A stretch of 64,000 bases of DNA from an uncultured Bacteroidota bacterium. Lineage in GTDB: Bacteria; Bacteroidota; Bacteroidia; AKYH767-A; 2013-40CM-41-45. The stretch spans positions 1-64,000 of the forward strand of contig CALMQM010000007.1 in NCBI GenBank assembly GCA_937871435.1. Reading direction: 5' to 3'. The position numbers were made by a program, and so were the translations under genes. Below the pieces are notes generated by a model, which saw nothing but the letters and a program-made list of their open reading frames with translations, was not told where the DNA came from and ran no database searches. Position 1 is the stretch's first letter, and each line of letters starts with the position of its first letter. Of this stretch, positions 1 to 64,000 are shown piece after piece.

Positions 1-3000
1 AATCACTATTTATCCTTGACTCATTTTCGAAAACTGAATTTTGTGGACTAGTAATACGCGGTGCTGGAAGCGAACCCGGCAAAAAACCTGATTGAGAAAA
101 TCTTACCATTGAGGATGGAGATGAATTCAAAGATTGAGCAACATCAGCAATAGCTTGGATATTTCTAGTTGAACCCACATGCCATTGGCTGAAAATCATT
201 GGGCTATTATAAATTCCTGCTTGCTGAGAAGGTAATGCAACTATTCCATCATTTACTTCTCCATTGAATAGGAGTATATTATATGCAAAATGGTAAAGAT
301 CGGAAAAGAAAGTTGCTTCTGGATCAGAATCGCCTTGGAAATCTGAAGAAATTGTTCTAGAAGGTACTATATTCTGTCGATAGGTAGGTATGTTTAAATT
401 ATTTGTAATTTCATATGAATCTACACACAAATCAGAAATTGCGGAATGATTAACAGCATATTCTAATGAAGCAGACAAAAGGTATAATTCCCATCCATAT
501 CTTTCACTTAGCACTGTGAGTTCATGTGTGCCTGTTTTAATATAATTAGCCATTTCAGATCCATAATGCGGACTATTCAATGTAATCAATTTGTGAATAT
601 CAAAACGGTATAGTGGTGAAGAATATGTGCTTTGTAAATATAAACGCGCAAGTATACCACCCATACTATGCCCAATTAAATCAACTTTGCCAGCAGAAAT
701 ATTTCTCAATTCGGCTGCTTTAATCGCTTTGTCAATTGCCCGAGGAATCACATTTCTATTAGCTTGAAATGTCGAAATATTGCTAGATCTGTAGTCTGCT
801 AAATTTAGCAATACATCGGGGTTCATATTGCGTAAAATCAAAGAGTCCTTCATGATCGAAAAAGTACTTGCATCACCAAATAAACCGTGAACAAAAACTA
901 CTGGGGCCCGATAAATCCACACTGGGTAGGTACACAAAACTTGGTTGTTACTGTTATCAAATACTTCTATATGAATTATATCGTGATCACTTCCATTTAG
1001 TGGCATGTATTCTGGATGAGTGTAAAATACTTTTCTTAGTGTAGAATTTATATTAAAAGGCATATCAAACGAACCGAATGTTTCTCTATTTGAAGAATTT
1101 GGGTCTTCCAAAATTCTAAATCGAATATTGCCAGTAAGAACAAGTGGATTATTATTTTTATACTCAATAAACGTTGCAGTGCTACCATCTGAACAAACCT
1201 TTAAAGGATTTGTAATTTGATCTACTGTACAATAACTCAAACCATATGGTATACTGAAACTTCCATTATTCATGATTTGATGATAAAACCAGATTTCATC
1301 TGGCGTTATGATTTGGCTTGTTCCTACACCCGATGTATGAATTGAACTCACCCCTGCGATTGCGTTACTATTCACAATTATTTCACCTTCATAACTTCCA
1401 GAAATTTGAGGCGAAAATGTGATGGATATAACTTGTGATTGACCTGAAGGAATAATACCATTACTCCAATTTTCAGAGTAGGTTGATTGAAACGGATAAA
1501 TAATCGATGATATAACCAAATCAGATGAGCCATTATTTGAAATCGTCATTGTACTTGAAGTAGAATTAGGAACAAGTACTGTTCCAAATGCTAAGCTTCC
1601 CGATAATGAAATAGAAGGTCCTAAAACTGGATCTGTTGTCACATTTGCACAAGAGGATCTGCCTGAGACGCAAGATCCTTCTACTGCTTCTACACTTAAA
1701 AAATAGTTTGTATTAGCATTTAAATTATATATGGAAATTGAATTCGTATTAGAGTTGCCATAAATAGAAGTATTATTGCAATCGGCACCAATATATATGC
1801 GATAGATTGACGCCCCAACACTTGGTGACCATGTTAAATCAATCTGATTCCACCCAACTTGAGTCGCAATTAAATTGGTAGGTATAGGCGGTATTGTGCA
1901 GCTACTAGGGGTAATTGCAGACACACAACTAGATAAATTTGAATTACAGATTGAACCAAGCGATTTGATTGCAAAATGATATAAAGTAGATGGACTTAAT
2001 CCATTCACAGTGAGAGAATTTGTTGAAGTTGTAAGATAAGGAGATACAGTTCCACAATTAGTTCCATAAAATACTTGATAAGCATTTGCACCAGAGGAAT
2101 TATTCCAAGTGAGCAGAATCTCGTTAGGAGAAATAGGGTTGGCACTAAGTCCAGATGGGCTTAATGGTGGAGTACAAACATTAACTGAAAAATAAAAGGT
2201 AGTTAGAATTGGACCTGAACATTGGCCACAATTAGAATTAGCCCTTACATTCCATCTATACTGTTCCCCATTGGATAAATCTCCGGCGGGAATTGAAAAC
2301 GAAGTCCCTTGCACGCAGGAATATGTAAATAAATGCAAGTCCGAAATTCGCCTTAAATATACATTATAATCTGTAGCACCACTAACAGAAGTCCATGCTA
2401 ATTGAGGCGTCAAGGTGTTAATGATAGGTCCTGGAGAAGAATTAGACCCAATCGATATAGGAACAGGTGCTCCAAGAGCAAAAGGAGTAATTGTTATTTG
2501 TGTTGTAGCAAAATTATCCTGTTCATCAGACTCAGTAACCTGCTGCCCACCATCTGCACTATAAAATAAATAATAAGTTCCAGGGGAAATATCACATGGA
2601 ATTTGAACAAGATTGCTACAAGTTGAAGTTGTGCATGACGCACACAAACTTAAGGTAATTGGAATTTCTCCGATATAGATATCTCCATTTTGACCTGGAG
2701 TTAAAACGGCATCGGAAGAAAGGTGCAATGAAACAACGTTATTTAAAGAAGAAGAAGAGCCATTATTTACTTCTTTACAATAAGCAGTAATTATTGAATT
2801 TGCTTGTACTGAATAGCTACTTAAAGCTTGGTCAATAATAATAAGGTTGGGCAGTGAACTATTTACAGTTCTTTTATATGCGAGAGTTGCAGTGCTAGAA
2901 TTTGAACCACACTGATTTGCAGAATTATAATATTGGTTGGTCATGAGTCTTACGACAGTAGATGAAGTAGCCGTCCATACAATTTTGCTCTGCAATCCAC

Positions 3001-3313
3001 ATAGGGCATAATCACTATTACAGTCAATTAAAATTCCTGAAGTCTCATTATACAAATTTAATCGTGTGTCCCAATTGGCACTTCCACCATCAACTGAGCA
3101 ATAAGACCACTCGTAGGTGTATCCAATTGATACATTAAATAAAGTATAAGTTCCAGCATATACTTGTGAGATCAATTGCCAATTATTAGTTGGAGTTAAT
3201 ACTGTATTAGGCCATTGTGTGCCCCCAATAGGACAATTACATGATTGACAAAAAACTCGCAGTGGAAAAATAAGTATAAGGAATAAAAATAGTGAAAATA
3301 CAAATATTTTCAT
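1..3313 (-). CDS. Secreted multidomain lipase-like alpha/beta hydrolase (C-terminus cut by window edge)
   Basis: The reading frame runs unbroken for 1104 codons from an ATG at 3313 to the window edge, so the C-terminus is missing. A hydrophobic signal peptide covers about residues 1-22. By eye the order is: N-terminal beta domain, CARDB-like domain (about 155-275), three fibronectin III-like domains (about 280-560, each with an 'LxW' core and a 'GLxxxTxYxF'-like end), a HYDIN/choice-of-anchor-D type domain (about 565-660), then an alpha/beta hydrolase. The hydrolase shows the oxyanion-hole VHGLFGD (H809), the nucleophile elbow GHSMGG (S883), and plausible acid and base residues D1022 (NDGIV) and H1045 (WHVGS). 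This is the pattern of lipases and PGAP1-like esterases, so ester hydrolysis outside the cell is likely; the substrate is unknown. An Ig-like segment begins after the hydrolase, so a T9SS sorting domain may lie beyond the edge. Confidence 0.85.
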   Translation of the reverse strand, partial: MKIFVFSLFLFLILIFPLRVFCQSCNCPIGGTQWPNTVLTPTNNWQLISQVYAGTYTLFNVSIGYTYEWSYCSVDGGSANWDTRLNLYNETSGILIDCNSDYALCGLQSKIVWTATSSTVVRLMTNQYYNSANQCGSNSSTATLAYKRTVNSSLPNLIIIDQALSSYSVQANSIITAYCKEVNNGSSSSLNNVVSLHLSSDAVLTPGQNGDIYIGEIPITLSLCASCTTSTCSNLVQIPCDISPGTYYLFYSADGGQQVTESDEQDNFATTQITITPFALGAPVPISIGSNSSPGPIINTLTPQLAWTSVSGATDYNVYLRRISDLHLFTYSCVQGTSFSIPAGDLSNGEQYRWNVRANSNCGQCSGPILTTFYFSVNVCTPPLSPSGLSANPISPNEILLTWNNSSGANAYQVFYGTNCGTVSPYLTTSTNSLTVNGLSPSTLYHFAIKSLGSICNSNLSSCVSAITPSSCTIPPIPTNLIATQVGWNQIDLTWSPSVGASIYRIYIGADCNNTSIYGNSNTNSISIYNLNANTNYFLSVEAVEGSCVSGRSSCANVTTDPVLGPSISLSGSLAFGTVLVPNSTSSTMTISNNGSSDLVISSIIYPFQSTYSENWSNGIIPSGQSQVISITFSPQISGSYEGEIIVNSNAIAGVSSIHTSGVGTSQIITPDEIWFYHQIMNNGSFSIPYGLSYCTVDQITNPLKVCSDGSTATFIEYKNNNPLVLTGNIRFRILEDPNSSNRETFGSFDMPFNINSTLRKVFYTHPEYMPLNGSDHDIIHIEVFDNSNNQVLCTYPVWIYRAPVVFVHGLFGDASTFSIMKDSLILRNMNPDVLLNLADYRSSNISTFQANRNVIPRAIDKAIKAAELRNISAGKVDLIGHSMGGILARLYLQSTYSSPLYRFDIHKLITLNSPHYGSEMANYIKTGTHELTVLSERYGWELYLLSASLEYAVNHSAISDLCVDSYEITNNLNIPTYRQNIVPSRTISSDFQGDSDPEATFFSDLYHFAYNILLFNGEVNDGIVALPSQQAGIYNSPMIFSQWHVGSTRNIQAIADVAQSLNSSPSSMVRFSQSGFLPGSLPAPRITSPQNSVFENESRINSD

Positions 3314-3417
3314 TTTATTAATTTTTTTTTAAAAAACGAATACTATTGATAGTGACACAACCGCTTTAACAGGCTACTAGTTTTTTGCAATTGTAATTTA
3401 TTGACTTTGGAATATAC

Positions 3418-3936
3418 TCAAATCCTCAACGTATGCACCAACCTCACATCCCCCAAGACAGGATTACTACATCCTCCCACATATATCACCGGACGATAGA
3501 TCACCCATTCTCCCGGTTGTAAGTAAAGAATTTGATGACTGAATCCGACCATGGTGGTTAGACCAGTATTGGCAGGGGTAATGGTTCGGCAAAACACTAA
3601 GGTGGGTTGTGACCAATGGCGTAGATCTGTGCTTACCCGGTATGAAATGTCAATGACAGCATTTAAAGGAGCATTCACTACTGAGCCGCCTATCGTTATG
3701 GAATACAAATTTGGTACAACCATGTTTTGGCCATAGGTGAATACACTCATGCCTGCAGCGTACGGACAAGGTCGCGCTCTTTCTATGTTACCTGTGTTCA
3801 TTATTGAATCAGGATTGATAGTCGGCAAAGCCTGTTCAATTAAAGCCTTATCTGATAGGGGATCTGAGAGTTGATTTTCCTTTGTACAGGAGAATAAAAT
3901 GGCTAAGCCGAATAGAGAGAATAAAATAAATTTCAT
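3418..3936 (-). CDS. Putative lipoprotein of unknown function
   Basis: A 172-aa protein with a short hydrophobic leader ending in a lipobox-like LFSC (C17), followed by a polar TKEN stretch. This is the usual look of a Bacteroidota lipoprotein, placed in the periplasm or outer membrane. The rest is predicted beta-rich, with several aromatic residues and two cysteines in the body. I do not recognise a family. It lies upstream of the lipase-like gene on the same strand, 104 bp away, so the two could be co-transcribed, but nothing shows a functional link. Confidence 0.7.
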   Translation of the reverse strand: MKFILFSLFGLAILFSCTKENQLSDPLSDKALIEQALPTINPDSIMNTGNIERARPCPYAAGMSVFTYGQNMVVPNLYSITIGGSVVNAPLNAVIDISYRVSTDLRHWSQPTLVFCRTITPANTGLTTMVGFSHQILYLQPGEWVIYRPVIYVGGCSNPVLGDVRLVHTLRI

Positions 3937-4217
3937 AAAAAGAAATATTTATAATTCGAAAATTCAGATCAAATATATAATTTGAATTTTATATTGTACA
4001 TGAAGGATCAAAATATATATCCAACATTTCATTTTTATTCTAAAGTGTCTGCTACGTTAAAATTGCTTTCGATTTGCCTTTGTTTCTGATGATGTAAATC
4101 ATATTTCTATTTTTGTCAATCTTTGACATCAATTTTGAATTACATGTTGCACCTTATGTTTGAATATATCTGCTAATTTTCATAAATTCACTGTAAATAG
4201 ATTACGTTTTAACATTA

Positions 4218-4225
4218 TACCTTTG
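4218..4225 (+). promoter_or_regulatory. Bacteroidota -7 box upstream of the defence-like cassette
   Basis: TACCTTTG matches the TAnnTTTG -7 consensus and lies 40 bp before the ATG at 4265. No clear -33 TTG is seen at the usual distance. The 328-bp divergent gap 3937-4264 is AT-rich and otherwise shows only this site. Confidence 0.45.
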
Positions 4226-4264
4226 TACTATTGATTTCAAATTTTAAGGAATATTCAAATTCTT

Positions 4265-5479
4265 ATGTTCAATATCGGTTGGGTTTTTTATTCTGAAAAG
4301 CAAAGAGAAAACCTGGAAACAATTATTAGCATGACCCAGGAACCCGGGACATTGGATGAATTGGGTTTAGGATCGGTGCGTGACGGTTTTGCAAATTTGT
4401 TCTTCCCCGGAACAACAACTATCCAAACCAGGGCGAAATACTTCATTTTGGTGCCATTGATTCTCAATGAGATTTATAGAAAAAATGATGATTTCACAGC
4501 TTTCAGAACAATTCTTAGAAGAGAGGAGATAAGGGTTATTGAATCTCTTCTCAAGACAGAGGATCAATCAGGCTTGATAGGGAAGGAGGCAAAAGAGCGA
4601 CTGAAGCGAATGCCGTCTTCGATTTATTGGAACGGACTCAAAACCTACGGAATTATTACTCAGGATCTTGATCTCTCACAGGTTCGTGAATTTTTCAAAC
4701 GGCGGAAAAAATTTGAAGACACTTATACGCCACGCCGTAATACAAGAGAGGACAGCATGGCTGATGATTTGCGAGAATTAACCGGAAATCAATACCTGGT
4801 ATGTGAAGGATTTGAGAAATTACCGCAGATAAATGTTGAATTGCCCTTAACAAAAGAAGAAGCACAGTTTTTAAAAGTTAAAATACTGGAATCTGTTCCA
4901 CAATCCCTTCTTGCATATATTCTTAGGGTTAACCTGGATGGAATCCTAAAAGTTTCTTCATTCGAAGAAATGGTGAAAGTTTTGGGTCCACAGGTTCCTC
5001 TTGCTTCTGAGCAAAAGCTGGCCGTTTTGTTTGATAAAATCATGCAGGGAGCTTATATCAGATACAATTACCTCATTAGCCGCTCTGCCGGATACAGCGA
5101 TCAGGAAGATTGGGAATTGCGATGGAACTTTTATAAGAATGCAGTGTCACGGATAGATGGTATTGCTCCTTCCATGTTTGATGGAATTTTCAGGAAATTT
5201 AAAATATCAAATTTGACTTCAGATTTTTGTCGGGCCTGGATAAATGGAATTTTGGATTTTGAAAAAAACTTGGAGCAGCTTGACAAGATTATTTCTCAAA
5301 GAGAATTCAAATTGAAAGGGCCATCCCGATCAAGGCTTTCGAATCGGGCCGTAGCGCAAAAAGCAGTTTTACCAATAGGTATTTCGTTGAATGATGATTC
5401 ATCTGTTAATTATTTAAGTTATCGCTTTGCCGTTGTTCAAAGACTTCTGGCAGATATTTTTGAAGGACTCAGGAAATAG
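4265..5479 (+). CDS. DUF6361-like protein, first gene of a defence-like cassette
   Basis: A 404-aa soluble protein with no signal peptide. The N-terminus, with the IGW start and a 'GTLDELGLGSVRDGFANLFF' stretch followed by 'GTTTIQTRAKYF', is what I recall of the DUF6361 family; this is recognition from memory, not a search. No catalytic motif is visible. The protein is rich in charged helices, as expected of a recognition or scaffolding subunit. The phospholipase-D-fold gene starts 5 bp after its stop and a helicase follows, so all three are probably one operon. The family function is unknown; the role in defence is inferred from the neighbours. Confidence 0.7.
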   Translation: MFNIGWVFYSEKQRENLETIISMTQEPGTLDELGLGSVRDGFANLFFPGTTTIQTRAKYFILVPLILNEIYRKNDDFTAFRTILRREEIRVIESLLKTEDQSGLIGKEAKERLKRMPSSIYWNGLKTYGIITQDLDLSQVREFFKRRKKFEDTYTPRRNTREDSMADDLRELTGNQYLVCEGFEKLPQINVELPLTKEEAQFLKVKILESVPQSLLAYILRVNLDGILKVSSFEEMVKVLGPQVPLASEQKLAVLFDKIMQGAYIRYNYLISRSAGYSDQEDWELRWNFYKNAVSRIDGIAPSMFDGIFRKFKISNLTSDFCRAWINGILDFEKNLEQLDKIISQREFKLKGPSRSRLSNRAVAQKAVLPIGISLNDDSSVNYLSYRFAVVQRLLADIFEGLRK

Positions 5480-5484
5480 AAATT

Positions 5485-7377
5485 ATGAATAAGGACGATA
5501 ATAAGTTTGAATTTGGCGAATTGTTAACTATCAATGAAGAAGGATACAAGTTTGCCAGGGCGATTGGCACTACTTATTCGCTTGATCTGAAAGCACTGAT
5601 CGCAGTTCCCGTAGCATTTCGTTTTTCCGGTGCACTTGACGCGGAGTCCTTGAAAGATCCTTTTCAATTGTTTTTATCACTGAAAGACACCGCGGATAAA
5701 ATTGATGTTTTTTGCCAATTGGGTGGAATCAGTGCCAATACAAAAAGTCATCGCTTGTATAGATTCCTGGAACGATCCATACATGAAATATTAATTCCGG
5801 AAGGGAAAGCTTTTCATCCCAAGTTATGGGTTGTGCGTTATGAACACGATACCTTACCTGCACGTTACAAAGTAATTGTATTTACAAGAAACCTGACCTT
5901 CGATTCCTGCTGGGATATGACGGTGATGATGGAAGGGGAGGTGAATCCAAACCCAACAAAAATAGACGGAAAAACCAACAAGCCACTTGCCGATTTTATT
6001 GAATTCCTGTATACAACAAGTAAACGGGATGTTCCCAAACAGTTTTTGGATGAACTTCTGTCGGTAAAATTCCGTCCGGTTGGAGATGATGAATTTGTGG
6101 ATTTGAAATTTTTTCCACTGGGAATCCCGGGAAGTAAAACGCAGATTGACTTATTTACTAAAGGTAATTTTGACTGTGATGAGATTGTTGCGGTTTCTCC
6201 ATTTGTCAGTGATGGAATTGTAAAAATTCTTAAGACCAGTACAAAAAAACTAACTCTGATCAGCAGACTTGATACATTTAAAAAACTGGATGTATTATTG
6301 TTGAAAGATGTAAGTTGTTTTCGGATTAATGATCAGATTGTAGAAGGATCTTCAAAACTGGAAGCTGAAACGGGAGGGTCTACTGGAGAAGCAGACCCGG
6401 TTATGGGTCCCGAAAATCAGCTAGCAGATTTCAAAATGCCCAATGATCTTCATGCCAAGGCATTTTTGTTCAAGCATGGAACTTACTTCGATCTGTATAT
6501 CGGATCCGCTAACGCAACGCACAATGCACACCATGGAAATATTGAATTTATGGTTTGTTTGCAGGGAGAGCGAAGAAATTCGGCACAATATTTTAAAGAT
6601 TCATTTTTTAGCGAAAGTGAAGATTTTATTATTCCTTATGTACCGGACCCTCTTTCGGAGATACCCCCACCGGATGATCTGGAAAAGAAACTTGATGATG
6701 CATGGAGATGGATGCTTTCAGTTTTGCCATTGGTCAAATGTGAAGCAGTTATAAATGATGAAAATGATTATGATTTGATCCTGGATACTTCGTCTTTTCC
6801 GGCCTTAGAAGAAGGTGTTAGTATTTCAATCAGGCCTTTTCATTTGCAGGAAGATTTGGCAAAAAGCCTGAGTAATTCTACAGGCAAGCTGGTATTTTCT
6901 CACATTGATCCTGCAGACCTTTCTTGTTTTTTCATTATTGAGCTTACATTTAAAAGTGAAAAGGGAATAAGTAAAGCGGCAGTATTTAAATTGCCGGTTT
7001 CGAATCTGCCTGAAAACAGAGAAGAATATGTTGTTCGTTCGCTTTTTAAAGACAAAAAGAATTTTTTTCGTTTGCTTAGAATGTTGCTTTCCGAAGACCT
7101 TGTCGATGCTATTCTTGGATCAGTGGATGAAGATGAAACAAATGCGCCAGGCGAAGGCTGGTCTGCTTATTCCGGGGTCGATGCTCCATTGTTTGAGCGA
7201 TTGATGAAGGCCGCATCACGTGACAGGAAAAAGCTGACAGATATTGACAGGATCGTTTCCATGTTCGACCAGAAAGAAGGTAGTGTACATGTAGTTTCTG
7301 ACAAAGAAATTCTGGAGTTTTTAGCCATGTGGAAGTCGTTTAAAATGATACTTGAAAATCAACCTGCCAATGTTTGA
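5485..7377 (+). CDS. Phospholipase D-fold (HKD) protein, probable nuclease
   Basis: A 630-aa protein without a signal peptide. It contains two PLD-type half-sites: HPK at residues 111-113, followed by a TRN segment, and HAK at 323-325, followed by GSAN and a downstream NIE. The spacing matches PLD-superfamily enzymes that accompany helicases in restriction-type systems, where the fold cuts DNA rather than lipid. The second motif is the better conserved. The C-terminal third (about 400-630) has no recognised domain. The gene starts 5 bp after the DUF6361-like gene, and its stop overlaps the helicase start by 8 bp (ATGTTTGA), which suggests translational coupling. A nuclease role is inferred from family and context. 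Confidence 0.8.
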   Translation: MNKDDNKFEFGELLTINEEGYKFARAIGTTYSLDLKALIAVPVAFRFSGALDAESLKDPFQLFLSLKDTADKIDVFCQLGGISANTKSHRLYRFLERSIHEILIPEGKAFHPKLWVVRYEHDTLPARYKVIVFTRNLTFDSCWDMTVMMEGEVNPNPTKIDGKTNKPLADFIEFLYTTSKRDVPKQFLDELLSVKFRPVGDDEFVDLKFFPLGIPGSKTQIDLFTKGNFDCDEIVAVSPFVSDGIVKILKTSTKKLTLISRLDTFKKLDVLLLKDVSCFRINDQIVEGSSKLEAETGGSTGEADPVMGPENQLADFKMPNDLHAKAFLFKHGTYFDLYIGSANATHNAHHGNIEFMVCLQGERRNSAQYFKDSFFSESEDFIIPYVPDPLSEIPPPDDLEKKLDDAWRWMLSVLPLVKCEAVINDENDYDLILDTSSFPALEEGVSISIRPFHLQEDLAKSLSNSTGKLVFSHIDPADLSCFFIIELTFKSEKGISKAAVFKLPVSNLPENREEYVVRSLFKDKKNFFRLLRMLLSEDLVDAILGSVDEDETNAPGEGWSAYSGVDAPLFERLMKAASRDRKKLTDIDRIVSMFDQKEGSVHVVSDKEILEFLAMWKSFKMILENQPANV

Positions 7378-10300
7378 GTTAAAAGACTTTCAGCAAAAAT
7401 CAGTAGATTATATTTACAGTCGTTTAAAAGAAAAGGACTGTCAGCGATTTTTGTGTGCTGATGAAGTGGGACTGGGAAAAACAATTATTGCCAAAGGGGT
7501 AATAGACAGATTTAAAGAAGCCAGAGGTGGAAATCTCAAAGTATTCTATATCTGTTCCAGCCAATATCTTGCCCGACAAAATCTTGAAAAACTTCATCCT
7601 GACTCTCAAAAGAAATCAATCAGCCGGCTTACCGAATTGATCTTGTACCCTGATTTGATTGAAAAAAGCAATGGGCTTTCCATTCTTCCATTATCGCCAC
7701 AGACCTCCGTGGATATGAATTCACGTGGTGGTATGTTGAATGAACGCATTATTATTTACCAGTTGCTGAGAAATTCAGGCTTGTTGCCCGGAAAGCGCGA
7801 GACTACCTATGAACAGGTTTTAAGTCTGGGTATAAATAATTGGAGCGAAAGAAAAGATAAACCGGGTTATACATTTAAGGAATTTGATCCGAATGTCAGG
7901 GATCGTTTTTATCAGATTTTAAAATCAAAAAGTGAAGTCCTGCAATTGATGTACGATTGTTTTGACAGGATTTCTGATGATTACCGGAAACTAATTGGTG
8001 AATTGCGACAAATTCTTGCTACCGCAGGATTGGAATCACTTAAACCCGATTTGATCATCCTGGATGAATTCCAGCGTTTTGCAGATATTTTGAAAAGCAG
8101 CGAAGAAGATGATGCTACGGATCTTGTACAGGCACTGTTCAGCAATGATCATACGGAAATGCTTATGCTTTCTGCAACACCCTACAAGATGTACACGATC
8201 AGGGAAGAGAATCTGGAAGGCAATTCACATTATGATGAGTTTCAGTTTTTGATGAAATTTTTAATGCGGGGAGATTACCAGGCTTTTATTCAGGATTGGA
8301 CAAAATACACAGAGGCCATGTTGTCTTTGGGCTATTTCACTCCGGATGAATTGGGTGAAATCACGAATAGAGTTGAGCGTTGGTTGTATAAATACATTTG
8401 CAGGACAGAGCGAAATATTGCTTATGAGGAATCTCCTGAACGATCTTTGCTTCATTCGAGAACAGTAGTTCTGGACATTGATAGTCGTGACCTGAGTAAC
8501 TTTATGGCAGCAGACCAAATTGTACAGAAAATAGAAGCGAATGATCAGAGTATCTACTCTCCTCTGGAGTATTGTAAGACCGCTCCATACCCGCTTTCGT
8601 TTATGGAGAAATACAAATTAAAAAATCTCTTCAGAGAGTTGTATGATGATAAAAATCCAGGACTGCTTGAAGCCACAAAGCAAGCCGGTACATTTTTACC
8701 ATTTGAATTGTTAAATTCATATTCACTGAAGGATTTTCCAAATGCAAAGATGAACTGGCTGATCAAAGAAAGTGTCGAGCCGGGATCTCAATTGCTTTGG
8801 ATTCCTCCATCCATGCCTTATTACAAATTAGAAGGACCTTTTCAAGGCAAGGAGGGTTTTTCGAAGACAATGATATTTGGAAAGTTTGCAGTTGAGCCTC
8901 GTGCTATTTCAACAATTGCATCTTATGCCGCAGAATGTTTTACCACCGGAAATCCGGAAGCAATTAAAATAGCTCCTTCAAGTCAGGTCCGTCAGTATTT
9001 TGCAAATGATAATTCGGTAGAGGAGGGGACTGATCAGTCGGATGCTGAAGAGATAACAAAACAAACGCGGTTGCCACGACCTCGTCTTGTATTTAAGAAT
9101 GATGATTCTTCTTATTCTTTATTGAGTTATTGTTACCCATCCTGGTATCTGGCTGATTTGGTAAATTCAAACCTGAAACTAGATCCGGAGCAAAGTCTTG
9201 AGTCAGTGAGGAGCAACATTGGGTCAATGATTAAGGCAGATCTGCAGGGAATGGAATCATTTATTCAACGTCCTGCAATAGCAACGGATGCAAGGTGGTA
9301 TCTTTTTGCATTATTATTTCTTGATTATAAAAATCATCCTTTAAAATTAAAAGCAATTTGCTCCGAGGATTCGGATTATGATATTGATAGCTGGGAAATG
9401 AATAAGAACCTGAACCAGCTTTATAAATGGATGAACGTTATTGATCACTCCGGTCCATCAGGCCTGGCATTGGAATTGGGTTTGGGTTCGATTCCCTTAA
9501 ATCTGGAATCTACCCTGGCTTCAATTGCATTAGGGGGAAGTGCCAATGTTATGTTGCAAACTTTGTTAAGCAATATTACAATTGGCTCAGAGCTTTCGGA
9601 TAATTTTGTGTTTCCCTTATTATTTACTTCCAGTGTTTATTTTGCAAATGCATCCCGTTCCTATTTCAATTCTCCTGAGGCGATTTCAATTATTGATCTA
9701 ACCAATTCGATTTCGAAATCCGACTATTGGCTGGCGGTTATCAATTATAATATGAATGGATGTTTGAGAGCTGTTTTAGACGAATATTTCTATATGCAGA
9801 CAGACGGTGAAGTGATTTTAAAAGAGGAGGAAGAGAAGGACCCGGTTATTATTAAAATAGTTGAGACACTTGCATCAGTACTTTCTATCCGGACATCCAC
9901 CCTGGATGCAGACCTGTTAAATTCACGTGGACTTATTCAACGAGAAGCACTTCGCATACATTACGCGATTGCTTTCATCGATCAGCAGGAGACTGAAGAT
10001 ACCAATAAGCGTAAGCAATCGGTCCAGGATGCATTTAATTCGCCTTTCCGGCCTTTCATTCTTGCAACAACTTCTATCGGACAGGAAGGGCTCGATTTTC
10101 ACAAATACTGTCGGGAATTGATGCACTGGTCATTACCCGATAACGCGATTGATCTTGAGCAAAGAGAAGGGCGGATCAATCGGTACAAGCATTTTGCATT
10201 GCGATTGAATCTTTTCGCAAGGTATAGAGGCCAATTTAAAACCGGATCAATTGATAAATCACCATGGGCAATGCTTTTTGGAATGGCAGAAAACGATCAT

Positions 10301-10606
10301 ATGTTAAGAGGAGATAAGTGTCAATTAGTTCCCTATTGGCATGTTCCACTTGTGAAATACCCATTGGAAAGAACGGTGCCTCTTTACCCGTTTTCCAAGG
10401 ATGGTTTTCATTTGGAGCGCTTGTTAAAAACGCTGATGGTTTACAGAATGTCCTTAGGACAACCCAATCAGGAAGATTTGGTTAAATACCTGTTGCAGAA
10501 TTTTAGCGAACAGGAGTTGGAAACCTACAAAGCCAAACTCATGATTAATCTAAGTCCGGTTGCCTATGCTGAAAGGGCAAAGGAAGAGAAGCTGGATGTA
10601 GTTTGA
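7370..10606 (+). CDS. Superfamily 2 DEAD/SNF2-type helicase of the defence-like cassette
   Basis: A 1078-aa protein if started at the ATG at 7370; an in-frame TTG at 7352 would add six residues and a longer overlap, so I prefer 7370. Helicase motifs are visible in order: Walker A DEVGLGKT (about 31-38), DEFQ Walker B (about 229), SATP motif III (about 268), motif V near TSIGQEGLDFH (about 902), and motif VI QREGRINR (about 931). About 600 residues of unassigned sequence separate the two RecA-like halves. The protein probably translocates on DNA using ATP and feeds the PLD-fold nuclease. The short start/stop overlap with that gene supports joint function. Confidence 0.85.
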   Translation: MFELKDFQQKSVDYIYSRLKEKDCQRFLCADEVGLGKTIIAKGVIDRFKEARGGNLKVFYICSSQYLARQNLEKLHPDSQKKSISRLTELILYPDLIEKSNGLSILPLSPQTSVDMNSRGGMLNERIIIYQLLRNSGLLPGKRETTYEQVLSLGINNWSERKDKPGYTFKEFDPNVRDRFYQILKSKSEVLQLMYDCFDRISDDYRKLIGELRQILATAGLESLKPDLIILDEFQRFADILKSSEEDDATDLVQALFSNDHTEMLMLSATPYKMYTIREENLEGNSHYDEFQFLMKFLMRGDYQAFIQDWTKYTEAMLSLGYFTPDELGEITNRVERWLYKYICRTERNIAYEESPERSLLHSRTVVLDIDSRDLSNFMAADQIVQKIEANDQSIYSPLEYCKTAPYPLSFMEKYKLKNLFRELYDDKNPGLLEATKQAGTFLPFELLNSYSLKDFPNAKMNWLIKESVEPGSQLLWIPPSMPYYKLEGPFQGKEGFSKTMIFGKFAVEPRAISTIASYAAECFTTGNPEAIKIAPSSQVRQYFANDNSVEEGTDQSDAEEITKQTRLPRPRLVFKNDDSSYSLLSYCYPSWYLADLVNSNLKLDPEQSLESVRSNIGSMIKADLQGMESFIQRPAIATDARWYLFALLFLDYKNHPLKLKAICSEDSDYDIDSWEMNKNLNQLYKWMNVIDHSGPSGLALELGLGSIPLNLESTLASIALGGSANVMLQTLLSNITIGSELSDNFVFPLLFTSSVYFANASRSYFNSPEAISIIDLTNSISKSDYWLAVINYNMNGCLRAVLDEYFYMQTDGEVILKEEEEKDPVIIKIVETLASVLSIRTSTLDADLLNSRGLIQREALRIHYAIAFIDQQETEDTNKRKQSVQDAFNSPFRPFILATTSIGQEGLDFHKYCRELMHWSLPDNAIDLEQREGRINRYKHFALRLNLFARYRGQFKTGSIDKSPWAMLFGMAENDHMLRGDKCQLVPYWHVPLVKYPLERTVPLYPFSKDGFHLERLLKTLMVYRMSLGQPNQEDLVKYLLQNFSEQELETYKAKLMINLSPVAYAERAKEEKLDVV

Positions 10607-10658
10607 GTGTTTTAGGAATATTTTAATGCAATAACAGTAATCATTTTAAATTTCTTTC

Positions 10659-11195
10659 ATGAAACAGTTAGGAGTGAAGACAAAAAAATCTGATGATGAT
10701 TACTCGTTCGAGGAACACGTTCACCGTTTTGCGGTATGGACTGCAGCCAGAGCTGTTCAAAGGAATTTTACTACCACTGAAAATATACGAAAAGCCATTG
10801 AACAAACTGAGCTTCAAAATCCGTTTTTCAGAAAAGATATTAATTCCCCCGAGCAATATGATAATTTTCATAAGAAGACCTGTGATATTTTGATTTCGGT
10901 TTTTAAAAAACAAGGAATTGATGCCAGTTATGGCAGGGCAGCTAAAATTGTTGCAATTTATATTAAGACAGCTATTGTTATTCCTGAAAGCGGTAAAAGT
11001 AAACTCAGTAAGATCGCTCATCCTCCAATAGACAGAATTCTTTTGCACAACCTGGATTCTAAATATCCTGAATTAAAGTTAAAATCCCGTAACTGGACAA
11101 CTCTCAACAAAGATGAATACTTTGATTTAATTCAGAAATTTAGAGAGGATTTTGGAGATTGTTTCTGGAAAATTGAGGTAAATTGGTCGTCTTAA
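10659..11195 (+). CDS. Small helical protein, fourth gene of the defence-like cassette
   Basis: A 178-aa soluble, mostly helical protein starting 52 bp after the helicase. It has a conserved-looking N-terminus (HRFAVWTAARAVQR) and the segment AAKIVAIYIKT. I do not recognise a named family. Small proteins of this kind commonly close helicase/nuclease defence operons, so an accessory, inhibitory or specificity role is possible; that is inference from position only. Nothing suggests it is broken. Confidence 0.65.
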   Translation: MKQLGVKTKKSDDDYSFEEHVHRFAVWTAARAVQRNFTTTENIRKAIEQTELQNPFFRKDINSPEQYDNFHKKTCDILISVFKKQGIDASYGRAAKIVAIYIKTAIVIPESGKSKLSKIAHPPIDRILLHNLDSKYPELKLKSRNWTTLNKDEYFDLIQKFREDFGDCFWKIEVNWSS

Positions 11196-11204
11196 CATAC
11201 ATGC

Positions 11205-11224
11205 GATAAATTAATGCATTTATC
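11205..11224 (+). terminator. Weak hairpin after the defence-like cassette
   Basis: GATAAAT and ATTTATC form a 7-bp inverted repeat around a 6-base loop, 10 bp after the stop at 11195. No T-tract follows, so termination here is uncertain. Confidence 0.3.
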
Positions 11225-11299
11225 CTGTGCATTTGAAATGGAATATTTTTAAATTTGATTTTGAATAATTCAGTGTAAATTAATTTAACAATTATTTTA

Positions 11300-13459
11300 A
11301 TGAAACATTTTACACTAACACTTTTCGTATTATCAAATTTGTTGTTTTGTTTTGGTAAGGAGAATTCCTTTCGGTCTCAGATTTCTTGTGGAAATGATTC
11401 GACAATTATTTCTTCAGGATATACCCTGGACTATTTCAATAATACGAGAAGCTATAGTCTGGGTATAAATATATTTGATAAGGATTCCGGAATGAGTTCC
11501 TATTGTGGACAAAATGGGATGCCTTGGTCTTCTCTTAGTTGTGGAAATGGATTCTGGAATAAGTCGGATACAATTTATACGACAACAGGTTTAGTTCAGG
11601 AGATCCTTGTAAGCGAGGGTTCCGTGTCTGGTTGGATGAATAAACGATCAGTTACGTTTACATATTCATTGACGGATAAACTTACAGGTGAGTATGAGAG
11701 AGTCTGGAACGGTGCTGCATGGGATTCTCTTTCTATAAAGACCTATCTGTACGATGTGAATGACCAGCTTATTGAATACAACTCTTATTTCAATGTTTTG
11801 GGGATGTGGACAAATGATCTGAAAACAGAAACAGTTTATCAAAATGATCAGCCCTATTCAAAAATATTTTACCATGGAAATGGTTCATCATGGTTGAGCG
11901 ATTCAATGTTTGTCTTCACTTATACAGGTTCTACAAGAACCTCGCTGGAGCTCAGTTATTGGGACACACTGGCAGCTAATTGGCAAGTTGTCGCTCTGGT
12001 TCCATATCAACTGCAGGTGGGGAACTGGAGTGCCCGAATTGTCAGATTAATTCCTGTGATCGTAGATGGTGTTGGTGCCATAGATACCTTGTACTATGAT
12101 CTTGATTCTTTGGATGCAACAGTTTATTGGCATTCATTCACCTATACATCCATCGACACCGTGACCTTCTATAATACAGAGGCATATATTTATAGTTATG
12201 ATTATGATCTTTTAAACGGTGAATATAAACTGATGATATCATCCGAAGGTCTATATTCTTTGGATCTTTTTAATGGTGATTCATTGTGGTCCGGAATTTA
12301 TCGTCCGTACATTACAATCTATACATATGATGCGGAAAATCGACTAATAGATATGGAGCAAACCGGGGGGTGTACCAACCCTTGTGGAAACAATTTTCAG
12401 AATACTTATGATTCTGCAGGGTTATTAATTCGTTACCATGAACAAAGGTGGATCACGACAGCAGAAACAAATACCTATGTAGAATATTCTTATTATAATT
12501 CCTCCGATATTGGAATTTTTGTTCCCAGATGGGATGTTGATCCACCTGTTTGTCCGGGATCTGTATATCAACCTAATCTAATTATAGCGGGAGGTTGTGC
12601 TCCCTATCAAATTCATTGGTATCCCTCAACTGGTTTGTCTTCGGATACAATCACCAATCCTGTTATAGAAGTGAATGATAGCATGACTTACACCGTTATT
12701 GCACAAGACAATGCCGGCAATATGGATACAATTCAGTACCAGGTCTCACCAGTTTTTTCGACCAGGGTAGATGTTGATTCTTCGACTTGTTTCGGACCTA
12801 TTATTTTATCCGTTCAAAATTCAGGGAATGTAAGTTATCAATGGTACGAGAATGGTCAGATAATACCCAATGCAAATTTATCTGGCCTGGAAGTGAGTCA
12901 CCCCGGAGATTATTCTGTTGAAGTTACTGGCAACTATTCATCAGACTACTTCCAAGGAGGGATCTGCACGGTACAATCGGAACTCATTCATATTTCCGGG
13001 CCGGAAATTCAACTTTCAGGAGATACACTATTCACTTTGTCGGTTGCTGCCCATTATGAATGGTATTTGGATGGGGCACTTTACAATTCAGGTGCATCGC
13101 CATTTATTATTCCAAATCAGACTGGGAATTATGTGGTGGTTACTTATGATTCAATTGGGTGTACAGGATTTTCCGCTTCTTATTATTATGCTACTACAAT
13201 TCTTCAAAATGAAATTCTTGATAGTGATATTTTAATCTATCCCAATCCGACTTCTGATTTTGTTAGCATCAACATTCCTGCAGGTCATGTGGGGGCAGAA
13301 ATAATATTTTTGGATATAACCGGAAAGGAAGTTTTAAAAGAGAAATTGATTTCCAAGAGCTCGATGCTTTCCGTTGCAGGCATTGCAAAGGGAGTGTATG
13401 TAGCGATCATTCAAATTGAAGATCGTCGGTTTTATGAGAGGGTGGTAGTGGGGTTATAG
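11300..13459 (+). CDS. T9SS-secreted surface protein with Ig-like domains (719 aa)
   Basis: The signal peptide covers about residues 1-19. Residues 20-410 are a beta-rich region with many Y-x-Y-x-x-D/N turns, resembling YD/RHS-like strand pairs though no repeat is regular. About 415-640 holds Ig/PKD-like segments, including the 'HWYPSTGLSSDTITNPV' motif typical of CHU-type surface proteins. The C-terminal 75 residues are a T9SS type A sorting domain with YPNPTSD and a GVY...I ending. The protein should cross the outer membrane through T9SS and lose this tail. No enzyme motif is visible, so adhesion or structure is likely. Confidence 0.85.
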   Translation: MKHFTLTLFVLSNLLFCFGKENSFRSQISCGNDSTIISSGYTLDYFNNTRSYSLGINIFDKDSGMSSYCGQNGMPWSSLSCGNGFWNKSDTIYTTTGLVQEILVSEGSVSGWMNKRSVTFTYSLTDKLTGEYERVWNGAAWDSLSIKTYLYDVNDQLIEYNSYFNVLGMWTNDLKTETVYQNDQPYSKIFYHGNGSSWLSDSMFVFTYTGSTRTSLELSYWDTLAANWQVVALVPYQLQVGNWSARIVRLIPVIVDGVGAIDTLYYDLDSLDATVYWHSFTYTSIDTVTFYNTEAYIYSYDYDLLNGEYKLMISSEGLYSLDLFNGDSLWSGIYRPYITIYTYDAENRLIDMEQTGGCTNPCGNNFQNTYDSAGLLIRYHEQRWITTAETNTYVEYSYYNSSDIGIFVPRWDVDPPVCPGSVYQPNLIIAGGCAPYQIHWYPSTGLSSDTITNPVIEVNDSMTYTVIAQDNAGNMDTIQYQVSPVFSTRVDVDSSTCFGPIILSVQNSGNVSYQWYENGQIIPNANLSGLEVSHPGDYSVEVTGNYSSDYFQGGICTVQSELIHISGPEIQLSGDTLFTLSVAAHYEWYLDGALYNSGASPFIIPNQTGNYVVVTYDSIGCTGFSASYYYATTILQNEILDSDILIYPNPTSDFVSINIPAGHVGAEIIFLDITGKEVLKEKLISKSSMLSVAGIAKGVYVAIIQIEDRRFYERVVVGL

Positions 13460-13520
13460 AATGATAAACTGTAGGAGACAGTATTTTTTATATAACATGA
13501 AATATCAAAAATTTAAACAC

Positions 13521-15494
13521 ATGAAAATTGAAATTAAGATTTTATTGGTGACATTGTTTATTTCCAGTCAAGTTGCAGCACAAAATACATGGGTTCAAAA
13601 AGCCGACTATGGAGGGGGTGTTCGAACAGGTTCTGCTGGCTTTTCAATTGGAAGCAAGGGGTATCTTGGTGTAGGGATTGATGATTTTCAATTTTATCAT
13701 CAGGACTTCTGGGAATGGGATCAGAATTTAAATGTCTGGACACAAAAGGCTGATTTCATTGGATTAGGAAGAACATTCGGAGTAGCATTTTCTATTGGAA
13801 ACAAGGGGTATATTGGAATGGGATATACTGCTTTTGGTTGCGGTTGTATGAATGACTTTTATGAGTATGATCCGGCTTTAAATACATGGGTTCAAAAGGC
13901 TGATTTTCCGGGAACGGGCAGGCAAGGTGCTATTGGTTTTTCAATTGGGGCAAAAGGTTATATTGGAATGGGGCGTGAATCAAATACCAATAATTTGATG
14001 AAGGATTTTTATGAATGGGACCAGGCGACTAATATTTGGACTCAAAAAACAGATTTTATCGGAACACCAAGGTTTGGAGCAACTGGTTTTTCGATTGGAA
14101 ATTCAGGGTATGTGGGTTTGGGAAATGATGGAGCTAGCACAACACATCTTACCCAGGATTTTTATAAATGGGATCAGGCTACAGATAGTTGGACTGCAAT
14201 TGCAGATTTCCCAGGTGTGGCACGGTATTATGCAGCCGCATTTGTAATTGGTTCAAGCTCGTATGTTGGGACTGGATTTATTTCAACTCCACCATATCGA
14301 ACTGTTGATCTTTATGAATGGGATTCTCAAAATAATTTATGGTCAGCTCGGGCTGATTTCTTGGGTTTGCCAAGAGGCCAGGCGGTCGGCTTTTCTGTTG
14401 GTAATAGAGGGTATATTGGAACAGGGGATATTAGTGGTACATCTGCAGATTTTTGGGAATATACTCCTCATATTTCCTCAATTAATTGTCAGGGAAGTCA
14501 GATAACAGCGTCCTTGGCAAATGGGCTTGCAGCCTGGTATCCATTTTGTGGAAATGCAAATGATGAGAGTGGGAATGGAAATGATGGAATAGTGCATGGA
14601 GCAAGTCTAACTTCAGATAGATTCGGGAATACAAATAGCGCGTATCAATTTAATGGAGTATCTGACAGTATCATGGTAGCAGATTCTCCTGAATTAAATA
14701 TCAGGACGGGGCAGTCTTTCAGCATCGCATTGTGGCTGAAGCAGGATACGTTGAATAGTGCGAAATACTTTTTTTCAAAGTACAGTGGATCAATGGGGCA
14801 GGTTCCGGCTTATGCTTTTGGGACGCAAGATGTTCCTAACCCTGGAGGCGGCTATGCTTATTTTGAATCTCCAGGTGGTTCAAATGAAACGCGAGGGAGC
14901 AGATTTATCGCAGATGCAAATTGGCATCATTTTGTTTGTGTTTTTAATTCAGGATTGAATATAACCATGTATTTAGATGGTGATACCGATGTGGTGTCAA
15001 GTATATCCTTTTCAGACAGCATTGTAAATGCTTTAGACATTTCTATTGGAACAGGTGGATACCAAACTTCGCAACAGTTCTTTAAGGGGAAGTTGGATGA
15101 TATAGGATTATGGAACCGGGCATTGTCCGGTCAGGAAGTTCAACAGTTATATAATCTCGGTTTATGTTTTCAAACAATCACTGTAACAGACACCCTTATT
15201 ATAAATGCAAACATTACCGGATTCAATCCTGTCACCTATCAAAATTCTATCAAAGTCTATCCGAATCCCTCCAACGATCACATTACAATTGATTGTGGCA
15301 GTAACTACAATACAATGAATGGATATTCTATTCGCTTAGATAATACTCTTGGTCAAACGGTTTATTCAACCTCGTTAAATCAACAAACATATAGTGTGGA
15401 TTTAAACACCTGGACTGGCAATGGAGTTTATCTGATTTACTTGTTGAATGCTCAGGGGATAGTAGTGGATGTAAGGAAAATTGTAATTCAATAA
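13521..15494 (+). CDS. T9SS-secreted kelch-like plus LamG-like protein (657 aa)
   Basis: The ATG at 13521 gives a clean signal peptide ending in VAAQ; an upstream ATG at 13461 would add 20 residues before it and is less likely. Residues 20-320 carry six kelch-like blade repeats of about 50 residues, each with a W-x-x-K/R-x-D-F...G-Y-x-G-x-G pattern, likely a beta-propeller. Residues 335-560 form a LamG/concanavalin-like domain (AAWYPF, GNGNDG, WHHFVCVF). The C-terminal 70 residues are a T9SS sorting domain (YPNPSNDH). A carbohydrate- or matrix-binding surface protein is the best guess. It starts 61 bp after the preceding cargo gene on the same strand. Confidence 0.87.
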   Translation: MKIEIKILLVTLFISSQVAAQNTWVQKADYGGGVRTGSAGFSIGSKGYLGVGIDDFQFYHQDFWEWDQNLNVWTQKADFIGLGRTFGVAFSIGNKGYIGMGYTAFGCGCMNDFYEYDPALNTWVQKADFPGTGRQGAIGFSIGAKGYIGMGRESNTNNLMKDFYEWDQATNIWTQKTDFIGTPRFGATGFSIGNSGYVGLGNDGASTTHLTQDFYKWDQATDSWTAIADFPGVARYYAAAFVIGSSSYVGTGFISTPPYRTVDLYEWDSQNNLWSARADFLGLPRGQAVGFSVGNRGYIGTGDISGTSADFWEYTPHISSINCQGSQITASLANGLAAWYPFCGNANDESGNGNDGIVHGASLTSDRFGNTNSAYQFNGVSDSIMVADSPELNIRTGQSFSIALWLKQDTLNSAKYFFSKYSGSMGQVPAYAFGTQDVPNPGGGYAYFESPGGSNETRGSRFIADANWHHFVCVFNSGLNITMYLDGDTDVVSSISFSDSIVNALDISIGTGGYQTSQQFFKGKLDDIGLWNRALSGQEVQQLYNLGLCFQTITVTDTLIINANITGFNPVTYQNSIKVYPNPSNDHITIDCGSNYNTMNGYSIRLDNTLGQTVYSTSLNQQTYSVDLNTWTGNGVYLIYLLNAQGIVVDVRKIVIQ

Positions 15495-16153
15495 TTCTTG
15501 TAACAAAACAAAGGTTGTCTCAAGATAGGAGAAAGGTTAATGTTAGCCTTTTAGGAGAATTATATTTCCTAAAGTTGATGCCTTGTAATTTTTCAATTCC
15601 ACTCAATCATCGGTGAGTGTATAGGTATTCAATCTATGAATAGCAGATGCAAAGGTTGGGGATTGGGTATGAAATATATATTATTTCATTATTGTAAAAT
15701 AGTTCATTGCAATTCTCTTTTTTCTCACCCCTCTGAATTTTTTTTCTCACCCCTCTAGGTTTTTTTTCTCACCCCTCTAGGTTTTTTATCTCACCCCTCT
15801 GAGTTTTATCTCACCCCTCTGAGTTATTTATCTCACCCCTATGGATTGAGTATTTCTTTTCTAGATGTACAAACTCTACTTTTTATTTAGTTTTTAAATC
15901 AAATTCAAGTATTTTAAAATTTACATAATGAACAATAGATAATTCATGAATTCTAAATTTAATTATTCTGTAATAGATAGAAATTAATGAGTAATTGAAA
16001 ATTTAACTAAGTGTCTAATAAAATACAGCATATATTAGAATTTTATTTATTAAATTAAAACTTGACAATAAATTATTTTACTTCGTTAAACTTATTTAGA
16101 ATTCTTACGAGATCACAATTCTGATCAAACCTTTACAATTAAAAATTATTCTC
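15495..16153. other. Intergenic region containing a 22-bp-period repeat
   Basis: This 659-bp gap has no credible gene. It holds a short hairpin (TTTAGGA at 15550 pairing with TCCTAAA at 15567) after the preceding gene and the CTCACCCCTCT array at 15724-15842. An AT-rich stretch follows, with a TTGACA at about 16062 but no convincing -7 box. Confidence 0.6.
15724..15842 (+). repeat. Six-copy CTCACCCCTCT array with 22-bp period
   Basis: The 11-mer starts at 15724, 15746, 15768, 15790, 15810 and 15832. The last copy differs by one base, and the spacing is 22, 22, 22, 20 and 22 bp. Between copies lie T-rich spacers. The pyrimidine-only, helically phased layout is unlike coding sequence. Confidence 0.85.
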
Positions 16154-19100
16154 ATGAAAACCATCTCAACACGATTCGTATTTTTATTGACGATTTTATT
16201 TTGGGAAATCACTGTTGCGCAGCCAACAGTATATGAATCTAATCCCGAAAGAAGCATGTATGTAAATCAGTTTGTTAAGTTATTGCCAAATGGGGATCTC
16301 TACGAAGATGGTAGTATACTTGGTGTGGATAAAAACAGTGATGGAATATTTGAAAAGGAGGAGGAGTTGTTAAAATATGCAAGCAAAAACCACATTACGC
16401 ATTTAATTTTGTATGATTTACGAAAAGTATTTGGACAAGCGTACCCGCTTGTTTGGAATCAAAATAATTTGAGATTCGAAACCTTAGAGGAGCATTTGTG
16501 CAGATTTATGAAAGATGCACAAACATATTGCATTGTTTCATTTGGAGCGGATGGCGGAAATGGAATACTCAGAAATGCTGCTGAATTCGATGGCGATCCA
16601 TCAACATTTATTCCTACACCACCAATAATTTTACCTCAAACTTTAAGAACTGCTGACAATAGGCTTGCCATTGTTGAAGATTCAACGCTGATTCCAGGCA
16701 GTCATGAATATTTTGAAGCGGAGTTATTGAAGCTATTTTTAAGAATCAGCCAATTTAATAATTCCAATTCTTGTGGAGTTCATTTTAATACACTTGCATA
16801 TGATAATGAGTTCTGGAATTCGCTTCCTAATGGACCTGGGAATGCCTGTGGTATAATACCTTTGAAAGATCCCGCATGCAATCCTTGCTGTGTTTTCTCG
16901 CCTTGTGCGGATGATCCAAATGAGACAACTGACCAGACCGGATGTACTGGTATTGGGTATTTATCCGATAATGCAATTGAATATTATCATCATGTAATCC
17001 CAAATTTGGAGGAATTGAATACTATTCAGAATAGTTCAGCCTTTCCAATTAAAATCGAATTATACCTTGGGACACTCTATGTAGGCGGGATATCGCGAAC
17101 TGAATATTCCTCCGATATTCTTGATTCTTATTTTTATCGCGATTATAGTGATCCATTGATTGATAGAATTCTATTAGTGAATTATATAACAAGCCCGGGT
17201 AATACTAATCAGGGTATGTATGATGTATTTTATAATGATTCATGGAATCAGCCAGTTCCAAATCAACCCGCTGGAGAAAAGGGAGTTCCTCATACAGATA
17301 TTCACCCACTTTTTAGTACTGAATCAATTTTGCATCATGGATATGATGATTACATGGGGCCATATTTAGAGTCGTCTCCAGATCATACAATTTTTACATT
17401 TGAAAAAGGTGTATACGAAGATTGGCGAACACGCATTGCAGGTCCTGCAAATTTTGCTGATTCCAAACAGAATAATATTCAACCAGGCGGTTTCTCGTAT
17501 TATACTTCAAATATGATGGTGCCTTTTTACGACAACCCTCCTTTATTTTATTCAACTGATTTTCCTGCTTGTGGGATTACAGGTAGTTATATTGTTGATT
17601 GGTCTTCTTTTGTGTATCTGGGTCCAATGGAGAAAGGCATTAAGTATACATTTAAAATTTTCAATGGAACTAGTGTTGTTTATAATGTGACCGGGATATC
17701 ATCTGATTACTCTGTATTTACTTCTGGGTATTTCTCTAATATTGATTTTCAAAATCCTTTAACTTTTACTCCATGTACATTAAACGTTGGGCAATATGTT
17801 GCAAAGCTGGAATTAGATTATGAGTTTCCATTAGGCTGTCATTATGAATATAGTTGTCCTTTAGATGTGGTAAATGTTCCTACAATTGGAGCTCTTTCCA
17901 ATGAATCGCCACTCGAATTTTGCGAAGGAGAGTATGTTTGGTTGCAAGCTATAGGCGGTTCTGGAACGAATTATAGTTGGGAATTTTCAATTGACAATAT
18001 TAATTTTGGAGAATTGCACCCGCAAGTTACATCACGACTTTTAAAAGCTGAAATGGATGGCTACTACCGCTGTCACATTTCAAATTCTAGTTGTGTAAGT
18101 GATGGGTATAGTGATACAATTCATATTACTGTGAATCCAAATCCTCCGATTCAAATAGTTTCGGATTGCGTGACAAATGGTGGAGTTCAGCAAGTTCATT
18201 TATCTTTAACAACTCCTGGTGTATCATCCCAAGCCAACGGAAATATGGTTTATCATTGGTCAACTGGTGAAACTACACCTGATATCACTGTTGATTATGG
18301 AGTTGGAACAATTTATGTTTATGTTTATAATATAAACAGTTCTGGCTGCCAGCAGTATGGAAAAATTATTATTCCCGGTGCATTTGATCCGGATCACTAT
18401 TTTCATTTTACAGTATTATCAACATTAAATTTGCAAAGTGATAATAATCCATGTACCGAAGACAAAATGATTACTGTGCAGTTATGGGAACATAAGTTGG
18501 ATGATCAAGGTATTGTAATAGACGCACCGGTATCAGGACAAGTAGCATATTTATGGTCTGACGGTACTTTTGGAAATTCGCTTTCATATCCATATATGGG
18601 TTCAACTTATACCTTATCTGCCACAAATGGACTTACAACCCAGTGTTATAATCCACCGTATTCTTATACAGCTCCATCGGTTAATCCATTAAGTGTGACC
18701 AGCACTGTAACAAATGTAAATTGTTCGAATTCAAATTCAGGGAGCATAACTTTAATTCCATCCGGATCTGGCAATTATCAATTTATCTGGCCTCAAGGAA
18801 TTTCTAACTCTCAAATAAGTACCGTGAATGGTCAATCTACAGCGTCTGGTTTGTTGCCAGGTCAGTATCCTGTTATGGTTTATGATTTGGGATCTGGCAC
18901 TGCATGCGGAGGATCGTATTCAAATACAATCACTATTTCCGCACCTTCTAATTCTTTGCAATTAACCAATTTTGTTACCAATGACCCAACAGGTAATTGT
19001 CAAAGTAGTTCCAATGGATCAATAACGGTGAATACATCAGGTGGCACATCACCTTTGTCATATTCATGGTCCAATACACTAACAACTCAAACAATTTCTA

Positions 19101-22100
19101 GTTTGCCGGGAGGAACTTACACAGTGACAATCACCGATGCCAACCAATGTACAATCACTGGGATGGCTCATTTGAGCGCCCCCAGTTCCCTTGTAGTAAC
19201 AACAAATGTTGTTTCACCTATTTCCTGTTATTCGGGAACTAATGGATCAATTGAAGCTATTGTACAATCCGGTACTTCACCTTACACATACTCATGGAAT
19301 GGGGTACCTGCTTGGAATACTTCATTGATTTCGGGCTTAACTTCAAATATTTATACTGTCACAGTCACAGACGCGAATTCGTGCACGGCCACCAGTGTAT
19401 TAACTTTGGGTCAGCCGTCAGAATTAATAGCCTCATCCACAGCAACTCCAATTTTATGTTACGGAGGGAATTCGAACTTAACAGTATCAGCAATAGGTGG
19501 AATACAACCATACGTTGGTACAGGCACTTCTGTGGTATCTGCCGGAAGTTATTCCTCAACTGTAACGGATAACAATGGATGCACATCTTCAACAAGTATT
19601 AGTATTGTTGAACCGCAACCTTTGACTCTTACGGTTTCGCAGTCTAGTCCATTGCCTTGTTATGGCAGTAATACAGCAGTAGCAGAAGCTCATGTTCTCG
19701 GTGGAACAACACCTTATATCTATGCATGGTCGCCATCAGGTGGAACCGGGAGCAATGCTACTGGTCTTTCACCGGGGATTTATACTATGACAGTTTCCGA
19801 TGCAAATCAATGCGGTCCTTATACCGAATCAATAACAATAGAAGAGGATCAAAGTTGTTGTGATTTAAATGGTGCTTCTGATTTACATCAGTCAAATTTC
19901 AATACTAGCCATGCAATTTCTCATACAAATTATGATTTAAACGAAAATGTTTCAATTTCAACTGGAGTAGGAATAGTGATTACTGATTGCAATATTTCGG
20001 TTGGTACTGGATATACAATTACCATCAAACAAGGTGGATCTTTAACGCTTAATGGGGTGACTCATTTGCATGGTTGTAGTGGTATGTGGGGAGGAATCGT
20101 AGTCGAACCGGGAGGTGAATTTTATATTGATGGTTCCCCTTCAGCCAAACCAATAATCGAAGATGCTGAACACGGAGTATATGTCGAAATGGTGAGTTTA
20201 GCAAGCACTTTACATAGTGGGCTGAAGTTGAGAAATGGTGTTTTCAGTAGTAACTATTCCGATATCTTTCTTGAGGAAAATAATACTGGAGATATTAATC
20301 AAGTGAATATTGATGTGTTTGGTTGTTTGTTTAACAAATCGCATGATCTTTTTTATTCTCCGAATATTGCTCAACTTGGCTCTTCTCCATTTACAGCGAT
20401 TCAATTAAATAATTTTAATGGCTTGATCGGAAGTAATTTAGAGCAAACAAATGAATTTCGGGATCACAATATCGGTATTCAATGTTTTAATTCAAATGTG
20501 ACTGTCGAAAATAGTCTTTTCGAGAATATCCAACCAGAAGCGATTTACGCGAACTATTTTGACGGGTTTGCAATTCATATCAAGGCGACAAATAATTTGT
20601 ATACATTTCATGAAACCGGTCTTGGTAGTGCATCAGCCAGTCCTACATTTAACAATTGCAAAAAAGGGATCTACGTGGAAGGTTCAGGTGGGTATATCCA
20701 ATCCAATCGCATGAGTGATGTTGCAAGTGGAATTACTCTAATGCAACTATTACCGTATGTAAAATTTGAAATCAGTTCAAATTATCTCGCATGTCAAAAA
20801 GAAGGCATAGTCTGTTATTACAACAAATCTGCGGAAATAATAAAAATTGAAGATAATTTGATTGAAATGGATAATCCACCGAACAATACAGGAATTGGTA
20901 TTGGTCTATATGAATATCAGAAAAGTGCACCTTATACAGTAGCTGATAATATTCTAAATTTATATCATGCAAGGGGTGGAATTGAAATGTATGGTGCGAA
21001 TAGAAGTAATGTTCATCATAATTTAATTTCTCTTTATGACGATACAAAAAATCTATTTGGAATTGCGTTATGGTCGGCAGATGAAAATGACATTTCATGT
21101 AATGATGTGTATGGCAACTCATCGGATGTAACTAATTCCACGCAAATTGGTTTTAAAGTTTCGATGAGCAAGGGAAATACGATCCAATGCAATAATTCTT
21201 CTACTACTAACACGGGTTTTGAATTCAATAACCAATGCCCAAATACTGCGTTTATAGGAAATGCGGCTGTCTATGACCAATGGAAAGGATTACGTGTGTT
21301 GAATTCAGGTGTTATTGGAGTTCAAAAGCACCATGGAAATTCATGGTTACCGCCTTTTTACAGCACTGGTAATGTTGAAGCTGAAAATACCAATCCCAAT
21401 TTTTACTTGTCTGAATTCGATGTTAATTCGAATGATGGGCCATATTACCTTCCATTGAACCCACAACCAAATAACGGTTGGTTTGTTGATGACCCTACCT
21501 CCCACGAGTTAGACTGTGCTGCGAGTGTAGTTTGTGGCTCTGCAAACCTTATAACGCCTGGAATTATTGATTCCAGCTTCGATCATTTGATTGCCGGTGA
21601 TAATTATCATGTCAATGAGTTTGATGGTGAAAATGGCTGGATGGCAAAAAAATATCTTTTTGAAAAGATCCGACTAAACCCTTTATTGCTGAACGACCCA
21701 ATACTTTTTTCATTTTTTTCCGATGAACTGAATGGCATTCTGCCGGACTTTGATGAGGTAAAAAGTAAGATACTTGAAGATGCTTCTGTTTTAAGTGCAA
21801 ATTCAAGTCAGTTGTTTGGCGATCACAACAATCTGGACAGTCTTCAAAAGGAATTAGAATTCGCGGACAGCTTGAATCAGTTGTTTAATGGGAGCAACCA
21901 GGCCATCCTCGCAACTGCACAGGCAATAAGACTGCAAATATCTTCCATTGTCTCTGGTTCAAAACAGTTGGTAGAGAATATAAAGCAATCTGAAGATGAA
22001 AAATCAGATTCAATTCAAGCCATTAATTCAGGAATCAATACGAATGAAATAATTCAGGCAAATGAAAAAATAATTAATGAAGTTTATTTATCAACCTTAG

Positions 22101-22549
22101 CTAAAGGTTTGCATGATTATACAAATAGTCAAATTCAATCTATTTTATCTGTCGCACACCAATGTCCTTATGCCGGTGGGAAATATGTATTTTTAGCAAG
22201 AGCGATGTATCACCATATAAATCCCGACGAGGAATATTATGACAACGATCTCTGTACTTCATTAGGATATTTTAGAAAAATGAATCCTGAAACTCGAGGT
22301 TCCAGTTGGGTGATCACTTATCCTAACCCGGGTAATGAAACTATAACTTTTGAGTCTGTTAGTGCAGAAGGTTTTGAAAAACTTGAAATTTATAGCTTGG
22401 ATATGAACTTGGTTCAAAGTGCAACAATCAATAAAAAAGTAAAAAAACTTTTGCTAAACACCGAATCTTTGGCTCCCGGTTTGTATATTTACAAATGCTC
22501 CACATCAAATGAAACCCTTGGCTTTGGTAAAATTAGCATTGTTCATTAA
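16154..22549 (+). CDS. Giant T9SS cargo with SprB-like repeats and beta-helix region (2131 aa)
   Basis: The signal peptide ends near residue 22. A perfect EF-hand-type loop (DKNSDGIFEKEE) sits at residues 59-70. Residues about 70-460 read like an alpha/beta barrel with a DNEFW segment that could hold acidic catalytic residues; the family is unknown. Ig-like segments follow. About 840-1235 contains SprB-type repeats (NGSI..., GTSPYTYSWN, YTVTVTDANSC). About 1250-1725 looks like a right-handed parallel beta-helix (repeated N-x-I/V-x-x-N turns). About 1815-2050 is helical, and the end is a T9SS sorting domain (YPNPGNET). It is probably a large surface adhesin, perhaps with an enzymatic head. The 3' end overlaps the next gene by 41 bp. 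Confidence 0.85.
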   Translation: MKTISTRFVFLLTILFWEITVAQPTVYESNPERSMYVNQFVKLLPNGDLYEDGSILGVDKNSDGIFEKEEELLKYASKNHITHLILYDLRKVFGQAYPLVWNQNNLRFETLEEHLCRFMKDAQTYCIVSFGADGGNGILRNAAEFDGDPSTFIPTPPIILPQTLRTADNRLAIVEDSTLIPGSHEYFEAELLKLFLRISQFNNSNSCGVHFNTLAYDNEFWNSLPNGPGNACGIIPLKDPACNPCCVFSPCADDPNETTDQTGCTGIGYLSDNAIEYYHHVIPNLEELNTIQNSSAFPIKIELYLGTLYVGGISRTEYSSDILDSYFYRDYSDPLIDRILLVNYITSPGNTNQGMYDVFYNDSWNQPVPNQPAGEKGVPHTDIHPLFSTESILHHGYDDYMGPYLESSPDHTIFTFEKGVYEDWRTRIAGPANFADSKQNNIQPGGFSYYTSNMMVPFYDNPPLFYSTDFPACGITGSYIVDWSSFVYLGPMEKGIKYTFKIFNGTSVVYNVTGISSDYSVFTSGYFSNIDFQNPLTFTPCTLNVGQYVAKLELDYEFPLGCHYEYSCPLDVVNVPTIGALSNESPLEFCEGEYVWLQAIGGSGTNYSWEFSIDNINFGELHPQVTSRLLKAEMDGYYRCHISNSSCVSDGYSDTIHITVNPNPPIQIVSDCVTNGGVQQVHLSLTTPGVSSQANGNMVYHWSTGETTPDITVDYGVGTIYVYVYNINSSGCQQYGKIIIPGAFDPDHYFHFTVLSTLNLQSDNNPCTEDKMITVQLWEHKLDDQGIVIDAPVSGQVAYLWSDGTFGNSLSYPYMGSTYTLSATNGLTTQCYNPPYSYTAPSVNPLSVTSTVTNVNCSNSNSGSITLIPSGSGNYQFIWPQGISNSQISTVNGQSTASGLLPGQYPVMVYDLGSGTACGGSYSNTITISAPSNSLQLTNFVTNDPTGNCQSSSNGSITVNTSGGTSPLSYSWSNTLTTQTISSLPGGTYTVTITDANQCTITGMAHLSAPSSLVVTTNVVSPISCYSGTNGSIEAIVQSGTSPYTYSWNGVPAWNTSLISGLTSNIYTVTVTDANSCTATSVLTLGQPSELIASSTATPILCYGGNSNLTVSAIGGIQPYVGTGTSVVSAGSYSSTVTDNNGCTSSTSISIVEPQPLTLTVSQSSPLPCYGSNTAVAEAHVLGGTTPYIYAWSPSGGTGSNATGLSPGIYTMTVSDANQCGPYTESITIEEDQSCCDLNGASDLHQSNFNTSHAISHTNYDLNENVSISTGVGIVITDCNISVGTGYTITIKQGGSLTLNGVTHLHGCSGMWGGIVVEPGGEFYIDGSPSAKPIIEDAEHGVYVEMVSLASTLHSGLKLRNGVFSSNYSDIFLEENNTGDINQVNIDVFGCLFNKSHDLFYSPNIAQLGSSPFTAIQLNNFNGLIGSNLEQTNEFRDHNIGIQCFNSNVTVENSLFENIQPEAIYANYFDGFAIHIKATNNLYTFHETGLGSASASPTFNNCKKGIYVEGSGGYIQSNRMSDVASGITLMQLLPYVKFEISSNYLACQKEGIVCYYNKSAEIIKIEDNLIEMDNPPNNTGIGIGLYEYQKSAPYTVADNILNLYHARGGIEMYGANRSNVHHNLISLYDDTKNLFGIALWSADENDISCNDVYGNSSDVTNSTQIGFKVSMSKGNTIQCNNSSTTNTGFEFNNQCPNTAFIGNAAVYDQWKGLRVLNSGVIGVQKHHGNSWLPPFYSTGNVEAENTNPNFYLSEFDVNSNDGPYYLPLNPQPNNGWFVDDPTSHELDCAASVVCGSANLITPGIIDSSFDHLIAGDNYHVNEFDGENGWMAKKYLFEKIRLNPLLLNDPILFSFFSDELNGILPDFDEVKSKILEDASVLSANSSQLFGDHNNLDSLQKELEFADSLNQLFNGSNQAILATAQAIRLQISSIVSGSKQLVENIKQSEDEKSDSIQAINSGINTNEIIQANEKIINEVYLSTLAKGLHDYTNSQIQSILSVAHQCPYAGGKYVFLARAMYHHINPDEEYYDNDLCTSLGYFRKMNPETRGSSWVITYPNPGNETITFESVSAEGFEKLEIYSLDMNLVQSATINKKVKKLLLNTESLAPGLYIYKCSTSNETLGFGKISIVH

Positions 22550-24047
22550 AAAGTTACCGTCACTTCTTGCATTCGTTCTTCTAATGCCTTGTTCCTATAT
22601 TCAGGGACAGGGCATTAGTAATTTATGGTTAATGGGTTACGCAAGTGGATTTGTGGGATTTGGCGGAACCAATATTGATTTTTTTCATGGATCCCCAGAT
22701 ACTCAAACTGTCCATAGGGATATGAATTTCCGGCAAACTTCAGCAAGTATATCAGACTCGTCTGGCCAATTGTTATTTTATACTAATGGGGTATATATTG
22801 CTAACAGGAACAATGCACTTATGATTAATGGCGACAGCTTGAATCCGAGTGATTATACAGATACGTGGAGAAATGATGGATTAAAAATTTCTCAGGGAGA
22901 TTTAATTCTTCCATCGTTATACAATGATTCTATTTATTTCCTTTTTCATGAAACAATTTTTGACTTTGACTACCAACTTGACCACCTTTACCAACCCATA
23001 GAATTGTTATACACTCAAATTGATATGCGTCTGGATTCAGGCAGAGGTGCTGTGGTCTTTAAAAATATTCCTGTAATTGCCGATACTCTCTTGGTTGGCG
23101 AAATAGCCGCTTGCAAGCATGCCAACGGAAGAGATTGGTGGATCATTTGTCATCGTTTTAATTCTGATCTTTGGTATACCTTATTACTCACACCATACGG
23201 GCTTCAAGGTCCCTTTTCTCAACATGCTGGTCAATTTATCTATCAGGGTGGTGGTGGTCAGACTGTGTTTTCTCCTGACGGAACACGATTCATCCGACAT
23301 CAATTAGTTTATGATTTGGATGTGTTTGATTTTGATCGATGCACTGGTTTGCTTTCGAATTACAGACATTCTACGATCAATGATACCTCGGGCGGGGTTG
23401 GAGTTTCAATTTCTCCAAATTCTGAATTATTATATGTAACAGAAGATGATCATGTTTATCAATACGATTTAAATGCGAGTAATCTTGATAGTTCAAGAGT
23501 TACAGTAGCAACTTACGATGGTTTTGCAGATCCGTTTCCTCCATTCAGAACATCCTTTTATTTATCATTATTAGCGAATGATGGTAAAATTTATATCAAT
23601 TCTGGAAATTCCACCCCTTGGATGCATGTCATCAACCATCCTGATAGTGCAGGTCTAGCCTGTGATGTTCAACAACACAGCTTAAAGTTGCCTACAATTA
23701 ATGCTTTTACCATGCCATATTACCCAAATTTTTTCTTGGGAGCTGCAGGCGGAACACTTTGTGACAGTCTAGCAACAGAAGTGAGGCCCCAAGTTTTAAA
23801 GCAAATGGACGTTGAACTTTTCCCTAACCCTGTTCGAAATCTTTTATATATTATTACCGGAACCTCAGCCACTTGGGATGAAATAGTTGTATTCAATATT
23901 TTTGGGCAACAGATGACTGTTCCAATTCATGAAATAAAAAAAGGAGAATACCAAGAGATCAACACATCCTCATTAACACCCGGTTTTTATTTGCTTGAAT
24001 TGAGATCGGGAATGGGCAAAGTTGTAAAGAGGTTTGTGAGGGAATGA
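22509..24047 (+). CDS. T9SS-secreted propeller-like protein, GRDWW family member 1 (512 aa)
   Basis: A signal peptide lies at about residues 12-34. The body contains a signature KHANGRDWWI...LLTPYG segment, a DFDRCTG segment, and a T9SS tail (FPNPVRN). It is paralogous to the genes at 28090 and 29793, which share the same segments in the same order and similar length. Repeated short strands suggest a beta-propeller, but no enzyme site is seen. The ATG at 22509 overlaps the preceding gene by 41 bp and puts basic residues before the hydrophobic core; an in-frame TTG just downstream is an alternative start. Confidence 0.8.
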   Translation: MKPLALVKLALFIKKLPSLLAFVLLMPCSYIQGQGISNLWLMGYASGFVGFGGTNIDFFHGSPDTQTVHRDMNFRQTSASISDSSGQLLFYTNGVYIANRNNALMINGDSLNPSDYTDTWRNDGLKISQGDLILPSLYNDSIYFLFHETIFDFDYQLDHLYQPIELLYTQIDMRLDSGRGAVVFKNIPVIADTLLVGEIAACKHANGRDWWIICHRFNSDLWYTLLLTPYGLQGPFSQHAGQFIYQGGGGQTVFSPDGTRFIRHQLVYDLDVFDFDRCTGLLSNYRHSTINDTSGGVGVSISPNSELLYVTEDDHVYQYDLNASNLDSSRVTVATYDGFADPFPPFRTSFYLSLLANDGKIYINSGNSTPWMHVINHPDSAGLACDVQQHSLKLPTINAFTMPYYPNFFLGAAGGTLCDSLATEVRPQVLKQMDVELFPNPVRNLLYIITGTSATWDEIVVFNIFGQQMTVPIHEIKKGEYQEINTSSLTPGFYLLELRSGMGKVVKRFVRE

Positions 24048-24243
24048 AATGTAGCAACACCAAAGGAATTAAAGTTCACAATTTTCTTTTGATGATTTTT
24101 TAACATTATCCACTTGTGAGAGTAAAGGTTTAAATCTGTCAGACAATTATTTCGTTCAAATAACCCTGAAAAACGCTCAAATTCGCTATTTTATGCAATA
24201 AAGAGTTCGGAATTTGGCCAGAAGGGGCTACATAGAAGTTGGA

Positions 24244-24314
24244 AGTGGAAGTGTAAGTGCAGGTTTCAAGTGGATAAAACTTGATACTTAAGACTTACAC
24301 TTCCACTTTTTTTT
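24244..24314 (+). terminator. Element hairpin 1 with T-tract, copy A
   Basis: AGTGGAAGTGTAAGT (24244-24258) pairs perfectly with ACTTACACTTCCACT (24293-24307), followed by eight T residues. It looks like an intrinsic terminator at the left side of the element; the same hairpin recurs at 26903-26973. Confidence 0.6.
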
Positions 24315-24341
24315 GTACCAAAATTTGGAAAATTAGTGTAT

Positions 24342-24444
24342 GTGGAAGTGTAAGTACAAGTTTCAAGTACCTAAAACTTAAAACTTCCACTTACACTTCC
24401 ACTTCCACTTACACTTCCACTTCCACTTCCACTTCCACTTCCAC
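24342..24444. repeat. CTTCCA hexamer array and hairpin 2, copy A
   Basis: GTGGAAGTGTAAGT (24342-24355) can pair with either of two copies of ACTTACACTTCCAC (24389-24402, 24407-24420). These run into an uninterrupted TTCCAC hexamer repeat of four units to 24444. Such an array could change length by slippage. It is repeated at 27001-27103. Confidence 0.75.
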
Positions 24445-24555
24445 TATATTTTACGCCTTCCTTTTTTCAGTAAATATTATGTTTTTTTTATTCACCATCG
24501 AAAACAGTTTTTACTTCCCAATATTTTATCGGTGTTTTGAAATTAAAACCACGCG

Positions 24556-24903
24556 ATGTTCGATTTTGAAAAATTACTTGTTTACAAAAGAGCTACAGTC
24601 TTCAATTTAAAAATTTATTCTTTTCTTTTCTCAAATAAAAATATCGATAGGGAATATCGGGATCAACTGAAGAGGGCTGCGTTCAGTATTCCTCTAAATA
24701 TAGCTGAAGGGACAGGAAGGACTGCGAGAGCAGATCGACGACGTTTTTATGTCATTGCGATTGGTTCAACATTCGAATGTGTTGCAATTCTCGATCAATT
24801 GAAGACACTCAATTTCATAACAGGAGAAGTTTATTCTGAGATTTATTCATTTGCATTTGAGATGACTAAGATGTTATTCGGATTGGAAAAAAGTTTAAGG
24901 TAA
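24556..24903 (+). CDS. Four-helix-bundle protein (23S rRNA IVS-protein family), copy A
   Basis: A 115-aa protein starting FDFEKLLVYKRA, with RAAFSIPLNIAEGTGR in the middle. These are hallmarks of the four-helix-bundle family (TIGR02436) known from ORFs in 23S rRNA intervening sequences and related to Avd proteins of diversity-generating retroelements. Avd-type members bind nucleic acid as oligomers; the role of free-standing members is not settled. Here it is not in an rRNA gene but sits between long hairpins inside a duplicated element. It is identical to the copy at 27215-27562. Confidence 0.85.
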   Translation: MFDFEKLLVYKRATVFNLKIYSFLFSNKNIDREYRDQLKRAAFSIPLNIAEGTGRTARADRRRFYVIAIGSTFECVAILDQLKTLNFITGEVYSEIYSFAFEMTKMLFGLEKSLR

Positions 24904-24930
24904 AAGCTCAGGAAAATAAGTGAAAGAAAT

Positions 24931-25011
24931 AGTGGAAGTGTAAGAGTAAGTGGAAGTTTTAAGTTTGAAGCACTTGAAACTTAAAACTTCCACTTACACT
25001 TCCACTTTTTT
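24931..25011 (+). terminator. Element hairpin 3 with T-tract, copy A
   Basis: A perfect 21-bp stem (24946-24966 with 24977-24997) around a 10-base loop is extended by AGTGGAAGT (24931-24939) pairing with ACTTCCACT (24998-25006), leaving a 6-base bulge. Six T residues follow. It lies 27 bp after the four-helix-bundle stop, so it probably ends that transcript. Confidence 0.65.
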
Positions 25012-25014
25012 ATA

Positions 25015-25060
25015 AGTCTGCTGGCGCACAGGCTTTCGCTAAAGACTAGGCCCAGCGGGG
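25015..25060. repeat. About 50-bp stem-loop element P1
   Basis: A member of a small repeat family: AGTC...GCGCACAGGCTTTCG...AAAGACT...GGCCCAGCGGGG. Compared with P2, its outer stem is weakened by base changes. Confidence 0.7.
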
Positions 25061-25279
25061 ATTCTATACGCATGTCCCATTCCGCAAATATTTTATTATT
25101 CATTGAAAAAATAAAACCACATAAGCGGGTTCTTATAGAATGTATTTTTGATTCGGAACAGAAAGATTTTTCTCCTACCGAAAATTTAAACCAACATAGA
25201 AATTCAGCTTAAGGTTGTAAGCAGTATGCTGCTGAATTGAATAAAATAATTATATTTATAAGGTCTTAGTCTTAATAAC

Positions 25280-25331
25280 GGGCCAAGTCCGCTGACGCAC
25301 AGGCTTTCGTTAAAGACTTGGCCCAGCGGGG
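25280..25331. repeat. About 50-bp stem-loop element P2 at the RHS junction
   Basis: GGGCCAAGTC (25280-25289) pairs perfectly with GACTTGGCCC (25315-25324) over a 25-base loop. CCGCTG in the 5' half can alternatively pair with CAGCGG at the end. The element ends exactly where the RHS-like coding sequence begins. Confidence 0.75.
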
Positions 25332-26495
25332 AGTGACTTTCTTGTCAATGCTTTTGGGTCAACAACCATCAATGATCCCAATAAACCACAGGCATTTTTC
25401 GTTTACTTGTACTTTGATGAAAAGTACAATTTTTATCCAGCTCAGAGCGGCCTGCTCCAGGCTAAGGATCCCAATACACTTGCCCATCTGGCAGTTCTTG
25501 ATCTGAAAATTCCGGAAAGTGGATATTTGTATATTTACACAAACAACGAAAGTAATAAAGTTGTAAATTTCAATAACCTGAGTATCCAGCATTGGTCAGG
25601 AAAGGTTTTGGAGATCAATGAATATTACCCGTACGGCTATTTGAATTACGAGCTTTCTACACAATCAACAGCTCCGGTAAATAAATACAAATACAATGGA
25701 AAAGAATTACAGACAGATTTAAATTGGGGGGTGGAAGATTATGGGGCGAGGTATTATGATCCAATAAGTTGTTCGTGGATTCAAGTGGATCCCCTAAGTG
25801 ATAAGTTCCAAAATTGGTCCCCATATGATTACGGGCTAACTAATCCAGTAAGGTTTCTAGATCATGACGGAAAGGAATCGACAGAAGGAGGAACAAATGA
25901 AGTTAATCAATCAGAATTGATGTCTTATTTCTACAATAGTATTGTCGCATCAGCGGCAAATTTAGCCTCTACTATTTCAGGATTTATCAATTCTCCAGTT
26001 GGTAGTCCAATTTTAATAAGAAATCAAACTACTGTGGTTGCCAATGAAAATGGCAATGTTGGCTTAGTGGATCAAAAAATTATTGAAACAAAGGCAACTG
26101 GAGCTAGCAGTGGTTTTTTGGACTTTTTAGGTTTAATTCCATCTGATGGTCCAATTGTATTAATGGCAAAGACACCTTGTCAAACAGAGCTGTCTAAAGA
26201 TGCTAAAGAAATAGTTTCTTCTGGAACCTTAGGTAATCAATTTAAAAGTTTAACCTTCGATGAGGTGAGAGACGTTTTTGACCAAAAAGTTAAAAGTGGT
26301 GTACTTGAATTAAAATATGAAAACCCAAATACTGGCCAAGCTTCATATCTTAATATTGAATCTCGATATTCATACAATGTTGATCCTGGAGGTACATATG
26401 GTAAAAAAGTTGAATTGCCACATATTGATGTGAACTACCCGAACCCGAAACCAAAAAATGCTGAAAAGAGAAAACTTGATATAAAAAATAAATAA
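25332..26495 (+). CDS. 5'-truncated RHS tip with toxin-like C-terminal domain
   Basis: The RHS-like frame is open from the repeat boundary (stop at 25311) and there is no ATG; the first possible start is a TTG at 25407. Residues before about 180 show the RHS-associated core: EYYPYG, KYKYNGKEL, DYGARYYDP, VDPLSDKF, NPVRFLDHDG. After this landmark about 205 residues of variable sequence follow, as in polymorphic RHS toxins. They end in a lysine-rich tail after PHIDVNYP. I do not recognise the toxin fold. The upstream RHS repeats and signal are missing, so this is an orphan toxin cassette or pseudogene rather than an expressed full RHS protein. A small gene follows 4 bp later. Confidence 0.75.
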   Translation, partial: SDFLVNAFGSTTINDPNKPQAFFVYLYFDEKYNFYPAQSGLLQAKDPNTLAHLAVLDLKIPESGYLYIYTNNESNKVVNFNNLSIQHWSGKVLEINEYYPYGYLNYELSTQSTAPVNKYKYNGKELQTDLNWGVEDYGARYYDPISCSWIQVDPLSDKFQNWSPYDYGLTNPVRFLDHDGKESTEGGTNEVNQSELMSYFYNSIVASAANLASTISGFINSPVGSPILIRNQTTVVANENGNVGLVDQKIIETKATGASSGFLDFLGLIPSDGPIVLMAKTPCQTELSKDAKEIVSSGTLGNQFKSLTFDEVRDVFDQKVKSGVLELKYENPNTGQASYLNIESRYSYNVDPGGTYGKKVELPHIDVNYPNPKPKNAEKRKLDIKNK

Positions 26496-26499
26496 TACA

Positions 26500-26706
26500 A
26501 TGATATCATTCGAATTAGAAGAAACTCAATCTGGTGTTGAAATTGTTTTTGATTTACAAGGTATTGATGACATGATTCGATATCTTACTTTTGTAAAAGA
26601 TAATATGGAAAGTATTCATCTTTCAATTGGAAATGAATTGGAAGAAAAAATTTTTCATAGTGGTAATTCCCTGATTCGACATGTTAAATTGATATGCATT
26701 GATTAA
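26500..26706 (+). CDS. Putative immunity protein for the RHS tip
   Basis: A 68-aa soluble acidic protein starting 4 bp after the RHS tip. Its layout (ISFELEE, GIDDMIRYL, IHLSIGNELEE, a C-terminal IRHVKL strand) reminds me of Imm32-type immunity proteins, but this is a weak recollection. Position directly after a toxin-like RHS C-terminus is the main evidence for an immunity role. It should bind and neutralise the cognate toxin in the cytoplasm if the pair is active. Confidence 0.6.
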   Translation: MISFELEETQSGVEIVFDLQGIDDMIRYLTFVKDNMESIHLSIGNELEEKIFHSGNSLIRHVKLICID

Positions 26707-26902
26707 TTAAAGGTTTTGAGATTGTAGCAATATCCTAAGTAACATTTTGCGATAAGTGTTCATGATCGTAAGATTAAAAATTTACAGTTCTAAGAGTTGA
26801 ATCTTCTGATTTGGATAAATAACCCTGAAAAACACTCAAATTCGCTATTTTATGCAATAAAGAGTTCGGAATCTGCCCAGAAGGGGCTACATAGAAGTTG
26901 GA

Positions 26903-26973
26903 AGTGGAAGTGTAAGTGCAGGTTTCAAGTGGATAAAACTTGATACTTAAGACTTACACTTCCACTTTTTTTT
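26903..26973 (+). terminator. Element hairpin 1 with T-tract, copy B
   Basis: Identical to the copy A hairpin, with a 15-bp perfect stem and eight T residues. Confidence 0.6.
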
Positions 26974-27000
26974 GTACCAAAATTTGGAAAATTAGTGTAT

Positions 27001-27103
27001 GTGGAAGTGTAAGTACAAGTTTCAAGTACCTAAAACTTAAAACTTCCACTTACACTTCCACTTCCACTTACACTTCCACTTCCACTTCCACTTCCACTTC
27101 CAC
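27001..27103. repeat. CTTCCA hexamer array and hairpin 2, copy B
   Basis: Identical in sequence and repeat number to 24342-24444. Equal length in the two copies of a slippage-prone tract argues for a very recent duplication or gene conversion. Confidence 0.75.
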
Positions 27104-27214
27104 TATATTTTACGCCTTCCTTTTTTCAGTAAATATTATGTTTTTTTTATTCACCATCGAAAACAGTTTTTACTTCCCAATATTTTATCGGTGTTTTGAA
27201 ATTAAAACCACGCG

Positions 27215-27562
27215 ATGTTCGATTTTGAAAAATTACTTGTTTACAAAAGAGCTACAGTCTTCAATTTAAAAATTTATTCTTTTCTTTTCTCAAATAAAAA
27301 TATCGATAGGGAATATCGGGATCAACTGAAGAGGGCTGCGTTCAGTATTCCTCTAAATATAGCTGAAGGGACAGGAAGGACTGCGAGAGCAGATCGACGA
27401 CGTTTTTATGTCATTGCGATTGGTTCAACATTCGAATGTGTTGCAATTCTCGATCAATTGAAGACACTCAATTTCATAACAGGAGAAGTTTATTCTGAGA
27501 TTTATTCATTTGCATTTGAGATGACTAAGATGTTATTCGGATTGGAAAAAAGTTTAAGGTAA
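27215..27562 (+). CDS. Four-helix-bundle protein (23S rRNA IVS-protein family), copy B
   Basis: A 115-aa protein identical in nucleotide and amino-acid sequence to the copy at 24556-24903, with the same RAAFSIPLNIAEGTGR signature and the same flanking hairpins. A second intact copy shows the frame has been kept open. No reverse transcriptase or template/variable repeat pair is nearby, so this is not a diversity-generating retroelement. Confidence 0.85.
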   Translation: MFDFEKLLVYKRATVFNLKIYSFLFSNKNIDREYRDQLKRAAFSIPLNIAEGTGRTARADRRRFYVIAIGSTFECVAILDQLKTLNFITGEVYSEIYSFAFEMTKMLFGLEKSLR

Positions 27563-27589
27563 AAGCTCAGGAAAATAAGTGAAAGAAAT

Positions 27590-27670
27590 AGTGGAAGTGT
27601 AAGAGTAAGTGGAAGTTTTAAGTTTGAAGCACTTGAAACTTAAAACTTCCACTTACACTTCCACTTTTTT
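27590..27670 (+). terminator. Element hairpin 3 with T-tract, copy B
   Basis: Same long bulged hairpin as at 24931-25011, directly after the four-helix-bundle gene. Confidence 0.65.
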
Positions 27671-27673
27671 ATA

Positions 27674-27719
27674 AGTCTGCTGGCGCACAGGCTTTCGCTA
27701 AAGACTAGGCCCAGCGGGG
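27674..27719. repeat. About 50-bp stem-loop element P3
   Basis: Copy of P1 within direct repeat B, identical by eye. Confidence 0.7.
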
Positions 27720-27730
27720 ATTCTATACGC

Positions 27731-27928
27731 ATGTCCCATTCCGCAAATATTTTATTATTCATTGAAAAAATAAAACCACATAAGCGGATTCTTATAGAAT
27801 GTATTTTTGATTCGGAACAGAAAGAATTTTCTCCTACCGAAAATTTAAACCAACATAGAAATTCAACTGAAGGTTGCAAGCAGTATGCTGCTGATTTGAA
27901 TAAAAAGATTATATTTCTAAGGTCTTAG
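27731..27928 (+). CDS. Small frame between stem-loop elements (doubtful gene)
   Basis: A 65-aa frame lying between P3 and P4. In copy A the matching frame (25072-25212) stops after 46 codons because of base changes, so the peptide is not conserved between copies. The divergence here contrasts with the identical core of the element. It may be a decayed passenger gene. I recognise no family. Confidence 0.25.
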   Translation: MSHSANILLFIEKIKPHKRILIECIFDSEQKEFSPTENLNQHRNSTEGCKQYAADLNKKIIFLRS

Positions 27929-27938
27929 TCTTAATAAC

Positions 27939-27989
27939 GGGTCAAGTCCGCTGACGCACAGGCTTTCGTTAAAGACTTGGCCCAGCGGG
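27939..27989. repeat. About 50-bp stem-loop element P4
   Basis: Copy of P2 in direct repeat B, with one substitution in the left arm (GGGTCAAGTC). It forms the right boundary of the repeat. Confidence 0.7.
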
Positions 27990-28037
27990 CCTTTATTACT
28001 TAGAATTAACAATAGATGCTAACGTTAAAAAGCATGG

Positions 28038-28045
28038 TAAATTTG
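28038..28045 (+). promoter_or_regulatory. -7 box upstream of the 489-aa protein gene
   Basis: TAAATTTG matches TAnnTTTG and lies 45 bp before the ATG at 28090. No good -33 TTG is seen. Confidence 0.35.
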
Positions 28046-28089
28046 CAATAATTCATTAGATTTGGATTTGCTTCCCTATCAGAAAAATT

Positions 28090-29559
28090 ATGGTAAAGAA
28101 GATCCTAATTATTTTTTTGGTTTTTCAGTTTGCTTCCATTGTAGTTTATCCACAAGAAATTCAAATTGACAAATCATGGCCTTTGGGTTTGAGTGGTTCT
28201 GGGAATGGAAGAAAGATGTGCAATTTCAATTTTGCAAATGGAATTCCTGTTGTGGATACTGTTTTTAGAAACCAAGGGTTGTACCTTACGGTGGGCTCAG
28301 TCTCAGATTCGTCAGGTCGGATACTGTTTTCTTCCAATGGTTGTTTTTTAATCAATAAGGATAATGATACATTGGATAATGGTACAGGTTTAAATCCTGG
28401 AAATTGTACAGGAATTTATTGTCCAGATGGAATTCCATTGTTTGATGGTAATTTAGTGCTACCGGACCCAGGGAGTATTAATCGCTATTATCTGTTTCAC
28501 CAAACTTGCGATCCAGGATCTGTCTATCCAAGAGAACTTTATTATAGCCTTATTGATTTAACCTTGGATAGTGGAAGAGGTAGTGTCATTAATAAAAACA
28601 CAATTGCACTTACTGGTAATTTGATTGATGGATTTTTGACTGCCACCAAGCACGCGAATGGTAGGGATTGGTGGATTGTTCAACATGAACTCTATTCTGA
28701 TCGGTTTTATTTTTTTCTATTGACACCGGTAGGTGTTCTTGGACCATATATTCAAAATATCGGGCCTATATTTAATAGTGTTGGTGCAGGGGATGCAAGA
28801 TTTAGCACTGATGGAAATTTTCTTGTTTCCGGAAATCAGTATGGAAGACTAAGAGTATTTAATTTTGATAGATGTTCCGGGACAATTTATGGGCAACAGG
28901 ATTTAATCTATCCTTATGGAAATCAAGGTGCGTGGGTTGAGTTTTCAGCTAATAGCCATTACATTTATCTTGTTTCATACCAACATATTATTCAGTATGA
29001 TTTATTGTCATCAAATATCGATTCATCGAAAACAGTAGTAGCTGCATATGATGGATTTATGGATTCTAGCAGAGTCACTTATTTTTTTAAACCGCAACTT
29101 GCTATCGATGGAAAAATATACATTTCTTGCTGGGGTGGGTTACCTTATTTTCATGTGATAGAATACCCAGATCTTCTTGGGCTTGCTTGTCAGGTGGATC
29201 AACACGCTATTCATTTGCCATGTAATATTGCTGTTCCTCCAAATTTTCCTAATTATCGGTTAGGAGAGATTTCTGGGACCAGCTGTGATTCATTGGTGAC
29301 TCAAACACAATTTGTATCGACTGAACTTAGGGAAATTAAATTATTTCCTAACCCATCTAACGGAATTATTAGAATAAAAACGGATTCAAATATTGAACTA
29401 AAAAAAATGATTTTAGTTAATTGTATGGGTGAAAAAATTATAGAAAGAAAAGTTATAGATACTTATTTGAATATTTCTTCTTTTCCACCTGGAATTTATT
29501 TCTTAAGTATTGAAGACAATAGAGGTAATTGGTTTCAACAAAAAATAATTAAGGACTGA
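28090..29559 (+). CDS. T9SS-secreted propeller-like protein, GRDWW family member 2 (489 aa)
   Basis: Signal peptide ends near residue 22 (VVYPQ). It shares with its two paralogues an N-terminal SWPLG segment, CNFNFANG, SDSSG...FSSNGCF, LDSGRG, KHANGRDWWIV, LLTPVG, FNFDRCSG and a PNFPNYRLG ending before a T9SS tail (FPNPSNG). Ordered short beta motifs suggest a propeller. It lies just right of the duplicated element and 234 bp before the next paralogue. Function is unknown; surface location is likely from the sorting domain. Confidence 0.8.
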   Translation: MVKKILIIFLVFQFASIVVYPQEIQIDKSWPLGLSGSGNGRKMCNFNFANGIPVVDTVFRNQGLYLTVGSVSDSSGRILFSSNGCFLINKDNDTLDNGTGLNPGNCTGIYCPDGIPLFDGNLVLPDPGSINRYYLFHQTCDPGSVYPRELYYSLIDLTLDSGRGSVINKNTIALTGNLIDGFLTATKHANGRDWWIVQHELYSDRFYFFLLTPVGVLGPYIQNIGPIFNSVGAGDARFSTDGNFLVSGNQYGRLRVFNFDRCSGTIYGQQDLIYPYGNQGAWVEFSANSHYIYLVSYQHIIQYDLLSSNIDSSKTVVAAYDGFMDSSRVTYFFKPQLAIDGKIYISCWGGLPYFHVIEYPDLLGLACQVDQHAIHLPCNIAVPPNFPNYRLGEISGTSCDSLVTQTQFVSTELREIKLFPNPSNGIIRIKTDSNIELKKMILVNCMGEKIIERKVIDTYLNISSFPPGIYFLSIEDNRGNWFQQKIIKD

Positions 29560-29680
29560 ATTTCGTATCTTCGGTTGTATACTAATTGAAGCTAATTCGA
29601 TTTTTGAATAGTTTTCATCCATTTATTCTTCAAATCAGAATCATCAAGAATTCCTTTGGATAAGGCATATTTTACCTTAC

Positions 29681-29734
29681 TGCTGGGGCAAGTCTTTAAC
29701 GAAAACCTGTGCGCCGGCTGACTTTGCCCAGTGA
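29681..29734 (-). repeat. About 50-bp stem-loop element P5 (inverted copy)
   Basis: Reverse-complement relative of P2 with several substitutions: GGGGCAAGTCTTTAACGAAA on the plus strand and GACTTTGCCC at the right. It sits in the gap between two paralogous genes. Confidence 0.65.
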
Positions 29735-29792
29735 GAAAATATTTATCTTGTTCGTATAATTCTCCTAAAGTGAAAAGCTTATCATTTCCTCA

Positions 29793-31277
29793 ATGAATCG
29801 ATATTTTCTGCTAGCCATTTTATATCTGGTGTCTTTTAAAACAAATGGCCAGGTAATCGCCTATGATTATTCCTGGCCTTTTGGACCCGGGCCAGGACTT
29901 GGTTTAAAATCTTGCAATTTGAATTTCGCTTCAGGCTCTCCTGTGGTTGATACAGTAGATCGAATTATGGCTTTATACGCGACGGTAGGTTCAATTTCTG
30001 ATCAAAATGGAGTGGTAAAATTTTGCAGCAATGGTTGTTTTATTCTAAATTCTGCAGACGATACTCTCCAGAATGGTTCAGGTTTAAACCCCAATAACTG
30101 CACAAACCTTTGGTGTCTGGGTGGTTTGCCATCTAATGATGCCAACCTTATACTTCCTGACCCTGGAAATTCTCAACGTTTTTATCTTTTTCATGCTCCT
30201 TGTTCTCAAATCAATGCAAATCAATTGGAATTTTTGTACTACAGCATAATTGACATGACTCTTGATAGTGGCAGGGGCGCCGTTGTGAATAAGAATACTA
30301 TGATAAATCCTCAATACATTATTGGTGAATTTATGACAGCCACAAAGCACGGGAATGGCCGAGATTGGTGGATAATCTGTCATGGAATGAATTCAGATTT
30401 GTTTTATGAGTACTTGCTAACTCCAACCGGTGTCCAGGGTCCCTTCAATCAACATTGCGGTTGGATTTTTGACAATCCAGGTTGGGGAAATGTTAGATTC
30501 AGTCATGATGGCTCGAAATTAATTTGTGGTAACCAATACGCAAAAATCCGTTTATTTGATTTCGATCGGTGTACTGGTTTGATTAGTGTCAATGTTCAAT
30601 TCAGCAAGCCATACCCGAATGATTTTTGTTTCATTAGCACATCTCAAGATTCACATTTTCTTTATTCGGTAGATCTTGAGCATATTATTCAATATGATTT
30701 AACAGCCCCGAACATTGATTCCACTGGAATCATTGTTGCGACCTATGATGGTTTTATTGCTACTGACAGTCTCCATCATACTTACTTCTCCGCACCTCAG
30801 TTGGCCGTGGACGGAAAAATTTATTTCCCGGCATATGGTGGAACGAATTTTATGCATGTTATTGACCAACCGGAGCAGCAAGGGCTTGCTTGCAATGTAA
30901 TTCAGCATGCAATTGAACTTCCCTGTGCCCTAGGCTTTCCACCGAATTTTCCAAACTACCGGTTGGGAGCTTTAACTGGCAGCACATGCGATAGTCTGGT
31001 AATTGATGGAATTACTTCCATTCCTGCCTCCAATCTTTTTCACATTTATCCCAATCCTGTTAAAGGTGGGCAGTTGACTATTTCATACCCTCAATTGAAG
31101 CAAGATACCAGGATAGAAATTTACAATTTGTTCGGTAGCAAATTGAATGAAACAATATTACCAGTTGGTAGCTGGAGTATGAAAATAAGTGCAGAAAATT
31201 TATCAGTAGGGGTCTATTTTGCTTGCATTCGAAATTCGAAAATTAACGAAGTGATAAAATTTTTTGTAGCTCAATAA
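29793..31277 (+). CDS. T9SS-secreted propeller-like protein, GRDWW family member 3 (494 aa)
   Basis: Signal peptide at residues 1-19 (ending KTNGQ). Same motif order as the 489-aa protein: DYSWPFG, CNLNFASG, FCSNGCF, LDSGRGA, KHGNGRDWWII, LLTPTG, DFDRCTG, PNFPNYRLG, then a T9SS tail (YPNPVKG). The near-collinear match points to tandem gene duplication. No catalytic residues are apparent. Confidence 0.82.
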   Translation: MNRYFLLAILYLVSFKTNGQVIAYDYSWPFGPGPGLGLKSCNLNFASGSPVVDTVDRIMALYATVGSISDQNGVVKFCSNGCFILNSADDTLQNGSGLNPNNCTNLWCLGGLPSNDANLILPDPGNSQRFYLFHAPCSQINANQLEFLYYSIIDMTLDSGRGAVVNKNTMINPQYIIGEFMTATKHGNGRDWWIICHGMNSDLFYEYLLTPTGVQGPFNQHCGWIFDNPGWGNVRFSHDGSKLICGNQYAKIRLFDFDRCTGLISVNVQFSKPYPNDFCFISTSQDSHFLYSVDLEHIIQYDLTAPNIDSTGIIVATYDGFIATDSLHHTYFSAPQLAVDGKIYFPAYGGTNFMHVIDQPEQQGLACNVIQHAIELPCALGFPPNFPNYRLGALTGSTCDSLVIDGITSIPASNLFHIYPNPVKGGQLTISYPQLKQDTRIEIYNLFGSKLNETILPVGSWSMKISAENLSVGVYFACIRNSKINEVIKFFVAQ

Positions 31278-31423
31278 ACGAAACTCATGCATCTGTCTGT
31301 CAGCTCCCTCTTTTTTCGGACCATTTAAAAATGGAGTATTTTAGGAAGAAAATTCTTTATCCAAAATTTGATAAGCAGGGATAGAAGTATAAGCTTTCAC
31401 CTATATTTTGGCCAAAGCACTGA

Positions 31424-31583
31424 GAAGTAGTGCAAGTGTAAGTTTCAAGTGTAGTAAACTTTTAATTAAAACTTTCACTTACATTTTAATTTGCATCAAT
31501 TCATTGAGGTGTAGTGTAAGTGTATGTTTAAGTATCAAGTATTTTAAATTTAAAACTTACTATTACATTTCCACTTACACTTT
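31424..31583. repeat. Decayed hairpin arms of the four-helix-bundle element
   Basis: Alternating AAGTGTAAGT / ACTTACA-type blocks with AAGTTTCAAGT-like spacers resemble the hairpins of the 24-28 kb element but carry many substitutions and no gene. It is probably a relic or a deletion product. Confidence 0.55.
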
Positions 31584-31651
31584 CTGTATGTTCTAAATTA
31601 AAATCACTTGTTTTCAGTTTGCCGACAATTTAATTTTAAAGTTTTATAACT

Positions 31652-31700
31652 GGTCATGTCTGCCGGCTCAATGGCTTTCGTTTTAGATCTGACTCAGCGG
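31652..31700. repeat. About 50-bp stem-loop element P6 (degenerate)
   Basis: Retains GTCTGCCGGC, GGCTTTCGTT and GACTCAGCGG at the same spacing as P1-P4. It follows the decayed hairpin arms just as P1 follows hairpin 3 in the intact element. Confidence 0.55.
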
Positions 31701-31870
31701 AAAGTAAATGAGTGAGGGGAAAGGCGGAGGAAATGATCTGGTCTATGCAGTGAAAATTGTTCATGATTTTTTAACCTGTTTTCAGATCCTTTTTGATTGC
31801 TACTGATCGTGCATAAAAGCTTTTAAACATTTCACCTCAAATGAGTTTTTAAAGGCTTTCAAAAGAAAAT

Positions 31871-31888
31871 TTGTTCTCATGGGAACAA
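31871..31888. promoter_or_regulatory. 18-bp near-perfect palindrome, possible operator
   Basis: TTGTTCTCATGGGAACAA is self-complementary except at one base pair. It ends 17 bp before a -7 box, within the promoter window, as expected of a dimeric repressor or activator site. Confidence 0.35.
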
Positions 31889-31905
31889 TTCAAGGTGGGA
31901 ATAGC

Positions 31906-31913
31906 TATATTTG
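31906..31913 (+). promoter_or_regulatory. -7 box upstream of the 2284-aa protein gene
   Basis: TATATTTG matches TAnnTTTG. If used, it implies a leader of about 175 nt before the ATG at 32094. Confidence 0.4.
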
Positions 31914-32093
31914 ATCAAGTTTTTAAGTCTGTTCACTGAATAATTTTAACTTTTGCCTTCATATTAACTACTATTATGTTAAATTTGAAGGGTTCTAAAT
32001 CATTCTTATAGTCAGTTCAATTGCCTGAATACCAATGTTTAGTATAAGTTTTCAATAGTCTCTCCAGTCTATTATTTCCAATAATTACTTAAA

Positions 32094-35000
32094 ATGAACA
32101 CACACAAACAAAGTAAGCACGCTGTGAAAAGCTATGTCCTTTTCATAGCGATGATTTTATCAATTTCATTTCAATCTTTTGCCCAGACTCTTCCTATTTC
32201 GGATTTCGTGATTTTCTCCGGGAATGGAGGTAGTGGGACTACCAGTCCGCCTTCGCCCGGTTATGGAGTTCAAATGGGGGCTTCCACAACAGTTAGTGGA
32301 GGTTCTATCGGAGCTTATAGCCTCATTCAAAGTACAGGCAACGCATCCATCGGTGCAAATGTGTATTCAGATGGAAAGGTCACGATTGCAAACAGCAATG
32401 TGATCAGCGGTAAAATTTCAGCCAGGAATTCATCGAATCTCACAGGGACAATTTTGTCTGTTGGTTCGAGTGCGAATTTGGGAGGAGACATTGATGTTAA
32501 AGGAAATATTGTTGTTGGCGGAGGAACCGTTTCCGGCAGAGTGACTCATCCCAGCGGAACAACTTACACAGGACCAAATCCTGCCGGAGGAAATATCGTA
32601 GGAACACCTACACATCCTGTGTTACCGTCTTTGCCTGCCATTACCGTTTTCCCGGCAGCAGGTAATAGTAATATTTCATCTACCACTACTTTATCTCCGG
32701 GTAATTACAAAAATCTGACCTTGAGCGGAAACAAGACCATTACTTTCAACGGGCCCGGTGTGTATGTATTCAGCACAATACAATGTTCAGGTAGTTCGAA
32801 TAATTTCGTCTTCAATTTTAATAATCTTACTTCCGGAAATTTCTACATCTATGTTCATGGTAATGTAGATCTTGGAAAATCCAACGCTTCCATGACGAAT
32901 GGAGGAAGTGCTTCACGCATTTATTCCGAAACACATGGAACAGGATCCGGTTGTTCCATCAGCAATGTTGCCTGGCTGATTGCCAACGGTTCTTCCGGTG
33001 GTGGTTCCAAATGGCTGGGTACTGTTTATGCTCCTTATGCAGCAATCAATATCGGTTCCGGTACTGGTAACAGCCAGGTAATTGGCGCACTCTACAGCGC
33101 AACTCAGGTGGCCGTTCAGTGCGGCGTAACGATTACTTACGCTCCTTTCATCACGTGCTCAAGTCCAAATGCCAATGCAGGTCCTGACAAAATATTAACC
33201 TGTTCAACTCCTACATTGCAATTGTCAGGTTCTTCCACAACATCAAACGTGACCTATGCCTGGTCTGCATCGGGAGGTGGAAATATTTCTTCCGGCGCGA
33301 CAACAGCTACTCCCACAGTGACCAGTGCCGGGACATATACACTGACAGTAACTACAGCATCCGGTGGATGTACTGCAACAGATATTGCAGTTGTCAGCAG
33401 CAATATGACTGCGCCTGCAGCGAATGCAGGACAGGATGTAGCATTCTGTGCAGGAGGTAATGCCGCACTCGGAGCTGCATCTGTGAGCGGTAATTCGTAT
33501 GCATGGATTCCTTCAGGTGGACTGAGCAATAATGCAATTTCAAATCCATCAGTTAGTTCTTCCATTGCCGGAACAACCGTATATACATTAACGGTTACCA
33601 ATACTGCGAACGGATGTTCTGCAGTGGATCTCGTTTCTGTTACAGTGAATGCTTTGCCTACAGTGAATGCCGGATCATACAATCCGGCCTGTGGAGATGC
33701 TTCTCCAATTTCCCTGAGTGGAAGTCCGGCAGGAGGTATATTCAGTGGTGATGGAATTTCCGGATCCACTTTTGATCCTGTTAGTGCCGGTCCGGGATCT
33801 CATGCGATAACGTACCAATTTACCGATGCCAATAATTGCAGCAACAGCGCGACAACGAATATTCTGGTTAATGCTCCGCCAATTGCGAATGCAGGAAACG
33901 ATTCAGTGGTTACCTGTCCGGATCCGATTGCCGGTCTGAATGGTTCATCGAATATTCCCAATGCACACTATGCATGGACCAGTTTTGATGGTGGAACATT
34001 TGACAGCGGTGAAAACACTGCCACTCCTCAAATCAATGGAGAAGGTACTTTTGTATTAACAGTAACAGATCCCACCAACGGATGTACTGCAAGAGACACT
34101 GCTGTAGTGACACGTGTTCAGTGTATTTTCCCTTATTATCCGCCGCCTGATGGTGGTAAAGTGTACGATGTAATTGGTGCAGAATTGAATTCTTTATTCC
34201 ACAATTTCGGATCTATCAATACTTCGGCAAATGACATCTTCGTTCTTGATCAGGACAGCGTTTACATTGAAGTAATCGCAAGAGACGGACAATATGCAAC
34301 CTTGTTGTCGATGCTTACTTCGCCTCAATACGGAATGGTTGATCTGATTGATAACAGTAATAATACTCTTATCATTTCAGGAAAATTCCCTGTTGCACAT
34401 TTGTTGAGTCTTGACAGTTTGCCGATTGTTCAGTACATCGATTACGCCAGACCATTATTCCCTGCTATTACCAATGTGGGAGTATATAATACCGGCGGTG
34501 ATCTTGCACAGCATTCTGATTTCGCAAGAAATGGATTCAATGTTCAGGGGGAAGGAATTAAAGTGGGGATCATTTCTGACAGTTACAATACTATTCTCGG
34601 AAATCCCGAAAATTCAGACGTCATAAACGGAGATTTACCGGGTGTAGGAAATCCGGATGATTCTGATCCGGTGCAAGTGTTGCGTGATTATCCTTACAGT
34701 CGTTTATCGGATGAAGGACGCGCAATGGTTCAAATCGTTCATGACATCGCACCCAAAGCGGACCTAGCTTTCAGAACCGGATTTATCAGTGCCGGTGATA
34801 TGGCACAGGGTATTCGTCAGTTGAAGCAGGAAGATTGCGACGTGATTGTAGATGACGTTACATTCATCACTGAACCGTTCTTCCAGGACGGAGTAGTGAG
34901 CCAGGCGGTTGATGAAGTCGCTGCTCAGGGCGTTTCTTATTTTTCTGCAGCGGGAAATTTCGGAAGCAAATCGTATCACAATGTCTTTAATCCTGCACCG

Positions 35001-38000
35001 GCTCCTGTTGGAGTAACAGGAATGGCGCATGATTTTGGTGGAGGAGATATTTTCCAAAGTCTCACATTGGTTCCGGGAACTTATACCATTGTATTGCAAT
35101 GGCAGGACTCAATTTATTCCTTGTTCCAGACTGCAACCGGTACACAAAACGACCTTGACTTCTACCTTACCTATGATAATGGAAAGACTTTATTTGGATT
35201 CAACAGAAACAATTTAGGAGGAGATCCATTGGAAGTACTTCCTTTCAACGTGACTGCAAATACAACAATTAATCTCATGGTTGTTCGTGCAGCCGGAACA
35301 CAAAATGTAAATTTCAAATACATTGTGTTCAGAGGAAATCTCACGATCAATGAGCATCCATCCAATTCATCTACTCTGGTAGGTCAGGGAAATGCAAATG
35401 GAGCGATGGCAGTAGGCGCAGCCCGTTACACCAAAACTCCTGCTTACGGAATTTCTCCTGCTCAGATGGAAACATTTTCGTCGACAGGTGGAACACCGGT
35501 AAACGGAGTTGTAAGAGATAAACCTGATTTCACAGCACCTGATGGCGTGAACACTTCTGTCAATTTCAACAGTCTTGATCTGGAAGGTGACAACCTGCCG
35601 AATTTCTTCGGAACCTCCTGTGCCGCGCCACACGCTGCGGCCGGAGCAGCCTTGTTGCTCAGCGCGAAAAAGAAATTTTACAATACCACAATTATTCCGG
35701 ATAGCATGCGCGCACTGCTGAAAAGAACAGCAGTGAATATGGGTCAACCCAGCACTGTTTCAGGTGCGGGATTAATTGATATCGGCGCTGCCATGCTAAC
35801 AATGGCTGCTCCGACTCCGGTGATCAATTCACTGGATGTTCCGGGAGGAATTACTGCCGGGGCAGTTCAGTTTGTCGTAACGGTGAACGGAAGTTTCTTC
35901 ACTACACAATCCAAAGTTTTGTTGAGAGGAGCTCCTCTGCCTACCACTTTCGTTGATGGAAGTCATGTGATTGCTACTGTTCCTACATTCTCCGGTAATC
36001 CAGCTATTCAGGTACAGACTCCATGCATTACACCATCCTGTACTGATGGAGGAATTTCCAATGCTTTGTATTTCTTCTCTCCAGTCAAGAAGAATGTTGT
36101 GGTAACTGCGGATAACAAAACTAAAAAGTACGGAGAAGTACTTCCTCAGTTTACTTCTTCTGTTACCGTAGACGGAGTTCCACTTGCTTCCACACCTTTC
36201 AGTACTACTGATCTGGGATTGGACGGACTCGGATATTTGTGTCCCGCAACAAACACCAGTAATGTAGCTGTATACTTCATCCGTCCGATACTGGATACAG
36301 CATCATTAGATGTGAGTTACAAAGAATTGTTCAACTATACTTTTGTTGATGGTCAACTCAATGTTACTAAACTGCCATTGGTGATTACTCCAAAAGATAC
36401 TACTCTCATTTATGGAGATAAAATCGCGGATTTACAATTCAATTATGATTATGATCAAAGCAATATTGATCCCCTTGATCAGCTTACCTTCCTGAACTCT
36501 ATCGAAACAGAACATCAATCCAGTATGGCTAACGCGCTTGCACTGGTGGATGGACGTGTCGTTACCAGTGGTCGTGTTGTTACAAGTGGAGATCTTGTTA
36601 CTCTTAGCATGATAGCCAGCGGTCGTGTTGTGACAAGCGGCCGTGTTGTAACAAGTGGGCGGGTAGTGACAAGTGGTGTGACTGTTACTGATACAATGAT
36701 CATTGTTGATATTGCTCCACAGTCGATCTTTGATTATCAAAACGATTCATCTCAGGCAGTTCTTCAGAGTCCGGGTGCCGGATTACACTCCAGAGCATTG
36801 CTCAATGGAAGAGTAGTAACCAGTGGTGCCGGGGTTGTAAATGGAAGAGTGGTTACCAGTTCTGTTCCGATTGTAAATAGCAGTTCGCCGGGCGATACAA
36901 GCAATCAGAATGTGGTTGTGATTATTGATGAAGGTGATGTGAATGCACCTCCGGGAGATGAACTGGGTGGATTACAATCCATCAATTTGATTACCGGTAC
37001 AACAGTAGGAAACTGGTTAATTGTACCGGGAGCGATGATATCCAATAATTTCGACCTGAGTTATGGCATTGGTAATTTGCACATCCTTCCTGACACACTT
37101 ACTGTAGAAGCAAACGATGAATCTCCTTTGTGTAACAGTCTGCCTGATTTCTCTTCAGAAATCAGCGGATATCATTACGATGATACAGAAGCGGAAGTAT
37201 TCGCGGCATTGCCAACTTATACGGTATTGGATAATCTGAATCAACCGGTGAGTGGAATACCTTCAGGAGGATCGTATACTATTGTTCCGGGGAATGCACA
37301 ATTGAACCCGGATGCGAACTATGTGCTCGACTATGTAAATGCAACTCTTGTTGTTCCATCATTGCTCACTCTCACAGCAACTCCAACTCAACCGAATTGC
37401 TTTGGACAGACAGGAAGCGTTGCTCTGATTGCAAATGGAGGAACACCGGGTTATACTTATGGAAATACTCCTGTGAGCGGATTGAGTAATGGTACATTCA
37501 ATTATTCCGTTTCAGATGGCAATGGTTGTACTGCTTCAGCATCTGCAACTATTACTGTTCCTTCCGCAATTATTGCTTCAACCAGTTCTACTGCTTCTGC
37601 CTGCGGTCTTTCCACAGGAACTGCAACAGTTACAGCAAGCGGAGGCACACCTGGATACACTTATTTGTGGAATCCTGGTGGTCAGACTTCAGCCACTGCA
37701 TCAGGAATCGCTTCCGGAAATTACAGTGTACAAATAACAGATTCGAAAGGTTGTACAGCTACTTCAACCGCTACAGTCGCATCAGTTGGATCAGTTCCGG
37801 TTACACCTGTATTTAATGATTGGGATGGACCGGATGGTGACAACCCAAGTTATGGTGTATGCGGAGGAAGCTCATATGATTTCGAATTGAACGTTATGCA
37901 AAATGTAGTTTCTTTCACATGGACTGCTCCTGCAGGCGCGATCATACGTGATGGTTGCGGTCATTCGGGTAACCCACTTACGACTACCCAGGCAAACTAC

Positions 38001-38948
38001 AATAACTGTGGAGCTGCAGGATTACATCCGGAAGTTGAAATTACTTTCCCTTCAGGATTTGTGTCAGGTGTTGTAACGGTATTTGCAACCAACGCATGTG
38101 GAAACAGCCAGACAGCAAGTTGGGCTGTTCAATCCCGTCCAAATCAACCGGGAGCAATTACTGGTCCGACTTCGAATTTGTGCCGGAAGACTGCTCAGAT
38201 GTATTCGATTGCCTCTGTGCCGGGTGCGACCTCCTATACATGGACGGTGCCTTCAGGTGCAACGATTACCAATAACTATGGCACTTCCATCAAGGTGACT
38301 TTCGGAAGCGGCTTCAGTAATACCGGTAACATTACCGTGAAAGCAAATAACTGTTGCGGTTCAAGTGCTGTAAGTAGTCTTGCAATTTCGGCACGTACGG
38401 CTCAACCCGGAGCGATTTCCGGATCAGCAACTGTTTGTAAGAGTCAGACTTCAGTTAATTATTCAATCGCTGCTGTCACGGGAGCTACTTCATATACGTG
38501 GACTATTTCAGGTGGCGCCTGCATTGTTGGTTCTTCGACAGGTACAAGTGTGAATGTGAAATTCACTACCAGCACCTCTACATCGGTAACGCTTACTGTA
38601 AAAGCGAATAATTCATGTGGTTCATCTGCAACTTCTACCAAGACAATTACTGTCAATTTCAGTTGCAGAACGATGGAAGGAGAAGAGGTAGTGGAGGCTG
38701 ATGAAATGAATGCTTTCCCGAATCCGACTTCAGGCAAGATGAATCTTAGCTTTACTTCATCTGCTACTGCAACATATACTTTCAAAGTTGTAAACTTACT
38801 GGGAGATGTATTGTTGTATGAAGAGAGTCCGGTTGCGGTTGGAAACAATCTGAAGGAATTTGATTTCTCTTCATTTGCACACGGAATCTATTTCCTTGAA
38901 ATTAAAAAACCGGGTGAAATTCAAACCATCAGAATAGTGGTGGAATAA
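32094..38948 (+). CDS. Giant T9SS cargo: ice-binding-like domain, S53-like peptidase, MBG domains (2284 aa)
   Basis: Signal peptide ends near residue 30. Residues about 35-355 resemble DUF3494-type ice-binding/adhesive domains (GVQMGASTTVSGGSIGAYS, FNGPGVYVF). Ig/PKD-like domains follow to about 680. Residues about 690-1225 are a serine peptidase of the S53-like type: D829 (IISDSYN), E874 (DEGRAM), D920/D921 (VDDV) and S1175 (GTSCAAPHA); the subtilisin GTH motif is absent. Next come an IPT-like domain, MBG domains (about 1330-1750) interrupted by seven GRVVTS repeats, SprB- and PKD-like domains, and a T9SS tail (FPNPTSGK). It is probably a surface adhesin with a protease. A strong terminator follows. 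Confidence 0.85.
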   Translation: MNTHKQSKHAVKSYVLFIAMILSISFQSFAQTLPISDFVIFSGNGGSGTTSPPSPGYGVQMGASTTVSGGSIGAYSLIQSTGNASIGANVYSDGKVTIANSNVISGKISARNSSNLTGTILSVGSSANLGGDIDVKGNIVVGGGTVSGRVTHPSGTTYTGPNPAGGNIVGTPTHPVLPSLPAITVFPAAGNSNISSTTTLSPGNYKNLTLSGNKTITFNGPGVYVFSTIQCSGSSNNFVFNFNNLTSGNFYIYVHGNVDLGKSNASMTNGGSASRIYSETHGTGSGCSISNVAWLIANGSSGGGSKWLGTVYAPYAAINIGSGTGNSQVIGALYSATQVAVQCGVTITYAPFITCSSPNANAGPDKILTCSTPTLQLSGSSTTSNVTYAWSASGGGNISSGATTATPTVTSAGTYTLTVTTASGGCTATDIAVVSSNMTAPAANAGQDVAFCAGGNAALGAASVSGNSYAWIPSGGLSNNAISNPSVSSSIAGTTVYTLTVTNTANGCSAVDLVSVTVNALPTVNAGSYNPACGDASPISLSGSPAGGIFSGDGISGSTFDPVSAGPGSHAITYQFTDANNCSNSATTNILVNAPPIANAGNDSVVTCPDPIAGLNGSSNIPNAHYAWTSFDGGTFDSGENTATPQINGEGTFVLTVTDPTNGCTARDTAVVTRVQCIFPYYPPPDGGKVYDVIGAELNSLFHNFGSINTSANDIFVLDQDSVYIEVIARDGQYATLLSMLTSPQYGMVDLIDNSNNTLIISGKFPVAHLLSLDSLPIVQYIDYARPLFPAITNVGVYNTGGDLAQHSDFARNGFNVQGEGIKVGIISDSYNTILGNPENSDVINGDLPGVGNPDDSDPVQVLRDYPYSRLSDEGRAMVQIVHDIAPKADLAFRTGFISAGDMAQGIRQLKQEDCDVIVDDVTFITEPFFQDGVVSQAVDEVAAQGVSYFSAAGNFGSKSYHNVFNPAPAPVGVTGMAHDFGGGDIFQSLTLVPGTYTIVLQWQDSIYSLFQTATGTQNDLDFYLTYDNGKTLFGFNRNNLGGDPLEVLPFNVTANTTINLMVVRAAGTQNVNFKYIVFRGNLTINEHPSNSSTLVGQGNANGAMAVGAARYTKTPAYGISPAQMETFSSTGGTPVNGVVRDKPDFTAPDGVNTSVNFNSLDLEGDNLPNFFGTSCAAPHAAAGAALLLSAKKKFYNTTIIPDSMRALLKRTAVNMGQPSTVSGAGLIDIGAAMLTMAAPTPVINSLDVPGGITAGAVQFVVTVNGSFFTTQSKVLLRGAPLPTTFVDGSHVIATVPTFSGNPAIQVQTPCITPSCTDGGISNALYFFSPVKKNVVVTADNKTKKYGEVLPQFTSSVTVDGVPLASTPFSTTDLGLDGLGYLCPATNTSNVAVYFIRPILDTASLDVSYKELFNYTFVDGQLNVTKLPLVITPKDTTLIYGDKIADLQFNYDYDQSNIDPLDQLTFLNSIETEHQSSMANALALVDGRVVTSGRVVTSGDLVTLSMIASGRVVTSGRVVTSGRVVTSGVTVTDTMIIVDIAPQSIFDYQNDSSQAVLQSPGAGLHSRALLNGRVVTSGAGVVNGRVVTSSVPIVNSSSPGDTSNQNVVVIIDEGDVNAPPGDELGGLQSINLITGTTVGNWLIVPGAMISNNFDLSYGIGNLHILPDTLTVEANDESPLCNSLPDFSSEISGYHYDDTEAEVFAALPTYTVLDNLNQPVSGIPSGGSYTIVPGNAQLNPDANYVLDYVNATLVVPSLLTLTATPTQPNCFGQTGSVALIANGGTPGYTYGNTPVSGLSNGTFNYSVSDGNGCTASASATITVPSAIIASTSSTASACGLSTGTATVTASGGTPGYTYLWNPGGQTSATASGIASGNYSVQITDSKGCTATSTATVASVGSVPVTPVFNDWDGPDGDNPSYGVCGGSSYDFELNVMQNVVSFTWTAPAGAIIRDGCGHSGNPLTTTQANYNNCGAAGLHPEVEITFPSGFVSGVVTVFATNACGNSQTASWAVQSRPNQPGAITGPTSNLCRKTAQMYSIASVPGATSYTWTVPSGATITNNYGTSIKVTFGSGFSNTGNITVKANNCCGSSAVSSLAISARTAQPGAISGSATVCKSQTSVNYSIAAVTGATSYTWTISGGACIVGSSTGTSVNVKFTTSTSTSVTLTVKANNSCGSSATSTKTITVNFSCRTMEGEEVVEADEMNAFPNPTSGKMNLSFTSSATATYTFKVVNLLGDVLLYEESPVAVGNNLKEFDFSSFAHGIYFLEIKKPGEIQTIRIVVE
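36552..36860 (+). repeat. Seven GRVVTS hexapeptide repeats within the 2284-aa protein
   Basis: Copies begin at 36552, 36570, 36621, 36639, 36657, 36807 and 36843, all in frame. Each encodes GRVVTS, yet no two copies use the same 18-base codon string. Confidence 0.85.
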
Positions 38949-38968
38949 TCGAATATTTCTGAATGAAG

Positions 38969-39007
38969 GAAGAGCTGTTTCACTAATCAGAAACAGCTCT
39001 TCTTTTT
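38969..39007 (+). terminator. Strong intrinsic terminator
   Basis: GAAGAGCTGTTT (38969-38980) pairs perfectly with AAACAGCTCTTC (38991-39002), with a further C-G pair closing the loop and a T-run after. It lies 20 bp after the 2284-aa gene. Confidence 0.9.
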
Positions 39008-39089
39008 ATAACTGAGTTGTAATTATTGATAAAACGATTTTGCTGACCGGTTTTGCGTTTTAAAATATTTGTAATTTACCGGCAAATTG

Positions 39090-41063
39090 ATGGAGTGTAT
39101 GAAACAGTTCGTCTGTTTTTTGATCGTTTTTACTTTGTTTTTCGCAGGAGAAATTCAAGCGAAAGAAACCATCATTGACAGCCTTCAAAAAGTGTTGGCT
39201 TTATCACAAGAAGATACTTCCAAAGTCAATACACTTATTCAGCTGAGCATGGAGATCCGTACAGAAAAGCCGGAAGAAGCTGTTCGCTACGGAAAAGCGG
39301 CTGTAGAACTGGCCCGGAAGTTGAATTACAACAAAGGACTTGCGAACGCTTATAAATGGACAGGGGTCGGTTACTTCATTCAGGCGTCTTACCTGGAGGC
39401 AATTCCTTATTATGAGCAGGCATTGCAGATGTATGATTCCATCGGCGATAAAAAGGGAAAGGCGAGTATTCTCGGGAATATCGGAAATATCTGGTACAAT
39501 CAGGGTGTTCAGGAAAAGGCGATTGATTATTATTTACGCACCTTAAAAGTGGCAGAAGAGATCAATGATTCTGCACGTGTGATCACAATGCTTGTGAATA
39601 TCGGGGCTGTTTATACAGATAAGAAATCTACATATGACAAAGCTCTGGAATATCTTCACAGAGCTTACCCTTTGAGTCTGGCTTTGCAGAGTGATTTAAA
39701 GTACGATTTGATCGGCACTACAGCTGTGAACATTGGGGAGATATTCTACAAGAAATATGAAATTGAAAAGAACGAGAGCGTACGGAAGCAAGATCTTGAT
39801 TCAGCCTTGTACTATTTTGAAAAATCTCTCGAGCCTTACAAAGGCACTGAAAATTTGCCGTATGCACTTAATTATATAGGTCGGGTTTATCTTGCTAAAG
39901 GAGATTTTGCAAAAGCAGTTTACTATCAGCAGGAAGCATTCAACAAATCAAAAGAACTTGGTGCCCGCAACGACATGATGATTTCTTTGTTGCGGCTCGC
40001 ACAGACTTATTTTGAAAAAAAGGATATACAGCAAGCTCTTGCATCATTCAAGGAAGCTGAAAAAATTGCCAAGGAGACTGAAGCTACAAAGGAGCAAAAA
40101 GAGATCTACGAAGGGATCTCTGCAGTTTATGCGGAATTGTCGGACTATAAAAATGCTTACAAATATCAGAGCATGCTTATCAGGATAAAGGATTTGCTGT
40201 ATGATATTGATTCCGATAAAAAACTTGGAACACTTCAATTCAGTTATGATCTGGAAAAGAAAGAATCAAAAATTAAACTTCTTACAAAAGACCAGGAATT
40301 AAAGGAACAGGAAATTAACCGCCAGAAAATCGTTCGGAATAGTTTCATGGGAGGTTTCGCGATTGTGTTGTTATTTGCAGGTGTGTTTTTCGCGCAGCGT
40401 AACCGGATATCAAAGGAGAAAAAGAGAAGTGATGAATTGCTTCTGAACATTTTACCAGAGGAAACTGCTGAAGAGTTGAAATCAACCGGCACCGCGAAAG
40501 CGAAAAGCTTCGATTCGGTGAGTGTGTTGTTTACAGATTTTAAAAATTTCACACAGGCGTCGGAGCTGCTTAGTCCGGAAGATCTGGTCGCGGAAATTAA
40601 TTATTGTTACAGTGAATTTGATAAGATCATCACCAAACATGGGATTGAAAAGATTAAAACGATTGGGGATGCGTATATGTGCGCCGGTGGCTTACCTGTT
40701 GCAAATACGACACATCCATTCGATCTTGTGAAAGCTGGGTTGGAAATGGTTGCATTCATTGAAAAAAATAAACAGGCCCGGATTGCAAACAATCAGCCAT
40801 ATTTTGAATTACGCTGCGGAGTCCACACCGGACCTGTTGTTGCGGGTATTGTCGGGATTAAGAAATTCGCCTATGATATTTGGGGTGATACAGTAAATAC
40901 AGCTTCCCGCATGGAATCTTCCGGTGAAATCGGGAAGGTGAATATTAGCGGGACTACTTACGAAATTATTAAAGAAAAATTTCATTGCGAATACAGAGGT
41001 AAAGTGAAAGCAAAAAACAAAGGTGAAATAGACATGTATTTTGTTCAATCTGAAATTTCCTGA
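39090..41063 (+). CDS. TPR-containing class III adenylate cyclase (657 aa)
   Basis: A signal peptide at about residues 5-25 (if started at the ATG at 39090; a second ATG is at 39099) is followed by TPR-type helical repeats (about 45-400) and a transmembrane segment near 410-435 (GGFAIVLLFAGVFFA). The C-terminal class III cyclase domain has metal-binding aspartates D483 (FTDF) and D527 (TIGDAY), and purine-selecting residues K523 and D596 (YDIWGDTVN), which favour ATP over GTP. The topology puts TPRs in the periplasm and the catalytic domain in the cytoplasm, suggesting a sensor that makes cAMP in response to an external protein. No partner is nearby. Confidence 0.88.
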   Translation: MECMKQFVCFLIVFTLFFAGEIQAKETIIDSLQKVLALSQEDTSKVNTLIQLSMEIRTEKPEEAVRYGKAAVELARKLNYNKGLANAYKWTGVGYFIQASYLEAIPYYEQALQMYDSIGDKKGKASILGNIGNIWYNQGVQEKAIDYYLRTLKVAEEINDSARVITMLVNIGAVYTDKKSTYDKALEYLHRAYPLSLALQSDLKYDLIGTTAVNIGEIFYKKYEIEKNESVRKQDLDSALYYFEKSLEPYKGTENLPYALNYIGRVYLAKGDFAKAVYYQQEAFNKSKELGARNDMMISLLRLAQTYFEKKDIQQALASFKEAEKIAKETEATKEQKEIYEGISAVYAELSDYKNAYKYQSMLIRIKDLLYDIDSDKKLGTLQFSYDLEKKESKIKLLTKDQELKEQEINRQKIVRNSFMGGFAIVLLFAGVFFAQRNRISKEKKRSDELLLNILPEETAEELKSTGTAKAKSFDSVSVLFTDFKNFTQASELLSPEDLVAEINYCYSEFDKIITKHGIEKIKTIGDAYMCAGGLPVANTTHPFDLVKAGLEMVAFIEKNKQARIANNQPYFELRCGVHTGPVVAGIVGIKKFAYDIWGDTVNTASRMESSGEIGKVNISGTTYEIIKEKFHCEYRGKVKAKNKGEIDMYFVQSEIS

Positions 41064-41193
41064 GGCAGCTTTGATATTGCTACTTCATAAATGAAAATTA
41101 TTTGTCTGCGATTTTAATGTGTTTTTCTGTTATGAATGGAATTTGGAAGGAAATGATAATCTTGTATTTTGGGCGACACAAAATTTAGAATGC

Positions 41194-41937
41194 ATGTATC
41201 ACAAGCATAAAATAGTTGTCGTTTTGCCTGCCTACAATGCTGAACGTACACTGGAACAAACATACCGGGAAATACCGCGGGATATTGTTGATGATGTGAT
41301 TCTGGTTGATGATTATTCGAGTGACCATACCGCGGAGTTAGCGCAGCGTCTTGGAGTAGCTCATGTTATCCGGCACGATAAGAATAAAGGATACGGCGGG
41401 AATCAGAAATCCTGCTACAATGCAGCGTTGAAATTACATGCTGATATTGTGATCATGTTGCATCCGGATTATCAGTATACACCTAAACTTATCACTGCCA
41501 TGGCGTCTGTGATTGCGGATGGTGTTTATCCGGTAGTGATCGGATCCAGAATTTTAGGTGGAGGCGCGCTTCGGGGAGGGATGCCTCTTTACAAGTACTA
41601 TTCAAACCGCCTGCTTACTTTATTTCAGAATTTTTTAATGGGCCAGAAGCTGAGTGAATATCATACCGGTTTCAGGGCTTACCACAGTCGGGTGTTGAAA
41701 GCGATAGATTACAATGGGAACAGTGATGATTTTATTTTTGATAATGAAGTGATCGCTCAGATTTTTCATCATCGTTTTGAGATCGCTGAAATCACTTGCC
41801 CTACCAAATATTTCAAAGAGGCTTCCAGTATTAATTTTCGAAGAAGCGTAAAGTACGGATTGGGTGTTATGATGGTGTCTGTAAAATATTTTTTACACCA
41901 CAAGGGGATAATGAAGTGGGGTAGGTTGAAGAAGTAA
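41194..41937 (+). CDS. Family 2 glycosyltransferase
   Basis: A 247-aa protein when started at the ATG at 41194, which directly precedes the typical GT-A beginning (KIVVVLPAYNAERTL). A GTG further upstream would add 25 residues without homology appeal. It has the nucleotide-binding VDDYSSD motif, a KGYGGNQ segment, HPDYQY in place of the usual DADxQ, and an acceptor-side GFRAY. It resembles dolichol-phosphate-mannose-synthase-like enzymes that transfer sugar to a lipid carrier or glycan. There is no C-terminal membrane pair. No other glycan genes are close, so the substrate cannot be guessed. Confidence 0.85.
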   Translation: MYHKHKIVVVLPAYNAERTLEQTYREIPRDIVDDVILVDDYSSDHTAELAQRLGVAHVIRHDKNKGYGGNQKSCYNAALKLHADIVIMLHPDYQYTPKLITAMASVIADGVYPVVIGSRILGGGALRGGMPLYKYYSNRLLTLFQNFLMGQKLSEYHTGFRAYHSRVLKAIDYNGNSDDFIFDNEVIAQIFHHRFEIAEITCPTKYFKEASSINFRRSVKYGLGVMMVSVKYFLHHKGIMKWGRLKK

Positions 41938-42266
41938 TTTTTTTAAGTACCCGAAAAAGGGAACAATGTTTCCTGAATTTTTATTGACATAACAAGTGTA
42001 TTCAATCTCACTTCTTCGTTTCCTTTTCCTGATAGCTATACTGATATTATTTTTTACGAAATCAAGTAAAGTGGTTTTTAACTGTTATGTAAATTCGGCT
42101 TTTGCCGGAAAGCGAAGGGGGGACAGCAATATTTTGTATTCAGAAATTGACTGTAAGTTCATAAGTTTATTTGCTTTTCAGAGGTAAAATGACTATACTT
42201 GTATTGAGAATTTGTCGTGTTTTTTAAATCTTCTGCTGAACCATTCATTCATTAAAACAAAACGTC
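41938..42266. other. Intergenic region upstream of the GG-leader peptide
   Basis: A 329-bp gap with the promoter at 42170-42201. A GTG-started 63-codon frame at 41996-42187 encodes a hydrophobic N-terminus but overlaps the promoter and is not credible as a gene. Confidence 0.5.
42170..42201 (+). promoter_or_regulatory. Promoter of the GG-leader peptide gene
   Basis: TTTG (42170-42173), 20 bp, then TATACTTG (42194-42201) fits the Bacteroidota TTTG/N19-21/TAnnTTTG pattern with one mismatch in the -7 box. The implied leader is about 60 nt. Confidence 0.5.
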
Positions 42267-42410
42267 ATGAAAAATTCCGCATCAAACAAAAAAGCTGTAG
42301 CGAAAAAAGCTATTGAGAAAATTGACAAAGCTGATTTGAAAAAAATCAAAGGCGGTCAGACTCCAACTCACAGAGTCAACTATGCAAAAGGAAAAGGCGC
42401 AATTGCTTAG
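42267..42410 (+). CDS. Double-glycine leader peptide, putative bacteriocin/RiPP-like precursor (47 aa)
   Basis: A 47-aa, lysine-rich peptide (12 Lys, no Cys) with an N-terminal leader ending in LKKIKGG (residues 24-30), the recognition site of C39 peptidases: hydrophobic L24 and I27 sit at the usual -7 and -4 positions before the cut. Cleavage after G30 would release a basic 17-residue product starting QTPTHRVN and ending GAIA. The PCAT exporter and HlyD adaptor downstream are the expected partners. It could be a bacteriocin, a signalling peptide, or another exported small peptide. No modifying enzyme is adjacent, and the lack of Cys argues against lanthionine or disulfide forms. It was found by reading the gap upstream of the exporter. 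Confidence 0.75.
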   Translation: MKNSASNKKAVAKKAIEKIDKADLKKIKGGQTPTHRVNYAKGKGAIA

Positions 42411-42435
42411 TTGATTTTTTTATTCTTTTTCTACT

Positions 42436-42479
42436 GAAACATTGAATTTCGGATGTTTCATTCTGAAAGTTCCGAAATT
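42436..42479 (+). promoter_or_regulatory. Two mutually exclusive hairpins downstream of the precursor gene
   Basis: GAAACAT (42436-42442) pairs with ATGTTTC (42453-42459). AATTTCGGA (42445-42453) pairs with TCCGAAATT (42471-42479). The arms overlap, so only one can form. No T-tract follows the second; a T-run precedes the first. Confidence 0.35.
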
Positions 42480-42819
42480 ATGTGTTGAAGGATTTCTTGC
42501 TTATATCTCGGACAACCGTTCGATGTAAGCTATGGATGTTTTATGCTCATTTTAGAGTTTGATTTACCTATTGGGTATGTTGGTGACTCTTGTGTCTCAC
42601 TAAGCAGGCCATGATGTGTTTTTTTTTGTTTTCATCAATCATTTTTTGGAAATCGCTTGATCCTTATCTGGCTTTCATCTTCTAAAGCTTTTGTAAAGCC
42701 TTGAGTCCAACGGTGGTAAAGCGTTCTTTCGACATAATTTGTATGGGAGGATAATCAGATTTTGTATTTTCCCGTGAAATTCTTATGCTTGTTTCATATT
42801 TGGTTTCCTGCTTTCAACT

Positions 42820-42848
42820 TTTGTGTCGCAGGGAATTAGTTATATTTG
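42820..42848 (+). promoter_or_regulatory. Promoter of the C39 ABC exporter gene
   Basis: TTTG (42820-42823), 17 bp, then TATATTTG (42841-42848), a full match to the -7 consensus with slightly short spacing. It lies 40 bp before the GTG start. Confidence 0.5.
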
Positions 42849-42888
42849 GCATTAGCAGAATTGCTTTTGAGCAAAAATTAGCCTATTT

Positions 42889-45078
42889 GTGAAACTAAAT
42901 AAATCTTTTCCTTTCATACAGCAGTCAGGGATGATGGAATGCGGGACAACCTGCCTCGCCATGATCTTTAAGTACTACGGATATTACAATATCCAGACTT
43001 TGTTGACCAAGCTGGGTGAGGTGACTACCGAAGGGACAAGTTTGTATAACATGGCTCAACTCGCTGAGCAGTTTGGTTTCAAGGCTGACGGATATGAGCT
43101 TCACGCCTATGAACACCTTGCCGAAGTTCAGCTTCCATGTATCGCCCACTACAATGGAGTTCATTTTATTATTGTCTATAAGTTTTCTAAAACACATGTC
43201 TGGATTGCTGATCCGGCCTATGGGAAAGATAAACTGACGAAGAAGGAATTTCTGAATCGCTGGAACGGGATTATTCTCGTGGTTGAACCGACTCCGGAGA
43301 TTTTCAAGAATAAAGATTTGACGGAATCTGTAGAAGAATTTATGAAGGAGAAAAAATCTCTCTGGAAGAAATTCTATGCACCGGTAATTACTTCGATGAA
43401 AAAAGTAATCTTCGAAGTGCTGCTTGCTACATTTTTCCTGCAATTCCTTGGGCTTGCAATCCCGTTCTTTACCCAGTTGATTGTGGACGATGTGTTGGTG
43501 AATCAAAACAAGCAATTGTTGGTCGCGATTCTGGTTGGAATGGCCGGAATTTTCTTTACCCAGATTCTATTAATTTATGTCAGAAATGTCTTGCTGATAC
43601 AGCTTCAGATAAATTTCGAGCTCGATTTCTTCAGCAGGTTCTTCCGGCATTTTATTTCTCTCCGTCAAAAATATTATGACAACAATAAACGGGAAGATTT
43701 TATGGCCCGTTTTCAGGAGAATATTACCATCCGTCAGCTTGTAAATCCGACAGTAGTAGAGAGTATTGTAGACATCCTGTTCATTCTCTTTTACCTTCCT
43801 GTTTTATTGATATATAACCTCAAGCTTGGTCTCCTGGCCCTTGGTTTTGTAATCATCTTTTTCATTTTCACAATTTACTATGCGCCGGTTATGCGCCTGC
43901 TGGTGTACAAAGTTTTTTACAAAAATCTTGAAACATTAGGTGAATTTTTGGATTCCCTTCTTGGTATCAAGACAGTGAAATTACTTTCGCTGGAGAATTT
44001 TAAATTCTGGCAGTGGAAAAATAAATACAAGAAAACACTGAATGTGGTAATGGCTTCCGAGATGAAAAATGCCATGCTTCATTCACTTCAGAGAAGTTTA
44101 TTCTTTCTCAGTCAGATTTCCATCTTCTGGCTGGGAGCATACATGACTTTCAACAATGAAATCACGATCGGACAATACCTCGCATTTACAGCCATCTTTG
44201 TTGTGATCATGAATTCATTGAACAGTCTCGGTATGATCTGGTATAACATTACTGAGTTATGGGTGAGCCTTGGTCGATTGAATGAAGTGCTCATGCAGGA
44301 AACCGAGAATACCAACATGCTTGAACTGGTAAATAATTTTACGACCGATAAGATAGTATTGAAAGATGTTTGCTTCAAATACAACAGCTCCGAGGATGAT
44401 TACATCATTAAAAATGTGAATGTAGAAGTCAACAAAGGAGAGATGATCGGGATCGTGGGAAGAAATGGTTCAGGAAAAACAACTCTTGTGAAATTGTTGC
44501 TGAATTTGTACCCTGAATATGAAGGTGAGATTACTGTTGATCAACATGAATTAAGAAGAATTAATCCGAATGCACTTCGGTCGAAAGTTTTTCTGTTTCC
44601 TCAGGACATTTACATTTTCTCCGGAACAATCAAGGAGAATATTCAGTTTGGAAATCTGGATGCGGATCTGGAAAGTATTGTGAAGGCGGCCAAGCTTGCG
44701 CATCTTCATGATTATGTGAAGGGTCTCTATCTTGGCTACAACCATAAAGTTGGAGATACGGGAGGAAATTTATCGGGCGGACAAAAATTGAAAATTGGTT
44801 TCGCGAGATTGTTCTTGTCAAATCCTGATGTGATTATTCTGGATGAGGCCAGCAGTATGCTTGATATAGAATCCGAGACTGTAATCATGAACAACATCCG
44901 GACACATTTCAAAGGAAAAACGATCATTTCTATTGCGCACCGATTGAATACATTGAAAAATGCTGACCGTGTGTGGGTTTTGGAGAAGGGAGAAATTATT
45001 GAAGATGGTCATCATAATGAATTGATAAAGAATCAGGGCTTGTATTACAAGTTCATGAAAACATATGTCGATTACTAA
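42889..45078 (+). CDS. C39-peptidase ABC exporter (PCAT)
   Basis: A 729-aa peptidase-containing ABC transporter with a GTG start. The N-terminal C39 domain (about 1-135) has the oxyanion-hole Q12, catalytic C18 (MECGTTC), H92 (NGVHF) and D108 (IADPA), so the peptidase should be active. Membrane helices occupy about 170-440. The ATPase domain has Walker A GRNGSGKTT, the LSGGQ signature, Walker B VIILDEAS and the switch-region AHR. The enzyme cuts double-glycine leaders at the cytoplasmic face and exports the product. The GG-leader peptide lies upstream and an HlyD adaptor 46 bp downstream. Confidence 0.93.
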   Translation: MKLNKSFPFIQQSGMMECGTTCLAMIFKYYGYYNIQTLLTKLGEVTTEGTSLYNMAQLAEQFGFKADGYELHAYEHLAEVQLPCIAHYNGVHFIIVYKFSKTHVWIADPAYGKDKLTKKEFLNRWNGIILVVEPTPEIFKNKDLTESVEEFMKEKKSLWKKFYAPVITSMKKVIFEVLLATFFLQFLGLAIPFFTQLIVDDVLVNQNKQLLVAILVGMAGIFFTQILLIYVRNVLLIQLQINFELDFFSRFFRHFISLRQKYYDNNKREDFMARFQENITIRQLVNPTVVESIVDILFILFYLPVLLIYNLKLGLLALGFVIIFFIFTIYYAPVMRLLVYKVFYKNLETLGEFLDSLLGIKTVKLLSLENFKFWQWKNKYKKTLNVVMASEMKNAMLHSLQRSLFFLSQISIFWLGAYMTFNNEITIGQYLAFTAIFVVIMNSLNSLGMIWYNITELWVSLGRLNEVLMQETENTNMLELVNNFTTDKIVLKDVCFKYNSSEDDYIIKNVNVEVNKGEMIGIVGRNGSGKTTLVKLLLNLYPEYEGEITVDQHELRRINPNALRSKVFLFPQDIYIFSGTIKENIQFGNLDADLESIVKAAKLAHLHDYVKGLYLGYNHKVGDTGGNLSGGQKLKIGFARLFLSNPDVIILDEASSMLDIESETVIMNNIRTHFKGKTIISIAHRLNTLKNADRVWVLEKGEIIEDGHHNELIKNQGLYYKFMKTYVDY

Positions 45079-45124
45079 GCTAACTAACTTCATTGCCTGA
45101 TCGGCTTGATGAGAATTGTATACA

Positions 45125-46393
45125 ATGAGTGAACTTGACGAATTAGACCCGCAACAGTACGAACGAATTTATTGGGATGAAGATGTTCCGGTAAAGGATG
45201 TCCGCAAGAGTGCATTGAGGAAACTCGTGTACATTGGAGGAGGTTTGTGCCTGTTGTTTGCTATACTCGCCATTTTCATCAAGTTTCCTGATCAGGTGGA
45301 GTTGCCATTTGTTTTGAAGAGCGATCAATCAGAAGAGATCTATCGATTTTCATATCCTGTTTATATTCTTGAAGATTACCAGAAACAAGGTTCAAAAGTG
45401 AGTAAGGGCCAGAAGCTGATGCGAATCACTTCCCCGGAAATTGTAGCCTTGGTGAATGGTTATATTGAAGCAGAAAAGAATCTGCAGATTTTTACAAACC
45501 AGAAATTACTTTCAGTTCAGAAACAAAAAGAAATGATCGCGACCCGCATCAGGAAAAATGATTCCCGGATAGCGGAAACAGAACATGAACTGAGTGTGCT
45601 CGACAGTACATGGAAAAGCAATCTGGCTCGGTTACAATACGAGAGTGATGATGCTGCGCAAAAGTATGACCTGAATAAAAAACTTTTTGATGAGGGCCAT
45701 ATTTCCAGGTTTGATCTGATCGAATCCGAAACAAAAAAACTGAAAGCTTTCGATGCGCTGACAAGTGCCAGGCAGGAATATCAAAAAGCAAAATTCAGTC
45801 TCACTTCAATGAATGAACAGTCGTTTCTTGATAACAATTCATTTAGTGATGAAATGAGCAAATTAGCCATTGATACAAAATACGATTCCATATCTCTCGT
45901 AAATCAGTTTGATCTGGCAAAAAATAAAATCAGGAACACATTTGGAGATTTTACTCTTTCGGAAAATGATCTGATTCTAATAGCAAGAGGTGATGGAATA
46001 GTATCCTATGCTTTTGACGGTGACAAGCAGGTAAAAGAAGGCGCGATTTTGTTAAAGGTGATGTACAATAGTTCCGCTTTGTATGCGACAGTGAAAAGTC
46101 CGCCTTCGCTTATTGGCAGAGTGAAACAAAAGAATAAAGCTGTCCTGAAAATTTCATCATTCCCTTTCTACGAATGGGGAACTATGCAGGGACATGTTGA
46201 CAACCTCAGTCTTACACCAGATGAAAACGGTGCCTTTTCAATCAATATTGCCGTGGATGATTTTGGCAATCTGAAAAATCTTGTTCAGATCGGAATGAAT
46301 GGAAGTCTTACAATCATTCTGGAAGAGAAAACCTTTTATCAATACATTTTCAATGACATGAAAAAGGTTTATTACGAAGCTACTGCTCAATAA
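45125..46393 (+). CDS. HlyD-family periplasmic adaptor of the peptide exporter
   Basis: A 422-aa protein starting at the ATG at 45125 (an upstream TTG at 45116 adds three residues). A short acidic cytoplasmic tail is followed by one transmembrane helix (about 33-55), a beta/lipoyl-like segment, a long coiled-coil hairpin (about 95-235), and a C-terminal beta-barrel half (SPPSLIGRVKQKNKAVLKI). This is the layout of membrane-fusion proteins that link an inner-membrane ABC exporter to a TolC-type outer-membrane channel. It follows the PCAT by 46 bp, so they are surely co-transcribed. No TolC gene is in the window. Confidence 0.88.
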   Translation: MSELDELDPQQYERIYWDEDVPVKDVRKSALRKLVYIGGGLCLLFAILAIFIKFPDQVELPFVLKSDQSEEIYRFSYPVYILEDYQKQGSKVSKGQKLMRITSPEIVALVNGYIEAEKNLQIFTNQKLLSVQKQKEMIATRIRKNDSRIAETEHELSVLDSTWKSNLARLQYESDDAAQKYDLNKKLFDEGHISRFDLIESETKKLKAFDALTSARQEYQKAKFSLTSMNEQSFLDNNSFSDEMSKLAIDTKYDSISLVNQFDLAKNKIRNTFGDFTLSENDLILIARGDGIVSYAFDGDKQVKEGAILLKVMYNSSALYATVKSPPSLIGRVKQKNKAVLKISSFPFYEWGTMQGHVDNLSLTPDENGAFSINIAVDDFGNLKNLVQIGMNGSLTIILEEKTFYQYIFNDMKKVYYEATAQ

Positions 46394-46407
46394 GCCTTTC
46401 AGACAAT

Positions 46408-48012
46408 TTATACTTCTGTTTTGTGCAGATGTTCAAATTCCGAAGTAGTGTGAAAATGGACTCCAACCGCACTTTGTTTGATTAGTTTCATCATCCATTC
46501 GTTTTCTGAAAAATATACGGGACGATTTTCTTTGTCGTAGGCAATCGCAATGGATCGATGACTGATGAATTGATCGAGTTGTGCCGGAGTATCTGCAGTA
46601 ATCCAGAAAGCTTTACTGAAATTGAGTGTGCGGAATTCGCATCTGGCTCCATACTCATGTTCCAGCCGGAATTTGATCACATCAAATTGCAGTTCACCAA
46701 CAGTACCGATAATTTTTCGGTTTCCCGGTTGCTGGGTAAACAACTGAGCAACTCCTTCTTCTGTGAGTTGTTGTATTCCTTTTTCGAGTTGTTTTGTTTT
46801 AAAGGGGTCACGATTTTCCACTTCTTTGAATATCTCAGGAGAAAAGCTGGGAATACCCGTATAATGGAGCATTTCACCTTCACTCAGCGTATCACCGATC
46901 TTGAAAATTCCGTTGTCATACAATCCCACCACATCACCCGGATAAGCCTCTTCAATCAAACTTTTTTCATTCGCCATAAAACTCGTGGGGTTGTTGAAGC
47001 GAATTTTCTTTTCTGATCGGGTATGGAAATAAAATTTGTTTCGTTCAAATTTTCCGGAGCAAATTCTCAGAAAGGCGATTCTGTCGCGGTGATTGGGATC
47101 GAGGTTCGCGTGAATTTTGAAAACGAAACCGGAGAATTTGGGCTCAACCGCCTTGACTTCTCGCTCTAATGCTTCCCGTGATGATGGAGGAGGAGCAATC
47201 TCCAGAAATGTCTCAAGCATTTCACGTACACCGAAATTGTTGATCGCGCTACCGAAGAAAACAGGAGCAAGTAATCCGTCGCTGTATAATTCCTTGTTGA
47301 AGGGTTCAAATACACCTTCGATCAGATGGACATCTTCACGTAACTTTTCTGTGTATCGGTCGCCAATTAATTTGGAAATATTCTCATCATTCAGGTTATT
47401 AATCTTTGCGATGTTCTCGGAGATTCTGGTTTTGCTTGGCTCAAAGAGGTTCATTTGTTTGTTATACAAACTATAAACTCCCTTGAAGGATTCACCCTGT
47501 CCGACAGGCCATGTTAAAGGTCGCACGTGAATTTGTAATTTCTCCTGCAGTTCGTCCAGCAGATCAAATGGGTCTTTCCCTTCCCGATCCATTTTGTTTA
47601 TGAAGATGATCACCGGTGTATTGCGCATACGGCAAACTGCCATCAGTTTTTCAGTTTGTTCCTCTACACCTTTAATGCAATCCACCACAAGAATAACTGA
47701 GTCAACAGCAGTAAGTGTCCGGTAGGTATCTTCGGCGAAATCTTTGTGACCAGGTGTGTCAAGGATATTTACTCTGTGTCCCTGGTAATCAAAACCCATG
47801 ACTGAAGTCGCAACCGAGATCCCTCTTTGCTTTTCGATTTCCATGAAGTCGGAAGTAGCGGTCTTTCTGATTTTATTGCTCTTAACAGCGCCGGCAGTGA
47901 CGATGGCTCCTCCAAAGAGAAGGAATTTCTCTGTCAAAGTGGTTTTCCCGGCATCCGGGTGACTGATAATGGCAAATGTTCTGCGTTTTGAAATCTCTTT
48001 TTCCAGCTCCAT
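46408..48012 (-). CDS. prfC: Peptide chain release factor 3
   Basis: A 534-aa translational GTPase. G1 SHPDAGKTT (18-25 region), the RGISVATSV switch, DTPGHKDF (G3) and NKMDREG (G4) are present. The C-terminus has the RF3-type GVAQLF...[14 protein letters not shown] region that separates RF3 from EF-G. It recycles RF1 and RF2 from the ribosome after peptide release. It converges on the HlyD gene with only 14 bp between stops and is probably unrelated to the exporter. Confidence 0.95.
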
Positions 48013-48050
48013 ACCTTGTTTTTCAGGGAATTCCTGAGTTCAGATTTTTG

Positions 48051-48058
48051 CAAAAGTA
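48051..48058 (-). promoter_or_regulatory. -7 box of prfC
   Basis: On the minus strand TACTTTTG matches TAnnTTTG exactly and lies 38 bp before the ATG at 48012. No clear -33 element is seen. The rest of the divergent gap to 48398 shows only AT-rich sequence and a GGGAATTCCC palindrome near 48120. Confidence 0.45.
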
Positions 48059-48386
48059 ACAGGATTTTTCGGATTTCTTCGCGTTGTGTTCAGGGAAGAT
48101 TGAATTGAAAAATTTATCCGGGAATTCCCGATTGTACAAGCGGAGATTTTGCCATAACAAATGATATTACTAATGTTGAATCAAGTGTGATGTTTCTATG
48201 ATTTTATAATTGTCGTCTGATCTTTTTCAAAAATTGAATTTAAACTACACTGAGTGTTCATGAAAATAATTCATAGTAAAGATTGATGTGGAATGGTGTC
48301 AGAGAAAAAAAATCAGGGTTGTGTGTTGATCTGTCTTTCGTCTTGAATTCAATTCTAAGAAATTCTGTTTGCTGATTTTTAATCCC

Positions 48387-48394
48387 TACTTTTG
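48387..48394 (+). promoter_or_regulatory. -7 box just before the 541-aa protein gene
   Basis: TACTTTTG matches TAnnTTTG exactly, with TTTG 15 bp upstream (48368-48371). It lies 4 bp before the ATG at 48399, so transcription would begin at or near the start codon. This argues against a start at 48369. Confidence 0.45.
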
Positions 48395-48398
48395 CGAT

Positions 48399-50024
48399 AT
48401 GACAAAAAAATATTTTCATTTGATTTTCTACTGTTTGATATTTTCCCTGAATCAGACAACATCTGCTCAATATAATTTTCAACGTTTGATCGGAGGATCA
48501 AGTCAGGAGCGGGGACAGGCTTTGTTTCAGACGAGTGATGGTGGTTATTTGTACAATGCAGCGACATTGTCTTATGGTTCCGGGAGCGCGGATGGTTTTT
48601 TTGTGAAGACAGATTCACAGGGATTGTTGAGTTGGTCGAAGGCATATGGAACAGCAGCATTTGACAATTCTGAATTTGCTATAGAGACCTATGACAGCAA
48701 ACTTGTCGGTGTGGGAGCAACGTATTTTCCAAGTGGAACCAACGCGGATGTAATGATGTTTAAAACAAATCCACAGGGACAATTGCTTTGGTCAAAAACG
48801 TACGGTGGAGGCGGTAATGAAAGTGTCGTGCACATGATTGAAACAAGTGATCATGGTTATGCATTGGTCGGTTTTACACGAAGCATTGGTTCAGGAAGTG
48901 AGGACATACTCTTTATCCGTACAGATGAAAACGGAGATACAATCTTTACTCGTTCATATGGTACACCTGAATCTGAAGTCGGGATTTCTATAGTGGAAGA
49001 CAGTACGGGAGAATTTATTATTTGCGGAAAACAAACCCGTGTAATCAACGGATTTCTTTATGCAGATGGTATATTGCTGAGGACGGATCCTGCCGGAAAT
49101 ATTCTTTGGACAAAGTTATATGGTGATTCGCTTTGGGAAGAATTGGAATCGGTGAATATTGCTCTTGACGGAGGATTGATCAGCTGTGGATCTACCACGA
49201 CCTTCGGTGCAGGAAAATACGATATACTGGCGATGAAAACTTCCGCTCAGGGAAATATAGAGTGGGCCTATGCTTATGGAGGTGCAGAAATTGATGCCAG
49301 TTATGGTGTGTTGTGTAATTCTGATTCTACATTTACTATTTCCGGTTATACAAATAGTTACGGATATGGACATCAACAACGGGGTGATGACAGCACAAAT
49401 ATTTTCCTGATGCGTATCAATTCACTCGGCGATACATTGTGGATGCGAACGTATGGTGATGGATTGCAGGATGAAGCATACCGCTGCAGCGCTGCGAATG
49501 ATGGCGGATATCTTGTATCCGGATTCACGACCAATTATACATTCCAGGATAGCGCGCAGATGATGATGATTAAAACAGATTCTGTGGGATATACCGGATG
49601 TCATGAATACACATCGCATCCGGAAAAAACAGCGGCACTGTTGCAAGACAGCAGTGTTGTATTTTCTCAAAGCTCCGGATTGGTAAATGGAAACATTTCA
49701 CTTATTGAAATGCTGGTAAACACCTACGACAATGATGCCTGCTTGTATACCGGTATGGCAGATGAAATGAATTCAAAGAAGTTATTCATTTTTCCAAATC
49801 CGATTGACGATGAACAAAAGATCAGAATTCAATCCTCAACTGAATTAATGTTTGTGAGAATTCTGAATCTGGAAGGAAGACTTATGAAAGAAATCAGTTT
49901 ATCGGTGCCTGCCGGTGAAATTTCTGTTACACCTGAGGCTCATCGTTTAAGTTCCGGCATCTATTTTATTCAAGCCGGAAATGTTGATGGACAATTGCTG
50001 ATGGCTAAGCTCATTGTCCAGTGA
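48399..50024 (+). CDS. T9SS-secreted beta-propeller-like protein (541 aa)
   Basis: Starting at 48399, the signal peptide ends near residue 22 (TTSAQ). About seven repeats of 55-60 residues follow, each with the pattern T-x-D-G-G-Y...G-S-G-x-x-D...K-T-D-x-x-G-x-x-x-W-x-K/R-x-Y-G. These are typical of secreted propeller proteins often annotated as T9SS cargo of unknown function. The C-terminal 75 residues are a sorting domain (FPNPIDDE). An ATG at 48369 would overlap the promoter and add 10 residues before the signal peptide. Confidence 0.85.
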   Translation: MTKKYFHLIFYCLIFSLNQTTSAQYNFQRLIGGSSQERGQALFQTSDGGYLYNAATLSYGSGSADGFFVKTDSQGLLSWSKAYGTAAFDNSEFAIETYDSKLVGVGATYFPSGTNADVMMFKTNPQGQLLWSKTYGGGGNESVVHMIETSDHGYALVGFTRSIGSGSEDILFIRTDENGDTIFTRSYGTPESEVGISIVEDSTGEFIICGKQTRVINGFLYADGILLRTDPAGNILWTKLYGDSLWEELESVNIALDGGLISCGSTTTFGAGKYDILAMKTSAQGNIEWAYAYGGAEIDASYGVLCNSDSTFTISGYTNSYGYGHQQRGDDSTNIFLMRINSLGDTLWMRTYGDGLQDEAYRCSAANDGGYLVSGFTTNYTFQDSAQMMMIKTDSVGYTGCHEYTSHPEKTAALLQDSSVVFSQSSGLVNGNISLIEMLVNTYDNDACLYTGMADEMNSKKLFIFPNPIDDEQKIRIQSSTELMFVRILNLEGRLMKEISLSVPAGEISVTPEAHRLSSGIYFIQAGNVDGQLLMAKLIVQ

Positions 50025-50092
50025 TTTCATTTATATGCTCAATTATTAACATTTAGCGCAACTTTGTTTAAAACTTTTTTCTCTTCGAGACA

Positions 50093-50114
50093 CTTATCAA
50101 CACCCGTTGATAAG
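50093..50114. promoter_or_regulatory. Perfect 9-bp inverted repeat
   Basis: CTTATCAAC and GTTGATAAG flank a 4-base loop ACCC, 69 bp after the preceding gene. No T-tract follows, so it may be an operator or a processing or stability hairpin rather than a terminator. Confidence 0.45.
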
Positions 50115-50263
50115 ATATTTGAAAGTTGCTTTTTAGGCTAAAATCCTTGCGATCCTCGTAAAATGGCTCCCAGAGCCGGTTTCAGAGGCAGGACATTTAT
50201 CGAAATTCGCCAAGGTAATATGAATGTTCACCACTTAATTCTGGATAAAATCTGTTGATTTTG

Positions 50264-50271
50264 TATTTTTG
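50264..50271 (+). promoter_or_regulatory. -7 box of the 3128-aa protein gene
   Basis: TATTTTTG matches TAnnTTTG and lies 52 bp before the ATG at 50324. The -33 region is weak. Confidence 0.4.
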
Positions 50272-50323
50272 CCCTGCAATTATTAACTGAATAATTGTCT
50301 TTCAATTTTACTTACCCCACAAC

Positions 50324-53300
50324 ATGAACAAACTTTTCCTCAAAGGACTGTACCTGCTATTCTTTTGTCTGATTTACGCTTCAAATTCCACAGCGCAAAT
50401 TGTAATCAATGAAATTTGTCCATCCAACATTACCGGCATTTTGAATTCTAACGGTAAGAATGATGACTGGGTTGAATTGTATAACTCCGGAGGAGCAAGT
50501 GTCAATCTTTCCGGTTATGGACTGACAGACGATACGCTGAAACCTTTTCGTTTTACTTTCCCGTCACAAACCATTGCTGCCGGAGGAAGAATCTTAGTCT
50601 TCGCGTCAGATTCAAATTCTTCGGTAATTGTGAACCATTGGGAGATGGGCGTGAATGCTCTATCGACATGGAGATATGCGAGCGGTAGTGCTTCCATTGA
50701 CACTAACTGGAGAAATCTTTCATTCAATGAGAATGTTTGGTCCTCCGGCGCAGGAGGTATCGGATTTGGTGATTCAGATGATGGAACCACTGTGGCAGTT
50801 GGTACTTCTGTGATGATGCGCAAAACATTTTCGATTCCGGATACATCTCAGATTTTGAAAGCAGTGCTCATGATGGATTACGATGATGGATACGTTGCTT
50901 ACCTGAATGGAGTGGAGATTACACGGGCGAATCTGGGAGTTGCCGGAACGCGTCCAAACTGGAATGATCTTGCCTTAAGCTCGCATGAGGCGAATAATTA
51001 TCAGAGTCTTCCGATCGATTCATTTTTTATTGACCCTTCATTTCTCAGAGCAAACCTTCGCAACGGAAATAATGTCCTCGCGGTTGAAACGCACAATGTG
51101 ACATCAAGCTCAACCGACTTGTCTTCCATTCCATATTTGTTTTTCGGAATGAAAAGTTCAGGCACAACATTTTCTACGATTCCTTCATGGTTTCATCCTC
51201 CCGCTTCTGATTATTACAATGCGAATTTCAAGTTGAGCAGAACAGGTGAGACAGTATATCTCTACAATCCTTCCTCTGTAAAAATTGATTTCAAAACCTA
51301 TCCTTCGATGGGTTCAGATAATTCATACGGAAGAAAGCCGGATGGATCAGCAAGCTGGTGTTTGTTTGGAACTCCGACACCGAATGCAAGTAACAATTCA
51401 TCCACTTGTTACAATGGATATGCTACCATTCCTGTGTTTTCGATTTCCGGTGGGTTTTATTCTTCAACCCGGACTCTGACAATGAGTAATTCCACACCGG
51501 GCGGATCAATTCGTTATACTACAAATGGAGACGATCCGGTTGCAACGGATCCCTTGTATTCAGGTGCAATCACGATATCGAGTACTAAAACTATTCGTGC
51601 AAAAGTTTTTGCAAGTGGATATCTCCCAAGTCCTGTAGTAACCAATACCTATTTCATTAATGAATCTGTGAGTCTTCCTGTCTTTTCAATTACAACAGAT
51701 TCACTCAACTTGTGGGATTACAACACCGGAATTTATGTTATGGGTCCGGGAGCAAGTTCTACGTCGCCATATTTTGGAGCGAATTTCTGGCAAGATTGGG
51801 AGAAGCCCGCGACAGTTGAGTTTTACGACAAGAGCAAAACCAGGATTCTTCGCTTTGACGCGGACATCAACATCTATGGAAATTATTCAAGAGCCAAACC
51901 GCAAAAGAGTTTTGAAATTAAACTGAGTGATAAATACGGAACAGGAAATGTGAATTATCCTTTCTTCACTGATAAACCATTCATTGATAAAATGGATGAT
52001 ATCGTGTTGAGAAATTCAGGTACTGATTGGAACGTTTTGCATTTCCGCGATGCACTGATGGAGCGGATTATGAAAAATACCTGGTCCGGGTACCTTGGTG
52101 CTGAGCCAGCTGTCATGTTCCTGAATGGAGCCTTCTGGGGAGTCTATACCATTCATGAAAACCATGATGATAACTGGATGGATTACAACTTCGGTCTGAG
52201 TAAAAAACAATTTGATTACCTCAAAGAAGATGGTAGTTCGATCACAGTAAAAGAAGGAAGTGATGCTTCATTCTGGACGATGTACAATTACGCAACTACC
52301 CAGACTCCGACTACACAGGCATATTACGATTATATGAACAGTGTGCTGGATCTCCAGAATTATGCTGATTATTTTATTGCCGAAACTTATTACAACAATG
52401 GAGACTGGATTGGGGATTGGACAAACAACATCAAGATGTGGAGGCCTAATGCTACAGGCTCGAAATGGAGATATTTATTGTACGATACTGATTTTGGTTT
52501 TGCATTGCAAGGAAGTGTGAATGATAACCGTCTTGCAATTGCAAGGAACCCGGCTGCATTCAGTCACTCTTCTGAGATGTTTGATGCCATGCTGAACAAT
52601 CCGACATTCAAGAGATATTTCATCAACCGTTATGCTGATCTGATCAACACAAATTATTTGCCTTCAAATGTGAGTAATGTATTGCATCAGTTCCAGGATT
52701 CAATGTCCGCGGATATGCCTGCTCATTTTGCAAAATGGGGAAGCAATATGAGTACCTGGCAAACGAACGTCAATAATGTGATGAGTTTTGTGAACGCAAG
52801 ACCTACCATCATGCGCGATAACATTCGTGCCGGATTTGGTTTAACCAGCAAAGTAACTCTGACTTTGAATGTAAGTCCGGCCGGAGCAGGTAGAATCGAA
52901 ATCAGTACGATCACACCAACTACATATCCTTGGTCAGGAGTTTATTTCAATGGCAATCCGGTTACAATTACTGCAATTCCGAATCCGGGGTATACATTTG
53001 ATCATTTTAGATCCAATGCAACAATCACTTCCAATAATACCAATCAATCTGTAACATATAATTTCGCAAGCAACGATGCTATTACAGCATACTTCACCGG
53101 TTCTGCTGCTGTTCCAAAAATTACCATCAGTGAGTTGAATTACAATGCCGACTCCGCTCTGAATTCAGGGGACTGGATTGAACTGAAGAATTTTGGTTCA
53201 CAAGCAGTGAATCTTTCCGGTTGGGTACTTAGTGACGGAGCGGACAATCACATGTTCCATTTCCCAACGGGGACAGTGATCCCTGCAGGTGGTTACCTGG

Positions 53301-56300
53301 TGGTAATGGAAGATTCAGTGAAATTCAGAACGCAGTTTCCAACAGTCACAAATGCCATTGGAGTATTAGGATTTAATTACAGCAATGGGGGAGACCAGGT
53401 TCGCTTGTTTGATTATACAGGAAATCTTTATTTATCCTTTTACTATTCTGATCTCGCACCTTGGCCAACTACTCCTGATGGCGGAGGCTACACTTGCGAA
53501 TTATTGAATGTAAATGGTGATCTGAGTGACGGGAACAACTGGTTTGCAGGTTGTATCGGTGGTTCGCCCGGACGAGCATACAGTTCTCTGCTTTCCGTTC
53601 CTGTTACAGTGTCGGGGAATACGACCTTTTGTAATGGCGGCAATGTATTGCTAAGCGCGACCAACGATCCAAATTATACATATCAGTGGAAACGAAATAA
53701 TACTTCCATTGTAGGAGCTACATCTGCAAATTATACAGCCATTCAAGGAGGAACATATACTGTGGTCGTTAGTTCCCTCGGTTGCTCTGTAGTTTCCGAT
53801 CCGACGATAGTTAACGTAGTATCACAAAGTCCGGATCCGGTAACTGCTGCCAATTGGCGATGTGGTGCCGGTACATTGCAACTCACCGGAACGTCGACGG
53901 ATACCATTTTCTGGTATGATGCACCAAACGGAAACCTTGTAGGTTTCGGAGATACATTAAATACGCCTGCTCTTTCATCTACTACCACGTATTATGCGAA
54001 AACAAGCAGGACTTGTCCTTCGAATCCTGTTGCGACAGTAGCGCAAATTCTTGCCCAGACGGCCGCTCCTGTTACAAGCGATGTAACACGATGTGGTCCC
54101 GGCATTGCCACACTCACTGCCAGTGATACTGCTACCATGCATTGGTACAATGCTCCGATTGGCGGCGGTTTGTTAGAAACCGGCAGTACTTTTGTGACTA
54201 ACTATATTTCAAGTGATACTGTTTTTTACGTAGAAGCAGGAAGTGTGTGTCCAAGTCCACGTATCGAAGCACATGTAATCATCAATTCCACTCCCGATCC
54301 TCAGGTTTCTGATAATTCACGTTGTGGAGCCGGAACAGTTGTACTTACGGCTGTTTCTTCAGCACCTGTATCCTGGTTTAATACCATTTCAGGTGGTTCT
54401 TCATTGGGAACCGGATTGAATTTTACTACGCCTTCCCTTGCTGCTACAGATACATTTTACGCTGAAGCCAATTCGGGTTGCCCAAGTGCCCGTATTCGTG
54501 CAATTGCAATCATCAATACTGTAGTTTCCGCTCCAACCGCCAGCAATGGGTATACTTGCGGACCAGGTGTTGTTACCCTTACAGCAACATCAACAGAGCA
54601 GGTTTATTGGTATGATGCTCCTTCCGGTGGAAACTTGTTGTATACCGGTTCTATTTTCGATACTCCTATGCTCACGGTGAATACAAATTATTATGCGGAA
54701 GCAGGGTATAATTGTCGGAGTGCAAGAACAACCGTATTGGCAAGCGTCAATTCGATTCCTTCAGCACCTACCGCTTCGAATGTTTCACGCTGTGGTACCG
54801 GTAGCGTTACATTGTCAGCTGTTTCTCCTGAATTAGTTACCTGGTATGATGCACCTACTGCAGGTAATTTGCTATTCACAGGTGATCAGTTCGTCACTCC
54901 TTCCTTAAGTAGTACTACAACTTACTATGCTGAAGCGGGAACCACTTGTCTGAGTCCGACAAGAACTGCGGTACAGGCTGTCATCAATTCAATTCCGGCG
55001 GCACCATCTGCATCCAATGTTTCAAGATGCGGAACCGGAACAGTTACACTCACAGCCACATCACCAGAAACTATATACTGGTACAGTGCAGCATCCGGAG
55101 GAACTTTGCTTGCAACAGCTTCGAGTTTCACAACTCCTTCGATCAGTAGTACAACAACTTATTATGTAGAAACGGGAAATACATGCAGAAGTAACCGGAT
55201 CGCTGTGCAGGCTATTATTTCAGGCGCTCCTGCAGCACCTACGGCTTCTGATGTTTCAAGATGTGGAAGTGGAACTGTAACGTTGACCGCGACTTCTTCT
55301 TCTGCAATTTCATGGTACTCTGCCGCGACCGGTGGAACTTTATTGGCAAATGGAAGCAGTTATACCACTCCTTCCATCAGTTCCACAACAACTTATTATG
55401 CAGAAGCGAACAATGGTTGTCCAAGTGCTACACGTACCGCGGTGCAAGCGATAATTAGCCCACTTCCTGCAGCTCCTTCTGCATCGAACAATTCACGCTG
55501 TGGAACAGGTACTGTAACTCTCACGGCCAGCTCTCCTGAGCAGGTGTATTGGTACAGTGCATCCAGCGGAGGTACATTGCTTGCTACAAATTCATCGTAT
55601 ACCACTCCGTCTATCAGTGTGACGACTACTTATTATGCAGAAGCAGGAAATACCTGCCGTAGCGCGACAAGAACAGCAGTTCAGGCGATCATCAATACCA
55701 TTCCAAATCCGCCGTCTGCTTCGGATGTTTCAAGATGTGGTTCCGGCACCGTGACATTAACTGCTACATCAAATGAAACAATTTACTGGTATTCTGCGGC
55801 AAGTGGAGGTACTTTGCTTGCGACATCTCCCTCTTATACAACACCGTCTCTGTCAGTATCTACAACTTATTATGTGGAAACCGGTAACACCTGTAGGAGT
55901 AACAGAATAGCAGTCAATGCAAATATTACAAGTCCTCCTGCAGCACCTACCGCTTCGAATGTTTCGAGATGTGGTCCAGGAACAGTCACACTTACCGCAG
56001 CGTCACCGGAACAAATAACCTGGTTTGCGGTTGCAAGCGGAGGAAGTGCATTGTTTACGGGTAGTAGTTATACAACACCTTCAATCAGTTCTACTACTAC
56101 ATATTATGCTGAAGCCGGAAGTGGTTGTCAGAGCCTCACACGAACTGCTGTTCAGGCAATCATTTCTCCTTTACCTTCTGCACCAACTGCATCCGATGTT
56201 TCCAGATGCGGTCCGGGAACTGTGACACTTACGGCAAGTTCACCTGAACAAGTGTACTGGTATAGTGCGGCTTCAGGAGGTACATTGTTAGCAACTGCAT

Positions 56301-59300
56301 CTTCTTATACAACGCCTTCCATCAGTTCTACGACTACATATTATGCTGAAGCAGGAAATACATGCAGAAGTGCAACACGCACAGCTGTACAAGCGATTAT
56401 TACTTCTCTTCCGGCTGCTCCTGTTGCTTCTGATGTTTCACGTTGCGGAACAGGTGCAGTGACTTTAACAGCCAGTTCACCTGAGACGATTTATTGGTAT
56501 TCGGCTGCGAGCGGAGGAACATTGTTGGCTACGGCCTCTTCGTATACAACACCTTCCATCAGCACGACAACAACTTATTATGTAGAAACAGGAAATACCT
56601 GCAGAAGTGTCCGGATTGCTGTAGATGCGATTATTACTACACCTCCGGCAGCACCGACTGCATCTAATGTTTCGCGTTGTGGTCCGGGTGTTGTGACACT
56701 TACCGCAAATTCACCTGAACAAATAACCTGGTTTGCTGCTTCAAGCGGCGGTAGTGCATTATTTGTCGGCGCTTCGTTCACAACTCCATCCATCAGTGCG
56801 ACCACAACATATTATGCCGAAGCAGGAAGTGGTTGCCAGAGTCTCACAAGAACGGCTGTACAAGCTGTGATAAATCCGGTACCATCTGCACCAACTGGTA
56901 GTAATGTTTCTCGATGTGGAACCGGAACAGTAACTCTTACTGCAAGTTCACCTGAACAAGTGTATTGGTATAGCGCGGCCAGCGGAGGAACATTGCTGGC
57001 TACTGCTTCATCTTACACTACACAATCTTTGAGTGTAACAACCACCTATTATGCTGAAGCCGGAAACACTTGCAGAAGTGCTACGCGCACTGCAATACAA
57101 GCTGTTATCAATCCAATTCCTGCCGCTCCTGTAAGCGCGGATGTAAGCCGTTGCGGACCAGGAACAGTAACTCTGACCGCTTCTTCACCTGAGCAGGTTT
57201 ATTGGTATTCTGCAGCAAGCGGAGGGACATTGTTGGCTACAGCATCATCGTATACAACTCCTTCTATTAGTACTACAACAACCTATTATGCTGAAGCAGG
57301 AAATACATGCAGAAGTGCTACCAGAACAGCGGTCCAGGCAATTGTCGGAAGCATTCCATCTCCACCTGTGAGCAACAATGCCTCACGTTGTGGTACAGGA
57401 ACTGTAACATTATCTGCCACATCTCCTGAACAAATTTATTGGTATTCCTCTGCCAGTGGCGGAACATTGCTTAGCACAGGGACAACGTATACCACACCTT
57501 CCATTTCGACAACTACGACTTATTATGTTGAAGCCGGAAATAGTTGCAGAAGTAACCGTATTTCTGTAGATGCAATTGTTAATGCAATTCCTGCTCCTCC
57601 TGTTAGTGCTAGTGTATCACGATGTGGAAACGGTACAGTAACACTTACAGCTACTTCACCGGAAACCATTTACTGGTACAGTGCTCCAAGTGGTGGTACT
57701 TTGTTGAATACAGGAAATACATTTACAACACCATCTTTGACAGTAACAACAACTTATTATCTCGAAACAGGTGATATTTGCCGGAGTTCACGCGTTGCTG
57801 TCCAGGCAATCATTACAACCGCTCCAGCGGTTCCCGTTCTCACCGATGGTCAGCGGTGCGGCAGTGGAGTAGTAGTCCTGAATGCTGTTTCGTCAACCCG
57901 GGTCAATTGGTTTGATGTGGCAAGCGGAGGAACTTTACTTGATACGGGTCTCACCTTCATAACACCTGTGCTTTCTTCAACCACCACATTCTATGCTGAA
58001 GCCGGAGCAGGTTGCAACAGTGCCCGCGTTCCGGTTCAAGCGATCGTGAATGCTTTACCAGCTGCTCCTTCTGCAAGCGATGTATCGAGATGTGGTGAAG
58101 GAACAGTTGATCTTAGTGCAACTTCTCCTGACTCTATTTTCTGGTATGATGCAGCAAGCGGTGGTAATTTAGTGGCAAGTGGTAGTTCATTTACAACACC
58201 ATTTATTACCAACACTACCACTTATTATGTTGAAGCAGGTGACGGATGTCGCAGTATTCGGACAAGTGTTCAGGCTGTCATTGTTCCACTACCTCCTTCT
58301 CCAGTTGCATTTGATGTGTCAAGATGTGGTCCTGGAATTCTTGTTCTCACTGCAAATTCTTCGAATCCAATTTACTGGTTTGATCAACTAACCGGTGGAA
58401 ATCAGATTGGAACAGGAAATAATTACACAACACCTGTCTTGCTGAGCAATACAACTTACTATGTAGAAGCCGGAGATGTTTGCAGAAGTGTCCGTGTTCC
58501 TGTACAAGCCCTGATTGATACGACTCCGGCAGCTCCTGTAGTAACTGATGGTGCGCGTTGTGGTTCAGGATCCGTTATCTTGAGCGCAAGTGCGGCTATT
58601 CAGGTGAATTGGTATGATGCATTGACAGGTGGAACATTGTTGGGTACCGGATTTACCTTCAATACACCTGCCATCGCTGCAACAACTACATTCTACGCGG
58701 ATGCAGGTCTGGGATGTAATAGTATACGTGTACCTGTTCTTGCAGTAGTCAATCCGATTCCTGTTTCTCCTGTAACTACTGATGATTCTCAATGTGGTCC
58801 GGGTGTACTTACTCTCACAGCGACAGCCCTTGATTCAATATTCTGGTTTGACGCCATTACCGGTGGTACAGTGCTGGATACCGGTGCGACATTCACCACT
58901 CCGTTTATTTCTGTATCCACTACTTACTATGCAGAAACCGGTTCATTGTGCAGAAGTGTCCGGACTCCGGCTCAGGCTATTATTAATGCGATCTCTGCTG
59001 ATCCTGTGATTACAAGCGGACATTCGTGTGGTTCTGGAAGTGTGACTCTGGAAGCTATTTCAAGCGATCCTGTAACATGGTACGATCAGGCAAGCGGAGG
59101 GACAGTGCTTGGTACAGGTTCGATATTCGTAACACCTGTACTTTCTGCCACAACCAATTACTATGCAGTTGCAGGAACCAATTGTCCAAGTAATCCGGTG
59201 CAGGCTGAAGCAGCAGTTTATCCGGTACCTGTTATAAACCTTGGAGCGGATACAGTCACAATTCAATCGGGACAGTTTGCTACTCTCGATGCCGGAGCAG

Positions 59301-59710
59301 GATTCAGTTCTTATTTGTGGTCAACTACGGAAACCACTCAGCAGATTTCTGTCAATGTCGAAGATATGTACACTGTAGTGGTTACTGATACGAACTTGTG
59401 TTCGGCTTCAGATTCTGCATTTGTTCGTGTTGTAACCGGCATCGTATCAACAGGAGATTTCCATTATGTTGCTTTATATCCCAATCCGGTATCTTCAGAA
59501 TTAACTTTGGAATGGAAGCTTGATGATCATAAGGCAACCTCAGTTCAAATTTTCTCAGTTGATGGACGATGCTTGTATTCTAAAGAGATTAAAGGAATGC
59601 AAAATGCCGGTCTGGTGAGAATTCCAGTCTCTGATTTCGCAGCGGGAGCATATTTCGTGAGATTATCACATAATAATTCTGCTGTGACTATTCCATTCAT
59701 GAAACAATAA
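50324..59710 (+). CDS. Giant CotH-kinase T9SS protein with 23 tandem Ig-like domains (3128 aa)
   Basis: Signal peptide ends near residue 25. In order: lamin-tail domain (about 25-110; INEICPSN, WVELYN), a galactose-binding-like beta domain (about 125-290), a chitobiase-C-like domain (about 375-445; IRYTTNGDDP), a CotH kinase domain (about 450-810; NGAFWGVY, NNGDW, YDTDFGFA), a bacterial-repeat-like domain, a second lamin-tail domain (about 935-1080), and an Ig-like domain. Then come 23 CHU-type Ig-like repeats (1180-2970), one PKD-like domain and a T9SS tail (YPNPVSSE). CotH kinases phosphorylate proteins; here it would act outside the cell, perhaps on other surface proteins. The repeats would hold the head far from the cell. 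Confidence 0.9.
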   Translation: MNKLFLKGLYLLFFCLIYASNSTAQIVINEICPSNITGILNSNGKNDDWVELYNSGGASVNLSGYGLTDDTLKPFRFTFPSQTIAAGGRILVFASDSNSSVIVNHWEMGVNALSTWRYASGSASIDTNWRNLSFNENVWSSGAGGIGFGDSDDGTTVAVGTSVMMRKTFSIPDTSQILKAVLMMDYDDGYVAYLNGVEITRANLGVAGTRPNWNDLALSSHEANNYQSLPIDSFFIDPSFLRANLRNGNNVLAVETHNVTSSSTDLSSIPYLFFGMKSSGTTFSTIPSWFHPPASDYYNANFKLSRTGETVYLYNPSSVKIDFKTYPSMGSDNSYGRKPDGSASWCLFGTPTPNASNNSSTCYNGYATIPVFSISGGFYSSTRTLTMSNSTPGGSIRYTTNGDDPVATDPLYSGAITISSTKTIRAKVFASGYLPSPVVTNTYFINESVSLPVFSITTDSLNLWDYNTGIYVMGPGASSTSPYFGANFWQDWEKPATVEFYDKSKTRILRFDADINIYGNYSRAKPQKSFEIKLSDKYGTGNVNYPFFTDKPFIDKMDDIVLRNSGTDWNVLHFRDALMERIMKNTWSGYLGAEPAVMFLNGAFWGVYTIHENHDDNWMDYNFGLSKKQFDYLKEDGSSITVKEGSDASFWTMYNYATTQTPTTQAYYDYMNSVLDLQNYADYFIAETYYNNGDWIGDWTNNIKMWRPNATGSKWRYLLYDTDFGFALQGSVNDNRLAIARNPAAFSHSSEMFDAMLNNPTFKRYFINRYADLINTNYLPSNVSNVLHQFQDSMSADMPAHFAKWGSNMSTWQTNVNNVMSFVNARPTIMRDNIRAGFGLTSKVTLTLNVSPAGAGRIEISTITPTTYPWSGVYFNGNPVTITAIPNPGYTFDHFRSNATITSNNTNQSVTYNFASNDAITAYFTGSAAVPKITISELNYNADSALNSGDWIELKNFGSQAVNLSGWVLSDGADNHMFHFPTGTVIPAGGYLVVMEDSVKFRTQFPTVTNAIGVLGFNYSNGGDQVRLFDYTGNLYLSFYYSDLAPWPTTPDGGGYTCELLNVNGDLSDGNNWFAGCIGGSPGRAYSSLLSVPVTVSGNTTFCNGGNVLLSATNDPNYTYQWKRNNTSIVGATSANYTAIQGGTYTVVVSSLGCSVVSDPTIVNVVSQSPDPVTAANWRCGAGTLQLTGTSTDTIFWYDAPNGNLVGFGDTLNTPALSSTTTYYAKTSRTCPSNPVATVAQILAQTAAPVTSDVTRCGPGIATLTASDTATMHWYNAPIGGGLLETGSTFVTNYISSDTVFYVEAGSVCPSPRIEAHVIINSTPDPQVSDNSRCGAGTVVLTAVSSAPVSWFNTISGGSSLGTGLNFTTPSLAATDTFYAEANSGCPSARIRAIAIINTVVSAPTASNGYTCGPGVVTLTATSTEQVYWYDAPSGGNLLYTGSIFDTPMLTVNTNYYAEAGYNCRSARTTVLASVNSIPSAPTASNVSRCGTGSVTLSAVSPELVTWYDAPTAGNLLFTGDQFVTPSLSSTTTYYAEAGTTCLSPTRTAVQAVINSIPAAPSASNVSRCGTGTVTLTATSPETIYWYSAASGGTLLATASSFTTPSISSTTTYYVETGNTCRSNRIAVQAIISGAPAAPTASDVSRCGSGTVTLTATSSSAISWYSAATGGTLLANGSSYTTPSISSTTTYYAEANNGCPSATRTAVQAIISPLPAAPSASNNSRCGTGTVTLTASSPEQVYWYSASSGGTLLATNSSYTTPSISVTTTYYAEAGNTCRSATRTAVQAIINTIPNPPSASDVSRCGSGTVTLTATSNETIYWYSAASGGTLLATSPSYTTPSLSVSTTYYVETGNTCRSNRIAVNANITSPPAAPTASNVSRCGPGTVTLTAASPEQITWFAVASGGSALFTGSSYTTPSISSTTTYYAEAGSGCQSLTRTAVQAIISPLPSAPTASDVSRCGPGTVTLTASSPEQVYWYSAASGGTLLATASSYTTPSISSTTTYYAEAGNTCRSATRTAVQAIITSLPAAPVASDVSRCGTGAVTLTASSPETIYWYSAASGGTLLATASSYTTPSISTTTTYYVETGNTCRSVRIAVDAIITTPPAAPTASNVSRCGPGVVTLTANSPEQITWFAASSGGSALFVGASFTTPSISATTTYYAEAGSGCQSLTRTAVQAVINPVPSAPTGSNVSRCGTGTVTLTASSPEQVYWYSAASGGTLLATASSYTTQSLSVTTTYYAEAGNTCRSATRTAIQAVINPIPAAPVSADVSRCGPGTVTLTASSPEQVYWYSAASGGTLLATASSYTTPSISTTTTYYAEAGNTCRSATRTAVQAIVGSIPSPPVSNNASRCGTGTVTLSATSPEQIYWYSSASGGTLLSTGTTYTTPSISTTTTYYVEAGNSCRSNRISVDAIVNAIPAPPVSASVSRCGNGTVTLTATSPETIYWYSAPSGGTLLNTGNTFTTPSLTVTTTYYLETGDICRSSRVAVQAIITTAPAVPVLTDGQRCGSGVVVLNAVSSTRVNWFDVASGGTLLDTGLTFITPVLSSTTTFYAEAGAGCNSARVPVQAIVNALPAAPSASDVSRCGEGTVDLSATSPDSIFWYDAASGGNLVASGSSFTTPFITNTTTYYVEAGDGCRSIRTSVQAVIVPLPPSPVAFDVSRCGPGILVLTANSSNPIYWFDQLTGGNQIGTGNNYTTPVLLSNTTYYVEAGDVCRSVRVPVQALIDTTPAAPVVTDGARCGSGSVILSASAAIQVNWYDALTGGTLLGTGFTFNTPAIAATTTFYADAGLGCNSIRVPVLAVVNPIPVSPVTTDDSQCGPGVLTLTATALDSIFWFDAITGGTVLDTGATFTTPFISVSTTYYAETGSLCRSVRTPAQAIINAISADPVITSGHSCGSGSVTLEAISSDPVTWYDQASGGTVLGTGSIFVTPVLSATTNYYAVAGTNCPSNPVQAEAAVYPVPVINLGADTVTIQSGQFATLDAGAGFSSYLWSTTETTQQISVNVEDMYTVVVTDTNLCSASDSAFVRVVTGIVSTGDFHYVALYPNPVSSELTLEWKLDDHKATSVQIFSVDGRCLYSKEIKGMQNAGLVRIPVSDFAAGAYFVRLSHNNSAVTIPFMKQ
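53861..59235 (+). repeat. 23 tandem Ig-like domain repeats, about 235 bp each
   Basis: Each unit starts at an RCGxG core and contains WYxAxxGG, TTTYYxEA and a second Cys. The first core Cys is at 53861 and the last at 59027, giving a mean period of 235 bp. Units 5-13 show a three-domain higher-order pattern. Confidence 0.9.
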
Positions 59711-59729
59711 CCCATACCCCTTTGAATAG

Positions 59730-59764
59730 ACTCCGGGTGGCTCTGCTATTCCGGAGTTTTTTTT
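59730..59764 (+). terminator. Intrinsic terminator after the 3128-aa gene
   Basis: ACTCCGG (59730-59736) pairs with CCGGAGT (59751-59757), followed by a run of T residues. It separates the surface protein from the complex I operon. Confidence 0.85.
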
Positions 59765-59771
59765 GCAGCAG

Positions 59772-59787
59772 GCTGATTTTTATCAGC
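59772..59787. other. Short hairpin upstream of nuoA
   Basis: GCTGAT and ATCAGC flank TTTT. No T-tract follows; a leader structure of the operon is possible. I see no clear promoter match between here and 59980. Confidence 0.25.
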
Positions 59788-59980
59788 TAATGCAGCAAGT
59801 AGGTTCCGGATCATTCGCGCAATTTGCAGATAGTGAATGTTCTGCGATTGTTAATTCCTGTTCATTTTCAGTAATATAGAATTGAGGAGAAGATTCCTTG
59901 TTTACCTGTCCTACATCCTTTGTTTTTTCCAAACATTCCCGTAGGTTTGATTGCTTAGAAAATAACCATTATTCGAGACT

Positions 59981-60331
59981 ATGGGCGCAGGATCAATGAT
60001 ATTGCTGATGATTTGCGGGATTGCATTTGCAGGAGGTGGGATTTTATTATCTAAAGTAATTGCGACAAAATCTACCAATCCGCAGAAAGGCGAAGCATAT
60101 GAGTGTGGTATCCCAACAATCGGAAAATCCTGGATTCAATTCAATGTTGGGTATTATCTTTTTGCATTGTTGTTTTTAATTTTTGATGTTGAGCTGGTCT
60201 TCCTGTATCCATGGGCCGTTGTTGTAAAAAAAGTTGGGTGGATGGCTCTGGTTGAAATCGGAGTTTTCCTTTTTATTCTGTTCCTTGGATTTTTATATGC
60301 ACATAAAAAAGGAGCGTTGAAATGGATGTGA
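59981..60331 (+). CDS. nuoA: Complex I subunit A
   Basis: A 116-aa membrane protein with three hydrophobic helices. It has the family hallmark [13 protein letters not shown] in the first loop (conserved Cys of the quinone-cavity loop) and [12 protein letters not shown] in the second helix. It forms part of the junction between the hydrophilic arm and the membrane arm near the quinone site. Length is normal. Its 3' end overlaps nuoB by 10 bp. Confidence 0.95.
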
Positions 60332-60879
60332 ATCAGCAAACTCCGGCAGAACAATTTCCCGGAACGGTGCATCCGACTCCTGGCGGAGGAATACTAGTAA
60401 GCAAACTTGATGATGTGATTAATTGGGCGAGATCCAATTCTCTCTGGCCATTGGTTTTTGGTACAAGTTGTTGTGCGATAGAAATGATGTCTGCTGCGTC
60501 GGCGAAATATGACTGGTCAAGATTCGGATTTGAAGTTGCACGCGCTACTCCTCGTCAGGCCGATGTAATCATTATTGCCGGTACCATCGTGAACAAGATG
60601 GCCCCTGTATTAAAACGATTGTATGATCAAATGGCGGAACCAAGATATGTGATCGCAATGGGAGCGTGTGCCACTTCCGGCGGCCCTTTCTTCTACAATA
60701 CTTATTCGGTAGTGAAAGGCGCGGATCACGTGATTCCTGTGGATGTTTATGTAGCCGGTTGTCCGCCAAGACCGGAAGCATTGATGCATGCCCTCATCAC
60801 TTTGCAAGAAAAAATTAAAAATGGTGATGTAAGAGAAAAGATCACCATTGATGAACAAAGAGTAATCGGGAAAAAATAA
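60322..60879 (+). CDS. nuoB: Complex I subunit B (cluster N2)
   Basis: A 185-aa iron-sulfur subunit. The four ligands of cluster N2 are present: C50 and C51 ([10 protein letters not shown]), C116 (MGACATSGG) and C147 ([11 protein letters not shown]). This cluster passes electrons to quinone. The start at 60322 has a GGAG 7 bp upstream, one of the few recognisable ribosome-binding sites in the window, and overlaps nuoA, indicating translational coupling. Confidence 0.96.
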
Positions 60880-60940
60880 TTGATATTCATGCGGCAATCA
60901 TAGCTGCACTCAATGATAATGGCTCGATGAGCCTTTAATT

Positions 60941-61396
60941 ATGACAAAAGAAGAATTAAAAGAATCTTTACTCAATGTTTATCCTGAAGCAGTAGTTGAG
61001 GAAGGAGGAGAATGGCTGACATTGCAAATAGAAGCAGCATCTCTTCTGAACTTCGCCCGCGATTTGCAAAACAAAGCTGAGTGGGATTTCAATTATCTTT
61101 TTTGTCAAACCTGTGTCGACTGGAAAACACATTTTACTGTTGTGTATTTCCTGCGTTCACTCACCCACAGGCATTCCCTTGTAGTGAAAGTTAAAATTGA
61201 TCGTAACAATCCCGAAATAGAAAGTGTTCAGCACCTGTGGAAAACCGCGGAATTAAATGAACGCGAAATTTTTGATTTGTTCGGAGTGAAATTTAATCAC
61301 CATCCTGACCTGAGAAGAATATTGCTGACTGATGATTGGAATGGTTATCCTTTGCGAAAAGATTACGAGGATCCTGTAAACATCATCAAATTGTAA
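60941..61396 (+). CDS. nuoC: Complex I subunit C (30-kDa)
   Basis: A 151-aa peripheral-arm subunit. It contains the conserved HSLVVKVKIDRNNPEIESV and the family signature NEREIFDLFGVKFNHHPDLRR followed by DWNGYPLRKDY. It is short because the variable N-terminus is compact. It is a separate gene from nuoD, unlike the fused nuoCD of enterobacteria and many Bacteroides. It contacts subunits B and D. Confidence 0.95.
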   Translation: MTKEELKESLLNVYPEAVVEEGGEWLTLQIEAASLLNFARDLQNKAEWDFNYLFCQTCVDWKTHFTVVYFLRSLTHRHSLVVKVKIDRNNPEIESVQHLWKTAELNEREIFDLFGVKFNHHPDLRRILLTDDWNGYPLRKDYEDPVNIIKL

Positions 61397-61433
61397 CAGA
61401 ACGGTACTTAAGGAATCGGAGAAGATTCGTATT

Positions 61434-62549
61434 ATGCTTGAAGAAATAGGAACAACAGAACAGGGTGACCTGGTGATCAATGTAGGACCGCAACATCCTG
61501 CTACACATGGCGTCTTGCATCTGGTGATTACTCTGAATGGTGAAACAATCCGTAAAGTAGATCCGCATCTCGGATACATTCATCGTTCGATAGAAAAAAT
61601 GTGTGAGAGTCTGACCTACCGTCAGTTTATCTATGTTACATCCCGGATGGATTACCTTAGTTCTCACATCAACAACCATGCGTGTGCCATGGTGGTGGAA
61701 AAAGGTTTACAGATAGAAGTTCCGGCGCGGGCTCAAGTGATTCGAGTCATCATGGATGAGCTTACACGAATTGCATCGCATCAGCTTTGGTGGGGAGCAA
61801 TGGCAATGGATGTCGGAGCAATCACACCATTTTTTCATGCCTTCCGGGAGCGCGAGATGATCAATGATATCATGGAGGAAACATGTGGCGCCCGTCTGAC
61901 CATGAATTATATGGTTCCCGGTGGAGTGATGGCTGACCTGCATCCGGATTTTCAACGTAAAGTAAAGGAGTTCATTGCTGAATTCCGTTCTAAATTCGAT
62001 GAATACGATGAACTGGTTACAGGGAATATTATTTTCCAGGAGCGGATGAAAAACGTGGGTGTGATCTCAAAAGAAGATGCGATTTCATATGGTTGCAGTG
62101 GTCCTGTTGCACGCGCTTCAGGAGTAAGTTGTGATGTCAGGAAATGGTCGCCATATGAATGTTATTCCCGGGTAAAATTCGATGAGATATTGTATTCGGC
62201 AGGTGATTCCTACGCGCGTTACCTCGTGCGTATGGATGAAATGCGCCAGTCCTTATCAATCATAGAGCAACTTATCGATTCAATTCCTGAGGGAGATTTT
62301 CAGGCTAAGACAAAAGCAGTACTGAAACTTCCCAAAGGAGAATTTTATTCCATGGTGGAAACAGCAAGGGGAGAACTTGGAGTGTATGTGGTGAGTGAAG
62401 GAGGAACAACTCCTTATAGAATTAAATTCCGTTCTCCGGGATTTTCAAATTTATCCGCGCTCAATCATATGTCAGTTGGAGGAAAAATTGGCGATCTCGT
62501 TGCTACCATGGGAACACTTGATTTGGTTATCCCGGATATTGACAGATAA
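61434..62549 (+). CDS. nuoD: Complex I subunit D (49-kDa)
   Basis: A 371-aa protein with the quinone-site motif GPQHPATHGVL near residue 20, the GYIHRSIEKMCE segment, YVTSRMDYLS and the C-terminal DLVIPDIDR. It forms the quinone-binding pocket with subunit B. The length is slightly below the usual value of about 400, from a short N-terminus. It begins 37 bp after nuoC. Confidence 0.95.
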   Translation: MLEEIGTTEQGDLVINVGPQHPATHGVLHLVITLNGETIRKVDPHLGYIHRSIEKMCESLTYRQFIYVTSRMDYLSSHINNHACAMVVEKGLQIEVPARAQVIRVIMDELTRIASHQLWWGAMAMDVGAITPFFHAFREREMINDIMEETCGARLTMNYMVPGGVMADLHPDFQRKVKEFIAEFRSKFDEYDELVTGNIIFQERMKNVGVISKEDAISYGCSGPVARASGVSCDVRKWSPYECYSRVKFDEILYSAGDSYARYLVRMDEMRQSLSIIEQLIDSIPEGDFQAKTKAVLKLPKGEFYSMVETARGELGVYVVSEGGTTPYRIKFRSPGFSNLSALNHMSVGGKIGDLVATMGTLDLVIPDIDR

Positions 62550-62574
62550 TCCGATTGAATAAACAGAATTGATT

Positions 62575-63651
62575 ATGTTTAGTTTGCAGAGTATAAGTAG
62601 TCAGATTCACGAATGGTTGTACGGACATTTGCCTCCGGCTTTCGCCTTGTTGTCGGAATTTTTTATCGTGGGAATGCTGATGATCGGACTTTTTGCCTTT
62701 CTCGGACTGGTGCTTGTATTCATGGAAAGAAAAGTGTCTGCTTACATGCAAATTCGTCTTGGTCCGAATCGTGTTGGTCCGAAAGGTATTTTCCAGACCC
62801 TTGCAGATACACTCAAACTAATTTTTAAAGAAGGACTAAGACCGAAGAATTCAGATAAGTTCCTGTTCAACTTCGCGCCATACCTTGTGATGATGGTAGC
62901 TATGTTGTTGATGGCTCCGATTCCGTTTGCCCGCAATGTTCAAATCTGGGATGTGAACATCGGTGTATTGTATATTTCAGCTATTTCTTCCATTTCAGTT
63001 ATTGGAATTTTAATGGCAGGCTGGTCAAGTAACAATAAATATTCTTTGCTTGGCGCCATGCGAAGTGGTGCTCAGATTGTGAGTTATGAACTGTCAGCCG
63101 GACTAGCCATATTGTCGATAGTGATTCTCACAGGTAGCCTGCGCATTTCAGATATTGTTGCCAGTCAACAAACAGGATGGTGGATCTTTAAAGGCCATAT
63201 TCCTGCATTGATATCTTTTGTTATCTTCATCATTGCTGTAACCGCAGAGACAAACCGTGCGCCATTCGATCTTGCGGAAGCGGAATCAGAACTGACTGCA
63301 GGTTTTCATACTGAATACAGCGGGATGCAGTTCGCTCTCTTCTTCCTTGCAGAATATGTCAACATATTTATTGTAACAGCTATCGGAGCAACATTATTTC
63401 TCGGAGGATGGATGCCATTTCATATTGGAGGTTGGGAATCATTCAATCACATCATGGATTACATTCCTTCTTCGCTCTGGTTCTTTGGAAAAACATTCTT
63501 TCTGATCTTCGTGATTATGTGGTTCAGATGGACCTTTCCAAGATTGAGAATTGATCAATTGCTGAATCTTGAATGGAAATATTTACTTCCGATTGGATTA
63601 TTCAATCTCCTGCTGATGACTATTATTGCTATTCTCGGATGGCATTTTTAA
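62575..63651 (+). CDS. nuoH: Complex I subunit H
   Basis: A 358-aa membrane subunit with about eight helices. It carries ERKVSAYMQIRLGPNRVGP and AETNRAPFDLAEAESELTAG, both near-invariant in the family and lining the quinone tunnel. Start taken at the ATG at 62575; an upstream TTG would add two residues. It follows nuoD directly: there is no nuoE, F or G in between. Confidence 0.95.
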   Translation: MFSLQSISSQIHEWLYGHLPPAFALLSEFFIVGMLMIGLFAFLGLVLVFMERKVSAYMQIRLGPNRVGPKGIFQTLADTLKLIFKEGLRPKNSDKFLFNFAPYLVMMVAMLLMAPIPFARNVQIWDVNIGVLYISAISSISVIGILMAGWSSNNKYSLLGAMRSGAQIVSYELSAGLAILSIVILTGSLRISDIVASQQTGWWIFKGHIPALISFVIFIIAVTAETNRAPFDLAEAESELTAGFHTEYSGMQFALFFLAEYVNIFIVTAIGATLFLGGWMPFHIGGWESFNHIMDYIPSSLWFFGKTFFLIFVIMWFRWTFPRLRIDQLLNLEWKYLLPIGLFNLLLMTIIAILGWHF

Positions 63652-63708
63652 ATGAAATCAGATGGTGTTGTAAATTGGAATATGAATTAAATTATTGATA
63701 GATTGACC

Positions 63709-64000
63709 ATGGGTTTTTTGAAGGAATATATCAGTACTGTGTACCGGTCGGTTTCATCCCTCCTGAAAGGAATGAAAATGACTGGATATTATTTTACACA
63801 TCACAAGGAAATCATCACCCAGCAATATCCCGATAACAGAGACACCCTGAATTTACCGGAACGTTTTCGCGGAGAAGTAATCATGTCTCATTCTGAAACA
63901 AACGAGCACCGTTGTACTGGATGTACGGCATGTGAATTGGCTTGCCCGAATGGTACCATTAAAATTATTACCAAGTTTGATGTGGGTGCCGATGGGAAAA
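63709..64000 (+). CDS. nuoI: Complex I subunit I, 5' part
   Basis: The first 97 codons of the 8Fe-8S subunit are present before the window ends. The first 4Fe-4S site is seen as C69, C72, C75 and C79 (CTGCTACELACP). The preceding PERFRGE segment is typical. It starts 57 bp after nuoH. The second cluster site lies beyond the edge. Confidence 0.92.
   Translation, partial: MGFLKEYISTVYRSVSSLLKGMKMTGYYFTHHKEIITQQYPDNRDTLNLPERFRGEVIMSHSETNEHRCTGCTACELACPNGTIKIITKFDVGADGK

Follow-up and report, generated by a model that had tools for sequence, protein, structure and literature searches.

The streptococcal ComC/CSP pheromones are small linear cationic peptides made behind a GG leader, which is cut by a C39 ABC transporter, and in glycocin loci a glycosyltransferase gene accompanies those of the PCAT and the GG precursor. 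To our knowledge, few secreted peptides are known from Bacteroidota outside the gut Bacteroidales. The bacteroidetocins of this phylum have leaders of 15-16 aa and Cys-containing mature peptides of ~42 aa, and their loci carry neighbouring genes for a five-TM protein and a thiol-oxidoreductase (PMC6671954). How a GG leader is held by its peptidase can be seen in the LahT150 cocrystal, where leader positions -4, -7 and -12 sit in a hydrophobic groove (PMC6363468). The locus described here shares with PCAT1/ComA-type transporters (PDB 4ry2, 8hf4) the C39-TM-NBD order, the catalytic residues and an adjoining GG-leader substrate, but it adds an HlyD adaptor for a two-membrane cell, and its cargo is unrelated in sequence.

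The locus lies in the window, by which we mean the whole stretch of 64,000 nucleotides that was analysed, and belongs to a genome of 4.36 Mb in 128 contigs, whose T9SS-sorted proteins mark it as one of the Bacteroidota. Its features and immediate neighbours are as follows.

39087-41063, TPR-guanylate/adenylate cyclase gene on the 5' flank of the peptide gene
41146-41937, + strand, GT2 glycosyltransferase gene, immediate upstream neighbour, 330 bp before the peptide gene
41958-41974, terminator-like hairpin between the GT2 gene and the peptide gene
42170-42201, + strand, Bacteroidota-type promoter of the peptide gene, TTTG-N20-TATACTTG
42267-42410, + strand, precursor peptide gene, 47 aa, ATG start
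42438-42486, + strand, stem-loop 3' of the peptide gene, its 23-nt arms being 78% complementary around a loop of 3 nt
42761-42791, + strand, Bacteroidota-type promoter-like site before the PCAT gene, TTTG-N19-TATGCTTG
42889-45078, + strand, PCAT gene, 729 aa, GTG start
45125-46393, + strand, HlyD-type periplasmic adaptor gene, 422 aa, natural ATG start
46408-48012, - strand, peptide chain release factor 3 gene (prfC) on the 3' flank of the HlyD gene

A sequence-only reading of this DNA had named the three genes of the locus, and all three are confirmed in place; the HlyD gene has its natural start at the ATG at 45125, 45116 being a mechanical TTG start. It is well supported that this is a self-contained PCAT/HlyD-type peptide export locus with a GG-leader precursor. 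Its architecture is ordinary: the GG-leader/PCAT kind is already known, and it is the sequence of the peptide that is new.

The PCAT is complete. PF03412 (Peptidase_C39, 115 bits), PF00664 (ABC_membrane, 94 bits) and PF00005 (ABC_tran, 103 bits) all score over their cut-offs in a single chain, which aligns full-length to PCAT1 (PDB 4ry2) with 368 bits. The triad C18, H92 and D108, earlier described as intact, is indeed so, and all eight PCATs of an alignment share these three residues as well as Q12. A family search found no other C39 domain in the genome. The HlyD adaptor matches HlyD_3 slightly over the Pfam cut-off and is 24-25% identical, over nearly its full length, to the HlyD proteins encoded next to the two nearest PCATs. 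An outer-membrane channel (TolC-like) is not encoded in the locus itself. Besides the GT2, TPR-cyclase and prfC genes, the flanks include a gene for a T9SS-sorted protein. We found prfC in four members of the host's family, and in none of the four do the other flanking genes stand beside it, so that no insertion boundary can be drawn by an empty-site test based on synteny.

The precursor, MKNSASNKKAVAKKAIEKIDKADLKKIKGG/QTPTHRVNYAKGKGAIA, consists of a leader (residues 1-30) ending in LKKIKGG and a core (residues 31-47). Both the motif and the groove positions agree with the earlier claim of a GG-leader precursor of the LKKIKGG type: G29 and G30 occupy -2/-1, and I27, L24 and I19 occupy -4, -7 and -12. 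The leader is amphipathic (hydrophobic moment 0.72) and the core weakly so (0.25). The 17 residues of the core are hydrophilic (GRAVY -0.79), cationic (about +2.8) and Cys-free, with a product mass of about 1.81 kDa. Short leaders frequently score under GG-leader profile cut-offs. The precursor reaches the cut-off of no curated GG-leader profile, and the peptides of the PCAT's relatives also fall short; its best NCBIfam match is NF047798, with 14.7 bits against a cut-off of 23.5, and PF03047 (ComC) gives the leader a very weak 11.7 bits (cut-off 20.4, E 0.24). We rejected NF047798, ComC and phrog_7260 as identities for the peptide, their scores being below cut-off or weak.

The explanation that we prefer as a whole, and consider rather probable, is that an unmodified linear 17-mer is exported by the PCAT and HlyD proteins as a signal or a narrow-range antagonist. 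The precursor would be transcribed from its own promoter, apart from the exporter genes, and its amphipathic 30-residue leader would dock in the C39 domain via I27, L24 and I19. C18 of the PCAT would cut behind G30 (codon end at 42356), and the ABC domains would push the core out by way of the HlyD adaptor and of an outer-membrane channel whose gene would lie elsewhere. The 17-mer, linear and probably unmodified, would then act outside the cell in one of the two roles. Export of the 17-mer is well supported; cleavage, export and function alike are what we infer.

All this presumes that the 47-aa frame is a real gene, which it very probably is. The 64-kb window has 198 ATG frames with a length of 35-130 aa, of which the one at 42267-42410 alone has a strict double-Gly leader, and dinucleotide-preserving shuffles of the intergenic stretch yield such a frame on the + strand in 15 cases out of 3000 (~0.5%). 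Its coding log-odds are +14.1 bits against a first-order intergenic background (+32.5 bits against a simpler one), a score that derives mostly from amino-acid composition; the signal from synonymous codons only is weak, at +1.2 bits, and lies within the range of gene segments. The neighbouring intergenic frames at 41996, 42590 and 42785 score -7 to -9 bits, and for these negative values they were rejected as candidates for an immunity gene or a second peptide.

The promoter consensus of Bacteroidota is TTTG/TAnnTTTG, i.e. TTTG/TANNTTTG (PMC6847099), and we scanned with the pattern TTTG-N19/20-TAnnnTTG. About 65 nt separate the end of the peptide gene's site from the ATG, and this site has one mismatch from the consensus; that of the PCAT gene is weaker and contains a G disfavoured by the refined consensus (PMC6847099). 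The window holds four loose matches, which is not above expectation overall, but two of the four precede the peptide and PCAT genes, and when the intergenic stretch was shuffled 3000 times, two matches occurred in 9 cases. Thus the suggestion that each transcription unit has its own promoter-like site stands with the Bacteroidota consensus, while a sigma-70 scan found no + strand site before either gene. The stem-loop behind the peptide gene folds better than all of 200 shuffles (z -4.51). Since no U-run follows it, we call it a possible attenuator or mRNA 3'-end structure and not a proven terminator. No Rfam family matches in 41900-43000.

Homologues of the peptide were found neither in its own genome nor in 42 genomes of the order, 395 genomes of the class, 72,556 plasmids or the PDB, and the Pfam, NCBIfam and PHROGs libraries gave none either. 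Three weak matches in class genomes we take as chance, as they lie within unrelated longer proteins (named from sequence as the tail of an S2-like ribosomal protein, a pirin-like protein and an ABC ATPase). The peptide is an apparent orphan among the sequences searched, and the idea that its 17-residue Cys-free product resembles no recognised class is upheld against Pfam, NCBIfam, PHROGs, the PDB, the plasmids and the 395 Bacteroidia genomes. One may ask whether the frame is open simply by chance. The lack of a homologue everywhere searched fits such a view, as does the fact that some shuffles produce a strict GG-leader frame, and without a homologue the coding status of the peptide has no comparative support. 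However, a leader motif, coding bias, a well-spaced promoter and a hairpin coincide beside the only C39 transporter found, and we consider a chance frame quite improbable. The frame is also supported as cargo by position, because each of the three known members of the clade has a GG-leader gene in the slot 5' of its PCAT.

With the bacteroidetocins the locus has in common the phylum, a GG leader, a PCAT and no obvious immunity gene. The peptide differs from them in its 30-aa leader and its 17-aa core with no Cys, and neither of their neighbour genes is present; it fails on both the peptide and the neighbour genes, and is not a bacteroidetocin. It had also been proposed that the product could be a new bacteriocin or a signal peptide, and we find nothing specific in favour of a bacteriocin. 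A small unmodified class II-like bacteriocin, exported in the same way and killing close relatives, is nevertheless a possibility to which we give some, though clearly minor, weight. A GG leader, a PCAT and a cationic core are the usual bacteriocin set-up, and bacteroidetocin producers among the Bacteroidota can be without immunity proteins (PMC6671954). On the contrary, a core that is so short, hydrophilic, weakly amphipathic and Cys-free speaks against it, as does the finding of no similarity at cut-off to bacteroidetocins or bacteriocin profiles. A typical membrane-active class II bacteriocin would be longer and less hydrophilic than this core, and beside the peptide gene we recognise no immunity gene; for these reasons we lean slightly towards an extracellular signal. 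The ComC/CSP pheromones have a similar plan, with the very weak leader match given above, but the peptide of the window has no adjoining histidine kinase/response regulator, its core is dissimilar and its phylum is different. Indeed, neither such a pair nor a receptor is recognised among the identified genes flanking the peptide, and the signal role is as unproven as the bacteriocin role. The peptide is short and chemically simple to synthesise, and a complete processing exporter stands alongside, so that its secretion and its activity lend themselves to direct tests.

The sequence-only reading further held that no modifying enzyme is nearby. This has to be qualified, as the GT2 gene adjoins the peptide gene upstream on the same strand, and a modified product of the glycocin-like RiPP kind, for example O-glycosylated on Thr2 or Thr4 by this GT2, might go with such a layout. 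The GT2 best matches dolichol-phosphate mannose synthase and undecaprenyl-phosphate transferases, and none of its matches is a glycocin transferase. Since its best solved relatives are polyprenyl-phosphate sugar transferases, and no glycosyltransferase is recognised beside the near-relative PCATs of L032 and L045, glycosylation of the peptide by GT2 is unlikely. The terminator-like hairpin and the promoter moreover separate the two genes, and the core has no Cys. With no dedicated peptide glycosyltransferase, we do not place the locus among the glycocins, and in our opinion a modified product is very improbable indeed.

Our preferred reading, an unmodified 17-mer, should also be seen against the cargo of related exporters. 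The distribution of the PCAT is sporadic. No close copy occurs in other genomes of the host's family; among the 395 class genomes there is one relative at 54% and one at 33% identity, and a scan of GTDB contigs added one at 53%, from a Chitinophagales MAG. The families of the hosts of the two nearest PCATs gave no further close copy, and viral contigs gave distant PCATs only. Directly upstream of both nearest PCATs (L032 and L045, 53-54% identity) lies a GG-leader gene; in L045 a single short frame intervenes.

L032, 991-1533, GG-leader Hint gene upstream of the PCAT
L045, 6868-7440, GG-leader Hint gene upstream of the PCAT
L045, 7485-7607, GG-leader frame of 40 aa, MKTPKNGIQDATPKGKKSLNPDSMRTVKGG/GPIITEDIVF

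The Hint substrates consist of a GG leader, 10-11 residues ending in IDG, and then a Cys that opens an intein-like domain. TIGR01445 is over cut-off for the L032 protein from residue 26 (the Cys) and narrowly under cut-off for the L045 protein from residue 34; Pfam Intein_splicing (below cut-off) and a match to a bacterial intein-like domain (PDB 2lwy, E 0.005) support the same assignment. A single-sequence AlphaFold model of the L032 protein has a pLDDT of 33 and was given no weight. Hint proteins of this kind are rare, with a full match in 1 of the 395 class genomes. With these substrates the peptide of the window shares the PCAT clade, the gene slot and the GG leader, but they carry a segment of about ten residues with an intein-like domain, and it has no such domain. 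Thus the expectation that the small frame would be conserved beside PCATs in relatives fails for its sequence, as other cargo lies upstream there, and holds for the architecture, since both nearest loci have a GG-leader gene at the corresponding position and L045 has a 40-aa peptide whose leader, with GG at residues 29-30, is 30 residues long like that of the window. Across the clade the slot and the exporter stay the same, and the cargo differs.

Because the nearest PCATs carry different cargo, the main cargo here could be another, unlinked GG-leader protein encoded elsewhere in the genome, the 47-aa peptide being a secondary or decaying substrate. The Hint-fused proteins that the nearest PCATs presumably export would agree with this, and so would the 40-aa frame of L045. 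This frame looks like a shortened copy of the Hint substrate, judging from its core GPIITEDIVF and the Hint-substrate segment VIIIQDIVIDGCF. However, no Hint-type substrate was found in the genome of our locus, the window core is unlike the Hint N-terminal segment, and the peptide gene shows coding bias and is preceded by an intact promoter of its own; we therefore regard an unlinked main cargo as doubtful.

We prefer to keep the 17-mer as the cargo of its neighbouring exporter. It is tempting to go further and to suppose, although we would not expect it to prove right, that this rare Bacteroidota clade of PCATs secretes very small peptides of about 10-17 residues, freed by GG cleavage alone in the window or, in the relatives, with a fused hedgehog/intein-like domain that releases the C-terminus. 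The peptide of the window would then be a free-standing version of the Hint-processed class. An intein-like domain finishing a small peptide would be unusual, and in our opinion it is the Hint-fused GG substrates of the relatives, not the window locus itself, that are the most interesting lead. More distant PCATs (28-33% identity) also adjoin other GG-leader peptides (L049, L046, L047 and L050); those of L049 and L046 contain Cys, and their large neighbours, to judge from the gene layout, may be lanthionine-synthetase-like.

Both genes that lie 5' of the PCATs closest to that of the window (loci L032 and L045; 53-54% identity) encode fused GG-leader proteins, and in L045 a second, shorter gene follows.

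L032:991-1533, GG-leader Hint (hedgehog/intein-like) protein, upstream of PCAT
L045:6868-7440, GG-leader Hint protein, upstream of PCAT
L045:7485-7607, 40-aa GG-leader peptide, between Hint gene and PCAT

In both Hint proteins the mature part begins with a segment of 10-11 residues that ends in IDG; the intein/Hint domain behind it starts with a Cys and lacks the terminal HN. This arrangement suggests that C39 removes the leader and that a small peptide is then set free in hedgehog-like fashion, perhaps by way of a thioester. A literature search combining the terms Hint, double-glycine and ABC transporter returned no matching paper. The core of the 40-aa peptide, GPIITEDIVF, is similar to the post-GG segment of the L045 Hint protein, VIIIQDIVIDGCF, as if it were a shortened copy of it.

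Among the more distant PCATs (28-33%), that of L049, in a genome of the same family, has different neighbours.

L049:15207-16520, Cys-rich GG-leader peptide array, near PCAT and large neighbouring genes

The array comprises at least four similar peptides of the MKKQIKKL...GG...CPGHNTCYTC type, in a putative, lanthipeptide-like gene layout.

Within the window, the HlyD adaptor (45125-46390) matches phrog_4949 (E 2e-17), which raises the possibility that some phages carry adaptors of this kind. The match of the 47-aa peptide (42267-42407) to phrog_7260, annotated as of unknown function, is weak (E 0.044; residues 5-37 on profile positions 5-37).

42438-42486, strong stem-loop (z -4.5), between peptide gene and PCAT gene

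A 13-nt part of this stem-loop, TTCGGATGTTTCA, is found again at 55720. The top plasmid match of the neighbouring GT2 glycosyltransferase (41146-41937) is a Novosphingobium protein with 60% identity, surprisingly close given the different phylum.
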